A stretch of 64,000 bases of DNA from Aequorivita capsosiphonis DSM 23843 (GTDB lineage: Bacteria > Bacteroidota > Bacteroidia > Flavobacteriales > Flavobacteriaceae), in NCBI RefSeq assembly GCF_000429125.1, contig NZ_AUBG01000002.1, forward strand, positions 186,001-250,000. The letters run 5' to 3'. The notes beneath the pieces were generated by a model. The model saw only the letters and a program-made list of their open reading frames with translations, searched no databases and was not told the origin of the DNA. Shown here piece after piece: positions 1 to 64,000 of the stretch. Each line of letters begins with the position of its first letter. Within the stretch, counting starts at the first letter, position 1. A program made the position numbers and the translations under genes.

Positions 1-399
1 AGTTTTGGTGCCGGATTCTAAAATCTGACTCGTGGCAACTTCCACCAGTTCCTGTTTTCGGGCGTTTAGGTTATTATTCCTATTGCGCTCAATGGACCAA
101 TGGCTGCGATAGTCTTTTCCGTTTACGCGGTATTCCACTTCGGCATAACAACTTTTCATATTGCGGGTCATAATCCCACCGTCATCTTCCAAAATTGAGT
201 TGCTAACGGTTTTATCCACTCGAGCAATCCGGTTGTACAGCGCCAAAGTAATAACATCCAATAACGTAGATTTCCCAGAACCCGTAGGACCGGTAATGGC
301 AAAAAGACCTGCTTCGGCCAAGATGCCGTCGCCAAAATCTACTTCGTGTTCGCCTTTTAGGGAATGTATATTTTCAAATCTTATTTTTAGAATTTTCAT
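1..399 (-). CDS. sbcC: SbcC exonuclease ATPase subunit, N-terminal part
   Basis: The first 133 residues of the large SMC-like subunit of the SbcCD (Mre11-Rad50 type) nuclease, which opens hairpins and processes DNA ends. The gene is cut by the window edge, so only the N-terminal ATPase lobe is visible. It opens with the family's typical start (I-x-F-x-N-I-H-S-L-K-G) and has a perfect Walker A, GPTGSGKST, at residues 37-45. It begins 3 nt after the stop of sbcD, so the two form an operon. The ATG at 399 is the only sensible start. The Q-loop, coiled coil and C-terminal lobe lie outside the window. Confidence 0.95.
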   Translation of the reverse strand, partial: MKILKIRFENIHSLKGEHEVDFGDGILAEAGLFAITGPTGSGKSTLLDVITLALYNRIARVDKTVSNSILEDDGGIMTRNMKSCYAEVEYRVNGKDYRSHWSIERNRNNNLNARKQELVEVATSQILESGTKT

Positions 400-402
400 A
401 AA

Positions 403-1605
403 CTATAGATTCAATTCTTGTAAAATTTCACGAAATGCGTTTTTTAATTCTTCTGTATTTTCCAGTCCGCTTTGCAACTCCAACTTTTTTTCAAACATCT
501 GCATCGGGGTAACATCGGCTACATCTGTGCCAACAGCAAAAGCGTCACTGGCGCCACGAACTAAGTTTTTAAAAACCAGCCGTGACTTTACGATTGCGAT
601 ATTTGCATTGGGTTGCGAATTGGTTAGCGCTTCAAAAGCTTGCCTTCTTTCCAAACTCTCGCTTTCTTCATTTACGATTATTTCGGCTAAGGAAATCAAC
701 GTGGTTTCTTCGGAATAGGCGTTTAACTTCTCCTCCACTTCTTGTAAACTCCCTTCAAAAGTGACCAAGTTTCTGTGTTTTGGAATGGGGACGATTTCAA
801 CATTAGTAATTTTATTATCAGATATTGTAATCACATTAATTTGCTTGCAATCCTCCTTTTCTGAAAAACTTAAAGAAACAGGAGATCCGCAATAATGGAT
901 GTTTTGCTCGTGCGAAATAACTTGGGGTTTGTGGATATGTCCTAATGCCACATAATCTGGAACTTCCTCAAACATACTAGCCTCTACCCCTGCTTGATTC
1001 CCTATTTGAATATCTCTTTCACTTTCTGAAACCTCGCTTCCCTGCACATATAAATGTCCCATTAAAATAAAAACCTGATCAGGATGATATTCGTCATAAT
1101 ACTTATTTACTGTTGAAAAATACGTGCGAAGTCCAGATTTTATCTGTTCAATTTTAGTGGCATAACTTTCCCCAGCAACCGACTTCCGGATATCCCGATC
1201 TTTTAGGAATGGAATTGCTGCCACAACTAATTTTTCATTGTTTTTTTCAACTTCTACAAACATTTCTGCGATCATTTCGGTAGCGCCGCCAATAACGCTA
1301 ACGTCGAACGCTTTTAACAGTTCTGCTGGGGCATTTAATACCGCTGGCGAATCGTGGTTTCCGCCAGTCAGGATAATTTTACAATCTAGATTTATCAGTT
1401 TTTTTAATAAATCATAATATTGTTTATACGCAGCTTGAGAAGGGTTTGCTTGGTCAAAAATATCGCCTGAAACTAAAAGTACGTCGATGTTTTCAGCTTT
1501 TATATATTCGATCATCCACTCAAAAAACAGCTCAAGATCTGGGCTTAAATCGTATTTATGAAGTTGTTTCCCGATATGCCAATCGGAGGTGTGAAGAATT
1601 TTCAT
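403..1605 (-). CDS. sbcD: SbcD exonuclease nuclease subunit
   Basis: Metallophosphoesterase subunit of SbcCD, the partner of the downstream SbcC ATPase. The 400 aa length is normal for the family. Metal-binding motifs are all present in order: D8-W-H10, GDIFD at 47-51, GNHDS at 82-86, then GHLY and GHIHKP further on. The C-terminal part is the usual SbcD capping region that contacts SbcC. A TATCTTTG promoter element lies 25 nt upstream of the ATG and no other gene precedes it, so it is probably the first gene of the sbcDC operon. Confidence 0.97.
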   Translation of the reverse strand: MKILHTSDWHIGKQLHKYDLSPDLELFFEWMIEYIKAENIDVLLVSGDIFDQANPSQAAYKQYYDLLKKLINLDCKIILTGGNHDSPAVLNAPAELLKAFDVSVIGGATEMIAEMFVEVEKNNEKLVVAAIPFLKDRDIRKSVAGESYATKIEQIKSGLRTYFSTVNKYYDEYHPDQVFILMGHLYVQGSEVSESERDIQIGNQAGVEASMFEEVPDYVALGHIHKPQVISHEQNIHYCGSPVSLSFSEKEDCKQINVITISDNKITNVEIVPIPKHRNLVTFEGSLQEVEEKLNAYSEETTLISLAEIIVNEESESLERRQAFEALTNSQPNANIAIVKSRLVFKNLVRGASDAFAVGTDVADVTPMQMFEKKLELQSGLENTEELKNAFREILQELNL

Positions 1606-1629
1606 TGGATAGGTTTATTGTGAAAGATT

Positions 1630-1637
1630 CAAAGATA
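1630..1637 (-). promoter_or_regulatory. -7 promoter element of sbcDC
   Basis: TATCTTTG on the minus strand, a match to the Bacteroidota TAnnTTTG -7 consensus, 25 nt upstream of the sbcD ATG. No clear TTTG -33 box at the usual 19-21 nt spacing. Confidence 0.55.
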
Positions 1638-1699
1638 GGACTTTTTAAAAAGTAGTTTTTGCGGAATCCCGTAATATGTGGAATTGTTTGTTGTGAGAT

Positions 1700-1735
1700 G
1701 TCGGTTCTCGGTTGTGGGTTGTCGGTTCTCGGTTG
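1700..1735. repeat. 15-bp direct repeat, period 21
   Basis: The 15-mer GTCGGTTCTCGGTTG occurs at 1700-1714 and again at 1721-1735, separated by GTGGGTT-like sequence. It lies outside genes. Similar TCGGTTCTCGG strings are, from memory, common intergenic repeats in flavobacterial genomes; this was not checked here. Confidence 0.75.
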
Positions 1736-1861
1736 AGAGTAGTAAGAACGAGAGTAAATAAATCTAGGTTGGCACATATTAACCTCGTTTTTTCTTGAAT
1801 TCTCAGGGTATAATTTAAGTCAGACTAGGTTGTTGGCTAGCCCTGGAACACGAATAGATAT

Positions 1862-1896
1862 AAAAAAAGCCAAAACAGTTTTTAAGCTGTTCTGGC
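1862..1896 (-). terminator. intrinsic terminator after carbonic anhydrase gene
   Basis: Stem 1869-1878 / 1887-1896 (GCCAAAACAG against CTGTTCTGGC, one G-U pair) with an 8-nt loop. Read on the minus strand it is followed by a run of seven T (1862-1868), about 60 nt past the stop of the gene at 1954. Confidence 0.85.
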
Positions 1897-1953
1897 CCTG
1901 GGAGAGTTAAAAATAATAATTTCAATAACATCTATCTAATTGAAAAGGGGATT

Positions 1954-2709
1954 CTAGTTTAACCAATCTACTTTTCCAGTTTCTAAATTATAAACCGCAC
2001 CTACAATTTTAATTTCACCTTTATATTCCATTTCTTTTAAAATAGGGCTGTTTTTTCTGATGTTGCTAATAGTATTTTTTACATTACTATGATTGGCCAT
2101 TTCTACGAATTCAAGGTTTCCTGAAGTTCTATCTCCCTTATAATCAACCATTGCAACTGCTGGCTTTATTTTTTGTAGCATGGGAGTAATATTTCCCAAT
2201 TTAACATCGTCTACAGCCGCTCTCACAGCGCCACAATGATTGTGTCCCATAACCAAAACAAGTTTTGAGCCTGAAACGGCACATGCAAATTCCATACTTC
2301 CGAGAATATCCTCATTGGCAAAATTACCGGCTACACGTGCAACAAAAATATCTCCAATACCTCTATCGAATACATCTTCTACAGGAACTCTACTGTCAAC
2401 ACAAGACAAAATTACGGCCTCGGGAAACTGTCCAGAAACACTGTTTTTTACTTGTTTTGAGTGATTTCTTGCGGTGAGATTATTATTTATAAATCTTGTA
2501 TTTCCATCTGCAAGGGATTTTATAACATCATCTGGCGATAAAGCTTCTTGCTGCTTTTGACTTAAAACTTCACCAACCAAAACAGTTGTTGGCTCTTCGG
2601 CCATAACATCAAGTTTTGCTACGTCTTTGTCTGATTTTTGCCCTTGCATACAGCCTGTGAAGGACATAAGTGCAATTGCGATTGCTGAAATTTTAATTGT
2701 TGTTTTCAT
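1954..2709 (-). CDS. beta-class carbonic anhydrase, periplasmic lipoprotein
   Basis: Interconverts CO2 and bicarbonate. A lipoprotein signal with lipobox FTGC places the lipidated cysteine at C20, so the enzyme should be membrane-anchored outside the cytoplasm, unlike housekeeping Can. The zinc site of the beta class is complete: C103-x-D105-x-R107 and H156-x-x-C159 (GHNHCGA). At 251 aa the length is about 220 aa of enzyme plus a signal and spacer. It starts 42 nt after the stop of the serine hydrolase gene and has its own terminator, so the two could be co-transcribed. Confidence 0.93.
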   Translation of the reverse strand: MKTTIKISAIAIALMSFTGCMQGQKSDKDVAKLDVMAEEPTTVLVGEVLSQKQQEALSPDDVIKSLADGNTRFINNNLTARNHSKQVKNSVSGQFPEAVILSCVDSRVPVEDVFDRGIGDIFVARVAGNFANEDILGSMEFACAVSGSKLVLVMGHNHCGAVRAAVDDVKLGNITPMLQKIKPAVAMVDYKGDRTSGNLEFVEMANHSNVKNTISNIRKNSPILKEMEYKGEIKIVGAVYNLETGKVDWLN

Positions 2710-2751
2710 AATAAGTTGGTTTTAATGGTTTATATAAAATTTGGTTAATAA

Positions 2752-3954
2752 TTATTTTTGATATTCCCGAATCGCCACGTGGCACGCATCCCTAATATCT
2801 AAGCCCAGATCAAAGACACTTTCGTTGCCAGTAGCGGGATCAATCCTTATAAAATTGGCTGACATCAAGACGGTTATTCCTGTGTCTGGATTATACCTTA
2901 AGGAGGATATATAACTTAGATGGGCGCCATTATGCCCATAGCCCAAACCCTCGTCATAAACCAAGCCCAAGCCATACACGCCGTGGCCTCCATCTGCGGG
3001 TAACATTTCTTTCATTAAGGCTACGTTTGATGCGTTTACTCCGGCATTTCCCGTTAATAGCAATTGCATCCACCTTGTGATGTCTTTTGGTGTGGAGACT
3101 ATATTGCCCTCTGTTACATGTATTGACATATTATCTTGTGAAGTTTCTTCGGTTTCTTCGCCTTTAATGTACAAGTAGGAATTTATGTACGGCGTCCTCA
3201 TTTCCAAATCGCTACCCTTCCAAGCACTATACGTTCCTGTTAATCCTAAAGGAGTGGTAAATTTTTGCTCTATAAATTCACTATAACTAATCCCAGAAAC
3301 TACCTCAATTATTTTCCCCAGAATATTATAGCCTGTATTTGAATAGAAAAAACCTTTCCCAGGAACCGCTGCGCTCAATTGGTGCTCTGCATTTATCGCC
3401 ACCAATTCCTCAAAAGTAAAAGTGTGCTGATTGTCTTGGCTCCTAACGTAATCTTCATACTTCATACCTGCGTATGGTGCATTGACAGATTCAGGAATTT
3501 TATTATTGGTAACGTCAAAAACGCCTGATCTATGTTGTAATAACTGCTTAATGGTGATTTGATTTCTGTAAGGAATATCATAAGCTGGAATATTGGGAAT
3601 ATACTCACTTATAAAATCGTCAATGTTTAAAGCTTCTTCTTGCTGAAGTAACATGACGGCAGCAGCGGTAAAGGTTTTAGATATACTGGCCACTCTAAAG
3701 TGGGATTCTGGAAGTGGATTAGGCGTTATATTACTTGAGGCCATATAGGTTCCGTTTGGACCATCGATATAAACAAAAACTCCCGCTTTATCTATATCCC
3801 ATTTTTCGTTAAAATTATTGTAAACACTATCCGCTAGATGCTGCAAGGAATCCTGAACATCTCTTTTATCACCACCATTATCATCTTTATTGCAAGAAAT
3901 GGAAGTTGCGCTGAGGCTTAGAATTACTGCAATTAGTAGTATTTTAATATCCAT
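2752..3954 (-). CDS. serine hydrolase, beta-lactamase/PBP4-like lipoprotein
   Basis: Class C beta-lactamase-fold serine hydrolase (Pfam Beta-lactamase family). Seen: lipoprotein signal with the cysteine at C21 (SISC), nucleophile motif S90-I-S-K93, second motif Y204-S-N206, and third motif H341-N-G343 in place of KTG, as in many esterases and D-aminopeptidases of this family. The 400 aa length fits. Exported and probably attached to the outer or inner membrane. The substrate cannot be read from sequence: peptidoglycan peptides, D-amino-acid peptides or esters are all possible. Preceded by a 517-bp non-coding region. Confidence 0.9.
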   Translation of the reverse strand: MDIKILLIAVILSLSATSISCNKDDNGGDKRDVQDSLQHLADSVYNNFNEKWDIDKAGVFVYIDGPNGTYMASSNITPNPLPESHFRVASISKTFTAAAVMLLQQEEALNIDDFISEYIPNIPAYDIPYRNQITIKQLLQHRSGVFDVTNNKIPESVNAPYAGMKYEDYVRSQDNQHTFTFEELVAINAEHQLSAAVPGKGFFYSNTGYNILGKIIEVVSGISYSEFIEQKFTTPLGLTGTYSAWKGSDLEMRTPYINSYLYIKGEETEETSQDNMSIHVTEGNIVSTPKDITRWMQLLLTGNAGVNASNVALMKEMLPADGGHGVYGLGLVYDEGLGYGHNGAHLSYISSLRYNPDTGITVLMSANFIRIDPATGNESVFDLGLDIRDACHVAIREYQK

Positions 3955-4471
3955 AATTTGAGTTTTATTATGATTACGTTTTTTTTAGGTTACAATCTTA
4001 CTTTTCGAAGGTTGATGCTTAAAAAACCATCACGTGGTTTCATTATATTTTAGTTATAATTGATTTTTATATCTCAGTCTTTAAACAAGTTTATTTTTGA
4101 GTTTATTTCATAAAACAAACATTTTTATTGCATTAATATTAAATTTTTAACCATAAATATTTATTTAGTTGCTAAATTATATGATTTATTAGTTCTATGA
4201 AATAAGTAAGCCTACGTATGGTGTAAGTAGATCTACGTACTTCTATGTTTTACTTTTCTGAATGGTTTTAGGAAGATTGTAAATCATCATCGACTGAAAT
4301 AACTAAGAAGCTATAGGACTTGGGTTGGGGTTATAATTGGCTCCTGTTTTAGTAAGAAATAAAAAAAATGCGATCCCCAGTGGATCGCATTTTAGTTGAT
4401 GGTTTATATGATTTGCTTAAAAAAAGTTCGGCATTCAAAAAACTTTAAGATACGAATGCGAGCGTTTCTAT
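3955..4471. other. AT-rich intergenic region
   Basis: 517 bp with no supportable gene. It holds the terminator of the response-regulator operon (4365-4393) and a small element with CTACGTA repeated at 4212-4218 and 4233-4239 around the palindrome AGTAGATCTACT-like core. The remainder, about 3960-4200, is very AT-rich and should contain the promoter of the serine hydrolase, but no clean TAnnTTTG was found. Confidence 0.65.
4365..4393 (-). terminator. bidirectional-type terminator of response-regulator operon
   Basis: Perfect 12-bp stem 4365-4376 / 4382-4393 (AAAATGCGATCC) with a 5-nt loop and A/T runs on both sides. On the minus strand it sits about 80 nt past the stop at 4472. Confidence 0.88.
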
Positions 4472-5143
4472 CTACTGAAGAATACCATTTTCTGAAGCAA
4501 ATTTATATAGTGAAACGGTGTTTCCATCTATGTTCAGTTTTCTGAAAATGTTACGGCGATGGGTTTGTACGGTGAAGATAGAAAGAAAAAGGCGCTTCGC
4601 TATTTCCTTGGAATTATAACCTTTGCAGACCATTTGAATCACCTCGGCTTCACGTTTGGTGAGGTTGTATTTTTTTAGAAATTCGTCTAGATAGGTAAAC
4701 TCATTGGGATCTTCTTCGGTATTTTTAGAAAAGTCTGGGAAGGCTGTTTTACCTTCCACTACTTCCAAAATTGTAACCGCTATTGTATCTAACCCGTCAG
4801 ACTTTAGAATATATCCATGAGCACCCGAAAGAGCACATTGGTCCGCGAGCTGTTTAGAAAAATAAGATGTTAGCACCAAAACCTGAAGCTTGAGGTTCAT
4901 TGCTTTTATGTCTTCCAAAACCTGCAATCCATTTTTGCCAGGCATATTCAAATCTAAAAGCAAGACATCGGCATCTGCCAAACAGGAAGATTGCATTAAC
5001 CCATTTCCATTTTTAAAGGTAGCCATAATGCTAAAACTTTCGCTCTTCTCCAGAACCTCGGTAATTCCACTTATAATGAGCGGATGATCGTCTGCAATGA
5101 TAACCTTTATTTTAGTTGGATGAGGATCAGTGGGTTTATGCAT
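4472..5143 (-). CDS. NarL/LuxR-family response regulator
   Basis: Two-component response regulator. Residues 12-130 form a receiver domain with the acidic pair D18-D19, phospho-acceptor D64 (LLLDLNMPG) and the conserved lysine in YILKSDG. Residues about 155-220 are a LuxR/GerE helix-turn-helix (LTKREAEVIQ, then SKEIAKRLFLS and VQTHRRNIFRKL). The partner is the histidine kinase immediately upstream (42 nt between the genes), whose HisKA_3 type normally pairs with NarL-type regulators. Targets are unknown. Confidence 0.95.
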   Translation of the reverse strand: MHKPTDPHPTKIKVIIADDHPLIISGITEVLEKSESFSIMATFKNGNGLMQSSCLADADVLLLDLNMPGKNGLQVLEDIKAMNLKLQVLVLTSYFSKQLADQCALSGAHGYILKSDGLDTIAVTILEVVEGKTAFPDFSKNTEEDPNEFTYLDEFLKKYNLTKREAEVIQMVCKGYNSKEIAKRLFLSIFTVQTHRRNIFRKLNIDGNTVSLYKFASENGILQ

Positions 5144-5185
5144 GTAAATTTTGGTTTTATAGTTAATGCGTTTAGTTGCATGGAA

Positions 5186-7423
5186 TTAAACAGAAATTTT
5201 CTCCTCGGTGATTTTCACTATGGGAAGTTCTGCAAGAATAAAAGTTCCTTTATTATCGCTGCCATTTATTTCAATAGTTCCATTTAGATATTCCACATTA
5301 CTTTTAATTGTTTTAAGCCCCATGCCACTGCTATTAGTGGATCCACTCATTCCTTTTCCGTTGTCTTCAATATATATAGTTACGGAATTTTCCAGTTCAA
5401 CAACTTGCAAAAGCACGTGGCTTGCTTGTGCGTGTTTAATGATGTTATTCATCACCTCTTGAACTATGCGATATATAGTGAGTGAAAACTCCTCGCTCCA
5501 AGTACTGGTGTCATCAAGGCCTTCCAAAATCTCTTCTACCTTTAGTTTTTGGGAAGTGTTAACCGCGTTCACCAAATCGTGAATGGCAGGTTTTAATCCA
5601 TACTTTTCAAGGGCAATTGGCATCAGCGTGTGACTTATATTCCGTACGCTTTCGCTGATATCGGCTAAAATCTTTTGAGTTGTATCCAGCTTTTTTTCGG
5701 CATGACTACCTGTCTTAAAAACATCGCGCTGAATTTGTTTTAAATTCAATATTGCAATGGAAAGCATAGAGCCAGCTTCGTCGTGAAGTTTATGGGCAAT
5801 TTTCTTTCGCTCTTGCTGTTCTGCGTCCTTTAAGGTTTTAGTTAGGCTTAAACGATGCTGTTGACTCAAATTCGTGATATGTGCCTGATGGCGTTCTTTT
5901 AACTGTCTTCGGCGTAACCATAAAAATACGGTTGCAATTAACAAAATGAGAACAACACCACCGAAAATAAAAAGAGCGCGTTGCCTAGCGAGTTTTTCCT
6001 TTTTCTTTTGGAGCGCCAATTCCATATCTCGCTTTTCCAATTCATATTCGGTCTCTATTTTTAGAGTGTTAACCTTTTCACTTATAGTAAATAGTGTTTT
6101 TTCCAGTTCTAGCTCTTCTGTTTGGAAGTGAAGTGCTTTTTCAAAATTTCCTTCTTCCGTGTATAGGGTCTTCAAATACCCGTAAAGTTCCTTTAAACTT
6201 CTACTTTCACGATGACTTTTTTCTAATATTTCTTTAGCGGCTAAAAGATATTCCTCGGCTTTATTCCAATTTTGTTGTTTTAAAGCTGACTTCCCCAAAA
6301 TTGCTAATGAAGTAGCGGCAGGGCGTTCTGCTCCTATTTTATTTCGTAATTCATAAGCTTTCAGTAAACGTTTATCTGCTTCGGCATAATTCTCTGTGAT
6401 TACCAAAAAGTTTCCATAATTATGGTTTGCAAAAGCAATTCCCCCTAAATCTGAAGCCTTTTCGAAATATTGAATACCTTGCTCATAAAGTGTATCCAAA
6501 TCATTATATTCTCCCTTTCCACAATAAACGGTGGCCATATTTACACTGGTTAGCCCCATAGACTTATAGTTTTTAATAATCTTCCCTAAATCGAGGCTGT
6601 TTCTGTAATATTTGAGTGCTTTGTCATATTCCCCAGCATTTTTAAATGCAATGCCCAAGTTGTTGTAGGCCCTCAGAAGGCCAAGAGTGTCTTGGTTTTT
6701 TTCCGTTAATCGTATTACTTTAAAGTGAACTTTAACGGCCTCATCAAATTTTGTTAAGCGGGAAAGGGTGTTGGCATGGTTAATGTAAATGTTGGAAAGT
6801 AGCGAATTGTTTTTGCTGCCTTCCGCCAAACTTATTGCTTTTTCACTTAAAAATAAACTCTTTAAGTGATTACCGCGTTCAGCATTTAAGATGCTAAAAC
6901 GATTATATAGTTCTGCTAAGCGATCCCTATCCTGTGGATTAAAACCTTCTTCGGCTTTAATGGATTTTTCTATAAGATCTTCCGCTTTATTAAAGTTCCC
7001 AGTTGTAATAAACTCTCTACCCAAATTACCTAATCCCGTAGCTTTTCCCTTTTTATAGGAAATTTCATCCGCTAACTGAATGGCAAGCGAATCGAAATGC
7101 GAAGCTTTTAAAGGGTCTCTACTCTGAAAGTAAACGTTTCCGAAGGCAATATAACTATCTACTTCCCCTTCTTTTTCGTCTTTATCTTTATAATACGCTA
7201 AAGCCGCATCAATATCTTTAATCGCTTTTTCACGATTATTTTTTTTATAGAGAAGCGCTCTTTCCAATTGAAATTTGGCCTTTTTTGCCGGCGCCCTTTC
7301 ATTTTCAATAAGTACGGAGATACTATCTATTTTTGATTGTCCGAATCCTTTTATACAGGAAAAAATGATTCCAGAAAAGACGAGGATTCTTAAAACATGG
7401 GAAGAAGAAAAGGTAAAAAACAA
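5186..7423 (-). CDS. TPR-containing sensor histidine kinase (HisKA_3 type)
   Basis: 745 aa sensor kinase. Order seen: hydrophobic N-terminal signal ending near Q29; TPR repeats from about 45 to 435, expected in the periplasm; coiled coil about 440-482; one membrane span about 484-504; a second coiled coil; HisKA_3 dimerisation domain with phospho-acceptor H547 in HKLHDEAG; HATPase_c with N-box N660, DNGKG at 687-691 and a GMGLKTI loop at 700-706. The assigned start is TTG and no in-frame ATG exists nearby, so the exact N-terminus is uncertain. This TPR-kinase architecture is frequent in Bacteroidota. It forms an operon with the response regulator at 4472-5143. Confidence 0.93.
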   Translation of the reverse strand: MFFTFSSSHVLRILVFSGIIFSCIKGFGQSKIDSISVLIENERAPAKKAKFQLERALLYKKNNREKAIKDIDAALAYYKDKDEKEGEVDSYIAFGNVYFQSRDPLKASHFDSLAIQLADEISYKKGKATGLGNLGREFITTGNFNKAEDLIEKSIKAEEGFNPQDRDRLAELYNRFSILNAERGNHLKSLFLSEKAISLAEGSKNNSLLSNIYINHANTLSRLTKFDEAVKVHFKVIRLTEKNQDTLGLLRAYNNLGIAFKNAGEYDKALKYYRNSLDLGKIIKNYKSMGLTSVNMATVYCGKGEYNDLDTLYEQGIQYFEKASDLGGIAFANHNYGNFLVITENYAEADKRLLKAYELRNKIGAERPAATSLAILGKSALKQQNWNKAEEYLLAAKEILEKSHRESRSLKELYGYLKTLYTEEGNFEKALHFQTEELELEKTLFTISEKVNTLKIETEYELEKRDMELALQKKKEKLARQRALFIFGGVVLILLIATVFLWLRRRQLKERHQAHITNLSQQHRLSLTKTLKDAEQQERKKIAHKLHDEAGSMLSIAILNLKQIQRDVFKTGSHAEKKLDTTQKILADISESVRNISHTLMPIALEKYGLKPAIHDLVNAVNTSQKLKVEEILEGLDDTSTWSEEFSLTIYRIVQEVMNNIIKHAQASHVLLQVVELENSVTIYIEDNGKGMSGSTNSSGMGLKTIKSNVEYLNGTIEINGSDNKGTFILAELPIVKITEEKISV

Positions 7424-7812
7424 TACGCTAATAATTAAGGTTAATATCGAAATTAAGCTATGATTTTTACCTAAATAGATAGAGGAATCATAAGTATTTA
7501 TGGATATAAAGATAGATAAATCGTTCTAACATCAAAATAAAATGTTAATTTCTTAGAAAACACTTTTAAATAAAAACGTACTAATCTCTTATCCAGAATG
7601 ATACTATTTTTTTCCAAACACATTTACAATAAGTTTTGATTTTTTAACTGAACAGGGTTTAGGAATTTTAGATTAATATTTGCCTAAGCTGAAGTGTTTA
7701 GGCTATCAGACAACTTTGATTATAAATGATTAGCATAAACTTCTCGCCAAATTGGATTATACAAAAAATGCGACCCAATTAAGTCGCATTTTAAGTTTCT
7801 TTAGTTCCAATT
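7424..7812. other. intergenic region upstream of the kinase operon
   Basis: 389 bp. Contains a TATCTTTA -7-like element on the minus strand near 7508-7515, a plausible kinase promoter, and the alcohol dehydrogenase terminator at 7765-7792. Nothing else recognised. Confidence 0.6.
7765..7792 (-). terminator. terminator of alcohol dehydrogenase gene
   Basis: Perfect 10-bp stem 7765-7774 / 7783-7792 (AAAATGCGAC) with an 8-nt loop, followed on the minus strand by T-rich sequence, 20 nt past the stop at 7813. Confidence 0.85.
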
Positions 7813-8868
7813 TTATTCTTTCAACGAAGCCATATCAATCACAAAACGATATTTTACATCGCCTTTAACTACGCGGTCATAAGCTTCATTTATGTCTTTT
7901 ATATCAATCATTTCAATATCTGATACAATATTATGCGCTCCACAAAAATCGAGCATTTTCTGCGTTTCTTTAATTCCGCCGATCAACGAACCTGAAATTC
8001 TTTTTCTGCCTCTTATAAGTCCGCCACCGTGAAAAGGATCTAAAGGTTCAATGGCACCCACCAGTACCATAGTGGCATCGTATTTTAAGAGTGCGATATA
8101 GGGATCCATTCTATGGCCGACGGGAATGGTGTTTAGAATAAAATCGAAGGAATTTTTATGTTTTTTCATTTCCGCTTCGTCATTACTTATAAGGACTTCG
8201 TGGGCTCCAAGCTTTTTGGCATCTTCAGCTTTTGAAGGGGAAGTAGTAATCATGACCACATTGGCTCCTAGTGCGTTTGCAAATTTAACCCCCATATGTC
8301 CCAAACCGCCGAGACCGATAACACCTACCTTATCTCCTTTCTTTACGTTCCAATGTTTTAACGGGGACCAAGTGGTTATTCCAGCACACAACAAGGGCGC
8401 GGCCGCTGCGGCTTCGATATTCTCTGGAATACGGAGGATAAATTCTTTGTCAACCACAATTTGCGTAGCGTAACCGCCGTAAGTTCTTTCTCCTTTTAAG
8501 TATTTGTCTTCACTGTTATATGTGAAAGTGGCGCCTTTATCACAAAGTTGCTCTAAATCTTTTTTGCATTGCTCACATTCTTGGCAAGAATCTACCATGC
8601 ACCCTACCCCAACTAAATCACCTTCCTTAAAGTTCTTTACATTTTGTCCAACTTTAGAAATGCGACCAATAATTTCGTGACCGGGCACCACAGGATATTT
8701 TGAGCCACCCCATTCGTTTCGGACCGTATGGATGTCGCTATGGCAAACCCCACAAAATGAGATTTCTAGTTTCACATCATTTTCACCAACTTCCCTACGT
8801 TTTATATCTAGCGGTTTTAAAGGTTCTTTTTCGCTAATTGCGCCGTATGCTTTTGTTGTTATTGCCAT
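7813..8868 (-). CDS. zinc-dependent NAD(P) alcohol dehydrogenase, YahK/cinnamyl-type
   Basis: Medium-chain zinc alcohol/aldehyde reductase. The catalytic zinc ligands are C42 (GVCHSD), H64-E65 (GHE) and C161; the structural zinc site is C95, C98, C101 and C109. The Rossmann motif GLGGLG is at 185-190 and the second strand is followed by TTSPSK, a pattern typical of NADPH preference. The length of 351 aa matches E. coli YahK, a broad-substrate aldehyde reductase. Single gene with its own terminator. Confidence 0.93.
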   Translation of the reverse strand: MAITTKAYGAISEKEPLKPLDIKRREVGENDVKLEISFCGVCHSDIHTVRNEWGGSKYPVVPGHEIIGRISKVGQNVKNFKEGDLVGVGCMVDSCQECEQCKKDLEQLCDKGATFTYNSEDKYLKGERTYGGYATQIVVDKEFILRIPENIEAAAAAPLLCAGITTWSPLKHWNVKKGDKVGVIGLGGLGHMGVKFANALGANVVMITTSPSKAEDAKKLGAHEVLISNDEAEMKKHKNSFDFILNTIPVGHRMDPYIALLKYDATMVLVGAIEPLDPFHGGGLIRGRKRISGSLIGGIKETQKMLDFCGAHNIVSDIEMIDIKDINEAYDRVVKGDVKYRFVIDMASLKE

Positions 8869-9224
8869 TGATTTATAGGTTTTTGATTTTCGTTTTTGAT
8901 GAAAAATGAATATAATTACTTAAAGATCCGTAAAGATATTTACACAAGTATCTTAATTGGGTTAAGGCAGTGTTAATACTCAAAGCTTTCTTAAAGTATT
9001 GAAAAACCGATCATTTTATCATGAACCTCTGTTAATTAATCTATTAAGCTATGAGTATCCTGAATGCGTCTTCAGTCCAATGAGAGCTTACATCACAGGG
9101 GTTATAAAGTTTAGCCAAAAGCGCTATAACGAAATGTGAAAATAAATTTTACAATAAACTTCCTGCCTAGCTTTGTACTATTATTAACTGGCTTCATCAT
9201 AAATGTTGCCCCAAAAAAAATGTC
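8869..9224. other. divergent intergenic region
   Basis: 356 bp between divergently transcribed genes at 7813-8868 (minus) and 9225-9866 (plus). It holds the promoter of the beta-barrel gene (9168-9175). No gene found in it. Confidence 0.6.
9168..9175 (+). promoter_or_regulatory. -7 promoter element of the beta-barrel gene
   Basis: TAGCTTTG matches TAnnTTTG, 49 nt upstream of the ATG at 9225. The -33 region is not a clear TTTG. Confidence 0.6.
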
Positions 9225-9866
9225 ATGAAAAAATTAATACTTTTAAGTACACTCTTTATTATAGGGTTTACAGGAATTACGAACGCACAGATTGAAAAAG
9301 GAAACCTTATGTTGGGAAGTGACATAGGAAGCGGTCTGGTTAGCAACACTAGCAGTGGATTATTTGGACTTAATTTCGGTTTGAATGAGGGTGCAGGTTA
9401 CAATGTGGGTATAAGCCCTAAAGTAGGATACTTTATCCAAGATAACTTTATGCTTGGTGCAGTTGTAAACCTAGGTTTTGCAAAATCTGCTAAAACCAAT
9501 GGCTTTTCTACCCAATCTACAACTTATGGTGTTCAGGGTCTTTCCCGATACTATTTAAGTCCTGGTGAGGAAGGAGTAGATAACTTGCTTAAACGCGGAC
9601 GTTTCTTTATGGAAGCAAATGCAGGTATTGCTGGAGTAAACGTAAAAGATGGTGCCACAACAAATGGTTTTGCTTTTGGCGTTGGTCCAGGATATTCTTA
9701 TTTTGTGAGTAATACCGTTGCGTTAGAATCTACTTTAAAATATAACGGCCTTGTTGGTGGTGGTAATACAACTTATCAACATGCTCTTGGTTTAAACTTT
9801 GGCGTTCAGGTATTTTTACCTTCTTCAACCGCTAAAGAAAGAATGAAGAATCCAAATAGAGGATAG
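9225..9866 (+). CDS. outer-membrane beta-barrel protein
   Basis: 213 aa exported protein. Signal peptide at 1-21 ending NAQ. The mature part is a run of alternating, glycine-rich amphipathic strands with aromatic ends (for example NVGISPKVGYFI and GFAFGVGPGYSYFV), typical of small Bacteroidota OmpW/OmpX-like barrels of the PF13568 or PF13505 type. The C-terminal stretch after about 200 is charged. Function is unknown: pore, adhesion or structural. Single gene with promoter and a strong terminator. Confidence 0.85.
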   Translation: MKKLILLSTLFIIGFTGITNAQIEKGNLMLGSDIGSGLVSNTSSGLFGLNFGLNEGAGYNVGISPKVGYFIQDNFMLGAVVNLGFAKSAKTNGFSTQSTTYGVQGLSRYYLSPGEEGVDNLLKRGRFFMEANAGIAGVNVKDGATTNGFAFGVGPGYSYFVSNTVALESTLKYNGLVGGGNTTYQHALGLNFGVQVFLPSSTAKERMKNPNRG

Positions 9867-9891
9867 AAATTACATTTGTTAATTTATTAAG

Positions 9892-9919
9892 GCAGCTTCA
9901 ATTGAGGCTGCTTTTTTTT
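9892..9919 (+). terminator. intrinsic terminator
   Basis: Stem 9892-9899 / 9904-9911 (GCAGCTTC against GAGGCTGC, one G-U) followed by eight T at 9912-9919, just after the beta-barrel gene. Confidence 0.92.
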
Positions 9920-10047
9920 GTCTATTTGTGAGTTTTGTTGACAGAAACATTCTTTTACGTCAATTCTATTGCGATATGAGTTAACATATATCAAATAAAT
10001 AAACTACTTTCACGTCACTAACAATTAAACATTTAAACAACGCAATC

Positions 10048-10203
10048 ATGGGAGACATTTTATGGATTATTGTAGTCTTACTCGTTTTAGGGTGGCTATT
10101 CGGATTTTTTCTATTTCCAGCAATAGGTGGTATTATCCACATTCTACTGGTAATAGCGGTAATAATGATAATATATAAATTACTTACCGGAAGAAAAGTC
10201 TAA
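10048..10203 (+). CDS. 51-aa membrane protein, lmo0937 family
   Basis: Small two-span membrane protein. The sequence begins MGDILWIIVVLLVLGWLFG, then G-G-I-I-H-I-L-L-V and a basic tail TGRKV. This arrangement (W, LLVLW-LG, GG-IHLLLVIA, R/K tail) is characteristic of the lmo0937/DUF5670 family of tiny membrane proteins, often linked with stress. Monocistronic: 181 nt after the previous stop and closed by a perfect terminator at 10225-10256. Function unknown. Confidence 0.85.
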   Translation: MGDILWIIVVLLVLGWLFGFFLFPAIGGIIHILLVIAVIMIIYKLLTGRKV

Positions 10204-10224
10204 TACGCAACAGACGATTATCAT

Positions 10225-10256
10225 AAAAGCCTTCAAATTTAAATTTGAAGGCTTTT
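10225..10256. terminator. bidirectional terminator between convergent genes
   Basis: Perfect 32-nt palindrome, arms 10225-10240 and 10241-10256 (AAAAGCCTTCAAATTT), followed by T on the plus strand. It serves the 51-aa gene and probably also the convergent exporter gene, whose stop is at 10262. Confidence 0.92.
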
Positions 10257-10261
10257 TTTAT

Positions 10262-11194
10262 TTACTTTTTTATTTTTCCTGAAAATCGGGGAATAGTTAT
10301 CGAGGTCCTTGTAGTGGTAATAAAATAAACTCCAGTCAACAATACTACGGCTGCAATAATAGATTGAGTTGTGATTTCTTCATTTAAAAAATACCACCCT
10401 AAGGATAATGCGATTATTGGATTTACATAAGTAGAAGTTGCTACTTTATCTGGAGATACCGTCTTTAATAAATAATTGAAAGAGGTGTAAGCTACAATAC
10501 TTCCAAAAAGAATAAGCAAAACCATACTCCATTGTACTCGCTCTCCCCAATTATTTGGAGCGATCCATTGTTCGCCGAAAGCCAAACTAACCACAGCAAG
10601 TGTAATTCCTGCCGTAATCATTTGATATCCAGTATTGACAAAGAAGTTTTTGTGAAGATCTGCCTTCCCCACAAATAAACTGCCATAGGCCCAACTGAGC
10701 ATACATGCAAAAATCATCAGCATTCCTACTACAGAGCCTTCTTTGGTCACTATTTCCTTTTGACTTACCAATAGAACGATACCTATAATTCCTAGGACTA
10801 CCCCAAACAATGACATAAGTTTTATCGGTTTCCCTTGCAGTATTCGCATCAATAACAAAACCACTAAAGGTTGTGCGGAAATCTCTAAGGCGGCAAATCC
10901 GCTATCCACATATTTCAGGGCCCAGACAATAACTCCGTTCCCAAAGGAAAGAAAAAGCACTCCCACAATAAAGGCATTTATAAACTGCTTGCGAGTAATG
11001 GCAAGACTTTTTCCCATTGCTTTCGAAATTATAAAAACAAGTAACCCAGCACTCGTAAAACGAATAGAAGCCAAAAAGAACGGTGGTAACTCCCCTACCG
11101 CAACTTTATTAAGCATGTAAGTAGATCCCCAAATAACATAAATGGAGAAAAAGGCAAGAATAATCAGCGCTGTATTTTTAGTTTCTGGTTTCAA
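10262..11194 (-). CDS. EamA/DMT-family transporter
   Basis: 310 aa inner-membrane permease with ten hydrophobic segments arranged as two five-span EamA repeats (first about 10-145, second about 158-300). The first repeat carries IYVIWGSTYMLNK, the usual signature start, and the end of the second carries the helix NPIIALSLGWYFLNEEI (P-x3-L-x7-E). Members export amino acids, metabolites or drugs; the substrate here cannot be predicted. No operon partner. Confidence 0.92.
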   Translation of the reverse strand: MKPETKNTALIILAFFSIYVIWGSTYMLNKVAVGELPPFFLASIRFTSAGLLVFIISKAMGKSLAITRKQFINAFIVGVLFLSFGNGVIVWALKYVDSGFAALEISAQPLVVLLLMRILQGKPIKLMSLFGVVLGIIGIVLLVSQKEIVTKEGSVVGMLMIFACMLSWAYGSLFVGKADLHKNFFVNTGYQMITAGITLAVVSLAFGEQWIAPNNWGERVQWSMVLLILFGSIVAYTSFNYLLKTVSPDKVATSTYVNPIIALSLGWYFLNEEITTQSIIAAVVLLTGVYFITTTRTSITIPRFSGKIKK

Positions 11195-11534
11195 TTTTCT
11201 GCTGAGGAATTTGGAGTTTATTCAAAATTAATGTTGCATTAGTATTTTTATATGTTTTTCTTAATTAATTTTTAACCGACAACCGATTGCTAAGATAAGC
11301 GTTTCCCTAGGCTAAATCATGGTTGATTTCTAAACGCTCTACAAATTTTTAATTTCGCTTTTCAATCTTAAAATAGCAAACACAACAATCTGATCAATAA
11401 ACAACTAATCGATGATTTTCTTGAGGATTATATAGCTATCTTAGGTTATAATTTGTAAATTAGTGCAGATATTATTCTATCCTCACATCACTACTGTCCC
11501 CTATTTTGATTTAATTATTTAATAATCATACGCT
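11195..11534. other. divergent intergenic region upstream of TIR-STAND module
   Basis: 340 bp between the minus-strand exporter and the plus-strand TIR gene. It must hold promoters for both. The closest promoter-like strings on the plus strand (TATAATTTG near 11447, CTATTTTG near 11500) deviate from TAnnTTTG in spacing, so the module's promoter is not assigned. No gene or repeat seen. Confidence 0.6.
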
Positions 11535-13046
11535 ATGGCATTAATTCCAGGATTTGAATACGACATTTTTATTAGCTATGTGCACGCTGATAATGAATCT
11601 GAAACTTTTGAGGAGGACGGATGGATCGATCAATTTTATAAGTATCTGGATACAAAGCTCAACAAGCACTCCAGAAATATTAAGATTTGGTGGGATTCAA
11701 AAAATCTTGACCGTAGTGAAGTTTTTGACAATTCCATAGCAGAAGCAATAGACAAATCAGCCATTATGATCTGCCTGTATTCGAGGCTTTATCCACAATC
11801 TGAATATTGTAAAAAAGAATTGGAACATTTCTACGAAAAAGTCGCCAAGGAAAAAATTGGAATGAATGTAGGGAATCGCTCCCGTATTATCCCTGTATTT
11901 ATGTCCAATATTCCACATACCGAATGGCTGGAAAAACTGAGTGGCACCAGTGGTTTTCCCTTCCATGACGATAATGAATACGGTGACCCCTTAAAAAACA
12001 CGAGTCCACAATTTGGAGAGCAAATGATTCAATTGCGAAATGCTTTGGTGCGAATTTTTGATGATTTCTCCAAAGAACTCCCAGAAATACAAGAACCACT
12101 AATTGTAGAGGAAGAAAAGGAAAAAGGCTTCACCATTTTTATGTCTGAAGTAAATGATAGCCTCTATGACAGACGGGATGGAGTGATTGCCGAATTAAAA
12201 GAAAAAGGATATCATATTATAACTGGAGATGCCTCTGTAGGCAATTTTGAAACTCATGATAGCATAACAAAAGATGCCATTGCTAAATCACAGTTCGCGG
12301 TTAATATTTTAGGAAACTTTCCGGGTAGAAAGATTCCCGGAGAAACCCAATCGCGCTATATTCAAAGACAAACCGAATTGGTTTTAGAATCCAAAATCCC
12401 ACAATTAATTTGGGTTTCAAGAGATGCCGATCTAAATAAAACAGACAGCAAGGAATATCGGCAGTTTGTAAATGGCTTGGAAGATGCAACCGTTTCTTCA
12501 AAAAAATATGAATTTGTACGAGGCAATGAAGGCGAATTGGCCATGTTGATCGATGATTATGCCAAACAGTTACAAGAGGTTCAATTACAAAAGCTTTCAG
12601 AGAAGAAAAGTCCAGATGGAGCACCCATCAAAGTTTTATTAGATACACACACTGACGACTTTAAGCAAGCCTTCGATCTGAAAAAAATATTAAATGATTA
12701 TAATGTCGATTTAATATTCAACCCCGAAGATGGCGACCCACAGGAAAATATCAAATCCTTATATGCAAACATTGGGGAAGCCAAAAAGTTTATCTTTTTG
12801 TATGGAAATGAAACCCATAAGGACTGGGTGGATATTCGCGTTAAGAATACGCTTAAAAAGCTGATGGATTACGACCGTTATGGCCAAGACATCTTTATAT
12901 ATGTTACTCCTCCAGAAAAGGATATGAACTCCATAAAAGTAGCTCAGAATCCAATGGTTAAATTGGTGGATCACAGTCATAATAATCCTCTTGATGATGA
13001 GGTTTTACAAGCTTTTCTCAAGGATCTTAATGCATTAGGGCTATGA
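11535..13046 (+). CDS. TIR-domain protein with two further TIR/DUF4062-like lobes
   Basis: 503 aa, no signal peptide. Residues 7-155 are a TIR domain: box 1 YDIFISY (9-15), IWWDSKNLDRSEVFDNSI in the BB-loop region, and Y91-C-K-K-E95-L with E95 at the position of the catalytic NADase glutamate of bacterial TIRs. Residues about 198-350 look like a second flavodoxin-like lobe (TIFMSEVNDSLYDRRD, then ...NILGNFPGRKIPGE and LIWVSRD), reminiscent of DUF4062/TIR-like domains. Residues about 365-480 form a third such lobe (IKVLLDTHTDDFKQAF, FIFLYGNETHKDWV). The stop overlaps the start of the STAND gene (ATGA), so the products are made together. A signalling or immune role is inferred. Confidence 0.88.
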   Translation: MALIPGFEYDIFISYVHADNESETFEEDGWIDQFYKYLDTKLNKHSRNIKIWWDSKNLDRSEVFDNSIAEAIDKSAIMICLYSRLYPQSEYCKKELEHFYEKVAKEKIGMNVGNRSRIIPVFMSNIPHTEWLEKLSGTSGFPFHDDNEYGDPLKNTSPQFGEQMIQLRNALVRIFDDFSKELPEIQEPLIVEEEKEKGFTIFMSEVNDSLYDRRDGVIAELKEKGYHIITGDASVGNFETHDSITKDAIAKSQFAVNILGNFPGRKIPGETQSRYIQRQTELVLESKIPQLIWVSRDADLNKTDSKEYRQFVNGLEDATVSSKKYEFVRGNEGELAMLIDDYAKQLQEVQLQKLSEKKSPDGAPIKVLLDTHTDDFKQAFDLKKILNDYNVDLIFNPEDGDPQENIKSLYANIGEAKKFIFLYGNETHKDWVDIRVKNTLKKLMDYDRYGQDIFIYVTPPEKDMNSIKVAQNPMVKLVDHSHNNPLDDEVLQAFLKDLNALGL

Positions 13047-15271
13047 GCGATAACTTCTTTAATCCATATGTAGGACTTCGGCCATTTAGAGATGATGAAA
13101 ATTTATTGTTTTTTGGCCGTGATGAGCAGACTCTTGAATTATTACAACGTCTTCACACCAACCGTTTTGTGGCGGTAGTAGGAAGTTCAGGTAGTGGAAA
13201 GTCTTCCCTGATAAGAGCGGGGTTAATTCCTGCCTTAAAAGGAGGTTACTTGGTTGAAAACAGTAGTCAATGGCTGATTGCTATTATGAAGCCAGGACAA
13301 AACCCAATGTTCAATCTAGCTGAAACTATTTTACTTCAAATTAATCCGAATGTAGAAGATCCGGAAATTCAGGCATTTGTTATACGCATTAAAAAACAAG
13401 GGGTTTCTGCCATTTTGGATGTTATTGAGCCACTTCGGAAAAATAAAAACGCTAATTTCTTTTTGCTCGTTGATCAATTTGAGGAGCTCTTTCGCTTCTC
13501 TATAAAACAAAGCGACGTTTCCAATAGAACGGAAGCAATTGACTTTGTTAATACAATTTTAAAGCTTTCAGAACAAAAACGAATTCCATTTTACGTAGTT
13601 TTTACCATGCGTTCTGATTTCATTGGAGATTGCGCACAGTTTTTTGGCCTACCTGAGGCTTTAAACAAAAGCCAATATCTGGTTCCTAGACTAAACAGAT
13701 TGGAACTAAAAAAGGTAATTGAAGGACCCGCAAAACTATACGGTGGCAATTTTAATCCAGCCTTAACTTCTAGGCTAATTAACGATTTAGGAGTTGTGAA
13801 GGATGAACTACCCTTAGTGCAACACGCTTTAATGCGCATCTGGGAATATGAAAACAACGTAGATAAAAGTGGGGAACTCGACCTTGAAGATTACAAACAT
13901 ATTGGCGGAATAGAAAATGCACTGTCCATGCACGCCGATGAAGCTTTGAAGGAATTAAAACCAGATGAAGTGCCATTGGCAAAAGCACTTTTTCAAGCCT
14001 TGACAACTATTGATGAAAATGGTAGAAAAATACGTAGACCCGCTAGATTAAAGGATTTAATAGAGTTAACCGGTGCCAGCGAGGAAAAACTTTTAGGCGT
14101 AATAAATACTTTTGTAAAGAATAACCGTTCGTTTTTAGTTATTGATAAAATAGGTGATTCTGGAGATAAACTTATTGATATATCGCACGAAAGCTTGATT
14201 AGGCATTGGAAATCCCTAAACGCATGGGTAGATGAGGAAAGTGATGCCGCTATCCAATATATTCGTCTCTGTGATGCGTATGTAGCGAATAAGGAAGATC
14301 GAAAAGATTTACTCTCCGGAAGGGAATTTGAAATTGCCCAAGAATGGTATGAAAAGTTTAAGCCTAACAAACTCTGGGCCTCCCGTTATAACGATAATTT
14401 TGATGAAGGGATGAAATACCTTTCAAACAGTGCCAAGGTTTACAATATAAAAAAGCGAAATGAACGAAGAATTAAACGTATTAAGAAAGGGAGCGTATAT
14501 ACTTTGATTGCTTTCGCATTTATTGCCCTTTTCAGTTATTTTCTACTCCAGCCTACTATGGAGCAAATAGATTGGAGCACTGCGAAATCTCAAAACAACG
14601 TGGACGGGTTTACAGAATATTTAGAATCCCATCCCAAAGGGGAATATTCAGAAATTGCGCAAAACTTTCTTGACTCTATAAACATGCAGCAAGCTTGGTT
14701 GGTTGCTGAAAAAGATAATACCGTCAAGGCGTATCAGAAATATTTAAACTTGGCAGCTATAGAAAAAGATTCCTTAAATAATATACTTGAATACTCCAAG
14801 TTTGCAAAGGATACACTTACCGCCACCAAAAGAATTCAATCGCTGAAAAGCGAAATAGATAACTTCAACTTAGATCTTGAAGCATGGCAAGCAGCACTAG
14901 GGAAAAACACATTAGCTTCTTATTTGGGATATATAAAAAATGATTCTATATCCGGAAATCATAATGATGAAGCAAATAAAAAAATTCAGGAAATCGGCAA
15001 AAACGGGTTTTTGTATAGTGGAAAAACCGTCGGTAATAGAATTCCGAATTCGGTGTTTGATGTAATTTACAGAAAAGAAGGCGAGTTTAAAGCAGATGAT
15101 ATCCCCCAAACAAATGATATTGTTCGGGCGAACGATAATCGCTATATCTATAAAGATTTGTCTGTAAACTATAAAACTGGAAATAGTGTAAAAATCAACA
15201 AGATTTACCTTATCAAAAGTGTCAGTTTACAAGCCAATGCGGTGTTTGTTGAAATTGTTTATGAACCCTAA
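13043..15271 (+). CDS. membrane-anchored STAND NTPase (nSTAND1-like)
   Basis: 742 aa signal-transduction ATPase. It begins with the nSTAND1 signature NPYVGLRPFRDDE and FFGRD, then Walker A GSSGSGKSS (47-55), Walker B FFLLVDQFEE (139-148), a sensor-1-like MRSDF (189-193), and a winged-helix-like region with LPLVQHALMRIWE (256-268). One membrane span at about 483-503 follows a very basic segment, so the ATPase should be cytoplasmic and residues 505-742 periplasmic. Residues about 510-650 hold three repeats of the W-x2-A...N-T/V...Y-x2-Y type at 511, 552 and 615. The C-terminal 90 residues are unclassified. Start overlaps the TIR stop by 4 nt. Confidence 0.9.
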   Translation: MSDNFFNPYVGLRPFRDDENLLFFGRDEQTLELLQRLHTNRFVAVVGSSGSGKSSLIRAGLIPALKGGYLVENSSQWLIAIMKPGQNPMFNLAETILLQINPNVEDPEIQAFVIRIKKQGVSAILDVIEPLRKNKNANFFLLVDQFEELFRFSIKQSDVSNRTEAIDFVNTILKLSEQKRIPFYVVFTMRSDFIGDCAQFFGLPEALNKSQYLVPRLNRLELKKVIEGPAKLYGGNFNPALTSRLINDLGVVKDELPLVQHALMRIWEYENNVDKSGELDLEDYKHIGGIENALSMHADEALKELKPDEVPLAKALFQALTTIDENGRKIRRPARLKDLIELTGASEEKLLGVINTFVKNNRSFLVIDKIGDSGDKLIDISHESLIRHWKSLNAWVDEESDAAIQYIRLCDAYVANKEDRKDLLSGREFEIAQEWYEKFKPNKLWASRYNDNFDEGMKYLSNSAKVYNIKKRNERRIKRIKKGSVYTLIAFAFIALFSYFLLQPTMEQIDWSTAKSQNNVDGFTEYLESHPKGEYSEIAQNFLDSINMQQAWLVAEKDNTVKAYQKYLNLAAIEKDSLNNILEYSKFAKDTLTATKRIQSLKSEIDNFNLDLEAWQAALGKNTLASYLGYIKNDSISGNHNDEANKKIQEIGKNGFLYSGKTVGNRIPNSVFDVIYRKEGEFKADDIPQTNDIVRANDNRYIYKDLSVNYKTGNSVKINKIYLIKSVSLQANAVFVEIVYEP

Positions 15272-15274
15272 ACC

Positions 15275-16621
15275 TTACTTTCCCTTTTTGCGTTGGTTGT
15301 AGTTTTTGTCTCCGCGGGTTTTCGGTTTCTTATATTTTTGTTTAATAATACGTTTGTATGAGCCGCCCTGATTTTCCTTTCTGTTCTTTTCTTTTTTCTC
15401 GTGAAAGGCAGGTCCTACTTCCTCAATATTATTGGGATTGTTAACTTCAATTACATCAGGCTGCTCTTCGTAAGTAAGTTTTTTTGAAACTTCTACTTCT
15501 TTTGGCAGCTCCAATTCTTCAATTTTATGATCCATCAAAGTTTCAATGGTATCTTTTGCATCTTTTTCCTTTTCGGTATAAAGCAAAAATGAAGTTCCTT
15601 CCTGCTCTGCCCTTCCAGTTCTTCCAATTCGGTGCATGTAGTTTTCTGGAAAAGAGGGAGTGTCAAAATTAATTACGTGACTTATCTTATCCAAATCCAA
15701 ACCACGCGCCATAACATCAGTGGTTACAAGGATTCTAGTTTTTTCGCTGTTGAAGTTTTCAATAGAACGAATACGATAATTCTGAGTTTTATTGCTGTGG
15801 ATTACTGCTACTTCACTTCCAAAGAATTCATCCAAAAGATCAAAAAGCAAATCGGCACTCTTTTTATTTGGCACAAAAACAAGCACTTTTTTAAAATCAC
15901 TTTCATTTTGAAGCAAATTGAGTAACAAGTTTGCCTTTGTATAAAAGTTTGGAACTGAATAAGCGTATTGCGAAATATTCTCTAAGGGAGTTCCACTAAC
16001 GGCCACTGAAACGGTGACAGGATTACGGAAAAAATCGTGAATAAAAACATTTACATCGTCCGTCATGGTCGCTGAAAACATAATGTTTTGTCGTTTGCTA
16101 GGAAGCAATTCCAAAATGTTTGTAAGCTGAAAACGAAACCCAAGATCAAGCATGACGTCTACTTCATCAATCACCATCTTTTTAATGGATTTTAACTGTA
16201 TAGCTCGGCTGATAATCAAATCGTATAAACGGCCAGGAGTTGCCACGATTATATCCGTTCCTTGAGCAACTGCTGCTTTTTGATTGTTGATATTTGTACC
16301 ACCGTACACTCCAAGAACCCGAATAGAAGAATATTTTCCGAATTTTTCAATCTCATCAACTACTTGCAGAACCAATTCACGTGTAGGCACCAAAACCATC
16401 ACTCGAGGATGAACTTCCTTAGAGAACTTCAAATCCTGCAATATGGGAAGCATATATGCAAAAGTTTTCCCAGTTCCAGTCTGCGCTATCCCAACCATAT
16501 CGGTACCAGACATAATTACTGAATAAGACTGCGCCTGGATTGGTGTGGGTTTATCAAAACCTAAATCGGCAATCGCGTAATGTAATTGTTTGGAAATGTT
16601 CAGTTCCTTAAATGACTCCAT
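15275..16621 (-). CDS. DEAD-box RNA helicase
   Basis: 448 aa ATP-dependent RNA helicase of the RhlE/CsdA group. Motifs in order: Q motif PTPIQAQ (25-31), Walker A AQTGTGKT (46-53), PTREL (79-83), TPGR (128-131), motif II DEVD (152-155) in place of DEAD, SAT, then in the second RecA lobe VFVPNKKSA, DVMARGLD and HRIGRTGR. The C-terminal tail from about 400 is lysine-rich and probably binds RNA. It is convergent with the STAND gene with only 3 nt between the stops. A TACTTTTG promoter element lies 17 nt upstream. Confidence 0.94.
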   Translation of the reverse strand: MESFKELNISKQLHYAIADLGFDKPTPIQAQSYSVIMSGTDMVGIAQTGTGKTFAYMLPILQDLKFSKEVHPRVMVLVPTRELVLQVVDEIEKFGKYSSIRVLGVYGGTNINNQKAAVAQGTDIIVATPGRLYDLIISRAIQLKSIKKMVIDEVDVMLDLGFRFQLTNILELLPSKRQNIMFSATMTDDVNVFIHDFFRNPVTVSVAVSGTPLENISQYAYSVPNFYTKANLLLNLLQNESDFKKVLVFVPNKKSADLLFDLLDEFFGSEVAVIHSNKTQNYRIRSIENFNSEKTRILVTTDVMARGLDLDKISHVINFDTPSFPENYMHRIGRTGRAEQEGTSFLLYTEKEKDAKDTIETLMDHKIEELELPKEVEVSKKLTYEEQPDVIEVNNPNNIEEVGPAFHEKKEKNRKENQGGSYKRIIKQKYKKPKTRGDKNYNQRKKGK

Positions 16622-16637
16622 TTTATTTTATTTCCTG

Positions 16638-16645
16638 CAAAAGTA
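16638..16645 (-). promoter_or_regulatory. -7 promoter element of the RNA helicase gene
   Basis: TACTTTTG on the minus strand, 17 nt upstream of the helicase ATG; matches TAnnTTTG. Confidence 0.6.
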
Positions 16646-16780
16646 GCGTTTCAAGCACGAATAATACACATTTATGTATTTATTGATTCTTCTAAATTTG
16701 ATGGAATATCATTTTCCACAGAAATTCACTACCGTTTAGGCATAAGGGCGTTGATTTTTAAGTAAAAAGATAACGAATGT

Positions 16781-18019
16781 CTAGACTGCCGCAGGGTTCA
16801 TTTTTCTTAATGCATTAAGCGCATAATTAGAGCCGAAATTGGTATCAAGGTCTAATGATTCTTCCCGTCCCAGCGTATATAGAACGTGATCTATACCGGG
16901 TTTGGAGTAACACACTATCAAATCAGCCAAAACATTATAAGCTCCTTTCGTTTTTTTGGATGAGGTATTGAGCTCACTATAGGATGTAGAGGCAAATTTT
17001 GAGCAATCCACCAATTCATTACGATTATTGATATAGTTTTTGCCAACAATTACCTGACAGCCCGCAGACCAGTTGGAAGTTCCTATTCCAGACCAATGGA
17101 TGTTGATACTATTGTTTGCTTCTAGGCTGTTATTTCCCCGAACGTTAAGGTCATTTGGAGTTAGCGCATGGTCGTCGTCCAAATCCCGCAGCACAATTAC
17201 TCCTTTAGGATTATAGGGTTTTAGGGCGCGATATATCTTTTTCTCATCACTTATTTTATGCCATCCAAACCTATATTTATGTTGTCCTTCTACTAAAAAT
17301 GGTGCTTTTCGGCTTGTTCCCACCATATTTTTACTGGGATCGGTGGAGCCCCAAAATTTAAAAACCATCCCAGTGACCAATAAAATAAATAAATCGTCAT
17401 TAGCCCGTCTATTGGAAGCTGATTGGTCTTGATTACGGCGTATTCCGATTAAATGAATTTCATCAGTATTAAAATTCCAGTCACTCGCTTTAATCGTAGA
17501 ATAGGTATTATCCAAAGCGTTAACAGCTTTCATTATTGGGCCTGGGTTGGCTTTATAATATGCCTTTGATTCATTGAGGAGCGTAATCCAATCACTGTAT
17601 TCTTTTGATGGATTGGTTGATGCTTTTCCCCAATCGGCTATTTTGCCTTGACTTTTCCAGCGTTGTACGTGCTGCATGGTTCCATTGCCCACAATGCCAT
17701 CTGGCACCATCGTTTTATCGCCTTCTGGATCTAAGCTGCGCACATACTCTTGAAACAATCTTGCTGCGGCTTGGGTTACATAATCAAATATGCCATCGAT
17801 AACTCCTCTAGGCATAAAACCTGCCTTATACAGAAATTGTTGTAGTTCAGCTACTTCCTTTGTGCTTTCTTCCCTAAAGGAACGCCAAGTAGTTCTATCA
17901 TCATCGCGAAAGGAAACAGCGGCTGCAGTAAGTCCATCCTTATGGTATGGATTAAGAAATTTTTTACGGTCTGTGGGGACGCTACCCCTATCACAGCTAC
18001 CAAGATAAAGCGTGCTCAT
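16781..18019 (-). CDS. peptidoglycan-binding protein with L,D-transpeptidase-like motif
   Basis: 412 aa, no signal peptide or membrane span. Residues about 54-118 match a PG_binding_1 fold (VAELQQFLYKAGFMP, then VIDGIFDYVTQAAARLFQ). The C-terminal half contains H308-W-S-G followed by S318-A-G-C321-Q, resembling the H...S-x-G-C active site of L,D-transpeptidases and related cysteine hydrolases. Tail residues 330-412 are unclassified. A wall-directed enzyme lacking an export signal is expected of effectors, phage-like lysins or autolysins released by other routes. No phage or secretion genes are nearby. The wall-binding call is good; the enzymatic call is tentative. Confidence 0.7.
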   Translation of the reverse strand: MSTLYLGSCDRGSVPTDRKKFLNPYHKDGLTAAAVSFRDDDRTTWRSFREESTKEVAELQQFLYKAGFMPRGVIDGIFDYVTQAAARLFQEYVRSLDPEGDKTMVPDGIVGNGTMQHVQRWKSQGKIADWGKASTNPSKEYSDWITLLNESKAYYKANPGPIMKAVNALDNTYSTIKASDWNFNTDEIHLIGIRRNQDQSASNRRANDDLFILLVTGMVFKFWGSTDPSKNMVGTSRKAPFLVEGQHKYRFGWHKISDEKKIYRALKPYNPKGVIVLRDLDDDHALTPNDLNVRGNNSLEANNSINIHWSGIGTSNWSAGCQVIVGKNYINNRNELVDCSKFASTSYSELNTSSKKTKGAYNVLADLIVCYSKPGIDHVLYTLGREESLDLDTNFGSNYALNALRKMNPAAV

Positions 18020-18291
18020 AAAATTAGTTTTAAATTAATATATAGACAAAACTGAATTCAAACCAATCAGTTATAATTGAAATCTATTTAAAATACTAAT
18101 CTTGAGGATAATCTTGTGAGGAAGAAAATTGAAGTTAAGATAATAAAACCAACATACTATCTGGAAGTCATTTTATTATACACTTATTTTCGGACTAAAT
18201 GTATGAAATTACATCGAGAAAATCGTCGTAAGTTTTATTTTTATGTAAAAAAATTCCTTGTTGTAGAACTATTTAAAAACATCCTAGAAGA

Positions 18292-19845
18292 CTAATCTTC
18301 TGGTGGATGGCCGTGTATTTTTTCGAAATCAGTATCAAAATTATCGCGGAGGTAGCTTCTCAATTTTAAGCGATAATCTTCTTTTAACCAGGTAATAAAG
18401 TTATGCGTGCTTTTACTGATACATTGGGAATACTTATCAATTCGGTGATCAATATCGTCGCCAAGCATTTTGGCCAAACCAAGTGCATCATAAACATCTT
18501 CACTATTTTCTATACAGATATGCGCATGTTGTTCAATAGAACGTTCCAATACCACTTTACTGGATTCACCTCTATAGGTTGCATCAATATAAGTAGATTT
18601 TATATCGAAATACACTTCCTCCGTATTGGCAAATTCCGCGCGAAGTTCCTCAGGCATTTCATATCTGAAATTGCTCTCCAACTCATCATCACTCACCAAA
18701 CGATCCATATAAAAATCAGGCGAAGTGAAAATAGCTTGCCAGTCCAAATCAGCTTCCCAAGGACCAAAACGTTGATAGTTGTTTCCTAAATCGATTAGCG
18801 AAAAATGGGACTTATTATTCAGAATTCGCGAGCCACGACCAATCATCTGAAAGTATAACGTCAAGGAACGAGTAGCCCTATTCAGAATTATAGTGTCTAT
18901 AGTAGGTTCATCAAAACCTGTAGTTAAGATACTCACCGATGTTAGAATAGCATCTGGCGTATCCCTAAACCATTTTAAAATTTGCTTTCGTTGCTTCTTG
19001 GTAGCAGTATTGTCCAAGTGCATAACATTTAGCCCCTCTGCCTTTAAATGATAATAAACCTGTATGGAGGTATTAATACCATTATTAAAAATCAAGGTTT
19101 TTTTACCTTTGGAATGATTGAGATAGGCTTGATAAAGTTGATCTAACATTCCCACTGCGGAATATAGGTCATCCGAAGACTTTACGGTATAATCACCATT
19201 AGATCCAATTTCCAAGGAAGTAAGCCCCATATTGTACTGAAATACATCTACTTCAGCCAAAAACTCATTATCAATTAAGGATTGAATGCTTTCTCCAACA
19301 ATTAGCTCCTGATAGTTATCCTTCATAGGAAGGTTTCTGTTGGAACTTAAAGGGGTTGCAGTTACCCCGAGAATAAAGGACTTCTCAAAAAACTTAAAAA
19401 GTTTGGTGAAGGAATTGTAATGCGCCTCATCAATAATCACCAAACCAATGTCTGATATATCAAGTTTATTGTCGTTTAGACGATTATTAAGTGTTTCCAC
19501 CATCGCCACAAAACAACTGTATTTAGCTTGATCTGAAAGATCGGCGGTGCTGTTCACCACTTTGTTCACCACTCCAAAATTGGTCAACATTTCTGAAGTT
19601 TGCTTGCAAAGTTCAACGCGGTGCGTCATTACAAGCACCTTTTTATTATGGTTTTTCAAATATTGGCGAACAATTTCAGAAAATATAACTGTTTTTCCAC
19701 CACCGGTTGGCAATTGATAGAGTAAATGATAATCATCTGGGGCTGTTTCAAACTTTTCAAAAATTCGGTCAATAGCCCCTTTTTGATAGCTGTACAGCTC
19801 CTTATCAGTTTTCTTTTCTTGAATTGCGTCTTGAATATCGGTCAT
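18292..19845 (-). CDS. DEAD/DEAH-box helicase (SF2, RadD/UvsW-like)
   Basis: Superfamily 2 nucleic-acid helicase. Motifs: Q-like SYQKGAI, Walker A LPTGGGKT (45-52), IIDEAHYNS, GVTATPLSS, and in the second lobe LTTGFDEPTID and QMIGRGSR. About 517 aa with a C-terminal extension without recognised domain. The start is set at the ATG at 19845, which follows GGGAA by 5 nt; ATG 19857 also fits. The longer TTG frame from 19881 would place codons over a TATTTTTG promoter element (19871-19878) and is rejected. Likely role in DNA repair or recombination; a defence role is possible but has no support here. Confidence 0.88.
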   Translation of the reverse strand: MTDIQDAIQEKKTDKELYSYQKGAIDRIFEKFETAPDDYHLLYQLPTGGGKTVIFSEIVRQYLKNHNKKVLVMTHRVELCKQTSEMLTNFGVVNKVVNSTADLSDQAKYSCFVAMVETLNNRLNDNKLDISDIGLVIIDEAHYNSFTKLFKFFEKSFILGVTATPLSSNRNLPMKDNYQELIVGESIQSLIDNEFLAEVDVFQYNMGLTSLEIGSNGDYTVKSSDDLYSAVGMLDQLYQAYLNHSKGKKTLIFNNGINTSIQVYYHLKAEGLNVMHLDNTATKKQRKQILKWFRDTPDAILTSVSILTTGFDEPTIDTIILNRATRSLTLYFQMIGRGSRILNNKSHFSLIDLGNNYQRFGPWEADLDWQAIFTSPDFYMDRLVSDDELESNFRYEMPEELRAEFANTEEVYFDIKSTYIDATYRGESSKVVLERSIEQHAHICIENSEDVYDALGLAKMLGDDIDHRIDKYSQCISKSTHNFITWLKEDYRLKLRSYLRDNFDTDFEKIHGHPPED

Positions 19846-19870
19846 AAAAATTCCCATTTGTGCAGGTTTG

Positions 19871-19878
19871 CAAAAATA
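19871..19878 (-). promoter_or_regulatory. -7 promoter element of the DEAH helicase gene
   Basis: TATTTTTG on the minus strand, 13 nt upstream of ATG 19857 and 25 nt upstream of ATG 19845. It implies a very short leader. Confidence 0.45.
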
Positions 19879-19940
19879 CAAGCTTTTGTAGGTTTTTGAC
19901 GAAGAAATAAAGGAATATTACCAAAGATTTTTTCCGAAAC

Positions 19941-20162
19941 TTATTTAAACTTGGTTTTCAGGTAAAGCTGCTCCACTTTTTCACGTGCCCAAGGAGTCTT
20001 CCGAAGAAAAGTGAGACTCGATTTTATAGAAGGATTCGTGTTGAATGAGTTGATCAGTATTTTTTCACCCAAAACATCCCAGCCATAATAATCTACTAGA
20101 TATTCCAAAATATCGGCAAGTTTCACTCCGTGTAATGGGTTGTTAGGTTGTTCGTTATTCAT
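19941..20162 (-). CDS. VF530-family DNA-binding protein (DUF2132)
   Basis: 73 aa. The conserved VF530 pattern is clear: [51 protein letters not shown]. Family members are small helical proteins; the Vibrio VF530 structure was proposed to bind DNA. Single gene, ATG start, 95 nt before the DEAH helicase start and on the same strand, but the helicase has its own promoter element. Function in the cell unknown. Confidence 0.9.
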
Positions 20163-20206
20163 AATGTTTGTGTTGTCGCATTCATATCTTGTCGTGAGTC
20201 AAAACG

Positions 20207-20279
20207 TCTTTTTTCTTTCCTCTTTGTTCTTTCTTCTTTGTTCTTTCCTCTTTCTTCTTTGTTCTTTCTTCTTTCCTCC
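20207..20279. repeat. polypyrimidine tandem repeat
   Basis: About 73 nt of almost pure C/T on the plus strand, with the 13-mer TCTTTGTTCTTTC at 20221-20233, 20235-20247 and 20256-20268. It lies between the SDR stop (20288) and the VF530 gene. Slipped-strand length variation is likely. Confidence 0.85.
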
Positions 20280-20287
20280 AAAAAGAA

Positions 20288-21904
20288 CTACCAATCAATA
20301 GGTCTATAATCTTTTAAAAATTTTCCACTCCAATGTTTCCCGGTATTTATTCCATCAATTAACGGATCCATAACTCGCGCTGCGCCATCAACTATATCTA
20401 AAGGGGGTTGAAAATCGTGAAGCTCCATTTTTCGTTTAGCCAATTCCACAGGATCTTCATCGGTAACCCAACCCGTATCTACTGCGTTGATGTAAATCCC
20501 TTCTTTAGCAAGACTTCCGGCGGCGGTATGCGTTAACATATTTAAGGCAGCTTTAGCCATATTGGTATGTGGATGACGATCTTCCTTAAAAAAACGATGG
20601 AACTTCCCTTCCATTGCAGAAACGTTTATAATGTGTTTCTTCCCTGTATTTTCCTTCTTCATAAGTTCTCCCAAACGGTTGCAAAGTACAAAAGGGGCGA
20701 TTGAGTTTACTAACTGAACCTCAATCATTTCAGTGGTTTCAATTTCACCAAGTCTTAAACGCCAACTATTTGTTTTCCGAAGATCCACCTGTTGTAAATC
20801 TGCGTCTAATTTTCCTTCAGGAAAGACCTCGCTAGCGCTAATTGAATTGTCAAAACTATACGGAATCTGTGAAAGTTTCGCCGAGGCTCTAATTCCAATA
20901 CCCGGTTCGGAACCGTGCCAAGTAACAGGAAGATTTTTATTTGGGTCTTTGCCCACATTATCTGTAAGTGTCTTCAATTCCTGTAAACAATAGATATGAT
21001 CTTGAAGTAAATCCTTTACAAATTGTGGATGCTCTTCAAAAGGCATTTCTTCCCTCTCCATTAAATGCTGGTAAAAACCTGCTGGTCTTCGCACCGTCTG
21101 GGCAGCATTATTGATAAGAATATCTAAAGTATCATATTGTTGTTCTATATAGTTACAGAAAATCTCTACGCTCGGTATATGTCGAAGGTCTAAACCGTGA
21201 ATCTTTAATCTATCTGACCATTGATCGTAATCTTCTTCCTGCCCAAAACGATATGCAGAATCTGCAGGAAATCTAGTGGTTGCTACAACGGTCGCCCCTG
21301 CCCGTAATAACATTAAGGTAATGTGATAACCAATCTTTAGCCGAGACCCCGTCATAACTGCTACCTGCCCTGTTAAATCAGCAGTCTGAAAGCGTTTTGC
21401 GTAATTGAAGTCGCCACACTCTGTACACATCGTATCATAAAAATGATGAAGCTTGGTGAATAGTTCTTTACACACATAACAGTTACGTGGAGATTCCAAC
21501 TCTCCCACTTCCGAACTGGTTAAATCGGCAGCCACCAACATTTTTGGTGCTACAAAAACTACATTTTCACGGGCACTTCTAATCCCTGTTTCCTTGCGAG
21601 CGGTTCTGTCTTTGGCAGCTTGTTTTCTCTTTTGCGCTTTCTTGGCATCCTTCTTTCTACGCGAAAATTCATCGCGATTGGGACGGGAAAGTTGTCCAGA
21701 AGCCTTTAATAAAGCCGTGCGTTGCTCTTTGGGGATTTCAAAAATTTGATCGGTATTGCTGTTTAAACGCTCAAGAATTGAAATGCACTTTGCTATTTCT
21801 TCGGCATTAATCTCATTACTCTCGTTAAAATCAGAACCCTTTGAATTTGAATTGGTAAGTTCATCTTTAGCGGAAACCTCCTTTTCATTAAGCTGCTGCG
21901 ACAT
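20288..21904 (-). CDS. SDR-family oxidoreductase with N-terminal zinc ribbon
   Basis: 538 aa. N-terminal 100 residues are charged and lysine-rich. A four-cysteine zinc ribbon follows (C142-x2-C145 and C160-x2-C163), then a Rossmann SDR domain from about 178 with TGSRLKIG (185-192), NNAAQTV and the active-site region NVSAME. The usual catalytic tyrosine of YxxxK is threonine here (H-T-N-M-A-K). SDR proteins usually need only about 250 aa. Start moved from the GTG at 21931 to the ATG at 21904 because a TATATTTG promoter element (21919-21926) covers the longer N-terminus. Substrate unknown. Confidence 0.85.
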
Positions 21905-22263
21905 AATTAATTTTTCGGCAAATATAGTCACAGTTTGAATGTATAGCGCAGTTTAAGTGAAAATAGGAGAATAATAAAAAAGCTTAGCTGTAAATACCAA
22001 TTAAACACCGAAATATCTAAACAGTAAAAGAAATCTAATTGGCTTTCATTGGATAATTTGATGCTACCGTTTATTCGTTATAATATTTAATCAGACAAAA
22101 ATGACTTCTGAATTTAGCTGTGTATCTCTCTTTTATCTTAAAAATTTATGAATACTTTTTAGAATAGCACGCTTTAATATTAAATATTTATTAAAGTCAG
22201 TTTAGAATTATTGAAGAAGCTGCTAAAGCCGTATCTTCACTCAAACAAAAAAAACAAACAACT
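21905..22263. other. divergent intergenic region
   Basis: 359 bp between the SDR gene (minus) and the YtxH-like gene (plus). Contains the SDR promoter and a TATCTTCA string near 22231 that may serve the YtxH gene. No gene or repeat seen. Confidence 0.6.
21919..21926 (-). promoter_or_regulatory. -7 promoter element of the zinc-ribbon SDR gene
   Basis: TATATTTG on the minus strand, 15 nt upstream of the ATG at 21904. Confidence 0.55.
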
Positions 22264-22545
22264 ATGAACAATAAAGGAAAAGGATTATTAGCAGCTTTGG
22301 GATTGGCAGCCGGTGCAGGTGCACTTGCATTTTGGAAGTACAAAAAAATGTCACCTGAAGAAAAGCAAAACTTAAAAGATAAAGCCAATAAAACTGGTAG
22401 AAAAATTAAGGAAAAAGCTGGGGAAGTAGAAGATACTATTTCAGAGAAATATGACCAACTGAAAAATTCAGCTAAGAGAGAGGCAAGCAATCTTAAAGAG
22501 GATGCTAAGGATTATAAAAACGAAGCAAAAGATATTGTAAGTTAG
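22264..22545 (+). CDS. YtxH-domain stress-type protein
   Basis: 93 aa. N-terminal glycine/alanine-rich hydrophobic helix (GLLAALGLAAGAGALAFW, residues 8-25) followed by a long, highly charged helix rich in K, E and A. This is the YtxH/general-stress protein layout, with similarity to LEA-like proteins. Probably anchored in the inner membrane with a cytoplasmic helical tail. Monocistronic, with a strong terminator right after the stop. Molecular function unknown. Confidence 0.82.
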   Translation: MNNKGKGLLAALGLAAGAGALAFWKYKKMSPEEKQNLKDKANKTGRKIKEKAGEVEDTISEKYDQLKNSAKREASNLKEDAKDYKNEAKDIVS

Positions 22546-22570
22546 ATAATTTCTAACTTTATTTAAATTG

Positions 22571-22597
22571 AAAAATCCCGTTAAAAACGGGATTTTT
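22571..22597. terminator. bidirectional terminator
   Basis: Perfect 12-bp stem 22571-22582 / 22586-22597 (AAAAATCCCGTT) with a 3-nt loop and T run on the plus strand; shared by the YtxH gene and the convergent cold-shock gene (stop 22621). Confidence 0.9.
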
Positions 22598-22620
22598 TTA
22601 TGCTTTAAAAGAAGTGAAAA

Positions 22621-23067
22621 TTAGATTTTGGTAACCTTAACGGCATTCATTCCACGCTGTCCTTTTTCAAGTTCAAATGAAACGTTATCGTTTTCAGTTA
22701 TCTCATCTATGATACCACTAACGTGGGTAAAGTATTTCTCATTATTTTCGTTATCGATAATAAATCCGAAACCTTTTGAAGAGTCATAAAATGAAACCTT
22801 CCCTTTTCTTACTGGATCAAACTCTTCACGATCCCCTTCCTCTTTCGGTGGGATACCAAGAACGATATCTTCCGCTTCAATTTCAACTTTTAATGATGGA
22901 TCGGGCGGAGTATCGGTAAGATTTCCATTGTGATCTACATATACGAAATCAATTCCAGGAGTTTTGTTGGCCTGACGAGCATCTTTTTTCTTTTGCTTGT
23001 CTTCTTTCTTCTTCTGTTTTGCTTTTTCTTTTTCTTTTTTACTGTAGGTTTGTTGCGATTTTGCCAT
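22621..23067 (-). CDS. cold-shock-domain protein with basic N-terminal tail
   Basis: 148 aa RNA-binding protein. Residues 1-35 are a lysine-rich low-complexity tail, 36-85 a linker, and 86-148 a cold-shock domain with RNP1 KGFGFI (98-103) and an RNP2-like KYFTHVS. Classic CspA proteins are only about 65-70 aa; the extended form with this N-terminus is common in Bacteroidota. The ATG at 23067 is chosen over the one at 23094, because the latter lies inside a hairpin with T run (23084-23118). Probably an RNA chaperone. Confidence 0.88.
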   Translation of the reverse strand: MAKSQQTYSKKEKEKAKQKKKEDKQKKKDARQANKTPGIDFVYVDHNGNLTDTPPDPSLKVEIEAEDIVLGIPPKEEGDREEFDPVRKGKVSFYDSSKGFGFIIDNENNEKYFTHVSGIIDEITENDNVSFELEKGQRGMNAVKVTKI

Positions 23068-23083
23068 TGTGAATTTTGAATAA

Positions 23084-23118
23084 AAAAAAGCCATCGGCTA
23101 TGGGCAGATGACTTTTTT
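23084..23118 (-). promoter_or_regulatory. terminator-like hairpin in the cold-shock gene leader
   Basis: Stem 23084-23095 / 23107-23118 (12 bp with one G-U pair), 11-nt loop, with A and T runs completing the stem. On the minus strand it ends in eight T only 15 nt before the ATG at 23067. It could be an attenuator, an RNA thermometer-like structure or the end of an upstream short RNA. Confidence 0.5.
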
Positions 23119-23346
23119 CTTAGTTATATGTTACTGTTTGTTTTATTGTTTTACCTTACTGGGGTTTAAATGTTCAATTGCCCTGAAGCGTCAAAGATAC
23201 GGTAAATTAAATGGTTAGCATCATAAAAAGGGATTAAATTAATGATAATTAAACCTCTCTCCTAGTAATCGAACGCTTTCTACCCAGTAAATAATTTATT
23301 GGAATACAACTTGGCTATTAAGACGAACAACTGAGATATAGACTAA

Positions 23347-23370
23347 AAAAACCTTCCGAAGAAGGTTTTT
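23347..23370 (-). terminator. terminator of msrB
   Basis: Perfect 10-bp stem 23347-23356 / 23361-23370 (AAAAACCTTC) with a CGAA tetraloop, T run on the minus strand, 23 nt past the msrB stop. Confidence 0.88.
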
Positions 23371-23393
23371 GTAAAAATTGAAACTAAACCGAG

Positions 23394-23951
23394 TTATTCT
23401 TTATCCTTTACAAATTTTAACGCTGCAGAATTCATACAATATCTCAGACCAGTTGGTTCCGGGCCATCATTAAAAACGTGTCCTAAATGCAGTCCAGTTG
23501 ACTTTTCTACTATTTCGTCACGGCTCATTCCCAAGCTGTTGTCTTTAACCCAAACTACGGCATCATCGTTAATTGGTTTGGTAAATGATGGCCATCCTGT
23601 TCCAGATTCAAATTTATCCTCAGAACGAAAGAGAGGTTCCCCAGTTGCAGCACTAACATAAGTACCTTTTTGGTGATTATCATTGTATTCATTCTTAAAA
23701 GGTGTTTCAGTTCCCTTTTTAACCATGACCTTATATTGCGAATCATTTAGAATCTCTTTCCATTCCGCATCAGACTTTGCTTCAGGGAATTTGCTGTTCA
23801 TTGCGGTTTCTTGAGGCGATTCCATCTTTTCCTGGGATACACTCATGGAATTATCAGAACTCTTATTCTCCTTGTTTTGACAAGAAACTTGCGAAAGACT
23901 AACTAATAGACCGAAGGAAAGTGTTAGTGTTTTTAAAAAATAGGTTTTCAT
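23394..23951 (-). CDS. msrB: peptide-methionine (R)-S-oxide reductase, lipoprotein
   Basis: Reduces methionine-R-sulfoxide in proteins. A lipoprotein signal with the cysteine at C24 (QVSC) exports it, so it repairs envelope proteins. MsrB motifs: PLFRSEDKFESGTGWPSF (106-123) and GLHLGHVFNDGP, with the catalytic cysteine C172 in RYCMNS. The usual resolving cysteine in SGCGWPSF is threonine here, and the structural zinc CxxC pairs are absent, so regeneration must use another cysteine or direct reduction. Lies 130 nt downstream of msrA on the same strand. Confidence 0.93.
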   Translation of the reverse strand: MKTYFLKTLTLSFGLLVSLSQVSCQNKENKSSDNSMSVSQEKMESPQETAMNSKFPEAKSDAEWKEILNDSQYKVMVKKGTETPFKNEYNDNHQKGTYVSAATGEPLFRSEDKFESGTGWPSFTKPINDDAVVWVKDNSLGMSRDEIVEKSTGLHLGHVFNDGPEPTGLRYCMNSAALKFVKDKE

Positions 23952-24081
23952 AACTAATATTGTTTTTTATGAATTGAATATATTAAGTGTATATAAAATA
24001 TACGCAATTTTAGTCGGGGTGGTTTGTAAAAGCTTTCCCAAATACAGCGTAAAAGTCATAAAAGAGAAGTGGATATTCTCT

Positions 24082-24636
24082 TTAAGCAGACTTTAATTTA
24101 TCTGCATGCATCTCTCTTAATCTTGCCAATTTTGGGTTTATAACTGCTGTACAATAGCCTTGAGATGAGTTATTGGCGTAATAATCCTGGTGCGAACCTT
24201 CCGCTGGATGAAATTTTTCCAAAGGGCTTATTTCCGTTACAATGGCATTCTCATAATATGGTGCCATCTCCTTTATTACAGATTCCGCTATTTGCTTTTG
24301 TTTTTCATCATGATAGAAGATTACCGAGCGATATTGTGTTCCTTGGTCCGCCCCTTGCCTGTTTAAAGTTGTGGGATCGTGACTTGTCATAAAAATAATA
24401 AGCAAATCTTCAAATGAAACAACAGAGGGATCAAAGCTAACTTGAATTACCTCTGCGTGACCGGTTAAACCACTACAAACTTCACGGTAGGTTGGAATTC
24501 CCGGAACAGTTCCTCCAGAATATCCTGAAACTACCATTTCCACTCCTTTTATTTGGTCGAAAACTGCTTCGGTACACCAAAAACAGCCACCTCCAACGGT
24601 TAATTGTTCTAAATTTTTATTTTCCATTTTCATCAT
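24082..24636 (-). CDS. msrA: peptide-methionine (S)-S-oxide reductase
   Basis: Reduces methionine-S-sulfoxide. The signature GGGCFWCTEAVF has the catalytic cysteine C18 (numbered from the ATG at 24636), followed by SGYSGG, HAEVIQVSFDP and the HPAEGSHQDYY region. No signal peptide, so it is cytoplasmic, in contrast to the lipoprotein MsrB next door. The start is placed at 24636 (tandem ATG ATG) rather than the TTG at 24654, because a TATCTTTG promoter element covers that TTG. 184 aa, normal length. Confidence 0.95.
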   Translation of the reverse strand: MMKMENKNLEQLTVGGGCFWCTEAVFDQIKGVEMVVSGYSGGTVPGIPTYREVCSGLTGHAEVIQVSFDPSVVSFEDLLIIFMTSHDPTTLNRQGADQGTQYRSVIFYHDEKQKQIAESVIKEMAPYYENAIVTEISPLEKFHPAEGSHQDYYANNSSQGYCTAVINPKLARLREMHADKLKSA

Positions 24637-24651
24637 TATAATTTTGTCTTC

Positions 24652-24659
24652 CAAAGATA
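24652..24659 (-). promoter_or_regulatory. -7 promoter element of msrA
   Basis: TATCTTTG on the minus strand, 15 nt upstream of the msrA ATG at 24636. Confidence 0.6.
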
Positions 24660-24779
24660 ATCACTAGCAATTTTAAGCTTAATAATTAATTGTTAAAGCT
24701 GATAACCGTTGTCATTGCAAATTCTTTTTTGAGTTCTTAACAAAATTTATACCTTCGGAAGAAATAAAAATCCAACTCC

Positions 24780-25391
24780 ATGTTAAAAAAATTACTAAGT
24801 GTAGCTTTGCTTCTAATATGTTTTACGCCCCTATTTTCACAAGAAAAACCGATAGAAATTGTTGAAGAGACGAAAGCCAACCGGCTTTTTCTTTATGCAC
24901 TCAATAAAAACGAACAAGATTTGGATGTTACCATTAATGTGGAGGGAACCAACTTTAGACAGAGCAAAAGGATACCGAGACCCGTGCGAGTTCCTGCCGC
25001 GTCAAAAGTATTGTTGGCCAACTTAATTGTTGAAAGGGGCAAAAAGGCTAATTACACCTATAACTTAGAAGCAAATGACAGTCTTTCAAAACGCGCTTTA
25101 AGAAGAGAATCTGAAGGGATTAAAATCGAACCAAAGAAAAAACTAATAGTTTATATTCCTGAAAACTGCACAAGTTGCGACAGCCTTGTTTCAAATTTAG
25201 AAAGAAGCCATTACTTATATAAGTCCTATAGTTTTTCAGAAAAACCTGAATTAAAAACTCAATTGGCTCCAGCATTTGTCAATGCAAAAGTAAAAATAGA
25301 TTCAGTACAAAATCCAATTATAAGTTTGGGCGGCGTGCTTCACGTAACTATTGAAGATTATGATTCGCTGATGGAGAAGCTCAATAAATAA
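24780..25391 (+). CDS. secreted protein with thioredoxin-like CxxC segment
   Basis: 203 aa exported protein. Signal peptide 1-20 ending FSQ. Residues 25-115 resemble an immunoglobulin-like or DUF-type beta region without clear assignment. Residues about 120-200 look like a glutaredoxin/thioredoxin fold: strand KLIVYIP, then C130-T-S-C133, and near the end NPIISLGGVLHVTIEDYD, which fits the cis-proline region (NPII) of such folds. A periplasmic redox role is inferred. Convergent with tamL, 14 nt between stops. Confidence 0.6.
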   Translation: MLKKLLSVALLLICFTPLFSQEKPIEIVEETKANRLFLYALNKNEQDLDVTINVEGTNFRQSKRIPRPVRVPAASKVLLANLIVERGKKANYTYNLEANDSLSKRALRRESEGIKIEPKKKLIVYIPENCTSCDSLVSNLERSHYLYKSYSFSEKPELKTQLAPAFVNAKVKIDSVQNPIISLGGVLHVTIEDYDSLMEKLNK

Positions 25392-25405
25392 TACCTCTAA
25401 AATCG

Positions 25406-27670
25406 CTAAAAAGGGTATCCGATTCCAAAATTGAAGACCGTTTCCTTAACGTTAAAATTGTAGCCATCTTTTGACGGGTCGTGAATTGGCGCGGCAAAGT
25501 CAAAACGGATTACAAAGCCCTGCACATCTACCCGAAGCCCAACTCCGGCACCGATTCCCAATTCATTCATAAAACTTGAAGTAAACTTATCCTTACCATC
25601 AAAAGCCTCATTGGGCTTCGAGTTCCATATATTTCCCGCATCTGCAAAAACAGCGCCTTTAAAAAATGAAAAAATAGGAAATCGATATTCGATATTCGCT
25701 TCTAGCCGAATATTTCCTGTTAAGTCAAAATAATCACTGTTTGGATTTTCTTCATCACTATAAGTACCAGGGCCCAAAGAGCGTATTCTAAATGCTCTTA
25801 CGCTATAGGGACCACCAGAATAATACTGTTTCACATAAGGCATTATTTCTGAATTCCCATACGGAAGTCCATAGCCAGCAAAAAGCCGGGTGGCGATTAC
25901 TTGCTCCTTCCCAAAGTTGAAGTGATATCTTAAATCTACATCAGCCTTTGCATATTGTGCGTATTCCGAGCCTAAAAACTCCTTTGTTCCAGTTTCGTTC
26001 TCTTTTCCGAAAAGGCTTAAACTATTTCCTGCAACATCTAGGGTAGCATTTAAAAAAAACTGATGCTTTTTCGCTGTATCAACCATTCCATTATAGGTGA
26101 AGGAATAATTGAGACCTGAAATAAACTGTTGCTCAAAACTGCGTTTTAAAAATGGATTCTGCCGCAATATTGAATCAAACTCCTTAGTAGTGTTCGAGAG
26201 TTTTGTATAATTGATAGAAATAGGTATAATCTCGTGTGTAATATATCTATTCGCTTGCCATACATAACCGAATTGGGCGGTACCAGAAAGCAAGGCATAT
26301 AACTTTGTTCTGGCTAAATAATCAACACTTAAACTGGTTTTTGTTTTAGGAATAGAATATTTAAAAAAGTCACTGTTTATTTTTATAGGGAAAATAACAC
26401 GGGGAAATATCAGTTCATTTTTTAGGCCAAGTTCAACACTGGTATTTCCGCTATTTCCACCGCCACCCGCTTGAAATTCATACCCAAATTTTGCAGTTGT
26501 ATTAAAAGTTTCCCCTCCTTTAAATAAGTTTCGATTACTATAAGTAAGGGCAATTCCCGGACCTGCAAAATTATTCGATTTAGAAACGGCTTGCAATTCA
26601 GCTCTTAAAGCACGCCTGTTTAAAGGTGAAAGGAATATGTTAGCCTCCAAAATTCCCAAACTGTCTGAAAGGAGCGAGTCTTTTTCAGTGTATTGGATGT
26701 TTACAAACTTATAAGCCCCAATGGATGAAAGTCTTCTTGCCGTATTTTTTGAAGTCGTAGGGCTGTAAAGCTGCCCTTCTTCCAAGGTGATAAATGGATC
26801 TAAATATTTTGGCTTAAAAAAATTTTCACTATTAATGAAGTTTTTCTCATTAAAGCGCGCCACATCACTTACCGTGGAATCTTGTACATCGTAATTGGCG
26901 TAAACATTTATTTTTGAGATTTTATAAGGAACTATCGATTTTTGGGGTACTTCTTTTTTTAATTTAAGGAAAAGATCAAATCTCTTTTTATCGTATTGAT
27001 TGGTATCTGCTTCAAAAATGAGGAATCCAGGATTGAAATTATAATAGCCTTCACTCTTTAAGTCGCTGTCTATTCGCTCCCGCTCCATTTTCATATTGGC
27101 AAGATCAAATCGCATACCTTTTTTAAGTTTGGTAGCAGCTACACTCTTCTTTATTTTTGAATAAATGGGTTCCGATAAACTATCCAATTGGTATGTAGCT
27201 ATTGTATAAGGTGAAAGTGCTTTTACAGTATATTTAGCTGAAGCTTCCTTTTCCTTCTCGTCAAATTCTGAAACTGCCTTACTGTAGAAAAACCCTCTGT
27301 TTTCCATCCTGTTAAGCAATATATCCTGAACTTCATAAGGCTTCACATCACTTTGATAAACTGGTGGTTCGCCTAATTTTTTATAGAGAAACTTATTGAT
27401 AAAACCAGGATGCTCTTTCTGCATTTTATAATAATAATAAAGTCCCAATCGCATTCCTAGAATTTTCTTGTTAGGTTTTGGACGTAAAGCTTCTTCCAAT
27501 ACAGCTTTTAACTGTGCCTCATTCTTGATTACAGAATCAGACTCTATTTCAACGCTCGCACCTGTGTACAGCCGCTCGCCATCTGGCACGTGTTTTTTTA
27601 CGGCACAGGATTGCAGTACGATAAATGTCGCAATTAAAACGAATGCTATTTTATATTTAAAAATATTCAA
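25406..27670 (-). CDS. tamL: TamL, BamA/TamA-family outer-membrane lipoprotein
   Basis: 754 aa outer-membrane assembly protein (Omp85 family). Lipoprotein signal with cysteine C22 (LQSC), POTRA-like segments about 40-400, and a C-terminal 16-strand barrel from about 400, ending in aromatic F as expected, with a VRAF-type loop (YSVRAFRIRSLGPG). The lipidated form of TamA in Bacteroidota is called TamL and works with TamB, whose gene lies 56 nt upstream. Start codon is TTG; no better ATG is present. Function: insertion of a subset of outer-membrane proteins or lipid transport support. Confidence 0.9.
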   Translation of the reverse strand: MNIFKYKIAFVLIATFIVLQSCAVKKHVPDGERLYTGASVEIESDSVIKNEAQLKAVLEEALRPKPNKKILGMRLGLYYYYKMQKEHPGFINKFLYKKLGEPPVYQSDVKPYEVQDILLNRMENRGFFYSKAVSEFDEKEKEASAKYTVKALSPYTIATYQLDSLSEPIYSKIKKSVAATKLKKGMRFDLANMKMERERIDSDLKSEGYYNFNPGFLIFEADTNQYDKKRFDLFLKLKKEVPQKSIVPYKISKINVYANYDVQDSTVSDVARFNEKNFINSENFFKPKYLDPFITLEEGQLYSPTTSKNTARRLSSIGAYKFVNIQYTEKDSLLSDSLGILEANIFLSPLNRRALRAELQAVSKSNNFAGPGIALTYSNRNLFKGGETFNTTAKFGYEFQAGGGGNSGNTSVELGLKNELIFPRVIFPIKINSDFFKYSIPKTKTSLSVDYLARTKLYALLSGTAQFGYVWQANRYITHEIIPISINYTKLSNTTKEFDSILRQNPFLKRSFEQQFISGLNYSFTYNGMVDTAKKHQFFLNATLDVAGNSLSLFGKENETGTKEFLGSEYAQYAKADVDLRYHFNFGKEQVIATRLFAGYGLPYGNSEIMPYVKQYYSGGPYSVRAFRIRSLGPGTYSDEENPNSDYFDLTGNIRLEANIEYRFPIFSFFKGAVFADAGNIWNSKPNEAFDGKDKFTSSFMNELGIGAGVGLRVDVQGFVIRFDFAAPIHDPSKDGYNFNVKETVFNFGIGYPF

Positions 27671-27726
27671 AGCTTAAAATTCTTATTTTAGGTGACTTGT
27701 TTCAAAATGAACAAAATAGCTGTTAA

Positions 27727-30700
27727 CTAATCATCGCTATTTTCTTCTTCTTTATTCTCTTTTTTAAATTCCACAGCATCCTCTTTCTTTACCTCTTCCA
27801 TTTTTTCGCTTTCTTTTTCGGCTTTCTCCTTTTCTTCTTTCTCTTTGAGTTTCTCTTCGGAAGCTTTACGTATTTCCTTTTCTTTTTTAGTTTCTCCACG
27901 AAGAATTGCTTCCCATAGTTCGTCAAACTTGTTGAATTCCTGCGTAAATATCAATGCTATCCCGCTCACGATAGTTTGGCCGTCAATTACATTTTCGAAT
28001 TCATTTCTTCTAAATCCTTTTAGTCGATATCTGCCATTTTCAGTAAGAAGATATTCCAGACTTACGTTTCCAATTAATGGCGCCGGTTCATTATTGGAAC
28101 TGCTTCCTTGGATGTCAACTTCACTACCCACCCTTACAATCAATCGATCGTTAAACAGTTTCTTTTGTGCTGCAATATCCAACTGGGTGCGTTCTTGGGG
28201 CGTTTCTCCTTGATAATCGGTATAGCTGTCTAGACCAAAATCCAACTCCACACCGCTATTTCCTAAAAGTTTATCGGAAAAAGTATTTAATTGGTCGGAA
28301 AGCGCATCGTTTAAATTATCACGTGCCACGGTTGCGAAACCTCCCCCACTTCCGTCGCTGCCTGGCTCAGGATAGAAGCGACCTAAAACAAGAAGTGAAA
28401 AGACCTGACGATTCAATTCCCCTTCCTGCGCATTTACTTGTTGTAACCTTCCATAAACCTGTCCACCTATTGCACCCTGCTCATCTTTAGGCATATCGAG
28501 GTCAAACGAAATTTCTGGCTTGGTAAGTTCACCATCTACATTTAAATACACATAAAATGGTAATACCTGTCTATATTTATTTTTTGCTGAAGGATCTGAA
28601 CCAGAACTAACAGGCGCCATTAAGGCGGAAGCCGAAGATTCTACTTCATACATAGCCTTCACATCTAATTTTGCGTCAAATGGATCGCCAGACCAGCTAA
28701 CTCTGCTTCCTTTTGCCAATTCAAAACGTCTATTTACAAGATTGTAAAGATTCATTTCATAATGACCGCCAGCAATATCGTAAACACCACTTAGGTTCAT
28801 TCGGCCGTTAGGATTTAATGTGAAATCGAATTCACCATCTCCAAATACTTCAAAATTATCACCAGTTTCCTTGTCTATAATAATGGTGACTTTAGCCTTC
28901 TTACCAATTTTTAGAAAAGCACTTACATCAATCCCTGATAAAGTTGCTGTTTGTTCTTTGGTCTGTGTTAATATAGCGTCACGGTTTTCGCGGTTAACAA
29001 AAATCACTACTCCTCCCCTTTCCTCAATAGCAACTGATGATGATGGAAGAACATAGGTTAGGTTTGTATCGTCATTTACTGTGATTTTAGCATCTAGTTT
29101 TGGAATTTGAAGATCGCCGGTTAAATTGGCATCGGCATCAAAAGATGCTGTTCCGTAGAGAAAATCATTATCTTCATTGGTTGCATTTAATACTTGAAAG
29201 TTAGTGGCATTCACTTTTAAATTAAAAGTTGGATTTACAAAACTCTCCGTACCAATTTGTCCGCTAATAACTAACTTGTTTTGGTTTTCATCGCGCACCG
29301 TAAAGTTATCCATGCTCAAGCCTTTATTATCAATATTTAAGGTTTCATCGGCCATGGCGAAGGGAGCATTTAACTTGGCAACCGTAAATTTGGCATCGTT
29401 AAAATGTATACTTCCATCGTATTTTGGTTTTTTGGCACTTCCGCTGACTTTGAATTTACCAGAAAAACTACCATTAGCATCTTTTATTTCGCCCAAAGAG
29501 AAGCCTTCCAAAGCGCGCATCTTAAACTCATTTATATTTAGATCTAAATCTATTTTTGCGTCTTTTCCGGAAGCAACATAGTCTCCTTTTAAGTCAAGGT
29601 CTACTTCCCCTTCTTTTAAAGCCATGTTGAAATCATACGTATTGCCACCAAGAGATTTGGCATCAACACTAAGTACCCCTAAATCTACCTGTAGTAAATT
29701 AAGTTGTTCTATGGAAAGGTCTGCCAGAAGTCCTGTATTTCCAAAAGGTTCTACGACCACTAAATTTCCGTTTAGATTCCCTTGAACAAGTTCTTCTTCC
29801 GGATTTAAATAATTTAGAATATCACTTAATTTAAAGTTTTCAAATTTTATGGCGAAATGATCTCTTGAAACATCCGTTAGCTTATTGGTTAGCTCTACAG
29901 TCTCTTCATTTCTAGTAAACTTAAAATCATTGAAAACAATTTTCTTTTTTGAAATAAGAACCTCGTTGTCATCAGGAGTTTGCCATTTATTTCTATCAAA
30001 AATCAAATCTTCGGGTACTATATGAAACCTAAGTTCTTCCTCAGTACCTGTTATTTGCGATTGAATGTTAATCAGCGTACTGTCCTTATAAACCGAATTA
30101 AAGTTCAAACTAAGTTCGTTATCCTGTTGGTTTCCCCTAATTCGTGTCTTTGGAATATTTATAGGTCCACCTTTTATATTATTAAAGCCTAAGTCGAAAA
30201 CAAACTTTTCCTTATCGGTATCCATCGTAAACGCGAGGCTGTCCAATTCATTGCCGCCGTAATTAATATGTGGCGCTCGGATATCGGCCTTCAACTTTCG
30301 CGCTGCCTCATCAAAATCCACTGCAATTTTAACGGTATCTAGCTTTTTCACATTCACTAAAAACACATCGTTTAAAACTGGAGCTTCTACAATTTTACCT
30401 TTTACATACAGTTTTACTGGATGTTGAATGGTATCTGAAAGTTTTATTTTCCTCGAAAAATAACTTCTAATATGGCGTTGTATGGCTGTTGCAAAAGTTT
30501 CAGGATCTGTATTGCTCTCCAGGCTTAGCTGTATCATTTTGTTATCCAGCCAAATAGAAGTAGTATCGCTTCTAACGTGCGCTGTAGCCAATAAATCACC
30601 TAACAAATAGGTTTTATCGTCATAAACCACCACGCCGTCACCCAGAGTTGAAATAACGTCAAACCCATATTTCCCGACTTCTACATCGGCATCCAATTTA

Positions 30701-32871
30701 AAGGCGGTACGAACATCGCGATCCATCAATCCCAAAGATTGGAGATTGGCACCAATCAAGTTTAAATGCGCGCTGGCCTGTGAAGCGACAGAGTCTAGTG
30801 CAACATCAACATCTAGGTCAAGGTTAATGTTTTTATCTTTGTATTTTGAAACAATATCTCCCTTCCCATTCTTTATTTTTCCATTAATTGCCAAATCCTT
30901 GATGGCATAACCGTCAAACTGGAAATTAGAAATAGTAGCGTCTAAAGTGGCGTCAAGATTGTTTATATCGCTACCAGAACCATTGGTTTTTATGCTTAGG
31001 CTTAGCGCACCCAATTGGTCGTTTTTAAGAAGTTCGTTTAGTTTATATTCCTTTATCTCAACATCGGCATCAAAAGCTATTTGTGAATCGTTTTTGAAAT
31101 GACCATCTATAGTAGCGATTCCTTGAGAAGTTGTTAAGTTTGCTTTTGCGTATATATCTTCCAAATCACCTTTTGCGTTTCCTTGAAGTGAAACATCTTC
31201 TGGCAAACTAACTCCCAAATCTTTCTCACTTAAAAATTGAATAAGATCATTACGCTTGCTTTGGACGGAAAATCGGGGTATATCAAACTTTAAATTATCT
31301 GGATCAGTAGCATTCTGAATAAATCCGTTAGCAGAAATACGCGTAGTATTTCCCCATCGAACATTCAGGTCTGGAATTTGAATTGCAGAAAGGTAACCGG
31401 AAGCATTTATATTCCCGGTAAGATATTTCTTGCTAAGCGCTTTTAGGTATTCATTCTTCTTAAGGTCTGGCTGAAATTTAAAGACATCATTTAAATTTGC
31501 CTGAAAAGCAGGTATATTGAGTGCTATTTTTGATTGGTCAGGTGCATCGATTAAATCTGCAAGAGATGGATAATCCAACCGTACTTTCCCTTTGAGTTTG
31601 TTGTTGTTTAGCGCGAGTTTTAAATCATTAATTTTTAAGAAATTATCAGTCGCTTCAAGATTTAAAGCCAGTTCCTTTAAATTTAATCCTGAGCCTTCTT
31701 TAAAATTAAATGCGTCCACTGTTAGTCCAGCCTTCTTATCTTTTAAATAAACAGTATTTGCCTTCAGTTGAAGGTTTTGTAGGGTGATGGCGTTAGGGTT
31801 GAATTCGTTTTGTTTTACATTCGCACTCCCTACAAAATAGCTGACATTGTTTCCTTCAAGATCAATATCAGCAACTGCAATCTTAAAATCAGGCCACTCA
31901 AATTTTTGAATATCCTCTTTTACATCGTCTTTTACTTCTTCAGCTTTTTGAGTAATTCCGTTGGTTTCTGTTTCCGTATTTATTTTTATGATTGAGTTTT
32001 TCAATCTAAAATCCCCAACTTCAATTTCATTATTGGCTAAATCTGCTTTTTCAAGTTCTAAATAGAAGTCTGAAATTTCTAAATCTGCAGCAATTCTATC
32101 GCCATAAGATTGATAATCTACAAATACGTTTTTAAGAGTAAGTTTATCCATTTCCAAAAAAGGCAATGGAGTGTCTTCTGAAGGCGTAGGAGGAACTGGA
32201 GATTGAATATATTTTATTCGAGTATTGGAAATAGAAGCTTCGGAAGCGCGGAAATCCATGTGCTCCAAATCCGTCTTTTTCATTTGGAGTGCCAAAGCCC
32301 CGATTTTAATCTGGGTGTCGATTCCCAAAACGGCATCGTCAAAAACAATATTAAAATCCTTAAAATTAATATCACCTAACATAATTTTCATTGGTGCTGA
32401 AGTGGTATCAACTGCAACAGCCGTTGTGTCTGGAGTTACAAAGGCATCAATAAGAAATTGAAAATTATAACCAGAAACAGAATCTTTCCGAATTACATTG
32501 GCGCGCAGGCCTTCCCAATCTAGCGTGTTTACACCGATTCCATTACCGCGAATAATTGGGAGAAGCGGAATATCGGCTTCCAAGGATTTTGAATAAACCA
32601 GAGTATCTCCTTTTTTATCTTCCAGAAACAATCCTTTTAGCATGATGTTTCCATCAAAAGTGATAAAAAGTTTTTCTATTTCTACTTTGGTATGGGTTTT
32701 CTCAGAGACATAATTTACAGCTTTCTGAACTATAATATTCTGACCCCAAGGACTTCGGATAAATAGCACAAGCAAAATGAACAGGATTATAAGAACCACG
32801 AGAATTCTCGCAATGATTCTTAAAAACCTATACTTTCTTGGCTTTTTCTTCTTTTCTTCTTTCTTTTCCAA
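27727..32871 (-). CDS. tamB: TamB/AsmA-like translocation and assembly protein
   Basis: 1714 aa. One N-terminal membrane anchor (about 18-42, after a lysine-rich start), then a very long repetitive beta-rich region of the AsmA/TamB beta-taco type, and the TamB (DUF490) C-terminal domain about 1290-1640. The final 60 residues are a highly charged E/K tail, unusual for TamB and unexplained. It bridges the periplasm to TamL and is thought to move lipids or assist outer-membrane proteins. Start is TTG; a TACATTTG promoter element lies 19 nt upstream, so the N-terminus cannot extend much further. Confidence 0.93.
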   Translation of the reverse strand: MEKKEEKKKKPRKYRFLRIIARILVVLIILFILLVLFIRSPWGQNIIVQKAVNYVSEKTHTKVEIEKLFITFDGNIMLKGLFLEDKKGDTLVYSKSLEADIPLLPIIRGNGIGVNTLDWEGLRANVIRKDSVSGYNFQFLIDAFVTPDTTAVAVDTTSAPMKIMLGDINFKDFNIVFDDAVLGIDTQIKIGALALQMKKTDLEHMDFRASEASISNTRIKYIQSPVPPTPSEDTPLPFLEMDKLTLKNVFVDYQSYGDRIAADLEISDFYLELEKADLANNEIEVGDFRLKNSIIKINTETETNGITQKAEEVKDDVKEDIQKFEWPDFKIAVADIDLEGNNVSYFVGSANVKQNEFNPNAITLQNLQLKANTVYLKDKKAGLTVDAFNFKEGSGLNLKELALNLEATDNFLKINDLKLALNNNKLKGKVRLDYPSLADLIDAPDQSKIALNIPAFQANLNDVFKFQPDLKKNEYLKALSKKYLTGNINASGYLSAIQIPDLNVRWGNTTRISANGFIQNATDPDNLKFDIPRFSVQSKRNDLIQFLSEKDLGVSLPEDVSLQGNAKGDLEDIYAKANLTTSQGIATIDGHFKNDSQIAFDADVEIKEYKLNELLKNDQLGALSLSIKTNGSGSDINNLDATLDATISNFQFDGYAIKDLAINGKIKNGKGDIVSKYKDKNINLDLDVDVALDSVASQASAHLNLIGANLQSLGLMDRDVRTAFKLDADVEVGKYGFDVISTLGDGVVVYDDKTYLLGDLLATAHVRSDTTSIWLDNKMIQLSLESNTDPETFATAIQRHIRSYFSRKIKLSDTIQHPVKLYVKGKIVEAPVLNDVFLVNVKKLDTVKIAVDFDEAARKLKADIRAPHINYGGNELDSLAFTMDTDKEKFVFDLGFNNIKGGPINIPKTRIRGNQQDNELSLNFNSVYKDSTLINIQSQITGTEEELRFHIVPEDLIFDRNKWQTPDDNEVLISKKKIVFNDFKFTRNEETVELTNKLTDVSRDHFAIKFENFKLSDILNYLNPEEELVQGNLNGNLVVVEPFGNTGLLADLSIEQLNLLQVDLGVLSVDAKSLGGNTYDFNMALKEGEVDLDLKGDYVASGKDAKIDLDLNINEFKMRALEGFSLGEIKDANGSFSGKFKVSGSAKKPKYDGSIHFNDAKFTVAKLNAPFAMADETLNIDNKGLSMDNFTVRDENQNKLVISGQIGTESFVNPTFNLKVNATNFQVLNATNEDNDFLYGTASFDADANLTGDLQIPKLDAKITVNDDTNLTYVLPSSSVAIEERGGVVIFVNRENRDAILTQTKEQTATLSGIDVSAFLKIGKKAKVTIIIDKETGDNFEVFGDGEFDFTLNPNGRMNLSGVYDIAGGHYEMNLYNLVNRRFELAKGSRVSWSGDPFDAKLDVKAMYEVESSASALMAPVSSGSDPSAKNKYRQVLPFYVYLNVDGELTKPEISFDLDMPKDEQGAIGGQVYGRLQQVNAQEGELNRQVFSLLVLGRFYPEPGSDGSGGGFATVARDNLNDALSDQLNTFSDKLLGNSGVELDFGLDSYTDYQGETPQERTQLDIAAQKKLFNDRLIVRVGSEVDIQGSSSNNEPAPLIGNVSLEYLLTENGRYRLKGFRRNEFENVIDGQTIVSGIALIFTQEFNKFDELWEAILRGETKKEKEIRKASEEKLKEKEEKEKAEKESEKMEEVKKEDAVEFKKENKEEENSDD

Positions 32872-32890
32872 AGCAATTTTTGGTAGTTTT

Positions 32891-32898
32891 CAAATGTA
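32891..32898 (-). promoter_or_regulatory. -7 promoter element of tamB-tamL
   Basis: TACATTTG on the minus strand, 19 nt upstream of the TTG start; supports TTG as the real start and a tamB-tamL operon. Confidence 0.6.
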
Positions 32899-33098
32899 AG
32901 AAAATACTATTGTAATTTGTTGCAGAATTTGCTTGAAAGCTACTATTTACGTATAAACTTGTGTTAAATTTTATGTGTAAATAAAATACTATTGGCCTAC
33001 TTGTAGCATTAAAGTTTAAAACTAATTGAAAGAATTCGCCTTCCACAGCATTATTTCATTTCTTATCATACATCAATGCGAGACTTACTTTCCAACTT

Positions 33099-33106
33099 TA
33101 TCTTTG
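33099..33106 (+). promoter_or_regulatory. -7 promoter element of the YceI-pirin pair
   Basis: TATCTTTG, 35 nt upstream of the YceI ATG at 33142. Confidence 0.6.
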
Positions 33107-33141
33107 TTCTTTAATAAAAGAATATCTAAAAAAACATAAAA

Positions 33142-33666
33142 ATGGAGAACAATACAAAAACAATTTGGAATATAGATGCCACACATTCAGAAATCAATTT
33201 CAAGGTGAAACATATGATGATTTCTACTGTTACTGGGAGTTTTGAAAAGTTCGATGGAAAGATTGAATCCGCCAATGCTGATTTTATTGGTGCTGAATTC
33301 TCCTTTTCTGCCGAAATTAATTCTGTAAACACAAAAAATAATGATAGGGACAATCATTTACGATCGGCTGATTTCTTCGAAATAGAAAAACATCCTGAAC
33401 TTAAGTTCACTTCAAAATCTTTTGATGGCAACGAAATGCTTGGCGATTTAACCATAAAAGGTATTACAAAAGAAATAAGACTAGCAACGGACTATAACGG
33501 AACAGCCGTTGATCCTTATGGACAAACAAAAGCTGGTTTTGAATTGGAAGGTCAAATAAGTCGGAAAGAGTTTGGCTTAACCTGGAGCGCTGTAACAGAG
33601 GCAGGAAGTGTGGTGGTTAGCGATAAAGTAAAACTGATAGCTTCGCTTCAATTTATTAAACAATAA
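33142..33666 (+). CDS. YceI-family lipid-binding protein
   Basis: 174 aa lipocalin-like beta barrel that binds isoprenoid lipids in characterised members. Seen: WNIDATHSEINFKVKHMMIS at the start, ADFFEIEKHPELKFTSKSF in the middle and a GxxSRKEFGL motif (QISRKEFGLTW) near the end, all diagnostic. No signal peptide, so this copy is cytoplasmic, which is common for the Bacteroidota version. Followed after 10 nt by a pirin gene, so the two are co-transcribed. Confidence 0.93.
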   Translation: MENNTKTIWNIDATHSEINFKVKHMMISTVTGSFEKFDGKIESANADFIGAEFSFSAEINSVNTKNNDRDNHLRSADFFEIEKHPELKFTSKSFDGNEMLGDLTIKGITKEIRLATDYNGTAVDPYGQTKAGFELEGQISRKEFGLTWSAVTEAGSVVVSDKVKLIASLQFIKQ

Positions 33667-33676
33667 AACTAAGGAA

Positions 33677-34552
33677 ATGAACACACGAAAAATAGAACGT
33701 ATCCTAACGCCACCCAACCCACATATGGTTGGGGATGGGTTTAGGGTTCACAATTATATCCCTTCCGGTTTGGGAGCGGGTTTTGAAAGAATGAATCCAT
33801 TTATAATGATGGATTACAACAGTAAATTCTACTTTCCTCCTACGGACCAACCTCGCGGCGTGGATGTACATCCACACCGAGGCTTTGAAACTGTAACCAT
33901 TGCCTACAAAGGGAAGGTTGCCCATCACGACAGCGCCGGAAATAGCGGAGTTATTGAGGAAGGCGACGTACAATGGATGACGGCGGCTTCTGGAATTCTT
34001 CATAAGGAATATCACGAAGCGGATTTTAGTAAAGCAGGAGGCGATTTCCAAATGGTGCAGCTTTGGGTAAATCTTCCCGCGCAATATAAAATGAGTCCGC
34101 CAAAATATCAGGGAATTATAAACAGTGAAATAAACAGCGTTGAACTCCCTGAAAATGCTGGAACGGTTGAAGTAATTGCAGGAGAATACAAAGGTGAAAA
34201 AGGTAGTGCTTCCACATTTACACCCGTTCATCTTTTAAACGCTAAATTGAATAAAGGTGGTAAAGCAACTTTCAGTTTTCCGGAAAATTACAATACTGCC
34301 ATTTTAGTTTTGGAGGGAAATATAAAAGTGAATGATTCCGAAGAAATAAAAACCGATAGCTTGGGATTGCTTTCAAATCAAGGTGAAACCTTTAGCGTGG
34401 AAGCAACAGATGATGCAGTTGTATTAGTTTTAAGCGGAGAACCAATAAACGAACCTATTGCAGCGCAAGGTCCTTTTGTAATGAATACTCGGGCAGAACT
34501 GATTCAAGCTATTTCTGATTTCAATATGGGGAAATTTGGGTATTTAGAATAA
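33677..34552 (+). CDS. pirin-family protein
   Basis: 291 aa bicupin. The N-terminal cupin carries the metal ligands H65 and H67 (DVHPHRGFETV), H109 and E111 (GILHKEYH), matching the iron site of human pirin. The C-terminal cupin is degenerate, as usual. Family members act as quercetin dioxygenases or redox-sensing regulators; the role here is unknown. Second gene of the YceI operon, a pairing that hints at a shared stress function. Confidence 0.93.
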   Translation: MNTRKIERILTPPNPHMVGDGFRVHNYIPSGLGAGFERMNPFIMMDYNSKFYFPPTDQPRGVDVHPHRGFETVTIAYKGKVAHHDSAGNSGVIEEGDVQWMTAASGILHKEYHEADFSKAGGDFQMVQLWVNLPAQYKMSPPKYQGIINSEINSVELPENAGTVEVIAGEYKGEKGSASTFTPVHLLNAKLNKGGKATFSFPENYNTAILVLEGNIKVNDSEEIKTDSLGLLSNQGETFSVEATDDAVVLVLSGEPINEPIAAQGPFVMNTRAELIQAISDFNMGKFGYLE

Positions 34553-34583
34553 GCAATCTGTAAACCAGACTTTCCGTTGAAAC

Positions 34584-35177
34584 TTAATTCGGCTTAAAGT
34601 TTTTGGTAGCCAGTTCCTTCCTTACACGGCTTAAACTTTCAGGAGTTATTCCCAAATAAGAAGCGATCATCCATTGTGGCACGCGCAGTAATAAATCTGG
34701 ATACATTTTTATAAAGCTCAAATAGCGCGTTTCGGCGGAAGCACCTAGCAAAAGGTTGATTCGCTTCTGCATTTGGCGGATATGATTGTGCAATAATTTA
34801 TCGTTGAACTTATTGAATACTGAGCTGATTTCTTTTGCTTGACAAAAAAATTCTTCATCAATCAGCACTACTTCGGTATCTTCTATCGCTTCAATATAAC
34901 TATCTGATGAATCATTAAAATAAACGCTGCTTCTATCTACAATAAACCAATTTTCAGGTGCAAATTGAATGATGTGTTCTTTCCCATCATCAGCCAACAT
35001 ATACGATCGCAACAAGCCTTTTTCCACAAAAAAAGAATGTTTGCACGGCGCGCCTTTATCTAAGAGAATAGCGCCTTTTTTATATTCTTTTTTTTGAAGG
35101 TTGTGATATAAGGTTTTTGCTTCTTTCTCAGGTAAACCAGCGGTTTGAATTAAGTACGAATCAAAATTGATTTCCAT
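34584..35177 (-). CDS. Crp/Fnr-family regulator
   Basis: 197 aa transcription regulator. Residues about 20-120 form a cyclic-nucleotide-binding fold (KGAILLDKGAPCKHSFFVEKG), and the C-terminal part about 140-195 is a winged helix with RYLSFIKMYPDLLLRVPQWMIASYLGITPESLSRVRKE. This is the Bacteroidota-typical single-gene Crp-like type whose ligand is mostly unknown. Transcribed away from the Fur gene; the 122-bp divergent region could hold sites for both. Confidence 0.93.
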   Translation of the reverse strand: MEINFDSYLIQTAGLPEKEAKTLYHNLQKKEYKKGAILLDKGAPCKHSFFVEKGLLRSYMLADDGKEHIIQFAPENWFIVDRSSVYFNDSSDSYIEAIEDTEVVLIDEEFFCQAKEISSVFNKFNDKLLHNHIRQMQKRINLLLGASAETRYLSFIKMYPDLLLRVPQWMIASYLGITPESLSRVRKELATKNFKPN

Positions 35178-35299
35178 CGTTGCAATATCTTAAGGTTTAT
35201 TGATGTGTAAAATTACTGATTTCTTCATAGTTAATTACTATCTCGCAGTTTCATAAGCTTAATTAAAAGCAGTATTTTTATGGCAGATTAATACTACAG

Positions 35300-35743
35300 A
35301 TGAAAACGAAAACAATTGAGAAGCCTCAATTATCCAATATAGAACCATTACTGCAAAAGAGCAATATTAGACCGACTGCTATGCGTATTCTGGTCTATAA
35401 ATTTCTATTGGAGAACGAAGCGGCCAAGGCACTCATCGATATTGAAAATCATTTTGCAAAATCAGATAGAACAACACTTTACAGAACTATAAAGACGTTT
35501 GAAGACAAGGGAATTGTTCATCAAATAGACGATGGTACCGGCACGGCTAAATATGCATTATGCGAAGAAGGTTGTAACTGCGAAATAGAAACGGATCTTC
35601 ACCTTCACTTCCACTGCAAAATTTGTGATGAAACCATATGTCTCACCGATCATAAAATACCGCAAATTAACCTTCCAAATGGATTTTCGGCGGAAAACGC
35701 AAACCTCGTAATTAAAGGGATTTGCGATAAATGTTCTTGTTAA
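35300..35743 (+). CDS. Fur-family metal regulator
   Basis: 147 aa. Winged helix about 20-85 (RPTAMRILVYKFLLE, DRTTLYRTIKTFEDKGIVH). The C-terminal dimer domain has the structural zinc pairs C106/C109 and C142/C145, a histidine-rich sensing region H101-L-H103-F-H105, and extra cysteines C88, C92, C94 and C147. It sits before a P-type metal exporter, so it is likely a zinc or toxic-metal sensor rather than an iron regulator. Function inferred from context. Confidence 0.9.
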   Translation: MKTKTIEKPQLSNIEPLLQKSNIRPTAMRILVYKFLLENEAAKALIDIENHFAKSDRTTLYRTIKTFEDKGIVHQIDDGTGTAKYALCEEGCNCEIETDLHLHFHCKICDETICLTDHKIPQINLPNGFSAENANLVIKGICDKCSC

Positions 35744-35797
35744 TGCACTTCTGTTGCACTAACATATTAATTAGATTGCAATCATAAAAATATTCCT

Positions 35798-35974
35798 ATG
35801 GAATGGACATTTGAAAACTTTAAGGCAGATCTTGATAATTTATCCCCAGGGGTTCGAGAAAAAGCCATGGAAATCGCCAATAGATTGATGAAAAAAGGTG
35901 GTATTTCCGAAGATAAAGCAATCAAGATGGGCATAAAAAGAGCCGAAGAATGGTTTCTGGATTCCGGAGGTTAA
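35798..35974 (+). CDS. 58-aa protein of unknown function in metal operon
   Basis: Short coding sequence, ATG 35798, stop 35974. The product begins MEWTFENFKADLDNLSPGV and ends in EEWFLDSGG. It is helical and charged, with no membrane span and no cysteines. It lies between the Fur gene (55 nt) and the P-type ATPase (13 nt before its ATG) on the same strand, so translation in one operon is plausible. No family recognised with certainty; it resembles short DUF2188/YdaT-like stress proteins only superficially. Confidence 0.7.
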   Translation: MEWTFENFKADLDNLSPGVREKAMEIANRLMKKGGISEDKAIKMGIKRAEEWFLDSGG

Positions 35975-35987
35975 TTAATTAATTGCA

Positions 35988-37937
35988 ATGAAAAATGAAA
36001 ACATTAGCCTAGACGATCAACATGTCGAGGAAGGTTGCTGTAGTAGCAACCCTGGTAATAATTCAAAAAAAAATAACAGTAATTTTCAGATATATCTTCC
36101 TGCAATTATAAGCCTCGTGATGCTTATAGGTGGGATAGCTATGGATTATTTTGAAACAGTCTTCTTTAAGGATTGGATTCGAATAGTATGGTATGTTGTA
36201 GCGTATATTCCTGTAGGCTTTCCCGTAATGAAGGAGGCCTGGGACAGCATTTTAAAAGGAGATTTTTTTACTGAATTCTTTTTAATGACAATCGCAACCT
36301 TTGGTGCCTTTGCTATCGGGCATTATGAAGAAGGTGTCGCCGTTATGCTGTTTTATGCTGTGGGAGAATTGTTCCAACATTCCGCTGTTGAAAAAGCAAG
36401 AGGAAATATTAAGGCGCTCCTAGATGTTCGTCCAAACGTTGCTTTAGTGAATCGGAACAATAGTTACGTTTCAGTAAATCCTGAGGAGGTAGCAGTAGGT
36501 GAAAAAATTCAGGTGCGTGTTGGAGAAAAAGTTCCCTTGGATGGCGAACTGCTTTCTGAAAAAGCTTCACTCAATACAGCAGCTCTTACTGGTGAAAGCA
36601 AACCGGATTCTATCGCCAAAGGAGACACCGTTTATGCAGGAAGTATAAATCTTGAAGACGTTATTGAAATAGAAACCACTAAGGTTTTTAAAGACAGCTC
36701 TATAGCTCGAATATTAGATCTAGTTCAAAATGCTACTTCCAGAAAGTCTAAGACCGAACTTTTCATCCGAAAATTTGCTAGAGTTTATACGCCCATAGTT
36801 GTTTTTTTAGCAATAGGTGTAACGCTTCTCCCCTACTTTTTTGTTGAAAATTATGTGTTTCAAGATTGGTTATATCGCGCTTTGATATTTCTTGTAATTT
36901 CCTGCCCTTGTGCTTTGGTGATTTCTATTCCCCTTGGATATTTTGGCGGATTAGGTGCCGCATCACGAAACGGAATTCTTTTTAAAGGCGCCTCTTTTTT
37001 AGACGCCATAACAAAAGTAAACACCGTGGTAATGGACAAAACAGGTACCGTTACCAAAGGAGTTTTTAAAATTAAGGATGTTAAAAGTTATGATGTTTCA
37101 GAAGAAGAACTGATGAAGTATCTCTTGGTATTGGAAGCAAAATCTACCCATCCAATTGCTCGGGCCATTATGGAATATCAAATAAATGAAAACAGCTATA
37201 AGGCTTCCAATGTTACCGAAATTGCAGGAAAAGGTTTGCGAGGAACCGTGAACGGCAAAACGGTGCTAGCGGGAAATAAATCCTTGATGACTTCCAATAA
37301 CATAAATGTTCCTAATGAAACAGAAACTATTGTAGATTCCATCGTTATGGTAGCAATAGACGGGGAATTTGCTGGCTATGTAATTATTGCAGACGAATTA
37401 AAAGAAGATGCACATCACGCGGTTTCAGAACTTCGAAAAGCAGGAATTAAAAAAATCATTATGCTTTCTGGCGACAAGGCTTCCATTACTGAAAAAATAG
37501 GGGCGGAATTAAAATTAGATCAAGCTATCGGTGGTCTCCTTCCTGAAGATAAATTAAATGAAGTTGAGGCTTTAAAGAAAATTCCAGGGACAAAAGTTGC
37601 TTTTGTTGGTGACGGAATAAATGATGCTCCAGTAATTGCCGCGAGCGACGTTGGAATTGCCATGGGTGGTCTTGGAAGCGATGTCGCAATTGAAACGGCC
37701 GACGTTATTATTCAAACTGATCATCCTTCAAAAATTGCACGCGCCATTAAAATTGGCCGCTCAACCAGACGTATCGTTTGGCAGAACATTTATCTGGCTT
37801 TTGGGATTAAATTGATTGTATTGATTCTTGGTGCTGGCGGAATCGCCACCATGTGGGAAGCTGTTTTTGCAGATGTGGGCGTTGCATTTTTAGCAATATT
37901 GAATGCGATTAGGCTTCAGCGAATGAAATGGTCTTAA
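35988..37937 (+). CDS. heavy-metal P1B-type ATPase (Zn/Cd/Pb exporter)
   Basis: 649 aa efflux pump. Motifs: TGES (201-204), C306-P-C308 in TM6, D350-K-T-G-T phosphorylation site, H388-P389, and GDGINDAP near 545. TM7-8 carry NIYLAFGIKLIVL and ADVGVAFLAILNAIRL, the K/D pair of the Zn/Cd group (P1B-2). Instead of an HMA domain, the N-terminus has a short C17-C18 motif preceded by acidic residues. Preceded by the 58-aa gene and Fur, which probably regulate it. Confidence 0.94.
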   Translation: MKNENISLDDQHVEEGCCSSNPGNNSKKNNSNFQIYLPAIISLVMLIGGIAMDYFETVFFKDWIRIVWYVVAYIPVGFPVMKEAWDSILKGDFFTEFFLMTIATFGAFAIGHYEEGVAVMLFYAVGELFQHSAVEKARGNIKALLDVRPNVALVNRNNSYVSVNPEEVAVGEKIQVRVGEKVPLDGELLSEKASLNTAALTGESKPDSIAKGDTVYAGSINLEDVIEIETTKVFKDSSIARILDLVQNATSRKSKTELFIRKFARVYTPIVVFLAIGVTLLPYFFVENYVFQDWLYRALIFLVISCPCALVISIPLGYFGGLGAASRNGILFKGASFLDAITKVNTVVMDKTGTVTKGVFKIKDVKSYDVSEEELMKYLLVLEAKSTHPIARAIMEYQINENSYKASNVTEIAGKGLRGTVNGKTVLAGNKSLMTSNNINVPNETETIVDSIVMVAIDGEFAGYVIIADELKEDAHHAVSELRKAGIKKIIMLSGDKASITEKIGAELKLDQAIGGLLPEDKLNEVEALKKIPGTKVAFVGDGINDAPVIAASDVGIAMGGLGSDVAIETADVIIQTDHPSKIARAIKIGRSTRRIVWQNIYLAFGIKLIVLILGAGGIATMWEAVFADVGVAFLAILNAIRLQRMKWS

Positions 37938-38103
37938 AACTGATTTAAACATAATTAAAGTAGCAAGAAAATTATACCTAAATCATTTAATAAAGATGTT
38001 TTGGAGAAGCACATTCAATCTTGGCAAAATCATTAAATTTGTACTCGATAAGAATGCATCATATATTCTTTCCGTATTCTTTTGAAAAGCAAATGAAAAA
38101 TTA

Positions 38104-38856
38104 ATGTTTAGACATCAGGGCAAAAGCAGAACCTTAAAACACAATCTGCAAATTGCCACAGTTTTATCTTTTGTAGCGGGAATTGTAAATGTCACGGGAT
38201 TTTTAGCCATTCAACAACTTACCACCAACGTAACTGGTCATTTCGCTCAATTTATGTTTGACGTTGAGAAACTTGAATTCTGGAAGGGTACTATATTTCT
38301 CGTTTATATCATTTCGTTCCTATTCGGGTCATTTTCTTCCGGATTTCTTATTGAAAAATTTAAGGAAAATAGAAAACTAAATGTCTTCGCTATACCAACA
38401 ATAGTGGAATCAGTTATTTTAATTTCTGCTGCAGTTATAGCAAAGATTACCGAGATGCAATATCCAAATACTTTAGCCTGTATGTTGCTTTTTGCTATGG
38501 GAATGCAAAACTCTTTTGTGACTAAAATCTCTAATGAAATTGTAAGAACCACGCACTTAACGGGGCTTTTCACTGATTTGGGGATTGAGCTTTCCCACTT
38601 GTTTTTTCCTAATTCTTATCCAGACAGAGAAAAAAATAAAGCTAAAATTAAATTAAGAGGCTTTATTATTTCCTTTTTCTTTCTTGGTGGAATTGTTGGT
38701 GGATTTTGCTACTCGACCTTGGGACTAAAGACAAACACTTTAATTTTAGGAGCTCTCGTTTTAATGGTGAGTTTATTCTATGACGATCTTAGATTTAGCT
38801 TCATCAAAACAAAAAGAAAACATCAGCAAAGAAAAGCAGATAAAATTAATGGGTAG
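38104..38856 (+). CDS. YoaK/DUF1275-family membrane protein
   Basis: 250 aa with six hydrophobic segments. Typical DUF1275 features: AGIVNVTGFLAIQQLTTNVTGHFAQF at the start (shared by the family), then ACMLLFAMGMQNSFVTKIS and TTHLTGLFTDLGIELS. Function unknown in the family; some members are linked to efflux or heme. No operon partner: 166 nt after the ATPase stop. Confidence 0.9.
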   Translation: MFRHQGKSRTLKHNLQIATVLSFVAGIVNVTGFLAIQQLTTNVTGHFAQFMFDVEKLEFWKGTIFLVYIISFLFGSFSSGFLIEKFKENRKLNVFAIPTIVESVILISAAVIAKITEMQYPNTLACMLLFAMGMQNSFVTKISNEIVRTTHLTGLFTDLGIELSHLFFPNSYPDREKNKAKIKLRGFIISFFFLGGIVGGFCYSTLGLKTNTLILGALVLMVSLFYDDLRFSFIKTKRKHQQRKADKING

Positions 38857-39067
38857 TCTTACGTTAAACAGGACTTCAATATATTCCACATTTTTATTAT
38901 ATCTATCAATGACTTTGCGGGTAATTATATTTGTTAGGGATCTGAAGTTTTTATGGTTTCTTAAATAAGGGATTAATAAAATAGCTGCCTTATTTAGAAA
39001 TAATAAAGATTTTTCTTTTTCGTTTTATTCATTAATCGTAATATTGCAATGAAACAATTAAGAAGAA

Positions 39068-39397
39068 ATGGGATTAGTAAAAACAGAAATATTTAACGAG
39101 CAGCAAAACGAAATCGCCTTGTTTGCGAAAGTTTTTGGTCACCCGGCCAGAGTAGCCATTCTCCAACACCTATTCAAGATAGATACTTGTATTTGCGGAG
39201 ATTTGGTTATTGAAATAGGGCTTGCTCAAAGTACAATTTCACAACATCTACGGGAGTTAAAGCAACTAGGGCTCATCAAAGGAAACATTGAAGGAACAAG
39301 CGTTTGCTATTGTATCCATAAGGAAAATTGGATGCAGATGAAGAAAGTTATGCATCAGTTTTTAGACCAAGATATTTCAGATGAAACCTGTTGCTAA
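39068..39397 (+). CDS. arsR: ArsR/SmtB-family metalloregulator
   Basis: 109 aa winged-helix repressor. HTH about 45-65 (IGLAQSTISQHLRELKQLGL). The metalloid-binding loop T40-C41-I-C43-G-D-L resembles the ELCVCDL motif of ArsR. Further cysteines lie at C80, C82 and the C-terminal pair C108-C109, giving extra arsenite ligands. It precedes arsM by 41 nt, so it most likely represses the arsM operon and is released by As(III). Confidence 0.93.
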   Translation: MGLVKTEIFNEQQNEIALFAKVFGHPARVAILQHLFKIDTCICGDLVIEIGLAQSTISQHLRELKQLGLIKGNIEGTSVCYCIHKENWMQMKKVMHQFLDQDISDETCC

Positions 39398-39438
39398 TAA
39401 ATTTTAAACACTATTAATATCACAAAGCACATAAAGTC

Positions 39439-40326
39439 ATGAATAAAGAACAAGAATTAAAAGAGATCGTAAAAGAACGATATGCGAAAATCGCGGAGCA
39501 AGGAAAAGCCGAAAATGCTTCCTCTTGTTGTGGTGCAACTACACCATCAAACAAAGTGTACAATATAATGATGGATGATTACTCCGGAACCGAAGGCTAC
39601 AATGAAGACGCAGATTTAGGTTTGGGGTGTGGATTACCTACACAGTTTGCGAAAATAGAAAAAGGAGATACTGTGATTGATTTAGGTTCAGGCGCTGGAA
39701 ATGACTGTTTCGTTGCACGCCATGAAACAGGAGTTGAAGGAAAAGTAATAGGAATTGACTTCACTCCTATTATGATTGAAAAAGCCCGGATCAATGCAGA
39801 AAAATTAGGCTATAATAATGTAGAGTTTAGAGAAGGTGATATTGACGCAATGCCAATAAGTAACGATGTAGCTGATGTTGTTGTAAGTAATTGCGTTTTG
39901 AATCTGGTTCCTAACAAACAAAAAGTGATTAGCGAAATCTTCAGAGTACTAAAACCTGGCGGACATTTTAGTATTTCAGATATTGTTTTGGAGGGAAATC
40001 TTCCAACTAGTTTAAAAGAAGATGCCGAAATGTACGCAGGATGTGTTGCTGGAGCAATTCAGAAAACAGAATATCTAAAACTTATTGAGGAAGTAGGGTT
40101 TAAAAGTGTAAAAATTCAAAAGGAGAAACCAATAACGATTCCCAGCGATATTCTTGAGAAGTATTTAACCGAAAAAGAATCTAAGGCCTTCAATAATGGG
40201 GGAACAGGAATATTTAGCATAACTGTTTACGCCGAAAAACCTGGGACAAAAGAGGAAAAGCAAAATTTAGATCTATCAGAAATTAAGTCAGAATCTTGTT
40301 GTGAACCAAAAAGTGGATGTTGCTAA
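39439..40326 (+). CDS. arsM: arsenite S-adenosylmethionine methyltransferase
   Basis: 295 aa enzyme that methylates As(III) to volatile or less toxic species. SAM-binding motif VIDLGSGAGNDC (79-90) and the three catalytic cysteines of ArsM are present at C64 (GLGCGLPT), C152 (VSNCVLNLVP) and C202 (AGCVAGA). N-terminal C30-C31 and C-terminal CC plus GCC pairs add arsenic ligands. No ars efflux pump (acr3, arsB) is in the window, so methylation appears to be the main arsenic response encoded here. Confidence 0.95.
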   Translation: MNKEQELKEIVKERYAKIAEQGKAENASSCCGATTPSNKVYNIMMDDYSGTEGYNEDADLGLGCGLPTQFAKIEKGDTVIDLGSGAGNDCFVARHETGVEGKVIGIDFTPIMIEKARINAEKLGYNNVEFREGDIDAMPISNDVADVVVSNCVLNLVPNKQKVISEIFRVLKPGGHFSISDIVLEGNLPTSLKEDAEMYAGCVAGAIQKTEYLKLIEEVGFKSVKIQKEKPITIPSDILEKYLTEKESKAFNNGGTGIFSITVYAEKPGTKEEKQNLDLSEIKSESCCEPKSGCC

Positions 40327-40337
40327 AAACATCAGTA

Positions 40338-41606
40338 TTATTCCTCACGTTCATGCGCTTCTAGATCTTTTCTAAGATCTAGTTTGCGCAGATGTGGGAA
40401 AAATGCACCAGTTCCTATAACGGTAAGAATTGTCATTCCACCACCGAAAACCACTGCGGTAACCGTGCCCATTAACTTGGCTGTAAGGCCACTTTCAAAA
40501 GCGCCTAATTCATTGGAAGACCCAACGAACATAGAGTTTACCGAAGCTACCCTACCACGCATATGATCGGGCGTGCGCAATTGTAAAATGGTCTGACGAA
40601 TAATTACGGAAATACCATCAGTAACACCACTTAAGAAAAGTGCAATTACAGAAACCCAAAACCATGTGGAAACCCCAAAAATGATAATACAAATTCCGAA
40701 ACCGAAGATGGCGGTAAGCAATTTATAACCTGCATTCTTGTTGAGCGGAAAATATGCTGAAGTAAACATAATAATTAAAGCTCCAACAGCTGGAGCTGCT
40801 CGTAAGATTCCAAAACCTTCTGGCCCTACTTTAAGAATATCTTGCGCGTAAATAGGAAGCAAAGCTACTGCGCCACCAAAAAGTACAGCAAACATATCTA
40901 ATGTGAGCGCGCCAAGAATTACCTTGGTGTTTTTTACGAATTTAATACCTTCTTTTAAACTCTTCATTATAGGCTCACCTATGTTTGGATTCATGATAGG
41001 TTTCTTCGGAATTTGAAGCAACATGATTAATGCCATCAGGGAAAATGCAAAGACAAAGCACATAGACCAGTGCACACCAATCCAATGTATAAAGAAACCG
41101 CCAGCAGCAGGCCCAACAACAGCTCCCATTTGCCAAACAGAACTACTCCAAGTTGCTGCGTTTGGATATATTTTCTTCGGAACTAATAATGAGAACAAAG
41201 AAAAGATGGTTGGACCTAAAAACGCACGAACAATACCACCTAGAAAGACGAGAAAATAAACCCCATAAAGTATAGTATTTGTAGACCATCCGCTCACTAC
41301 TGTAGGCCAAGTAAGCAGGAATAATCCAAGACTTACCACCGAAAACCCAAAAATACATTTAAACAGAAGCGAACGTTTTTCCCGTTGATCTACTATATGT
41401 CCTGCAAAGAGCGCCATGGAGACTGCCGGTATAACTTCCATTAAACCAATTATTCCTAGAGAAAGTGGGTTTTTGGTGATGCTATAAACCTCCCATTCTA
41501 TCACAACAAATTGCATGCTCCAAGCAAACACCATCGCGAAACGTACCAAAAGAAAAATATTAAACTCCCGAAATCTTAATGCTGCATAGGGATCATTTTT
41601 CTTCAT
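40338..41606 (-). CDS. MFS transporter
   Basis: 422 aa major-facilitator permease with twelve hydrophobic segments; MFS_3/enterobactin-exporter-like. Seen: FAMVFAWSMQFVVIEWEVYSI in TM1, then GLMEVIPAVSMALFAGHIVDQREKR with the MFS motif A variant (G-x3-D-x2-R/K) in loop 2-3. The family exports siderophores or drugs; the substrate is unknown. Convergent with arsM (11 nt between stops). Whether it belongs to the metal island is unclear. Confidence 0.9.
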   Translation of the reverse strand: MKKNDPYAALRFREFNIFLLVRFAMVFAWSMQFVVIEWEVYSITKNPLSLGIIGLMEVIPAVSMALFAGHIVDQREKRSLLFKCIFGFSVVSLGLFLLTWPTVVSGWSTNTILYGVYFLVFLGGIVRAFLGPTIFSLFSLLVPKKIYPNAATWSSSVWQMGAVVGPAAGGFFIHWIGVHWSMCFVFAFSLMALIMLLQIPKKPIMNPNIGEPIMKSLKEGIKFVKNTKVILGALTLDMFAVLFGGAVALLPIYAQDILKVGPEGFGILRAAPAVGALIIMFTSAYFPLNKNAGYKLLTAIFGFGICIIIFGVSTWFWVSVIALFLSGVTDGISVIIRQTILQLRTPDHMRGRVASVNSMFVGSSNELGAFESGLTAKLMGTVTAVVFGGGMTILTVIGTGAFFPHLRKLDLRKDLEAHEREE

Positions 41607-41679
41607 GAAAGGTTAGTCTTGGTATAGATCTGTAAAAGTAGAATAATCTAGGGCAAGAGGTCGGTGAAAATCGAAAAGA

Positions 41680-42294
41680 TTAAAGCAGGCTAAATATAGC
41701 TACGGCATATAGATAAAATCGCACAAAGCGAAGTAGCCCAAACAATAAGTAGTTTCTGAATTTATAATGAATCATTCCAGCAGCCATACTGGTCAGGGAA
41801 TAAGGAATTGGCAACAATGCACCAACAATAATCAAGAAGCCACCCCATTTGCGAATTTGCTTTAAGTGTTTCTTCATCTTTCCCTCCATATACGCATATA
41901 CTTTTGGGAGGGTAAAAATCCATCTACCAATGAAGTAGGAAATAATTCCACCTATATATGACAAAGTAGCCAAGAGCGTCAAATAAACAAGTGGTTCTGG
42001 CATTTTATTACTCCAAGCAATAAAGATCTCGGGAGGCACCAAGCCTAAAAGTGATTCTGAAGCAAGAAAGACAATTAAAATATTTAGAGGCGCATAGTTT
42101 TCAGTGATATATGTAAATAGATTGCCGAAATCTACTAAGTAAGTATCTACAACAACAAGAGCTATCACCAAAAGAATTAATGGCACTATGGCCTTCTTGA
42201 GTGTTTTTCCCACAAAAGAATAAAACCCAGTGTATTTATAATAAAGATGGGTTCTCTTTAATTTGTTTGTTTCAGATTTTCTCACGGTATTCAT
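41680..42294 (-). CDS. DedA/VTT-domain membrane protein
   Basis: 204 aa with 5-6 hydrophobic segments. VTT features: P-P-E-I-F-I (about 87-92), followed by GGIISYFIGRW and the helix GALLPIPYSLTSMAAGM with the conserved P and G residues. DedA proteins are undecaprenyl-phosphate or lipid flippases required for envelope homeostasis. Lies 73 nt upstream of the MFS gene on the same strand; shared transcription is possible. Confidence 0.85.
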   Translation of the reverse strand: MNTVRKSETNKLKRTHLYYKYTGFYSFVGKTLKKAIVPLILLVIALVVVDTYLVDFGNLFTYITENYAPLNILIVFLASESLLGLVPPEIFIAWSNKMPEPLVYLTLLATLSYIGGIISYFIGRWIFTLPKVYAYMEGKMKKHLKQIRKWGGFLIIVGALLPIPYSLTSMAAGMIHYKFRNYLLFGLLRFVRFYLYAVAIFSLL

Positions 42295-42580
42295 TGCTGT
42301 TTAATATACTATATATTCACATATATATTTTAGGTTCACCGAATGTGTAATCGGCATCAGTCTAATAAAGTGCAAATATATATTGAAAAGGCTAGTGCTC
42401 CAATCTTTTAATCTTTCATTAGCGGTTAATGCTATGTTAAACTTTTTAGAATATAAATCTTGGTCTTTAAATCGGGGTGGATTGTTAATGTTTCGTTAAA
42501 CTACTACTTTGTATTGCATAGTACTGTAACAAAAATAATTGTTCTGCGTCTTTTAAGTATAACCCAAAAAACAAATTATA
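42295..42580. other. intergenic region upstream of microprotein cluster
   Basis: 286 bp. A dyad TACT-N11-AGTA at 42505-42523, inside TACTTTGTATTGCATAGTA, is the only structured signal and resembles PadR-operator-like sites reported in Bacteroidota promoters. The rest is AT-rich with no gene recognised. Confidence 0.55.
42505..42523. promoter_or_regulatory. possible regulator binding site
   Basis: Imperfect inverted repeat TACT-N11-AGTA with an internal ATTGCAT, 58 nt before the first 28-aa coding sequence. Candidate operator; factor unknown. Confidence 0.35.
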
Positions 42581-42667
42581 ATGAGAACTCTAGACAGCAA
42601 TCAATTGACAGAAAGAATAAAAACTTCCAGAATCTATTCTTGGAATATGAAAAGAAGGTTTCGTTAA
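42581..42667 (+). CDS. 28-aa basic microprotein, copy 1
   Basis: Short coding sequence whose product begins MRTLDSNQ and ends SWNMKRRFR. It shares MRTLDSNQ, T-S, W-N and K-R-R with the coding sequence at 42703-42789. Where the two agree in protein, several codons differ only synonymously (T3, L4, Q8, R26), which supports translation of both. Basic and small, without signal peptide or membrane span. Function unknown: RNA-binding, regulatory leader or stress peptide are all possible. Confidence 0.7.
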   Translation: MRTLDSNQLTERIKTSRIYSWNMKRRFR

Positions 42668-42702
42668 TATCATTAATTAAAATTAATTAAAAATCACAAA
42701 TC

Positions 42703-42789
42703 ATGAGAACATTAGACAGCAATCAGAATCAACACAGACCGCAAACTTCCAAAGCTTTTGTTTGGAATACCAAAAGACGCTGTAAATAA
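42703..42789 (+). CDS. 28-aa basic microprotein, copy 2
   Basis: Paralogue of the coding sequence at 42581, 35 nt further on. Begins MRTLDSNQNQ and ends VWNTKRRCK; conserved ends, variable middle, same length. The gene-length intervals and matched frame argue for tandem duplication of a real small gene. It carries one cysteine near the C-terminus, absent in copy 1. Function unknown. Confidence 0.7.
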   Translation: MRTLDSNQNQHRPQTSKAFVWNTKRRCK

Positions 42790-42814
42790 GTTATTTCACC
42801 ATAAATTCACGATA

Positions 42815-42946
42815 ATGAAAACCTTGAGAAATATTCAAAAGCGAATTAAATGCGGCTCCCAAAGACAGCACACTTTTTATTTATATCAAGAAAAGCATCT
42901 TTTTGAAGATCCTACAATAAGAAAAACTTGTAGATATGCGTTTTGA
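42815..42946 (+). CDS. 43-aa basic protein next to microprotein pair
   Basis: Starts ATG 42815, 25 nt after copy 2. Begins MKTLRNIQKRI (similar opening M-K/R-T-L to the 28-aa pair) and ends KTCRYAF. Basic, with many aromatic residues and two cysteines. A longer open frame begins 57 nt upstream but overlaps copy 2, so this ATG is preferred. It is followed by a strong hairpin (42983-43013). No family recognised. Confidence 0.6.
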   Translation: MKTLRNIQKRIKCGSQRQHTFYLYQEKHLFEDPTIRKTCRYAF

Positions 42947-42982
42947 TAATTTAAATAATAAATTGTCATTAAAGCTGAAATG

Positions 42983-43013
42983 AGCTACCGGAAGTAAATA
43001 CATTCCGGTAGCT
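42983..43013. terminator. hairpin between convergent genes
   Basis: Perfect 11-bp stem 42983-42993 / 43003-43013 (AGCTACCGGAA) with a 9-nt loop; tails T-rich on both strands. Likely bidirectional terminator for the microprotein cluster and the DUF1456 gene. Confidence 0.75.
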
Positions 43014-43023
43014 GATTTTAGCT

Positions 43024-43329
43024 TTATTCTTTTTTTGATTTTGGATTGGGATTGTATTTGCGAACTGGTTTGGGTTTAGAATCAGGTTTGGCGTGTTTCT
43101 TTTCTGGCATCGGCCCTCTTAGATGAATTACCAGTCCATTTAGAAAATTACGGAGAAACTGATCTCCACATTCCATATATTTTTCGTGATTTTCATTTCT
43201 AAAAATCGCTCCCAATTCACTTTTAGTTACAGCAAAGTCAACAAGAGCGCAGATCTTTACAATGTCTTCATCGCGAAACTTATGAGCGACGCGCAGTTTT
43301 TTCATGATATCATTATTGGTAAGTGGCAT
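43024..43329 (-). CDS. DUF1456-family protein (YehS-like)
   Basis: 101 aa. One DUF1456 domain (NNDIMKKLRVAHKFRDEDIVKIC, then QFLRNFLNGLVIHLRG) followed by a short, proline/lysine-rich tail. E. coli YehS has two copies of this domain in about 156 aa, so this is a half-length form. The family binds DNA weakly in some reports; function unknown. Convergent with the 43-aa gene. Confidence 0.85.
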   Translation of the reverse strand: MPLTNNDIMKKLRVAHKFRDEDIVKICALVDFAVTKSELGAIFRNENHEKYMECGDQFLRNFLNGLVIHLRGPMPEKKHAKPDSKPKPVRKYNPNPKSKKE

Positions 43330-43536
43330 AGGTGTTTTTTCAGAATGATTACTTTAGTGCGAAGGTACAATTTAAGCAGAAAACCTTAATATGCTTGATG
43401 TTTTATTTATTCCATTAAAATAAAATTGAAATATCCAGCCTTGTTTTTCTTCCTTAAATAAATATCCTCTTAACAGAAATAAGATGTTTCTACCCCTTGG
43501 GTTTTTCAACTGTCAGAAAACGATTATTTGAAAAGT

Positions 43537-44379
43537 CTAATCTCTAGGTGCACTCTTGACAAGGTTCTCCTGATAAATAGCCCGTTTGGGAATAGCCAAG
43601 TGAATATCATTTTTATCCAGTGCTTTTTTTACTGCTTCCATTTGAGCCCAATATACAATCCAATAATCGTCCGTATACGCCCAACACCTTGCAGACACCT
43701 CCATGGAATAATCGCCAATGCTGTGTAGCCACACATCTACGGGCTGATCTTTAACCAGGTCTGGGTTTGCATTTAAGGCCTTTACAATAATTTCACGCAA
43801 TTCATCAAAATTTTCCTCAAAAGAAAAGTTAAGTGATATTTCTACACGACGGTAGGGCTCCATGGAACGGTTGTCCACATCATTATTAGACACCTTGCCA
43901 TTTGGCATAGTGACGATCCTACCGTCATAGGTTTTGATCCGGGTGTATAAAATGTCTACCTTTTGAACAAAGCCAAGGTTGCCGTTGATTTCAACTAAAT
44001 CATTCACCTTAAAAGGTTTAAACGCTAAAATGAGGACTCCACCTGCAAAATTGGATAAACTCCCTTGTAGGGCAAAACCAATGGCTAGGGCTGCAGCACC
44101 GAACATAGCCATAAATGAAGAGGCCTTAATGCCAAGAAGTATACCAACAATAAAAATCAGGAAGGCATAGAGCATAAAAATACTCAAGCTTTGGAAAAAA
44201 GTTCTTAACGAGGGCTCTACGTTCGCTTTTCTCAGCAACCCACGAAGCAAACGCATAACGATCTTAATAACAAATATCCCAACTACCAAAGCCACAACTG
44301 CATAAATGACATTGGGACCAAAATCAATAAGAAATTTTAATAGTGCTTCTTCTAATCTTTTCCAAATACCTTCGTCCAT
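43537..44379 (-). CDS. small-conductance mechanosensitive channel (MscS family)
   Basis: 280 aa. Three hydrophobic helices, the third being the pore helix with A/G pattern (FGAAALAIGFALQGSLSNFAGGVLIL), followed by the beta domain (VNDLVEINGNLGFVQKVDI) and a C-terminal alpha/beta part. The length matches E. coli MscS (286 aa). It opens on hypo-osmotic shock to release solutes. A TACATTTG element lies 31 nt upstream. One of four MscS-type genes within 15 kb. Confidence 0.95.
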   Translation of the reverse strand: MDEGIWKRLEEALLKFLIDFGPNVIYAVVALVVGIFVIKIVMRLLRGLLRKANVEPSLRTFFQSLSIFMLYAFLIFIVGILLGIKASSFMAMFGAAALAIGFALQGSLSNFAGGVLILAFKPFKVNDLVEINGNLGFVQKVDILYTRIKTYDGRIVTMPNGKVSNNDVDNRSMEPYRRVEISLNFSFEENFDELREIIVKALNANPDLVKDQPVDVWLHSIGDYSMEVSARCWAYTDDYWIVYWAQMEAVKKALDKNDIHLAIPKRAIYQENLVKSAPRD

Positions 44380-44410
44380 AGACTTTTGATTCTTTAAAAT
44401 GAAATGAGGG

Positions 44411-44418
44411 CAAATGTA
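44411..44418 (-). promoter_or_regulatory. -7 promoter element of MscS gene
   Basis: TACATTTG on the minus strand, 31 nt upstream of the ATG at 44379. Confidence 0.55.
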
Positions 44419-44540
44419 GTCAACTTAATTAGACTGTACTTGCCAATAAAAGACAGGCTTTGTTAAAAATACTTTACTTGATTTAACTTAATATTAATGA
44501 TCGTTCCATAGCCTTTTCTATATCTTTAAAATAAAAAATC

Positions 44541-44855
44541 ATGAAAGACACAGAAAAAAAATCAGAAAGCAAAACTTCAGAATTTAAAAAGAAGGATGAA
44601 AACCTATACAACCCTGATATCACTGAACACGACAAAGACATACTTTCACAGAAAAATGTTCATGGTGATGGTGGCGACGATCAACAACTACGCGATCGTA
44701 AAAAGAAAGTTGATTTTGCTGGTAAGGATTTAGATGTACCTGGTCGCAATCAAGCCAAAAAATCAAAAACTGGCTTTCGGGACGAAGAAAACCAGCTTTT
44801 CAGTCAAGGTGGTGAAGATAATAATGAGTTGGAAGAAGATAATCCACGTATCTAA
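44541..44855 (+). CDS. hydrophilic, disordered stress-type protein
   Basis: 104 aa with no hydrophobic segment and very high charge (K, D, E, R over 45 percent). Contains GDGGDDQQLRDRKKKVDFAGKDLDVPGRNQAKK and a C-terminal acidic end NELEEDNPRI. The predicted fold is disordered, as in small stress or LEA-like proteins of Bacteroidota. A TATCTTTA -7-like element lies shortly upstream (about 44519-44526). It is convergent with the USP gene. No specific family recognised. Confidence 0.7.
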   Translation: MKDTEKKSESKTSEFKKKDENLYNPDITEHDKDILSQKNVHGDGGDDQQLRDRKKKVDFAGKDLDVPGRNQAKKSKTGFRDEENQLFSQGGEDNNELEEDNPRI

Positions 44856-44875
44856 TCTTAAATCTAAGTTGAAAC

Positions 44876-45331
44876 TTATTTCCCAGTTGGCACCATGTAA
44901 ACTGGGATTTTTGTTTTTTCCAAAACGGTGGAAGCGACCGTCCCCAAAAATATTTTTTCCAAGGTGCTATGGCTGTGGGTTCCCATAACTATTAGATCGG
45001 CATTCCATTCTTGGGCATATTCTAAAATTTTTTGGGCCGTATCTCCTTCGGCCAAGTGCGTGGTTATATTGTTTCCACCCAAATGAGTAACTGTTTTATC
45101 TAAGAAATCTTGCGCTACCTTAACCACTTCTTCCTGAATTCTATAATCTATAGGAAAAGCGTAACCCTCATAGCCCATAAATGGTTCATATTGCATTCCG
45201 TAATAACTTACTTCAGCTAAAACGTGAAACAAACAAACTTCGGCCTTCATTAATTTAGCAAGTTCGTTGCCCATGTTTACAACCTTTTCGGAATTCGGAT
45301 TATAATCTAGTGTAATCATTATCTTTTTCAT
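44876..45331 (-). CDS. universal stress protein (UspA family)
   Basis: 151 aa alpha/beta protein. Start MKKIMITLDYNPNSE, ADLIVMGTHSHSTLEKIFLGTVAS and KIPVYMVP give the full family pattern. In the ATP-binding motif G-x2-G-x9-G-S/T the second glycine is serine (GTHSHS), so nucleotide binding may be weakened. It lies 11 nt downstream of the glutamate-synthase-like gene and should be its operon partner. Confidence 0.92.
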   Translation of the reverse strand: MKKIMITLDYNPNSEKVVNMGNELAKLMKAEVCLFHVLAEVSYYGMQYEPFMGYEGYAFPIDYRIQEEVVKVAQDFLDKTVTHLGGNNITTHLAEGDTAQKILEYAQEWNADLIVMGTHSHSTLEKIFLGTVASTVLEKTKIPVYMVPTGK

Positions 45332-45342
45332 TGTGAACTGGT

Positions 45343-46875
45343 TTAGTTAATTAATTCAGATTTATTTTCAAGAAGACTACCTTCCTGAACCGTAGGATAC
45401 AGATCTTCATAACATTTTGTATCTGTTTCCACCTGCTTAAAGATAAAGCTTCTATTTAAATCCGAAAGCTTTTTACATCCAGTTGCTGCAAAAAGTTCTA
45501 AAAATTCAGCAACCGTTTTCTCGTGATAGTTTTTTACCCGCTTCCTCTTATCTTCAACAACAAGGCCGCGCATCAAGCCTGGGTTGTTTGTTGTAACTCC
45601 TGTTGGACATTCATTTGTGTCGCACCTAAGCGCCTGAATGCAACCCAGCGCGAACATCATTCCACGTGCGGAATTGCAAATATCAGCTCCCATGCACAAG
45701 GCTTTTAAAATATCAAATGCAGTGATTATTTTTGTAGCCGTTATAACTTTAATATCTTTTTTAAGGTCGTATCCATTTAAAGTGTCTACCACAAAAATGA
45801 GCCCTTTTTCCCAAGGCATTCCAACGTAATTGGTAAAGTCTATTGGTGCCGCTCCCGTACCTCCTTCTGCCCCATCTACTGTTATAAAATCTGGCTTAAT
45901 TCCTGTTTCAACCATTTTTTTACAGATTTCAGAGAATTCATCCTTACTTCCAATACAAAGTTTAAAACCTATTGGTTTCCCACCACTTAATTCACGCATT
46001 TCTTGTATAAAGCGAAGTAAGCCTTCTGCATCGCTAAATGCAGTATGACCTGGGGGTGAAATAACTGCTGTGTGAGGTTTTACGCCCCGTATCTTTGCAA
46101 TCTCCTCATTATTTTTTGCTGCTGGAAGTACACCACCATGTCCAGGTTTGGCGCCTTGTGATATTTTAATCTCAATCATTTTAACCTCTGGAATGGCTGC
46201 TTTTTTCTTAAATTCCTCTGGTGAAAAATTTCCATCCTCGGTTCTGCATCCAAAATAACCAGTTCCCACTTCATAAACCAAATCGCCTCCCTTTAAATGA
46301 TAATCTGAGATTCCACCTTCGCCTGTATCGTGAAAAAAGTTACCAGCCTTTGCTCCAAGATTCAGCGCCATTACTGCATTTTTACTCAACGCGCCAAAAC
46401 TCATGGCAGATATATTAAAAATACTGGCACTATAGGGTTGCGTACACTCCTTCCCTCCTACGACCTGCCTTGGAGCTTCCTTTAAAATTGGCGAAGGATA
46501 AATGCTGTGCTGCATCCATTTATAATTTTCTGCTTCCACGTTTAGTTCGGTTCCAAATGGATGGGTTTCTTTCCCCAGTTTTGCACGTGTATAAACGTAG
46601 GTTCGGTGATTTCTATCAATGGGCTTTCCGTCCGTATCAGATTCTATAAAATATTGATGAAGCTCTGGCGCAATCATTTCCAGTAAAAATCGCATATTGC
46701 CCAAAACTGGAAAATTGCGTAAAATGGCATGTTTTTTCTGGAAAAGATCATTCAGGCCAATTGCAAATATTAATACGCCAATAATGGAAAAACCATATAT
46801 CGGCCACATTACCGTACTTATAATTATTAACACGATTATAAGTGCGATAAATGTAAACCTTATTGCTTCCTTCAT
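45343..46875 (-). CDS. FMN-binding glutamate synthase-family protein
   Basis: 510 aa stand-alone GltB-type FMN domain (Glu_synthase, PF01645). N-terminal two hydrophobic helices (8-35) anchor it in the membrane; then YSASIFNISAMSFGALS, GGISDYHL, KISQGAKPGHGG and FITVDGAEGGTGAAP, and the iron-sulfur cysteines in RCDTNECPTGVTT. It lacks the amidotransferase domain, so ammonia-dependent glutamate synthesis is not assured and its reaction is unknown. Its ATG overlaps the stop of the poxB remnant by four bases (ATGA), suggesting coupled translation. Confidence 0.92.
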   Translation of the reverse strand: MKEAIRFTFIALIIVLIIISTVMWPIYGFSIIGVLIFAIGLNDLFQKKHAILRNFPVLGNMRFLLEMIAPELHQYFIESDTDGKPIDRNHRTYVYTRAKLGKETHPFGTELNVEAENYKWMQHSIYPSPILKEAPRQVVGGKECTQPYSASIFNISAMSFGALSKNAVMALNLGAKAGNFFHDTGEGGISDYHLKGGDLVYEVGTGYFGCRTEDGNFSPEEFKKKAAIPEVKMIEIKISQGAKPGHGGVLPAAKNNEEIAKIRGVKPHTAVISPPGHTAFSDAEGLLRFIQEMRELSGGKPIGFKLCIGSKDEFSEICKKMVETGIKPDFITVDGAEGGTGAAPIDFTNYVGMPWEKGLIFVVDTLNGYDLKKDIKVITATKIITAFDILKALCMGADICNSARGMMFALGCIQALRCDTNECPTGVTTNNPGLMRGLVVEDKRKRVKNYHEKTVAEFLELFAATGCKKLSDLNRSFIFKQVETDTKCYEDLYPTVQEGSLLENKSELIN

Positions 46876-47060
46876 AATATTATACCTTCTATTATTTCAG
46901 CGAAAACTTCATTTTCTATATGGAGTATGGCATTCCAATTTATATCTCCATTATCGCGAAGTGCGTTTGTAAATATGTTTAAGGTGTTACCAATGACACA
47001 CCAGATTTGGGTTACACCTACATTTTTAAGAATTTGAGGAATTTGTTCTGATATATTCAA
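46872..47060 (-). pseudogene. poxB: N-terminal remnant of a pyruvate oxidase-type ThDP enzyme
   Basis: 62 codons. The product pattern (NISEQIPQILKNVGVTQIW, then N-T-L-N, TNALRDNGDINW, HIENEVFAE) follows the first 60 residues of PoxB-type enzymes, but has lost the G-D-S-L-N glycine/serine pattern (now GNTLN), the H-E-E thiamine-activating site (now HIEN) and everything after. Start codon is TTG. The truncated frame ends at the ATGA that starts the next gene. It is probably a decayed poxB whose leader is kept for translation of the following gene. Confidence 0.7.
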
Positions 47061-47205
47061 ACTTCAATTTTGACGTAAAACTAAGATACGAAATTAATAA
47101 TGCATTATTTAAACTATAAATTTATCAATTATGAATTATTTAACGCTCAAAAGAGTATTTCGATTATAAAATATTCGGTTATAGCTGATAATATGTAATA
47201 GTTCC

Positions 47206-47406
47206 TTAATCCTTAAGTTCTAAGGTAAAAAAATCATTTACTGGTTTATTAAAAAGCATTGAAAGCTTTAGCGACAAAACGGTTGAAGGAACATAACGAT
47301 TGGTTTCAATTGAATTAATTGTTTGACGGGAAACCCCAATTTTTTGCGCGAGTTCCTCCTGCGTCAAATTGAGAATGGCGCGCTCTACCTTTAATGTGTT
47401 TTTCAT
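47206..47406 (-). CDS. XRE-family helix-turn-helix regulator
   Basis: 66 aa Cro/CI-type DNA-binding protein: NLTQEELAQKIGVSRQTINSIETNRYVPS is a complete HTH_3. The start is the ATG at 47406, which overlaps the stop of the upstream membrane gene (ATGA); the longer frame from 47463 lies inside that gene. This type of small XRE protein with a neighbouring membrane protein is common in Firmicutes and Bacteroidota. It probably autoregulates the pair. Confidence 0.9.
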   Translation of the reverse strand: MKNTLKVERAILNLTQEELAQKIGVSRQTINSIETNRYVPSTVLSLKLSMLFNKPVNDFFTLELKD

Positions 47407-47852
47407 GAATTCCTCTTTTTTAAAAACCAAAATATTGTCAAATATATAATGAGTAAAAACCAAAGAATTTGAAAATCCCCCAAGTCCTGATAATTTGCGT
47501 CTTGTGGTTTGATGAGAAAAGAAACCAAATAATTAAGTAGAGGCTGCACCAGAACCCAAGCCACACCCATAATAAAAGCGAATGAAAATGCCTTGCTACG
47601 CAAGTTTTCAACCAGTTCATCTTCAATTTTTTCTTTTGAAATGATTACAATTAATAGACCAACGAGCATCGTATTTTTTAAAATTGATTTAAAAACAATA
47701 TGGTTTATATCTATAAATCTGTTTAATAGAATCAAAACCAAGGAAACAATAAAAATTGCCCACCCTATTCTTTTCCAAGTGTTGGGTAATTTTCTGGTAA
47801 TTAGCCAATTCAACCTACGCTCTTCTCCATCGCAAAATCTTTGTGTTTTCAT
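47403..47852 (-). CDS. small integral membrane protein, XRE partner
   Basis: 149 aa with four hydrophobic segments (about 30-46, 58-74, 88-108 and 126-144). Charged N-terminus, no recognised domain, similar in layout to DUF2178-type membrane proteins that pair with XRE regulators. The stop overlaps the regulator start by 4 nt, giving a tight two-gene operon. Function unknown. Confidence 0.75.
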   Translation of the reverse strand: MKTQRFCDGEERRLNWLITRKLPNTWKRIGWAIFIVSLVLILLNRFIDINHIVFKSILKNTMLVGLLIVIISKEKIEDELVENLRSKAFSFAFIMGVAWVLVQPLLNYLVSFLIKPQDANYQDLGDFQILWFLLIIYLTIFWFLKKRNS

Positions 47853-48071
47853 AATGAAATTATTTTATTAATAATAAGTTCGCTTAACAATAAGACAAAT
47901 ATACTGTTTATTTTGTAAAATTAACTTTACATAACAAACTATTTTAAATCATAAAGGTTAAGCTGTAGGAAGTAACTAAAAAATAAGTGTCTCTGAAACG
48001 AAGGTTTACGTTTGAAGAATTTAGTATTGCGTAATTAATTGGTGAACGAAGCTGAAATGCCGGCTTTAAAA

Positions 48072-48728
48072 TTACTGTTTAACTATAATTGTAGTTGCCT
48101 TATTTCCACGGAGCAGATTCCATTCATAGGACCCAAGTAAGTTTCCAATTTCGTCATAGATATTAACTTGAGCCGTATTTGGTCCAGATGAACCTTGGTT
48201 TAAAGCTTCAAAATCAACTTTGTTAAAACCGTCCTGCAATTTTAAATCAAAGCCTCTAAAACTACCTTCAAGCCTTACACGAGGAATTTGGATTTCACCA
48301 TTCACCCATACCCTGATCATATCTCCATCAACGAATTGATGATCGCGATACATTATAGTTGCACTTTTGGCTGTTGTTTTAACGTCGCCCAAATATTGAT
48401 CCTTTCCATATTCCGCCTTGGCTTCCTTATCTTTTGTGAAGTATTTTGGAGTTTTGTTCGTGCCGGTATAATCTATAAGGCCATCCCCGTTTTGCATATC
48501 AATGGGCTTCTCCTTTTCCTTCCCTAAATCAGAATTATTAGGGGTATTTGGATTTTTGGTATTCGATAGTGTTGGAGCCTTTACAGCGGGAATTTCGAAA
48601 CCTGTAGGACTATTGATATTTGTTTCATTCGAATCAAAACGCACTGAATTATTATCAGGCAATTCAAATTGCGCGAATGCATTTCCGGATATTACGATAA
48701 AACCAACTAAAAGGAACTTCTTCAACAT
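48072..48728 (-). CDS. secreted protein of unknown function
   Basis: 218 aa exported protein. Signal peptide 1-19 ending FAQ. Residues 25-100 are low-complexity and rich in N, T and P; residues about 115-218 are a beta-rich domain with MIRVWVNGEIQIPRVRLEG, KVDFEALNQGSSGPNTAQV and IYDEIGNLLGSYEWNLL. No named family recognised. Neighbour on the left is the next small membrane gene 94 nt upstream on the same strand. Confidence 0.65.
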   Translation of the reverse strand: MLKKFLLVGFIVISGNAFAQFELPDNNSVRFDSNETNINSPTGFEIPAVKAPTLSNTKNPNTPNNSDLGKEKEKPIDMQNGDGLIDYTGTNKTPKYFTKDKEAKAEYGKDQYLGDVKTTAKSATIMYRDHQFVDGDMIRVWVNGEIQIPRVRLEGSFRGFDLKLQDGFNKVDFEALNQGSSGPNTAQVNIYDEIGNLLGSYEWNLLRGNKATTIIVKQ

Positions 48729-48822
48729 GTCATAAAAATTTCAAAGTCATGATAGCAATAACTGCACCAAATCAAAATTAGTATTCTAAAAATTAATTTT
48801 TGAGGCCCAGACCAAAAACGGG

Positions 48823-49032
48823 CTATTTCTTTTCTTTCTTATTTTTTCTCCAATAGATGACGAAAAGCAAGATTACACATATCGGTAAAATAATATAGAT
48901 TATTAGATCTGCGGGATTGGACAAATCGATAGGTGTATCACTTGGGTTTGGAACTTCTGTTGGTTTTTGTGAATACATAGTTGAAACCAATAGTGAAAAA
49001 GTTATGAGGGAAAAATATTTTTGAATTTTCAT
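48823..49032 (-). CDS. small exported single-span membrane protein
   Basis: 69 aa. N-terminal signal-like helix ending YSQ (1-21), a short proline-rich extracytoplasmic segment (PTEVPNPSDTPIDLSNPAD), one membrane span (44-60) and a lysine-rich cytoplasmic end. This layout of small flavobacterial proteins is seen widely but has no assigned role. Confidence 0.7.
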   Translation of the reverse strand: MKIQKYFSLITFSLLVSTMYSQKPTEVPNPSDTPIDLSNPADLIIYIILPICVILLFVIYWRKNKKEKK

Positions 49033-49208
49033 AGTAATAATATTATTTTATAAATGGCTTTGTAAAGCTAAGATTAGAAATTTAGGTTCTTCTCTATTAG
49101 CGATAAAAAAAAGAAATGTGCCTTAAATTTTAACAATTTATGTTAAGTGTTTGGAAATTAGCTTAAAATGTCATACTATGCCGTGTTATTATAAAAATCT
49201 AAGAATAT

Positions 49209-50075
49209 ATGAGACAACTTAAGATCACGAAGCAGGTAACCAACCGGGAAACCAAATCTTTAAACAGTTATTTACAGGACGTTAGCAAAATTGACTTGAT
49301 AACTGCCGAAGAGGAAGTGGAGTTGGCCCAAAAAATTCGTGAAGGAGATCAGGCTGCGCTAAACAAACTTAGCAGGGCAAACTTACGATTTGTGATTTCT
49401 GTTGCAAAACAGTATCAAAATCAAGGCCTAAGTCTTCCGGATCTTATCAATGAAGGGAATGTAGGTTTGGTGAAAGCTGCCAAAAGATTTGATGAAACAA
49501 GAGGTTTTAAATTTATTTCTTATGCTGTCTGGTGGATCAGACAAGCCATTTTACAAGCTATCGCGGAGCAATCGCGAGTTGTAAGGCTTCCACTGAACAA
49601 AATTGGAGATATCAATAAAATCAAAAAAGCATCTATTCACCTGGAACAAAAGTATGAAAGAGTTCCTACCGCGGCCGAAATAGCCAATGAGTTGGACTTT
49701 AGTGAGTCTAAAGTAAAAAGCTCGCTAAAAAATTCAACGCGCAGTCTTTCTATGGATGCTCCTTTTCAAGAAGGTGAAAATGACAACAACCTTTACGATG
49801 TTTTGAGTTCCGGTGAAAGCCCAACTCCGGACAAGAGTTTGTTGCATGAGTCATTGCGTATTGAGATTAATAGAGCACTAGATACTTTAGCTCCTCGCGA
49901 AGCAGATGTTGTAAAATTGAATTTCGGTCTTTGTGGACAACCACCTATGACCTTACAGGAAATTGGAGATACTTTTGATTTGAGCCGCGAACGCGTGCGT
50001 CAAATCCGCGAAAAAGCAATTCGTAGATTGCGTCAAACTTCAAAAAGCCACATATTGAAAAAATATTTAGGCTAA
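49209..50075 (+). CDS. rpoD: primary RNA polymerase sigma factor
   Basis: 288 aa sigma-70, of the short Bacteroidota RpoD/SigA type. Seen: region 1.2 ([23 protein letters not shown]), region 2 ([51 protein letters not shown]), region 3, and region 4.2 HTH ([28 protein letters not shown]). It directs transcription from the TAnnTTTG/TTTG promoters seen across this window. Strongly conserved and free-standing. Confidence 0.97.
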
Positions 50076-50180
50076 TCAATAAAGTGTTAAAAATATTGTA
50101 GTTTACAATATTTTGTGAGTTTCTTAGGAACGAGTATTATTTCTGCGGTTATCTTTATCAGATCAACCATCATTTAAAAA

Positions 50181-52004
50181 ATGACAACAGAAATAATACT
50201 CGTTTTTTCTATTCTGTTTATTACTATTATTTTATTTGCCTTTGAAGTATTTTCGGTAGATAAAATCGCCATGCTTCTTATTGCTACTTTGGCTTTAACG
50301 GGTTTAGTAAAACCTGAAGAGGCAATTTCTGGATTTTCAAATACTGCCACCATTACTGTACTTTCATTGATGATAATGGCTTTGGCGTTAGAAGACAATG
50401 GCGTTATCGCCTCCTTGGCACGCTTTCTTAAAAATCTTCATATACTGCCCCTGTTTTTATTGTTGCCCGTTTTAATGCTGATAACAGGTGGAATTTCAGC
50501 CTTTATAAATACAACGGCAGTAGTTATTGTTTTTATAAAGATTATTGCAGAGTTGTCAAAACGCTTTAATCTATCGCAGTCAAAATTATTATTGCCCATT
50601 TCCTTTGCGGGAATTCTTGGCGGAAGCTGCACTTTAATGGGGACCTCAACGAACTTAATCGTAAATTCCATAGCGCTTGATTTAGGAGCGGAAAAATTTA
50701 GCTTTTTTGAATTTTCATTATATGGAGGAATGTTTTTGGTTGTGGGAATTATGGTAATAACCATTATGTCGAGATGGCTTCCAAAAGATTCCAAAGAAGA
50801 GAATCTCCAGAAGGCTTATGACTTAGAAAACTATGTAACCACGATTACAATAAAAAAGGACTCCGATTTAATCAATAAAACCATTGAAGACACTTTTTTA
50901 TACCAAAATCCCGAAATTTCAATATTAAAACTCAATCGAAATAAACAATTAACGAATGCTCCGGGAAGGTACATTACTTTAAAGGAGAAGGACCAATTGG
51001 TCTTGATGTGCGATCTGGAAAACCTAGCTAGATTAAATGACACAATAGGTATCAGCGTCCACAAGGAGCGCGATGAGCATAAAAAAGAGAAAACCGACCG
51101 GGAAGAAGAAAGCCAATCAAAAAAAGAGGAAGAATGGCAATACATCGAGGTGCTTATATTACCCGGTTCTATATTAATTGGTAAAACCCTAAAGCAGCTT
51201 AGAAAGCAAACCTTTCAAAATGCATTTCCTATTGCCATCAAGAAAAGAAGGAATATCAGGAACACAAAAGAACGATTGGTGCGTAAGAATATGGAGCAGA
51301 TTACGCTGAAACCTGGAGACAGATTACTCGTGGAAATCCCTCAAAACGAAATAAATCAACTTTATGAAATGGAGAATGTAGCCATTCTTAGACATCATAA
51401 AGCCAAACCTTCCATCAACATCAATAAAAGAGCCATTTCCTTTGGAGTTCTCCTCTTGGTTGTAGGTTTAGCAGCAAGCGGAGTTTTAACAATTCTGATT
51501 AGCGCTCTTACTGGGGTCTGCCTCTTATTGCTCACAAGATGCTTAGAGTTAAATGATGTTTATCATCGTGTTAACTGGCAAGTAATTTTTCTGCTTGCGG
51601 GAATGATGCCCTTGGGAATTGCGATGAACAACACCGGAGCCGATAAGTGGATTTCAGACCAGTTATTGATGGTATTAAGCGGGCAGTCAAATCTTATTAT
51701 AATCGGTCTGATATTCTTAATAACTATGTTAATGAGTAGCGTTGTTAGCAATAACGCAACCGCGATTATAATGACTCCTATTGCAATAGCCGTTGCCGTA
51801 GGGCTAGATTTATCGATGAAACCGTTTATTCTATCGGTTTTGTTTGGAGCCAATTTTAGCTTTTTCACTCCCATGGGATATCAAACCAACACACTCATCT
51901 ATGGAATGGGTCTTTATAAATTCAAACATTTTTTTCTAATCGGAGGGGTGTTGTCCTTAATTCTATGGGTTTTAGGTACTTTTATGCTTTCAAATCTTCT
52001 TTAA
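50181..52004 (+). CDS. SLC13-family permease with RCK-C domains
   Basis: 607 aa. N- and C-terminal halves each hold membrane helices (about 3-200 and 415-607) of the DASS/ArsB-like fold with NTTAVVIVFIK, GTSTNLIVNSI, SNNATAIIMTPIA and TPMGYQTNTLIYG. The middle (about 215-400) carries two TrkA-C (RCK_C) domains with a charged linker. The substrate may be sulfate, dicarboxylate or another anion; RCK-C suggests nucleotide or ion gating. A TATCTTTA element sits upstream of the start. Followed after 12 nt by an MscS gene. Confidence 0.92.
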   Translation: MTTEIILVFSILFITIILFAFEVFSVDKIAMLLIATLALTGLVKPEEAISGFSNTATITVLSLMIMALALEDNGVIASLARFLKNLHILPLFLLLPVLMLITGGISAFINTTAVVIVFIKIIAELSKRFNLSQSKLLLPISFAGILGGSCTLMGTSTNLIVNSIALDLGAEKFSFFEFSLYGGMFLVVGIMVITIMSRWLPKDSKEENLQKAYDLENYVTTITIKKDSDLINKTIEDTFLYQNPEISILKLNRNKQLTNAPGRYITLKEKDQLVLMCDLENLARLNDTIGISVHKERDEHKKEKTDREEESQSKKEEEWQYIEVLILPGSILIGKTLKQLRKQTFQNAFPIAIKKRRNIRNTKERLVRKNMEQITLKPGDRLLVEIPQNEINQLYEMENVAILRHHKAKPSININKRAISFGVLLLVVGLAASGVLTILISALTGVCLLLLTRCLELNDVYHRVNWQVIFLLAGMMPLGIAMNNTGADKWISDQLLMVLSGQSNLIIIGLIFLITMLMSSVVSNNATAIIMTPIAIAVAVGLDLSMKPFILSVLFGANFSFFTPMGYQTNTLIYGMGLYKFKHFFLIGGVLSLILWVLGTFMLSNLL

Positions 52005-52016
52005 AATATTTTAGTT

Positions 52017-52943
52017 ATGATTCAAGACAAAATATCAGCAAATGACTCAATCAACAGTTTATGGGACAAATTAGATGGCTGGCTGGACGCTCTAATTTTA
52101 AAACTTCCCAATTTTGCTGTTGCCATATTGGTGATAGTCATTTTCTATTTTATTGCTAAAGGAATAAAAAACTTAGCCTTCAAGGTTTTATTTAAGAAAA
52201 TAGACGATCAAGCAATTCGGCAAATGATGTCGAAAATTGTTTACGCTATAATAATCACTATAGGATTTTTTATTGCTCTAATGGTTTTACAACTTGATAA
52301 GGTGCTTACTTCAGTTTTGGCAGGAGCAGGTGTCGTTGGTCTTGCCATTGGTTTAGCCCTTCAAGGTACACTCAGTAATACGGTTTCCGGATTAATGCTA
52401 TCCTTCCAACCCAAGGTGAGAATAGGAGACTTTATTGAGGCAAACAATAAAAGTGGTTATGTAGAAGAAATCGACCTAAGAACTGTTACGGTTCGCCAAA
52501 CAGACAACGATTATGTTATAATTCCGAATAAAATATTTGTTGAAAACCCATTTACCAATTATTCCTGGACAAAACGCACAAGGGTCTCTGTAAGCTGTGG
52601 TGTTGGTTATGAAGATGATTTGCAAAAAGTTGAAGACCTTGTAATTCAGATACTCTCAGAGAATTTTGAGCAGAAGGAAAATGAAGGAGTAGAATTCTTT
52701 TTTACTGAATTTGGAGATAGCTCCATCAATTTTGTGACTCGGTTTTGGATTGAATGTCAAAAACCAAAACCAAAATTAGAAGCGCAGCATCAGGCTATAA
52801 AACTCATTAAGAAAAACTTTGATGAAGCAGGAATCAATATTCCCTTCCCTATTCGTACTATGGATTTTGGAAAAAATAAACTTCAAATGTCTCCGCAGGA
52901 AAAACTTTCTAAAAAGGATGTTAACCTTGATAATAATGAGTGA
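52017..52943 (+). CDS. mechanosensitive channel (MscS family)
   Basis: 308 aa. Pore helix GAGVVGLAIGLALQGTLSNTVSGLMLSFQP shows the A/G-rich pattern of MscS, then the beta domain with DFIEANNKSGYVEEIDLRTVTV and the C-terminal domain. Starts 12 nt after the SLC13 stop, so both are in one transcript. Coupling an anion permease with a channel may link ion transport to turgor. Predicted solute release during hypo-osmotic shock. Confidence 0.94.
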   Translation: MIQDKISANDSINSLWDKLDGWLDALILKLPNFAVAILVIVIFYFIAKGIKNLAFKVLFKKIDDQAIRQMMSKIVYAIIITIGFFIALMVLQLDKVLTSVLAGAGVVGLAIGLALQGTLSNTVSGLMLSFQPKVRIGDFIEANNKSGYVEEIDLRTVTVRQTDNDYVIIPNKIFVENPFTNYSWTKRTRVSVSCGVGYEDDLQKVEDLVIQILSENFEQKENEGVEFFFTEFGDSSINFVTRFWIECQKPKPKLEAQHQAIKLIKKNFDEAGINIPFPIRTMDFGKNKLQMSPQEKLSKKDVNLDNNE

Positions 52944-52977
52944 ACTATTAATTAAATTTCAATCTTAAAAAGAAAAT

Positions 52978-53115
52978 ATGAAAAATATATTTAGAGCCTT
53001 ATTAGCCGGTTGGGGCGCAAAAAAAATTGGCGGTGGAAAGTGCGGTTGTATTGGCACTATCGTCGTTTTTATCATTCTATATTGGTTATTGGGTTACGTT
53101 TTCAAGGTGTTTTAA
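52978..53115 (+). CDS. 45-aa membrane protein with CxC motif
   Basis: Starts ATG 52978, 34 nt after the MscS stop. The product is M-K-N-I-F-R-A-L-L-A..., then GGGKCGCIGTIVVFIILYWLLG (C22-G-C24 just before one membrane span about 26-41). Glycine- and cysteine-rich N-terminal side, hydrophobic C-terminal side. It is followed by a 95-nt spacer and the OmpA gene with its own promoter. Not assigned to a known family. Confidence 0.6.
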   Translation: MKNIFRALLAGWGAKKIGGGKCGCIGTIVVFIILYWLLGYVFKVF

Positions 53116-53174
53116 TTAACTTGATTTAACAAAACAATAGCATGCATTAACTATTTATTGGTTATTTGGACGGT

Positions 53175-53182
53175 TATATTTG
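53175..53182 (+). promoter_or_regulatory. -7 promoter element of OmpA-family gene
   Basis: TATATTTG, 28 nt upstream of the ATG at 53211. Confidence 0.65.
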
Positions 53183-53210
53183 CCCTACAAACCTTTAAAA
53201 CTAATTTATT

Positions 53211-54053
53211 ATGAAAAAAGTTATTGCACTAACCCTAATGGCGGGAGTACTCTTTGCTTCCTCTTGTGTGTCTAAAAAGAAGTATGTAGAATTAGAGAGT
53301 CAATACAATGACACTCGCTCTACGTTGACTAAAACACAACTAGAAAAAGAAGAAATTGAAGCCAAATACGCGAAAATTGAAGATCGCGTTGCCAGTTACA
53401 ATTCAAAAATCCAGTCTTTAACCGACAGTAACAATAGCCGTCTACAAGAAATTGAAGGCGTTGTAGTTTCAGAAAATGACAAGGTGAAAATGCGTAACGC
53501 CCTAGCTAATGTTGATCCCCAAGAATTAGCACAGGCAAAAACGCTTAGAGATTCCATGAATCTTATCGTGTCTTATAACCTAAAAAAGAACTTAGACAAT
53601 AGTTTAGTTGGTGAAGGTGAAGAGGATGACATCAAAATTGATATTGATGAAACCGTAGTAATGATTACTATTTCTGATAAACTATTATTCAGTTCAGGAA
53701 GTGATCGTGTGAATCCAAAAGCAAATCCACTTTTAGAGCGTCTTGCCAAGGTAATTAATAGCGAACCAGCTCTTGAGGTAATGGTTGAAGGCCATACAGA
53801 CAGCCAAACTGTAAAACCAGGCGCCTACATTAAAGATAACTGGGAATTGAGCGTAAACCGTTCTACTGCAGTGATCCGAAAGTTACAGGATAACTACGGT
53901 GTAGATCCAGCTAAATTAATTGCTGCCGGACGTAGTAGTTTTCACCCACTTACTGAAAATGACACTAAGGAAGGACGTTCAAAAAATAGAAGAACGCGTA
54001 TTGTAATATTACCAAACCTGGACAAGTTTTTAGCACTGCTTTCTGCTAACTAA
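53211..54053 (+). CDS. OmpA-family lipoprotein
   Basis: 280 aa. Lipoprotein signal with cysteine C19 (ASSC), then a coiled coil (residues 25-85, YVELESQYNDTRSTLTKTQ), a linker and an OmpA C-terminal peptidoglycan-binding domain from about 165 (LLFSSGSDRVNPKA, MVEGHTDSQT, NRSTAVIRKL, SKNRRTRIVI), with the conserved D and R pair for diaminopimelate binding. It links outer membrane and wall. Own promoter and terminator. Confidence 0.94.
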   Translation: MKKVIALTLMAGVLFASSCVSKKKYVELESQYNDTRSTLTKTQLEKEEIEAKYAKIEDRVASYNSKIQSLTDSNNSRLQEIEGVVVSENDKVKMRNALANVDPQELAQAKTLRDSMNLIVSYNLKKNLDNSLVGEGEEDDIKIDIDETVVMITISDKLLFSSGSDRVNPKANPLLERLAKVINSEPALEVMVEGHTDSQTVKPGAYIKDNWELSVNRSTAVIRKLQDNYGVDPAKLIAAGRSSFHPLTENDTKEGRSKNRRTRIVILPNLDKFLALLSAN

Positions 54054-54075
54054 GAGTAAGAAACAAACTATTATA

Positions 54076-54113
54076 AAAAAAGGCTGTTCGTTAAAATACG
54101 AATAGCCTTTTTT
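54076..54113 (+). terminator. intrinsic terminator
   Basis: Stem 54076-54091 / 54098-54113 (AAAAAAGGCT and TTCGT arms with one bulge position) followed by T-rich sequence, 22 nt after the OmpA-family stop. Confidence 0.9.
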
Positions 54114-54207
54114 CTATTTAAAGCGGTATTTTCAATGAAACGGAAGATTATAACTTGCTCAAAAATCTCACATATTAAGGCTAAAATTTAACGTCTAATA
54201 CAAGACT

Positions 54208-54933
54208 CTATTTAGACGGTGGCGTTGTAGGTCGCACTTCTATTTTACTAGGCAAAGTACGTGGATTCATTTTTAATAAATCTACAACCAGTTTTCCAAT
54301 ATCTTCCTTCTGAATTTTCCAAGCACCTTTTTCATCGGGTTCATTTCCATTAAAATGTGTTGAAACAGAACCAGGCATAATGGTACTTATTTTAATTCCA
54401 TAGTCTCGCAAGTCGAGCATAGCAGCCTGAGAAAAACCAGTTAACCCAAATTTACTAGCGTTATAAGCGCTTCCTCCTTTAAAAAAGTTAGTTCCGGCCA
54501 AACTGGAAATACTTATATAGTATCCTTTATTTTTCTTTAATTGGTCTAAACCCGCTTTTAAGGTGTAAAATGGGCCTGTAAGATTCGTATCAATTGTTTC
54601 CTGCCATTGCTCAATAGTTAAGTCTTCAACCGAGGCAAAATGACCAAGACCTGCATTTGCAATCAGAATATCAACTGCTCCAAAAGCATCCACGACAGTT
54701 TTAATAGCCTGCTCTTGACTTTCAAAACTTCTAACGTCGGCTTCAACACCAATGGCCTGTGCCCTATCATTAGCATTTGCATTCAACTTTTTGGCGGCTT
54801 GTTCTGCAGATTTTTTATTTCTTCCAGTTATGGCTACATTAATTCCTTCTTTTAATAAGGCTTCAGCAATACCGTAACCTATTCCTTTGGTACCGCCTGT
54901 TATTAAAGCGGATTTTGTTCCTAAATCATTCAT
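54208..54933 (-). CDS. SDR-family oxidoreductase (3-ketoacyl reductase-like)
   Basis: 241 aa classical short-chain dehydrogenase. T12-G-G-T-K-G-I-G19 binds the cofactor, N93-A-G95 is the NAG motif, and S143, Y157 and K161 (YNASK) form the catalytic set. The basic G-R-N at 37-39 favours NADP. Standard length. The substrate is unknown. A TAACTTTG promoter element lies 16 nt upstream; divergent from the dipeptidase gene. Confidence 0.93.
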   Translation of the reverse strand: MNDLGTKSALITGGTKGIGYGIAEALLKEGINVAITGRNKKSAEQAAKKLNANANDRAQAIGVEADVRSFESQEQAIKTVVDAFGAVDILIANAGLGHFASVEDLTIEQWQETIDTNLTGPFYTLKAGLDQLKKNKGYYISISSLAGTNFFKGGSAYNASKFGLTGFSQAAMLDLRDYGIKISTIMPGSVSTHFNGNEPDEKGAWKIQKEDIGKLVVDLLKMNPRTLPSKIEVRPTTPPSK

Positions 54934-54949
54934 AGTTTTGTGTTTTTAA

Positions 54950-54957
54950 CAAAGTTA
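54950..54957 (-). promoter_or_regulatory. -7 promoter element of the SDR gene
   Basis: TAACTTTG on the minus strand, 16 nt upstream of the ATG at 54933. Confidence 0.6.
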
Positions 54958-55003
54958 CCAATTGGCAATTCGAATGTTATTAAATTCTACTTAAATTTGA
55001 AAA

Positions 55004-55618
55004 ATGAAATATTTGCCCATTCTACTTTTCGTACTATTATCTTCCTGTTTTTCTTCTGTAATAAATGCTCAGGAAAAATTAGTAAATCTTGAAGAGCTTT
55101 CAACCGAATTTGAATATGAAATACGCTATGCCACTCCAAATAATTTTATAGGCGAAACACTTTATGATTGTGCAAAATGCATGCTACGTCCAGAGGTCGC
55201 AGAAGCTATTTTGGAAGCGAATCAATATTTTTGTGAACTTGGTTATCGCATAAAAATTTACGATTGCTACCGTCCATTAGATGTTCAAAAGGAAATGTGG
55301 GCGAAAGTTCCACGAGCGACTTATGTTGGGAATCCGTACGGCAATGGATCTGTTCACAATAAAGCTGCGGCTATTGATATGACGCTGGAAACCTTGGAAG
55401 GTTGTTACGTTGAAATGGGCAGTGATTATGATTACTTCGGAAGAGAAGCACATATAGACAATTATAATTTTTCAAAAGAAATACTCGCCAACAGAAAACT
55501 GCTTTTTGAAGGCATGCGGAAATTCGGGTTTAATACGATTCGAACAGAATGGTGGCATTTCAGTTATAAAAAGAATCGTAGTTATAAAACTTTGAATGTT
55601 CCGTTGCCTTGCGAATGA
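55004..55618 (+). CDS. D-alanyl-D-alanine dipeptidase (VanX-type, M15D)
   Basis: 204 aa zinc metallopeptidase cleaving D-Ala-D-Ala. Zinc ligands H118 and D125 (SVHNKAAAIDMTL) and H185, with the catalytic E182 (TEWWHF) and R90 (CYRP). The signal region 1-22 ends NAQ; C15 in LSSC could also act as a lipobox, so it is either secreted or lipidated. In organisms without vanH/vanA neighbours, as here, this enzyme more likely serves peptidoglycan turnover than glycopeptide resistance. Confidence 0.92.
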   Translation: MKYLPILLFVLLSSCFSSVINAQEKLVNLEELSTEFEYEIRYATPNNFIGETLYDCAKCMLRPEVAEAILEANQYFCELGYRIKIYDCYRPLDVQKEMWAKVPRATYVGNPYGNGSVHNKAAAIDMTLETLEGCYVEMGSDYDYFGREAHIDNYNFSKEILANRKLLFEGMRKFGFNTIRTEWWHFSYKKNRSYKTLNVPLPCE

Positions 55619-55631
55619 TCTTTCTCCGTAG

Positions 55632-55679
55632 CCTCTGCGCCTTTGTGGTGAATTATAAACCACACAGGAGACACAGAGG
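55632..55679. repeat. imperfect inverted repeat, REP-like
   Basis: Left arm 55632-55649 (CCTCTGCGCCTTTGTGGT) and right arm 55659-55679 (ACCACACAGG, AGACACAGAGG) pair with a few mismatches around a 9-nt loop. It sits between the convergent dipeptidase and MscS genes and may act as a terminator. Similar CCTCTGTGTCTCTGTGGT elements are known to me from Bacteroidota genomes (not verified here). Confidence 0.75.
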
Positions 55680-55688
55680 GCACAGCGT

Positions 55689-56612
55689 TTATTTTTTATC
55701 TTCTTTAGGAAATTCAGGGCTGTTTCTAAATTTAATAGGAATAGCATCTTCGGTTCCATAGATTTTAAGTTCTTTAATATCCGCCGGTAAATTGAAGCCT
55801 TTATTGAATAGTTCTTCTTTTACCTCCCTAATTACAATTCCCCGTAATACTCTGGATGCTCTTCGGTAATCTTTTGTATCCACCCAAAAAAATACTTTTA
55901 GGTTTACGGTGCTCGCCGCTAGTTCATCTTCTATTACAAAATTTTCATGCTCCGGATCACGGATGATTTCTTCATTATGATCAAGAATATCTTGAATCAC
56001 TTTTTTGGCGGCCGAAATATCATCTTCATAGCCCACTCCTACCGTAAAATCCACTCTAAAAAAGCCATCTGCAGTATAATTTTCAACAGGTTTAGTGAGC
56101 ACATCACTATTTGGAATATAAATGTCACGGCCGTCAAAAGTTTTTATATGCGAATAGCGAAAACTTAAGGCTCTTACCTTTCCGAAGATGTTGTCTATTT
56201 TTATGGTATCATTAATACTAAATGGTCTATTGAAAGCGAGAATAACACCAGCCAGAAAATTCTTTCCAATGTCTTGAAAAGCAAATCCTAAAATAATAGC
56301 ACCACCCCCAACTGCAGTCAACAATCCGGTGGCAATACCGTCTAGGCCAGCAATTCTTAAGGCAATCATTATTGCAATAATAATTAGGATTATTTTTATG
56401 GCCTGCGCTAAAAATTTTGCCATTAAAGGATCTTCAGATTTTTTCTGAAAACGCCGTTTGTAAAAGTTGGTGAGTACTTGCGCGAGTAACACCCCTAATA
56501 TAATTACCAAAACTGCCAATGCAATTCGTGGAAGGACTTTTAAAAATTCATCGTAATAACTTTGGAGGGAGTTTTGTATAGTTTGGGTTGACGATTGTAG
56601 GAGTATAATCAT
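55689..56612 (-). CDS. mechanosensitive channel (MscS family)
   Basis: 307 aa from the preferred start. N-terminal helix (residues about 20-48), two further helices and the pore helix (GLLTAVGGGAIILGFAFQDIGKNFLAGVILAFNRP), then beta domain with NDTIKIDNIFGKVRALSFRYS and a C-terminal domain. ATG 56612 is preferred over 56642, because a TATCTTTA -7-like element overlaps the longer N-terminus. Divergent from the DUF3817 gene. Confidence 0.93.
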   Translation of the reverse strand: MIILLQSSTQTIQNSLQSYYDEFLKVLPRIALAVLVIILGVLLAQVLTNFYKRRFQKKSEDPLMAKFLAQAIKIILIIIAIMIALRIAGLDGIATGLLTAVGGGAIILGFAFQDIGKNFLAGVILAFNRPFSINDTIKIDNIFGKVRALSFRYSHIKTFDGRDIYIPNSDVLTKPVENYTADGFFRVDFTVGVGYEDDISAAKKVIQDILDHNEEIIRDPEHENFVIEDELAASTVNLKVFFWVDTKDYRRASRVLRGIVIREVKEELFNKGFNLPADIKELKIYGTEDAIPIKFRNSPEFPKEDKK

Positions 56613-56702
56613 AGATTTATTTTTTCTTTTAAAGATAAACATTCTTAAAAATAATCATCCCATAAATTAACCTTAAAGTTTAGCGGATCAAGCAACAACA
56701 TG

Positions 56703-56710
56703 TATCTTTG
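56703..56710 (+). promoter_or_regulatory. -7 promoter element of DUF3817-YbdG operon
   Basis: TATCTTTG, 38 nt upstream of the ATG at 56749. Confidence 0.6.
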
Positions 56711-56748
56711 CGCGAACTGTAAAATGGCGGTTATATTATACAAATACT

Positions 56749-57027
56749 ATGGAACTTTCAGTAAAAACTTTTAGATTAATAAGCACTTTGGAAGCAATTT
56801 CCTTTCTTGTGCTTTTAGGAATTGCGATGCCGTTAAAATACATTTGGGACATGCCAGAAATGGTGCGAATTGTTGGCATGGCCCATGGTGTTCTTTTTGT
56901 ACTCTATGTAGGTGGCGCTTTTTATATGTTCAAAAAATTGAATTGGACCATTAAAGTTTTATTCATCGCAATAATGTGTTCTATCCTACCTTTGGGACCT
57001 TTTTATGTGGAGCGTAAATACTTATAA
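56749..57027 (+). CDS. DUF3817-family membrane protein
   Basis: 92 aa with three hydrophobic segments. Family signature: FRLISTLEAISFLVLLGIAMPLKY, followed by GMAHGVLFVLYVGGAF and PLGPFYVERKY at the end. Function unknown across the family. The stop overlaps the ATG of the YbdG-type channel gene by one base (TAATG), so the two are translationally linked. Confidence 0.9.
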   Translation: MELSVKTFRLISTLEAISFLVLLGIAMPLKYIWDMPEMVRIVGMAHGVLFVLYVGGAFYMFKKLNWTIKVLFIAIMCSILPLGPFYVERKYL

Positions 57028-58289
57028 TGAATACAGAAACACTTCAAGCCTATAGTTGTATCCTCCAAGATTATTTGGAGAATGAAGGCATGACTTATGG
57101 TTGGGCGGTCTTTATAAATGTAGTAGTCAACTCCATAATAGCTTTTATCGTTGTTACCATTTTGGATATTGTTTTTAGAAAAATTATTATTCAAGTTTTC
57201 AAGGCGTTTACTAATAAAACCGTTTCAACATATGATGATTACCTCATAAAGAGCAACTTCCCAAAATACATTGCTCACTTAGTTTCATTAACCATTATTT
57301 GGCATCTCATTCCAATCATTTTTGTAGAGTCACCTTTGGTCATCAGTTTGTTATTGCTTGTTGCAAAAGTGTATTCTGTCATTCTGTTCATCCTTATTTT
57401 TAGAAGTGTATTGCGCACCACACGCAATTTTATGGAAGAAAGTGAGCGCTTTGGCGACAAGCCTTTGGAGAGTTATGTACAAGTATTAATGATATTTGCC
57501 TGGGGAGTTGGAGGCTTCTTAATTATTAATCTTCTAACAGGTTTTTCAATAACTAGTCTTGCAACTTTAGGAGCCGCCTCAGCAGTTGTTTTACTTATTT
57601 TTAAGGATACGATTCTCGGCTTCGTAGCTAGTATTCAGGTGTCTGTAAATGATATTGTACGAATTGGAGATTGGATCACTCTCGAAAAATTTGGTGCAGA
57701 CGGTTTTGTTACCGAAATTAACTTGGCTACCGTTCGCGTACAGAATTGGGATCACACTTTCACCACAATTCCAACCTATAGTTTAATTTCTGACTCTTTT
57801 CAGAACTGGCGTGGAATGCAGGAAAGTGAGGGCAGAAGGATTAAGCGTTCCATTTATATTAAGCAATCGTCCATAAAATTTCTTTCCGAAGAAGATTTAG
57901 AAAACTTTAAAAAGATCTCCCTCATTAAACCTTATATCGAACATAGACAGAAAGATATTGACAAATTCAATAGACTGACAGAAGCCAACAAAGAGGTTCA
58001 AATAAACGGTAGAAATCAAACCAATCTAGGCGTATTCAGACATTATATTGACGCCTTTTTAAATGAAAATTCCGCTATCAGTAAAGACCTGTTTCTTATG
58101 GTTCGGCATTTGGCACCCACAGACAAGGGATTACCAATTGAAATTTATTGCTTTAGTAAAGACAAACGTTGGGTAAATTACGAACATATTCAAGCTGATA
58201 TTTTTGACCATTTACTGGCGGCCATACCTTATTTTGATTTGGAAATATTTGAATTGCCTACAGGTCAAGATTTCAGAGCAAGGACCTAA
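57027..58289 (+). CDS. ybdG: YbdG-type miniconductance mechanosensitive channel
   Basis: 420 aa, close in length and plan to E. coli YbdG (415 aa). Five hydrophobic segments, the last with ATLGAASAVVLLIFKDTILGFVASIQVS, then DIVRIGDWITLEKFGADGFVTEINLATVRVQNWD and QNWRGMQESEGRRIKRSIYI, both typical of YbdG. The long C-terminal part about 270-420 is the YbdG-specific extension. Downstream in an operon with the DUF3817 gene. Confidence 0.92.
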   Translation: MNTETLQAYSCILQDYLENEGMTYGWAVFINVVVNSIIAFIVVTILDIVFRKIIIQVFKAFTNKTVSTYDDYLIKSNFPKYIAHLVSLTIIWHLIPIIFVESPLVISLLLLVAKVYSVILFILIFRSVLRTTRNFMEESERFGDKPLESYVQVLMIFAWGVGGFLIINLLTGFSITSLATLGAASAVVLLIFKDTILGFVASIQVSVNDIVRIGDWITLEKFGADGFVTEINLATVRVQNWDHTFTTIPTYSLISDSFQNWRGMQESEGRRIKRSIYIKQSSIKFLSEEDLENFKKISLIKPYIEHRQKDIDKFNRLTEANKEVQINGRNQTNLGVFRHYIDAFLNENSAISKDLFLMVRHLAPTDKGLPIEIYCFSKDKRWVNYEHIQADIFDHLLAAIPYFDLEIFELPTGQDFRART

Positions 58290-58291
58290 AT

Positions 58292-58694
58292 TTACTTACT
58301 CAATCTATCCTTCACAAACTCTTTTTCCGTTTTCCCGTGTCGACAGGGTTTTCCATCTTCTCCAAGGCCAACCATTGTAATCTTGGCAATGCTTATTATT
58401 ACCTCGCGGGTCATCTTGTTACGAACCTCGCAGCAAAGGGTTAATGAAGTGTTACCGAACCCTATAGTGTCTATTCCAATTTCAATAATATCACCTTGTA
58501 CTGCGGAGCTTCTAAAGTTGATCTCACTCATATATTTGGTAACGCTTCGTGGGTTTTCAAGTTGAATAATCGCATATAACGCAGCTTCCTCATCTATCCA
58601 TTCAAGGAGTCTGCCACCGAAAAGTGTTCCATTTGGGTTTATCCCGATAGCTATCGGGATCTGGTTTTATCCATTTGCGGGTATGAAAGTTCAT
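58292..58694 (-). pseudogene. acyl-CoA thioesterase broken by a 16-bp palindrome
   Basis: Hotdog-fold YciA-like thioesterase. ATG 58694 reads MNFHTRKWIKPD, then the 16-bp palindrome 58644-58659 shifts the frame and translation stops soon after. Removing exactly these 16 bp gives K-P-D-I-N-P-N-G-T-L-F-G-G-R-L-L-E-W, the expected family sequence with catalytic D and the N-P-N-G-T-L-F-G-G motif; the rest continues to the stop at 58292. The intact protein would have 128 aa. A shortened product from ATG 58531 lacks the active-site region. Confidence 0.85.
58644..58659. repeat. 16-bp palindrome inside thioesterase gene
   Basis: CCCGATAGCTATCGGG, perfect dyad with no spacer. It occurs within the thioesterase coding frame and accounts for the frameshift. 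Likely a copy of a short interspersed palindromic repeat; no second copy was noticed in this window. Confidence 0.85.
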
Positions 58695-58985
58695 AATTTA
58701 AATTATTGTCTTAATCTTGTTATTTTGGAGGTTATAAGGTGGGATTTTAAACCCATCATTCCTCGTTTTAAAATAGTCTTGAGATAACTGCAATGTGTGT
58801 TTTTGAAGATTCTGATTAGCGAAAAAGTATAAAATTTTTTACAAGTTTACGGTTTGTGATAATAAGACAATTCTAAATTTCAAACTTCTAGTTTGTAGTA
58901 AATATAACTTTTTAATAGTAGATTTATGCTTAACATTCCAAAAGGTATGCTTTCTGGAATGCTTTGCTTTTAAGAATGTTGGGTA
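58695..58985. other. AT-rich intergenic region
   Basis: 291 bp between the thioesterase remnant and the aldehyde dehydrogenase gene, both on the minus strand. No gene, promoter or strong hairpin recognised. Confidence 0.5.
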
Positions 58986-60347
58986 TTATTTATTTATATA
59001 AACCGTCTTCTTATTGACAAATTCGTGAATCCCATTGATACTTAGCTCCCGGCCATATCCACTCTCTTTTACACCACCAAATGGAAGTCTTGGATCGCTT
59101 TTAACCAATTCATTGATAAAAACCGCGCCTTCATCAAATTGAAACGCCATTTTTTGGGCTTCTTCAATATCTTTTGTAAAAATAGAAACCCCCAAACCAA
59201 ATTTTGAATTGTTTGAAAGCGCAATAGCTTCATTTACATTCTTAAAAGTTGTGACCGAAAGTACCGGTCCAAAGGTTTCCTGTTTAAAAGCTGGCATCTT
59301 TTCTGTTACATGAGTCAGCACGGTTGGATCAAAATAGGCTTCCAAACGATTACCTCCTATTACCACCTTGGCTCCAGCTTCTACAGAATCATTTACCTGT
59401 TTCTCTAAATCTTTGGCGAGATCTTCTCTTGCCAAGGTTCCTACAAAGGTTTCTTCGCTCATTGGGTTACCACTTTTTAACTCTCGAACCTTATGCACTA
59501 GTTTTTCAACAAACTCTTCTGATATTGATGCGTCAATTATAAGCCGTTTCCCTGCGATACAGCTTTGTCCTGTATTTTGAAATCTGGCTTGAACACAAGT
59601 TGCGATGGTTTTTTCCATGTCGCAATCTCTTAGTACAACCAAAGCGTTGTTTCCGCCCAATTCCAAAACTGTTTTTTTAATGTTTTTTCCAGCAATGGAA
59701 GCTACTGAAGATCCTGCCGGTCCACTACCTGTAAGTGTTACAGCTTTTACTTTTTCATTTTCAATTATTTCGGCTACAGCATCACTTCCTACCAATAAAG
59801 TAGTAAAACAATGCTCGGGAAAACCAGCTCGTTTAAATACCTTCTCAATATTTAAGGCACTTCCAAAAACATTGGAGGCGTGTTTTAAAACACCAATGTT
59901 TCCAGCCATCAAAGCTGGAGCAGCAAACCGAAATACTTGCCAGAAAGGATAATTCCACGGCATTACAGCCAAAACAACCCCAAGCGGCTCATAACTCACA
60001 TAGCTTTTGTGAGCGTCTGTTTTGATGATTTTATTCTGAAGTTGTTCCTCGGCATTTTCGGCGTAATATTCACAAACCCAAGCACATTTTTCAACTTCGG
60101 CAAGAGCTTGTGAAATGGGTTTCCCCATTTCTAAAGTCATGGTTTCAGCATATTCCTCTTTGTTTTCTTTCAATTCGAAAGCTGCCGCTAGCATTAACTT
60201 TTTTCGTTGGGCAAAAGAAGTTTCTCGCCAATTGTAAAAACGCTTGTCTGCTTTATCGATGATTTCTTCGACTTCCTTTTTAGTGTGGTTGTTATAGGAT
60301 TTTATTTCTTTTCCCGAATAAGGATTAATTGAAATTGTAGTGGCCAT
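58986..60347 (-). CDS. NAD(P)-dependent succinate-semialdehyde-type aldehyde dehydrogenase
   Basis: 453 aa aldehyde dehydrogenase superfamily member. General base E229 (VLELGGNN) and nucleophile C263 (NTGQSCIAGKR) are present, and PWNYPFWQVFR is at about 130-140. The short length and sequence style match the YneI/Sad group (462 aa), which oxidises succinate semialdehyde and related aldehydes. A small hairpin (ATTGGG-GAAAA-CCCAAT, 60378-60394) lies in the leader. Single gene. Confidence 0.92.
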   Translation of the reverse strand: MATTISINPYSGKEIKSYNNHTKKEVEEIIDKADKRFYNWRETSFAQRKKLMLAAAFELKENKEEYAETMTLEMGKPISQALAEVEKCAWVCEYYAENAEEQLQNKIIKTDAHKSYVSYEPLGVVLAVMPWNYPFWQVFRFAAPALMAGNIGVLKHASNVFGSALNIEKVFKRAGFPEHCFTTLLVGSDAVAEIIENEKVKAVTLTGSGPAGSSVASIAGKNIKKTVLELGGNNALVVLRDCDMEKTIATCVQARFQNTGQSCIAGKRLIIDASISEEFVEKLVHKVRELKSGNPMSEETFVGTLAREDLAKDLEKQVNDSVEAGAKVVIGGNRLEAYFDPTVLTHVTEKMPAFKQETFGPVLSVTTFKNVNEAIALSNNSKFGLGVSIFTKDIEEAQKMAFQFDEGAVFINELVKSDPRLPFGGVKESGYGRELSINGIHEFVNKKTVYINK

Positions 60348-60467
60348 GATGGTTTTTATTTTAAAAGTATTGAAAACATTGGGGAAAACCCAATCGATTA
60401 AGATGATTTTAACGCGATAATGTTTATAATAAATCTGTAAACTTTCGCTAACTTTTAAGTATTGTGA

Positions 60468-60475
60468 TACATTTG
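60468..60475 (+). promoter_or_regulatory. -7 promoter element of gcvT operon
   Basis: TACATTTG, 80 nt upstream of the gcvT ATG, implying a 5' leader of about 75 nt; no riboswitch motif recognised in that leader. Confidence 0.6.
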
Positions 60476-60555
60476 CGAATAAGTAAATAGTTAGTATTAA
60501 TTAAAAGATACCCGCCGAAGTTTATATCGAACCAAGCCGAAAACACCTCCTTATT

Positions 60556-61638
60556 ATGAAAAATATAGCACTTACACATATTCACGAACAATTGGGCGCC
60601 AAGATGGTGCCATTTGCAGGTTATAACATGCCTGTATCCTACCAAGGCGTTAATGCCGAACACGAAACAGTCCGTAAAGGAGTTGGCGTTTTTGACGTCT
60701 CGCATATGGGCGAATTTTTGGTTACAGGTCCAAACGCATTATCCCTTATTCAGAAAGTATGTAGTAATGATGCTTCCAAGTTAGTAGATGGAAAAGCACA
60801 ATATACCTGCATGACCAATGAATCAGGCGGAATTGTGGACGATCTTATTGTGTATAAATTAAAAGATGAAGAATATCTTTTGGTTGTAAACGCTTCAAAC
60901 ATAGCTAAAGATTGGGATTGGATTTTAAAACACAATTCCATGGATGCTACCATGCGCAATATTTCTGATGACTACTCGCTTTTGGCTATTCAAGGTCCAA
61001 AAGCTATTGAAGCAATGCAATCCCTTACTTCAGAAGATTTAAGTGCTTTAAAATTCTATAATTTTAAGGTTACAGATTTTGCAGGTGTTGAACACGTAAT
61101 TATTAGTGCTACCGGTTATACAGGTAGTGGTGGATTTGAAATCTATTGTAAAAATTCTGAAGTGGAACAGGTTTGGAATAAAGTAATGGAGGCTGGAAAG
61201 GAATTCGGTATAAAACCAATCGGCTTGGCGGCTAGAGATACGCTTCGCCTTGAGATGGGATTCTGCTTATATGGCAATGATATAGATGAAACAACTTCGC
61301 CATTGGAAGCTGGTTTGGGTTGGATCACAAAATTCACAAAAGACTTTATCAATTCGGATAACCTGAAAAAGCAAAAGGAAGAAGGGATAAAAAGAAAACT
61401 AATTGGTTTTGAGTTGACTGAACGCGGTATTCCAAGACACGATTACGCAATTGTTGATAAAGACGGAAACAATATTGGCCACGTAACTAGTGGTACGATG
61501 GCGCCATCACTAGGTAAAGCCATTGGATTGGGCTATGTAACTATTGAAAATAGTAGTCCGGGCACCGAAATATTTATTCAAATCAGGAATAAACCTGTGG
61601 CAGCAACCATAGTAAAAACTCCATTCTATAAAGGCTAA
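60556..61638 (+). CDS. gcvT: glycine cleavage system T protein (aminomethyltransferase)
   Basis: 360 aa. Transfers the methylene group from aminomethyl-lipoyl H protein to tetrahydrofolate and releases ammonia. Diagnostic: [38 protein letters not shown], and the C-terminal GIPRHDY and [21 protein letters not shown]. Complete length. No gcvH or gcvP in the window, so the complex is dispersed, as usual in Bacteroidota. The stop overlaps the glsA start by one base (TAATG). Confidence 0.97.
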
Positions 61639-62552
61639 TGTTGGACTATCAAGCCATTTTAGAAGATATTCACAACACACTAAAATCTACTGAAGATACA
61701 GGTGACGTAGCGAGCTATATCCCCGAATTGGCGAAAGTTTCTAAAGACAGCTTCGGAATTCATCTGCAATTAATTACTGGTGAAGATTATTCGGCAGGTG
61801 ATTATTTGGAAAAATTTTCAATTCAAAGTATTTCGAAGGTGTTTTCATTGGCAAAAGCATTTCAGCTAGTTGGCAATAGTTTGTTGGAACGCGTAGATGT
61901 GGAGCCTTCGGGAAATCCATTCAATCATCTATCCTTGTTGGAATTGGAAAATGGAATCCCTCGAAATCCCTTGATCAATGCGGGCGCAATTGTGATTGCC
62001 GATATATTGTTGACTCATTTAGAAAACCCTAAAGAGGATTTTTTGAATTTTGTTAGAGAGCTGGCTCACGATGAAAGTATTGATTACAACGAAACCATAG
62101 CGGAGTCTGAGCACGAGACAGGCTTTAATAATTATGCCGCCGCCAATTTACTTAAATCTTTTGGAAATCTTCACAATGAAGTTGAGGATGTTTTGGATTT
62201 CTATTTTCATCAATGTTCAATAATGATGAGTTGCAGGCAACTTACAAACGCTTTTTTCGTTTTTACAAACAAGGGAAAGTGTTTAAAAAATGTAGAACAC
62301 CTAACAGCCAGCCAAGTAAAAAGAATTAATGCAATTATGCTTACTTGTGGTTTTTATGACGAAGCTGGTGAATTTGCTTTTGAAGTAGGTTTACCTGGAA
62401 AAAGTGGCGTTGGTGGAGGAATTGTTGCTCTGTTACCGCATTGTTTTACCATTGCAACTTGGTCGCCAGCACTTAATCCACAAGGAAATTCATATCTCGG
62501 AATGAAGGCATTGGAACTATTTACATCAAAAACAAAACTATCCATTTTCTAA
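61638..62552 (+). CDS. glsA: glutaminase
   Basis: 304 aa glutaminase of the serine beta-lactamase fold; hydrolyses glutamine to glutamate and ammonia. Catalytic motif S-x-x-K is S-I-S-K in FSIQSISKVFSLAKAF (about 69-84), and NPLINAGAI, E-E-x-T region and GKSGVGGGIVALLP follow. Length fits. Translation coupled to gcvT; both release ammonia and glutamate-linked nitrogen, so a shared amino-acid role is plausible. Confidence 0.95.
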   Translation: MLDYQAILEDIHNTLKSTEDTGDVASYIPELAKVSKDSFGIHLQLITGEDYSAGDYLEKFSIQSISKVFSLAKAFQLVGNSLLERVDVEPSGNPFNHLSLLELENGIPRNPLINAGAIVIADILLTHLENPKEDFLNFVRELAHDESIDYNETIAESEHETGFNNYAAANLLKSFGNLHNEVEDVLDFYFHQCSIMMSCRQLTNAFFVFTNKGKCLKNVEHLTASQVKRINAIMLTCGFYDEAGEFAFEVGLPGKSGVGGGIVALLPHCFTIATWSPALNPQGNSYLGMKALELFTSKTKLSIF

Positions 62553-62570
62553 AGATAGAGGGCAATTTTA

Positions 62571-63428
62571 ATGAGAACGAAAGAAGAAAAGGAGCGGATT
62601 TTAATTTTAGGAGGGAGCGGTTTCATTGGGAATTCGCTATACAAGGAACTCCTCTCCTATTATAACGTACATTGCACCTATTGCAAGCAAGAGGGCACTT
62701 TTTCTGAAAATCAAGTATTTCATAAATTTTGTGCGGAAGTAGATTCCATGTTTTTGCTGTTGAACAAAATAAAACCAACGGTGATCATTTCGGCCATGGC
62801 AAATGGCACTAAAAGTTTATTCGCCACGCATCAAGATATAGTGAATTATGGGTTATTAAATGAAAGTTGCAAGGTTCTGTATATTTCCTCTTCCGAAGTT
62901 TTTGATGCCAGTTTTCAACATCCATCCTATGAAAATGATTTAACCAATTCGGAAACGGGTTCCGGAAAGTTTAAAATTTCAATTGAAAAATTGCTACTGG
63001 AGAAAATTCCTTTACAAACGGCTATTTTGAGACTTCCTATGGTATTGGGTATCAATTCACCACAAGTAGTTCATTTAAGACAATGTATTCGGCATCAAGC
63101 TAGCTTTGAGGTTTATCCAAATCTGGTGATCACCACAACCACAATAGATAAAGTTTGCCAACAAATTCATTATATAATCAACCAATTCATTCATGGAATC
63201 TACCATCTAGCGAGTTCTGATATGGTTCACCACGAAGATCTTTTTATGGAGATTACTTCAAAAATAGGCGATAAAATGCCTATCTTTAAAAGCGTTTTTA
63301 GCAGGAATGAAGATACGTATAATGCAATCCTTCCTAAAGAAAATAAATTACCAATTACTCTTCAAATTACTGTTTCACAGGTAATTGAGGAATCAAGTTT
63401 AAACGAAGAAATTATATCAATTCGGTAG
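62571..63428 (+). CDS. NAD-dependent epimerase/RmlD-like protein
   Basis: 285 aa extended SDR protein. Rossmann start RILILGGSGFIGNSLYKELL (G-G-S-G-F-I-G), then ISAMANGTKSLFATH and YISSSEVFD. In the Y-x3-K active site the tyrosine position is serine (S-G-K-F-K), so standard reductase activity may be lost. It resembles dTDP-4-dehydrorhamnose reductases in layout. Begins 18 nt after glsA. Substrate unknown; sugar-nucleotide metabolism or binding is inferred. Confidence 0.75.
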   Translation: MRTKEEKERILILGGSGFIGNSLYKELLSYYNVHCTYCKQEGTFSENQVFHKFCAEVDSMFLLLNKIKPTVIISAMANGTKSLFATHQDIVNYGLLNESCKVLYISSSEVFDASFQHPSYENDLTNSETGSGKFKISIEKLLLEKIPLQTAILRLPMVLGINSPQVVHLRQCIRHQASFEVYPNLVITTTTIDKVCQQIHYIINQFIHGIYHLASSDMVHHEDLFMEITSKIGDKMPIFKSVFSRNEDTYNAILPKENKLPITLQITVSQVIEESSLNEEIISIR

Positions 63429-63470
63429 GGAGGCAAAACCTTGCGTCTATACCCGTAAACACAAAAAGCA

Positions 63471-63752
63471 ATGAAAGCACTCACAGAAAAAGAAATTAAT
63501 GAAAGATTAAAGGAATTTGAAGGTTGGGAATATCAGGAAGGTGCGTTGCACACTATTTTCGAGTTTGATGATTTTAAGGAAGCCTTTTCAGCAATGACTA
63601 GAATTGCCTTTGAAGCAGAAAGACTAGAACATCATCCAGAATGGAGTAATGTTTACAATTCATTAGAAATCTACCTATCCACACACGATGCCGATGGCGT
63701 AACGGAAAAGGATTTTGAGTTGGCTTCTATAATTGACGAGCTTATTGGCTAA
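63471..63752 (+). CDS. phhB: pterin-4a-carbinolamine dehydratase
   Basis: 93 aa. Recycles tetrahydrobiopterin-type cofactor after aromatic amino-acid hydroxylation. The signature E-x-L-x-H-H-P-E-W (residues 52-58 area, HHPEW) and STHDADGVTEKDFELA with catalytic H and D are complete. Normal length. It lies 42 nt after the epimerase gene. The aromatic hydroxylase partner is not in the window. Confidence 0.94.
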   Translation: MKALTEKEINERLKEFEGWEYQEGALHTIFEFDDFKEAFSAMTRIAFEAERLEHHPEWSNVYNSLEIYLSTHDADGVTEKDFELASIIDELIG

Positions 63753-63766
63753 GAAAAAATCAAATT

Positions 63767-63792
63767 CCAAATTCCAAAGGTTTGAAATTTGG
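63767..63792 (+). terminator. hairpin after phhB
   Basis: Arms 63767-63778 and 63781-63792 (CCAAATTCCAAA against TTTGAAATTTGG, one mismatch). The right arm overlaps the TTTG -33 box of the next gene. There is no proper T run directly after, so termination may be weak. Confidence 0.5.
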
Positions 63793-63820
63793 TGCTTTTA
63801 AGTTGGAGTTTCTATATTTG
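63788..63820 (+). promoter_or_regulatory. full promoter of YebC-family gene
   Basis: -33 TTTG at 63788-63791, 21-nt spacer, -7 TATATTTG at 63813-63820: the best full match to the Bacteroidota consensus in the window. It lies 57 nt upstream of the ATG at 63878. Confidence 0.8.
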
Positions 63821-63836
63821 GGAATAATAGATAAAA

Positions 63837-63875
63837 AATAGTAATAGAAAATAATTAATAGTAATAGAGAATAAT
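63837..63875. repeat. 19-bp direct repeat before yebC
   Basis: AATAGTAATAGAAAATAAT at 63837-63855 and 63857-63875 with one mismatch, period 20, ending 2 nt before the ATG at 63878. It lies in the leader and may affect translation. Confidence 0.75.
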
Positions 63876-63877
63876 CT

Positions 63878-64000
63878 ATGGGAAGAGCTTTTGAATTCAG
63901 GAAAGCAAGAAAAATGAAGCGTTGGTCTGCCATGTCCAAAGCTTTTACGCGTATTGGGAAAGATATTGTGATGGCCGTAAAGGATGGCGGACCAGATCCC
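63878..64000 (+). CDS. YebC/PmpR-family regulator, N-terminal part
   Basis: 41 codons visible, cut by the window end. The product starts [20 protein letters not shown] and continues [19 protein letters not shown], the usual Bacteroidota form of YebC (E. coli form: AGHSKWANIKHRK). YebC proteins act in transcription regulation and in relieving ribosome stalling. A clean promoter is present upstream. Confidence 0.95.

What the first reader, a model, noticed from the sequence alone, without database searches (positions are those of the whole stretch)
11535..15271. Two-gene TIR plus membrane STAND module
Seen: a TIR protein with the putative NADase glutamate E95, overlapping by 4 nt (ATGA) with a nSTAND1-like ATPase that carries one membrane span. 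Known: TIR effectors with STAND or NTPase partners act in bacterial immunity. Inference: the STAND protein senses a trigger and activates TIR-based NAD+ depletion or signalling. Neither protein matches a standard Thoeris, CBASS or Avs layout, because the TIR and the ATPase are separate and the ATPase is membrane-anchored with a periplasmic C-terminus.
Basis: partly seen in the sequence, partly recalled or inferred. Interest (0 to 1): 0.78.

Follow-up and report, generated by a model that had tools for sequence, protein, structure and literature searches.

The report
Membrane-anchored bacterial TIR–STAND receptor pair
Two overlapping genes encode a predicted NAD-cutting alarm protein and a membrane-anchored switch protein whose sensing end probably faces outside the cytoplasm; the pair is kept together in many bacteria with swapped sensors and looks like an uncharacterised immune receptor.

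Summary
Window 11535-13046 encodes a 503-aa TIR protein; 13043-15271, overlapping by ATGA, encodes a 742-aa nSTAND1 NTPase with one predicted membrane span. The pair is a real unit: in the genus the same 8 of 28 species carry both and none carries one; in 19 of 20 non-carriers the flanking genes are adjacent; of 79 loci found with the TIR protein alone, 45 have an nSTAND1 frame abutting or fused.

Best reading: a split, membrane-anchored NLR-like receptor in which an envelope-side trigger makes the STAND cluster TIR subunits that cleave NAD+. Activity, trigger and defence role are untested. New variant of a known kind.

The parts
11195..11534 (+). Intergenic stretch upstream of the pair, between the divergent EamA-like gene and the TIR start; presumed promoter region (not tested)
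   Evidence: ORF layout; inference
11535..13046 (+). TIR protein gene, 503 aa, three predicted alpha/beta domains
11559..12077 (+). TIR domain, residues 9-181
   Evidence: Pfam TIR_2 5e-14; model matches SPARTA TIR-APAZ Z 16.1 and RUN1 TIR Z 15.5
11817..11819 (+). Codon of E95, putative NADase glutamate
   Evidence: E in 41 of 43 aligned relatives
12126..12605 (+). DUF4062-like middle domain, residues 198-357
   Evidence: Pfam DUF4062 20.5 bits here, below cut-off 24.7; 24 of 43 relatives at E<=0.01; fold match to CMP N-glycosidases Z 12
12624..13043 (+). Third, flavodoxin/B12-binding-like domain, residues 364-503
   Evidence: AlphaFold model; Z 11.8 match
13043..13046 (+). ATGA overlap of the two genes
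   Evidence: 27 of 45 paired loci have the same 4-nt overlap
13043..15271 (+). nSTAND1 NTPase gene, 742 aa
13064..14281 (+). nSTAND1 NTPase domain, residues 8-413
   Evidence: Pfam 5.9e-97; fold matches Orc/Cdc6 and Apaf-1
13199..13201 (+). Codon of K53, Walker A lysine
   Evidence: 26 of 26 aligned relatives
14492..14548 (+). Predicted membrane span, residues 484-502
   Evidence: hydropathy 2.11; K/R 9 before, 1 after
14549..15268 (+). Post-span module, residues 503-742: helical part and small beta domain (about 652-742)
   Evidence: AlphaFold model; no Pfam match; profile A4 finds it in TIR-span and other span proteins

Best explanation
The pair is a split, membrane-anchored NLR-like receptor. 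The STAND protein sits in the inner membrane by one span, NTPase in the cytoplasm, variable C-terminal module in the periplasm. A trigger at the envelope (phage adsorption or injection, a toxin, envelope damage) acts on the outer module; the NTPase exchanges nucleotide, oligomerises and gathers several TIR proteins, which I infer dock through their DUF4062-like and third domains. Clustered TIR domains cleave NAD+ using E95, and NAD+ loss or an ADP-ribose signal stops the cell. Shown by sequence: the two-gene unit, presence or absence as a unit in one genus, conserved catalytic and nucleotide-binding residues, a conserved hydrophobic span, exchange of what follows it. Inferred: topology, docking, oligomerisation, NADase activity, trigger, defence role.
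For: Same 8 of 28 genus genomes carry both, none one; 19 of 20 non-carriers have the flanking genes adjacent. 45 of 79 loci found with the TIR protein alone have nSTAND1 abutting or fused, 27 with the 4-nt overlap, 1 fused; in an evenly drawn phylum sample 15 of 16 matches that reach the third domain are followed by nSTAND1 within about 210 nt. E95 in 41 of 43, K53 and D144 in 26 of 26. Span in 42 of 46, K/R bias in 39 of 42. TIR domain matches SPARTA and RUN1 TIR NADases; NTPase matches Apaf-1, NLRC4, NLRP3. Outer parts exchanged. The window's outer module also sits after a span on TIR proteins L178, L182, L186, L191, L193; L190, a further TIR-span protein hit by that profile, ends in TonB_C, a periplasmic domain by established knowledge. 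8 of 45 paired loci have SLATT/caspase, patatin or trypsin-FHA neighbours within 4.5 kb.
Against: No experiment. E95 is lost in L054 and L093. The window's own neighbours are not defence genes (by eye), and 37 of 45 paired loci showed no such neighbour among those I recognised (most neighbours were never put through a family search). G+C of the pair equals that of the window, so recent transfer is not shown. Some loci adjoin outer-membrane or TonB receptor genes, which fits envelope signalling as well as defence. Topology rests on hydropathy. WD40 propellers, the commonest outer part, are usually cytoplasmic (recalled).
Confidence: 0.5

Rival explanations
1. The pair is an envelope-stress or transport-linked signalling system, not immunity; TIR activity adjusts NAD+ or makes a signal in normal physiology.
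For: A conserved run of a HEAT-repeat protein, an outer-membrane barrel (Pfam run on L053 only) and, in three of the four, a further beta-propeller lipoprotein-like gene surrounds L053, L054, L076 and L093; a TonB receptor follows the STAND in L046. E95 is lost in L054 and L093 of that group. Housekeeping neighbours in the window (by eye).
Against: Patchy presence: 8 of 28 in the genus, 5 of 249 in the family with one protein as query, 13 of 395 in the phylum. The outer module and middle domain change faster than TIR and NTPase. Conflict-type neighbours at 8 of 45 loci.
Confidence: 0.18
2. The STAND is an intracellular sensor like Avs; the hydrophobic stretch is a buried helix or a simple tether and the C-terminal module binds phage proteins in the cytoplasm.
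For: WD40 and TPR parts are common in cytoplasmic sensors (recalled). In 4 of 46 partners no span was found where expected (L028 split frame, L036 contig end, L041, L051).
Against: Span in 42 of 46, K/R bias in 39 of 42; related module on TIR-span proteins, and one profile-hit TIR-span protein ending in TonB_C.
Confidence: 0.13
3. The TIR protein is a signal maker or a scaffold, and a separate effector elsewhere (SLATT pore, caspase) kills the cell.
For: SLATT_1/DUF4231 and caspase-hydrolase genes beside L023, L025 and L028 (Pfam run on L025 only); a caspase-hydrolase gene beside a TIR-span protein in the window's own genome. E95 lost in 2 of 43. Thoeris-type TIRs make signals (PMC11312562, abstract start seen in listing).
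Against: In the genus the unit gained or lost is the two genes alone; no effector is linked in the window.
Confidence: 0.14

Closest known systems
bDLD3-linked STAND-FGS plus TIR gene pairs (Kaur et al. 2021, PMC8195603; passages read)
   Same: TIR and STAND on separate, neighbouring genes; the paper also names the nSTAND1 clade; one relative here (L063) carries an FGE-sulfatase/FGS domain after the STAND.
   Different: No death-like domain was found: the TIR protein's extra domains are predicted alpha/beta domains; here the STAND has a span and its outer part varies. No bDLD profile was available to me.
Swarozyc / DUF4062 TIR-like NADases and eukaryotic TEP1, NWD1 (PMC13174449, preprint; abstract, Results part 1, Discussion read)
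   Same: DUF4062 domain; in the eukaryotic proteins DUF4062 stands before a STAND NTPase and WD40, as in the chain formed by the two proteins here and in the fused relative L034 (nSTAND1, WD40).
   Different: Here DUF4062-like is a middle domain behind a canonical TIR; the glutamate at the matching place is not conserved; the STAND is nSTAND1 with a span; two genes.
SPARTA TIR-APAZ and plant RUN1 TIR
   Same: TIR fold: Z 16.1 (rmsd 2.2, 133 residues) and Z 15.5 (rmsd 2.5, 145 residues); E95 lies opposite the glutamate of the RUN1 CLDEL motif.
   Different: No Argonaute or APAZ in the Pfam scan; activator here is a membrane STAND.
Avs and other antiviral STANDs
   Same: STAND NTPase switch with a variable C-terminal sensor.
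   Different: Effector on another gene in 44 of 45 pairs; predicted span. Avs features are recalled.
FxsC TIR-like proteins (NF040588)
   Same: Match over residues 12-135, E 6.4e-13.
   Different: 49 bits against a cut-off of 130.

Membership tests
TIR domain NADases | TIR fold | tested here: met
   Pfam TIR_2 53.3 bits over cut-off 28; Z 16.1
TIR domain NADases | Catalytic glutamate | tested here: met
   E95; E in 41 of 43
TIR domain NADases | NAD+ cleavage | not testable with these tools
   needs an assay
STAND, nSTAND1 clade | nSTAND1 profile and intact Walker motifs | tested here: met
   326.1 bits over cut-off 27.1; K53, D144 26 of 26
STAND, nSTAND1 clade | Nucleotide-driven oligomerisation | not testable with these tools
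   needs biochemistry
Thoeris | ThsB-type TIR | tested here: inconclusive
   ThsB_TIR 21.6 bits, just over cut-off 21.2; PADLOC ThsB E 0.0014; TIR_2 is far stronger
Thoeris | ThsA partner beside it | tested here: not met
   adjacent genes are the STAND, an EamA-like and a DEAD-like gene (names by eye)
Avs | Effector domain fused to the STAND | tested here: not met
   no effector domain in the STAND; separate genes in 44 of 45 pairs
Avs | Recognition of phage terminase or portal | not testable with these tools
   needs infection tests
CBASS with TIR effectors | SAVED or STING domain in the TIR protein | tested here: not met
   no such Pfam hit; PADLOC SAVED_TIR E 0.025 over residues 10-115 only
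Swarozyc / DUF4062 | DUF4062 domain | tested here: inconclusive
   window protein 20.5 bits, below cut-off 24.7; 24 of 43 relatives at E<=0.01; 4 of 10 scanned over cut-off (L034's list was cut at 25 of 67)
Swarozyc / DUF4062 | Conserved catalytic glutamate of DUF4062 | tested here: not met
   E281, placed by topology, is E in 21 of 43
bDLD3 STAND-FGS plus TIR pair | bDLD3 domain on both proteins | not tested
   no bDLD3 profile on hand; no death-fold seen in the models

The most novel reading that the evidence does not exclude
A widespread receptor design that joins Toll-like topology with an NLR switch: a constant cytoplasmic core (TIR-DUF4062 protein plus nSTAND1), a constant membrane span and a freely exchanged extracytoplasmic sensor, detecting attack at the envelope before or during genome entry. 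The same outer module is also wired directly to TIR in single-chain TIR-span proteins, so both wirings coexist in one lineage.
Probability: 0.33. Interest if true: 0.82.

Novelty: new variant of a known kind. Interest (0 to 1): 0.6.

Why it matters
The bacterial NLR-like immune proteins I know of sense phage parts inside the cell (recalled). A STAND switch with its sensor across the membrane and its TIR effector in trans would place bacterial surveillance at the envelope. It would also give a natural two-chain system for asking how a STAND ring activates TIR and DUF4062 domains, a question raised for TEP1 and NWD1 in PMC13174449 (Discussion read). The exchanged outer modules are a ready panel for mapping triggers.

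Tried and rejected
Rejected: chance adjacency. Rejected: Thoeris, Avs and CBASS membership (see membership test). Rejected: the G255 STAND as a pseudogene; its in-frame TAA is the second-last codon of the aligned stretch. Rejected: a second well-kept catalytic centre at E281. Rejected on recheck: AAA plus VWA_CoxE genes beside L012/L029 as a MoxR-vWA conflict system; by eye they belong to a molybdenum-hydroxylase (Cox-type) cluster in the same locus, so they are not counted as conflict neighbours. Not shown: positive selection; dS was saturated in many comparisons and where a ratio could be computed it was 0.018-0.208.

Led nowhere: PDB sequence searches gave only marginal hits. Pfam found nothing for the window's post-span module. 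In the VIA lists one domain filled most rows (TIR model 2-178, STAND model 1-397), so the post-span module was barely tested against known folds. The plasmid collection gave one partial match and the phage collection none. Literature: (openly licensed PMC papers only; one search listed 20 of 41 papers) listed no paper that I recognised as describing this pair; I read passages of three of the listed papers and only listings of the others. This is weak evidence that none exists. led to the DUF4062 preprint.

Rows left out before counts: of the 79 loci (itself the best 80 of 288), 26 match over the TIR domain only or mainly and were not counted as the same family. Of the other 53, 45 are paired, 3 end at the contig edge (L017, L039, L075) and 5 have no abutting partner: L040 (nSTAND1 457 nt away), L044 (broken STAND frames adjacent), L095 (STAND about 800 nt away), L083 and L085 (other architecture). 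Alignment A2 holds 42 relatives plus the window protein and A3 25 plus the window protein, picked by me from these rows. Twenty C-termini of the 45 paired STANDs went to Pfam and L034 whole. In one search the span was sought between residues 430 and 640 at a mean hydropathy of 1.5 or more, with other bounds for L020 and L034. In one search, of 20 matches, four that do not reach the third domain (L163-L166) were left out; of the other 16, L159, with a stop inside, has no STAND frame in its flank.

Changed on recheck: the MoxR-vWA point was withdrawn, G+C is compared with the window only, and the TIR-span proteins were put through Pfam and a span scan. I lowered confidence from 0.55 to 0.5 for the withdrawn point.
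Full report
OBSERVATION. E95 and K53 are numbered correctly. Pfam gives TIR_2 5e-14 and nSTAND1 5.9e-97. The nearest relatives are four Aequorivita records at 76-82% identity for the TIR protein, so the window probably comes from that genus (inference).

THE PAIR IS A UNIT. In the genus 8 of 28 species have the STAND protein and 8 of 28 the TIR protein; they are the same 8 and the genes lie together, except that in G266 contig ends split the TIR gene. The DEAD-box-like gene was found in all 28. In 19 of the 20 non-carriers the EamA-like gene lies beside it within about 300 bp; in the last, L145, the gap is about 1.3 kb. In G000, G267, G270, G250 and G255 the pair sits between the two; in G266 and G269 only one side can be read (contig end; DEAD gene elsewhere on the chromosome); in G249 a diverged pair (41% and 60% identity) sits one junction over. 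So what is present or absent is the two genes and little else. The labels EamA, DEAD and others are by eye from translations.

BREADTH. A scan with the TIR alignment alone kept 79 loci of 288 relatives. The partner was not in the query, so co-occurrence is informative. Fifty-three loci extend beyond the TIR domain; 45 have an nSTAND1 frame adjacent or fused, 27 with a 4-nt overlap and one (L034) fused. By record title they come from Bacteroidota, Acidobacteriota, Gamma- and Alphaproteobacteria, Cyanobacteria, KSB1, Poribacteria and Aminicenantes. In an evenly drawn sample of 395 genomes of the phylum, 13 (the window's own included) had a match; of 16 matches that reach the third domain, 15 are followed by an nSTAND1 frame within about 210 nt. 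In L157 and L158 the N-terminal TIR is of another kind while the rest is kept (L157: TIR_2 2.4e-22, DUF4062 4.5e-08). This hints that the two C-terminal domains are the STAND-facing part. TIR and STAND distances correlate, r 0.90, reached by 0 of 2000 permutations for 26 pairs; shared species history contributes.

THE TIR PROTEIN. AlphaFold (43 sequences, mean pLDDT 84.0, pTM 0.43) shows three alpha/beta domains with uncertain mutual placement. The first matches SPARTA TIR-APAZ (Z 16.1, rmsd 2.2, 133 residues) and RUN1 TIR (Z 15.5, rmsd 2.5, 145 residues); the second, CMP N-glycosidases (Z 12.1, rmsd 2.9, 118 residues; Z 12.0, rmsd 3.2, 133 residues); the third, a methylmalonyl-CoA mutase part (Z 11.8, rmsd 2.8, 128 residues). 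The second is DUF4062-like: 24 of 43 members at E<=0.01, 4 of 10 scanned over cut-off, the window protein below it. DUF4062 was reported in May 2026 as a TIR-like NADase family acting against phage and in TEP1 (PMC13174449, preprint; abstract, Results part 1 and Discussion read). E95 is kept in 41 of 43, lost in L054 and L093. The glutamate at the matching place of the second domain, E281, is E in 21, D in 8 and Q in 5 of 43, so only the first domain has a well-kept NADase centre.

THE STAND PROTEIN. K53, D144, E147 and R190 are invariant in 26 of 26. The model (mean pLDDT 83.4, pTM 0.61) matches Orc/Cdc6, Apaf-1, NLRC4 and NLRP3. A hydrophobic span follows the NTPase in 42 of 46 proteins (window plus 45), with more K/R before than after in 39 of 42; ties or reversals are L024, L059 and L065. 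With an ATP-binding N-terminus and one span, the rest should lie outside the inner membrane (inference). What follows differs: of 20 C-termini scanned, 12 have WD40 or related propeller hits (L047 weak), one each pYEATS, TPR, FGE-sulfatase and TIR plus CHASE2, and four nothing beyond the NTPase.

THE OUTER MODULE OF THE WINDOW'S LINEAGE. Residues 503-742 form a helical part and a small beta domain without Pfam hit. A profile of seven relatives (A4) finds it in 7 of 28 genus genomes and 15 of 249 family genomes. Besides the paired STANDs the hits include six proteins with a Pfam TIR domain and a span (L178, L182, L186, L190, L191, L193), another nSTAND1 protein with a span (L185) and short proteins with an N-terminal hydrophobic stretch (L183, L187, L189, L192; weaker, 1.44, in L188). 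In L190 the profile match covers the repeats and the protein ends in TonB_C, a domain that works in the periplasm (established knowledge), which supports the outside placement for that protein. In the window's own genome a 342-aa TIR-span protein has a similar tail: the genome search did not list it at E 0.01, a direct pair comparison gave E 0.001, and the profile scored alone gave 18.2 bits against 41.9 for L178, so kinship there is likely but not firm. It lies beside a caspase-hydrolase-TPR-S gene, the kind of gene that neighbours the pair in L023, L025 and L028. Within the genus the outer module (47-77% identity, four comparisons) and the DUF4062-like domain (62-75%, five) differ more than TIR (86-92%) and NTPase (82-87%).

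CONTEXT. The window's flanks look like housekeeping (by eye) and the pair's G+C is that of the window. Elsewhere, within 4.5 kb, 8 of 45 paired loci adjoin genes of kinds known from conflict systems: SLATT_1/DUF4231 and caspase-hydrolase at L023, L025, L028; patatin at L021, L022; trypsin-FHA at L050, L060, L064 (Pfam on one member of each group). SLATT, caspase and trypsin roles are described in PMC7159879 and PMC8195603 (passages read). AAA plus VWA_CoxE genes beside L029 are probably metabolic and are not counted. Against a pure defence reading, L053, L054, L076 and L093 share a run with a HEAT-repeat protein and an outer-membrane barrel, and L046 has a TonB receptor next door.

MECHANISM. 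I give 0.5 to the split, envelope-facing NADase receptor as a whole. The weakest steps are trigger and defence role; the strongest are the two-gene unit, the intact active sites and the conserved span.

NOVELTY. STAND proteins, TIR effectors and separate STAND and TIR genes (bDLD3-linked, PMC8195603) are known. A TIR-DUF4062 protein paired with an nSTAND1 protein carrying a constant span and exchanged outer modules was not met in the searches made. I file it as a new variant of a known kind.

Noticed in passing
L016:1500-2528 (-) and L016:2811-5042 (-), own genome G000:C2 about 41.5-45.0 kb: A 342-aa TIR-span protein with a tail resembling the window STAND's outer module, beside a caspase-hydrolase-TPR-S gene.
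   Followed up: partly
L014:18073-19017 (-), own genome: Another TIR protein, 314 aa, with hydrophobic stretches before the TIR domain.
   Followed up: no
L058-L094, TIR-only loci: 18 of 26 TIR-only loci, mostly Bacteroidales or Cytophagales, encode TIR proteins with one hydrophobic span at about 223-244, some in tandem copies: possible single-chain Toll-like receptors.
   Followed up: no
L011:16342-16701 (+) and L013:624-1028 (-): Small proteins made almost wholly of an 8-residue repeat containing S-K-x-x-G-P-G, near the TPR membrane protein, caspase and TIR-STAND genes of two Robiginitalea genomes.
   Followed up: no
L190:943-2886 (+): TIR-span-repeat protein that ends in a TonB_C domain.
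   Followed up: no
L053, L054, L076, L093: Conserved run of HEAT-repeat protein, TIR, STAND and outer-membrane barrel, with a lipoprotein-like gene next in three of the four; two of the four TIRs lack the glutamate.
   Followed up: partly
L077, L084, L095: Two nSTAND1 genes in tandem near one such TIR gene.
   Followed up: no
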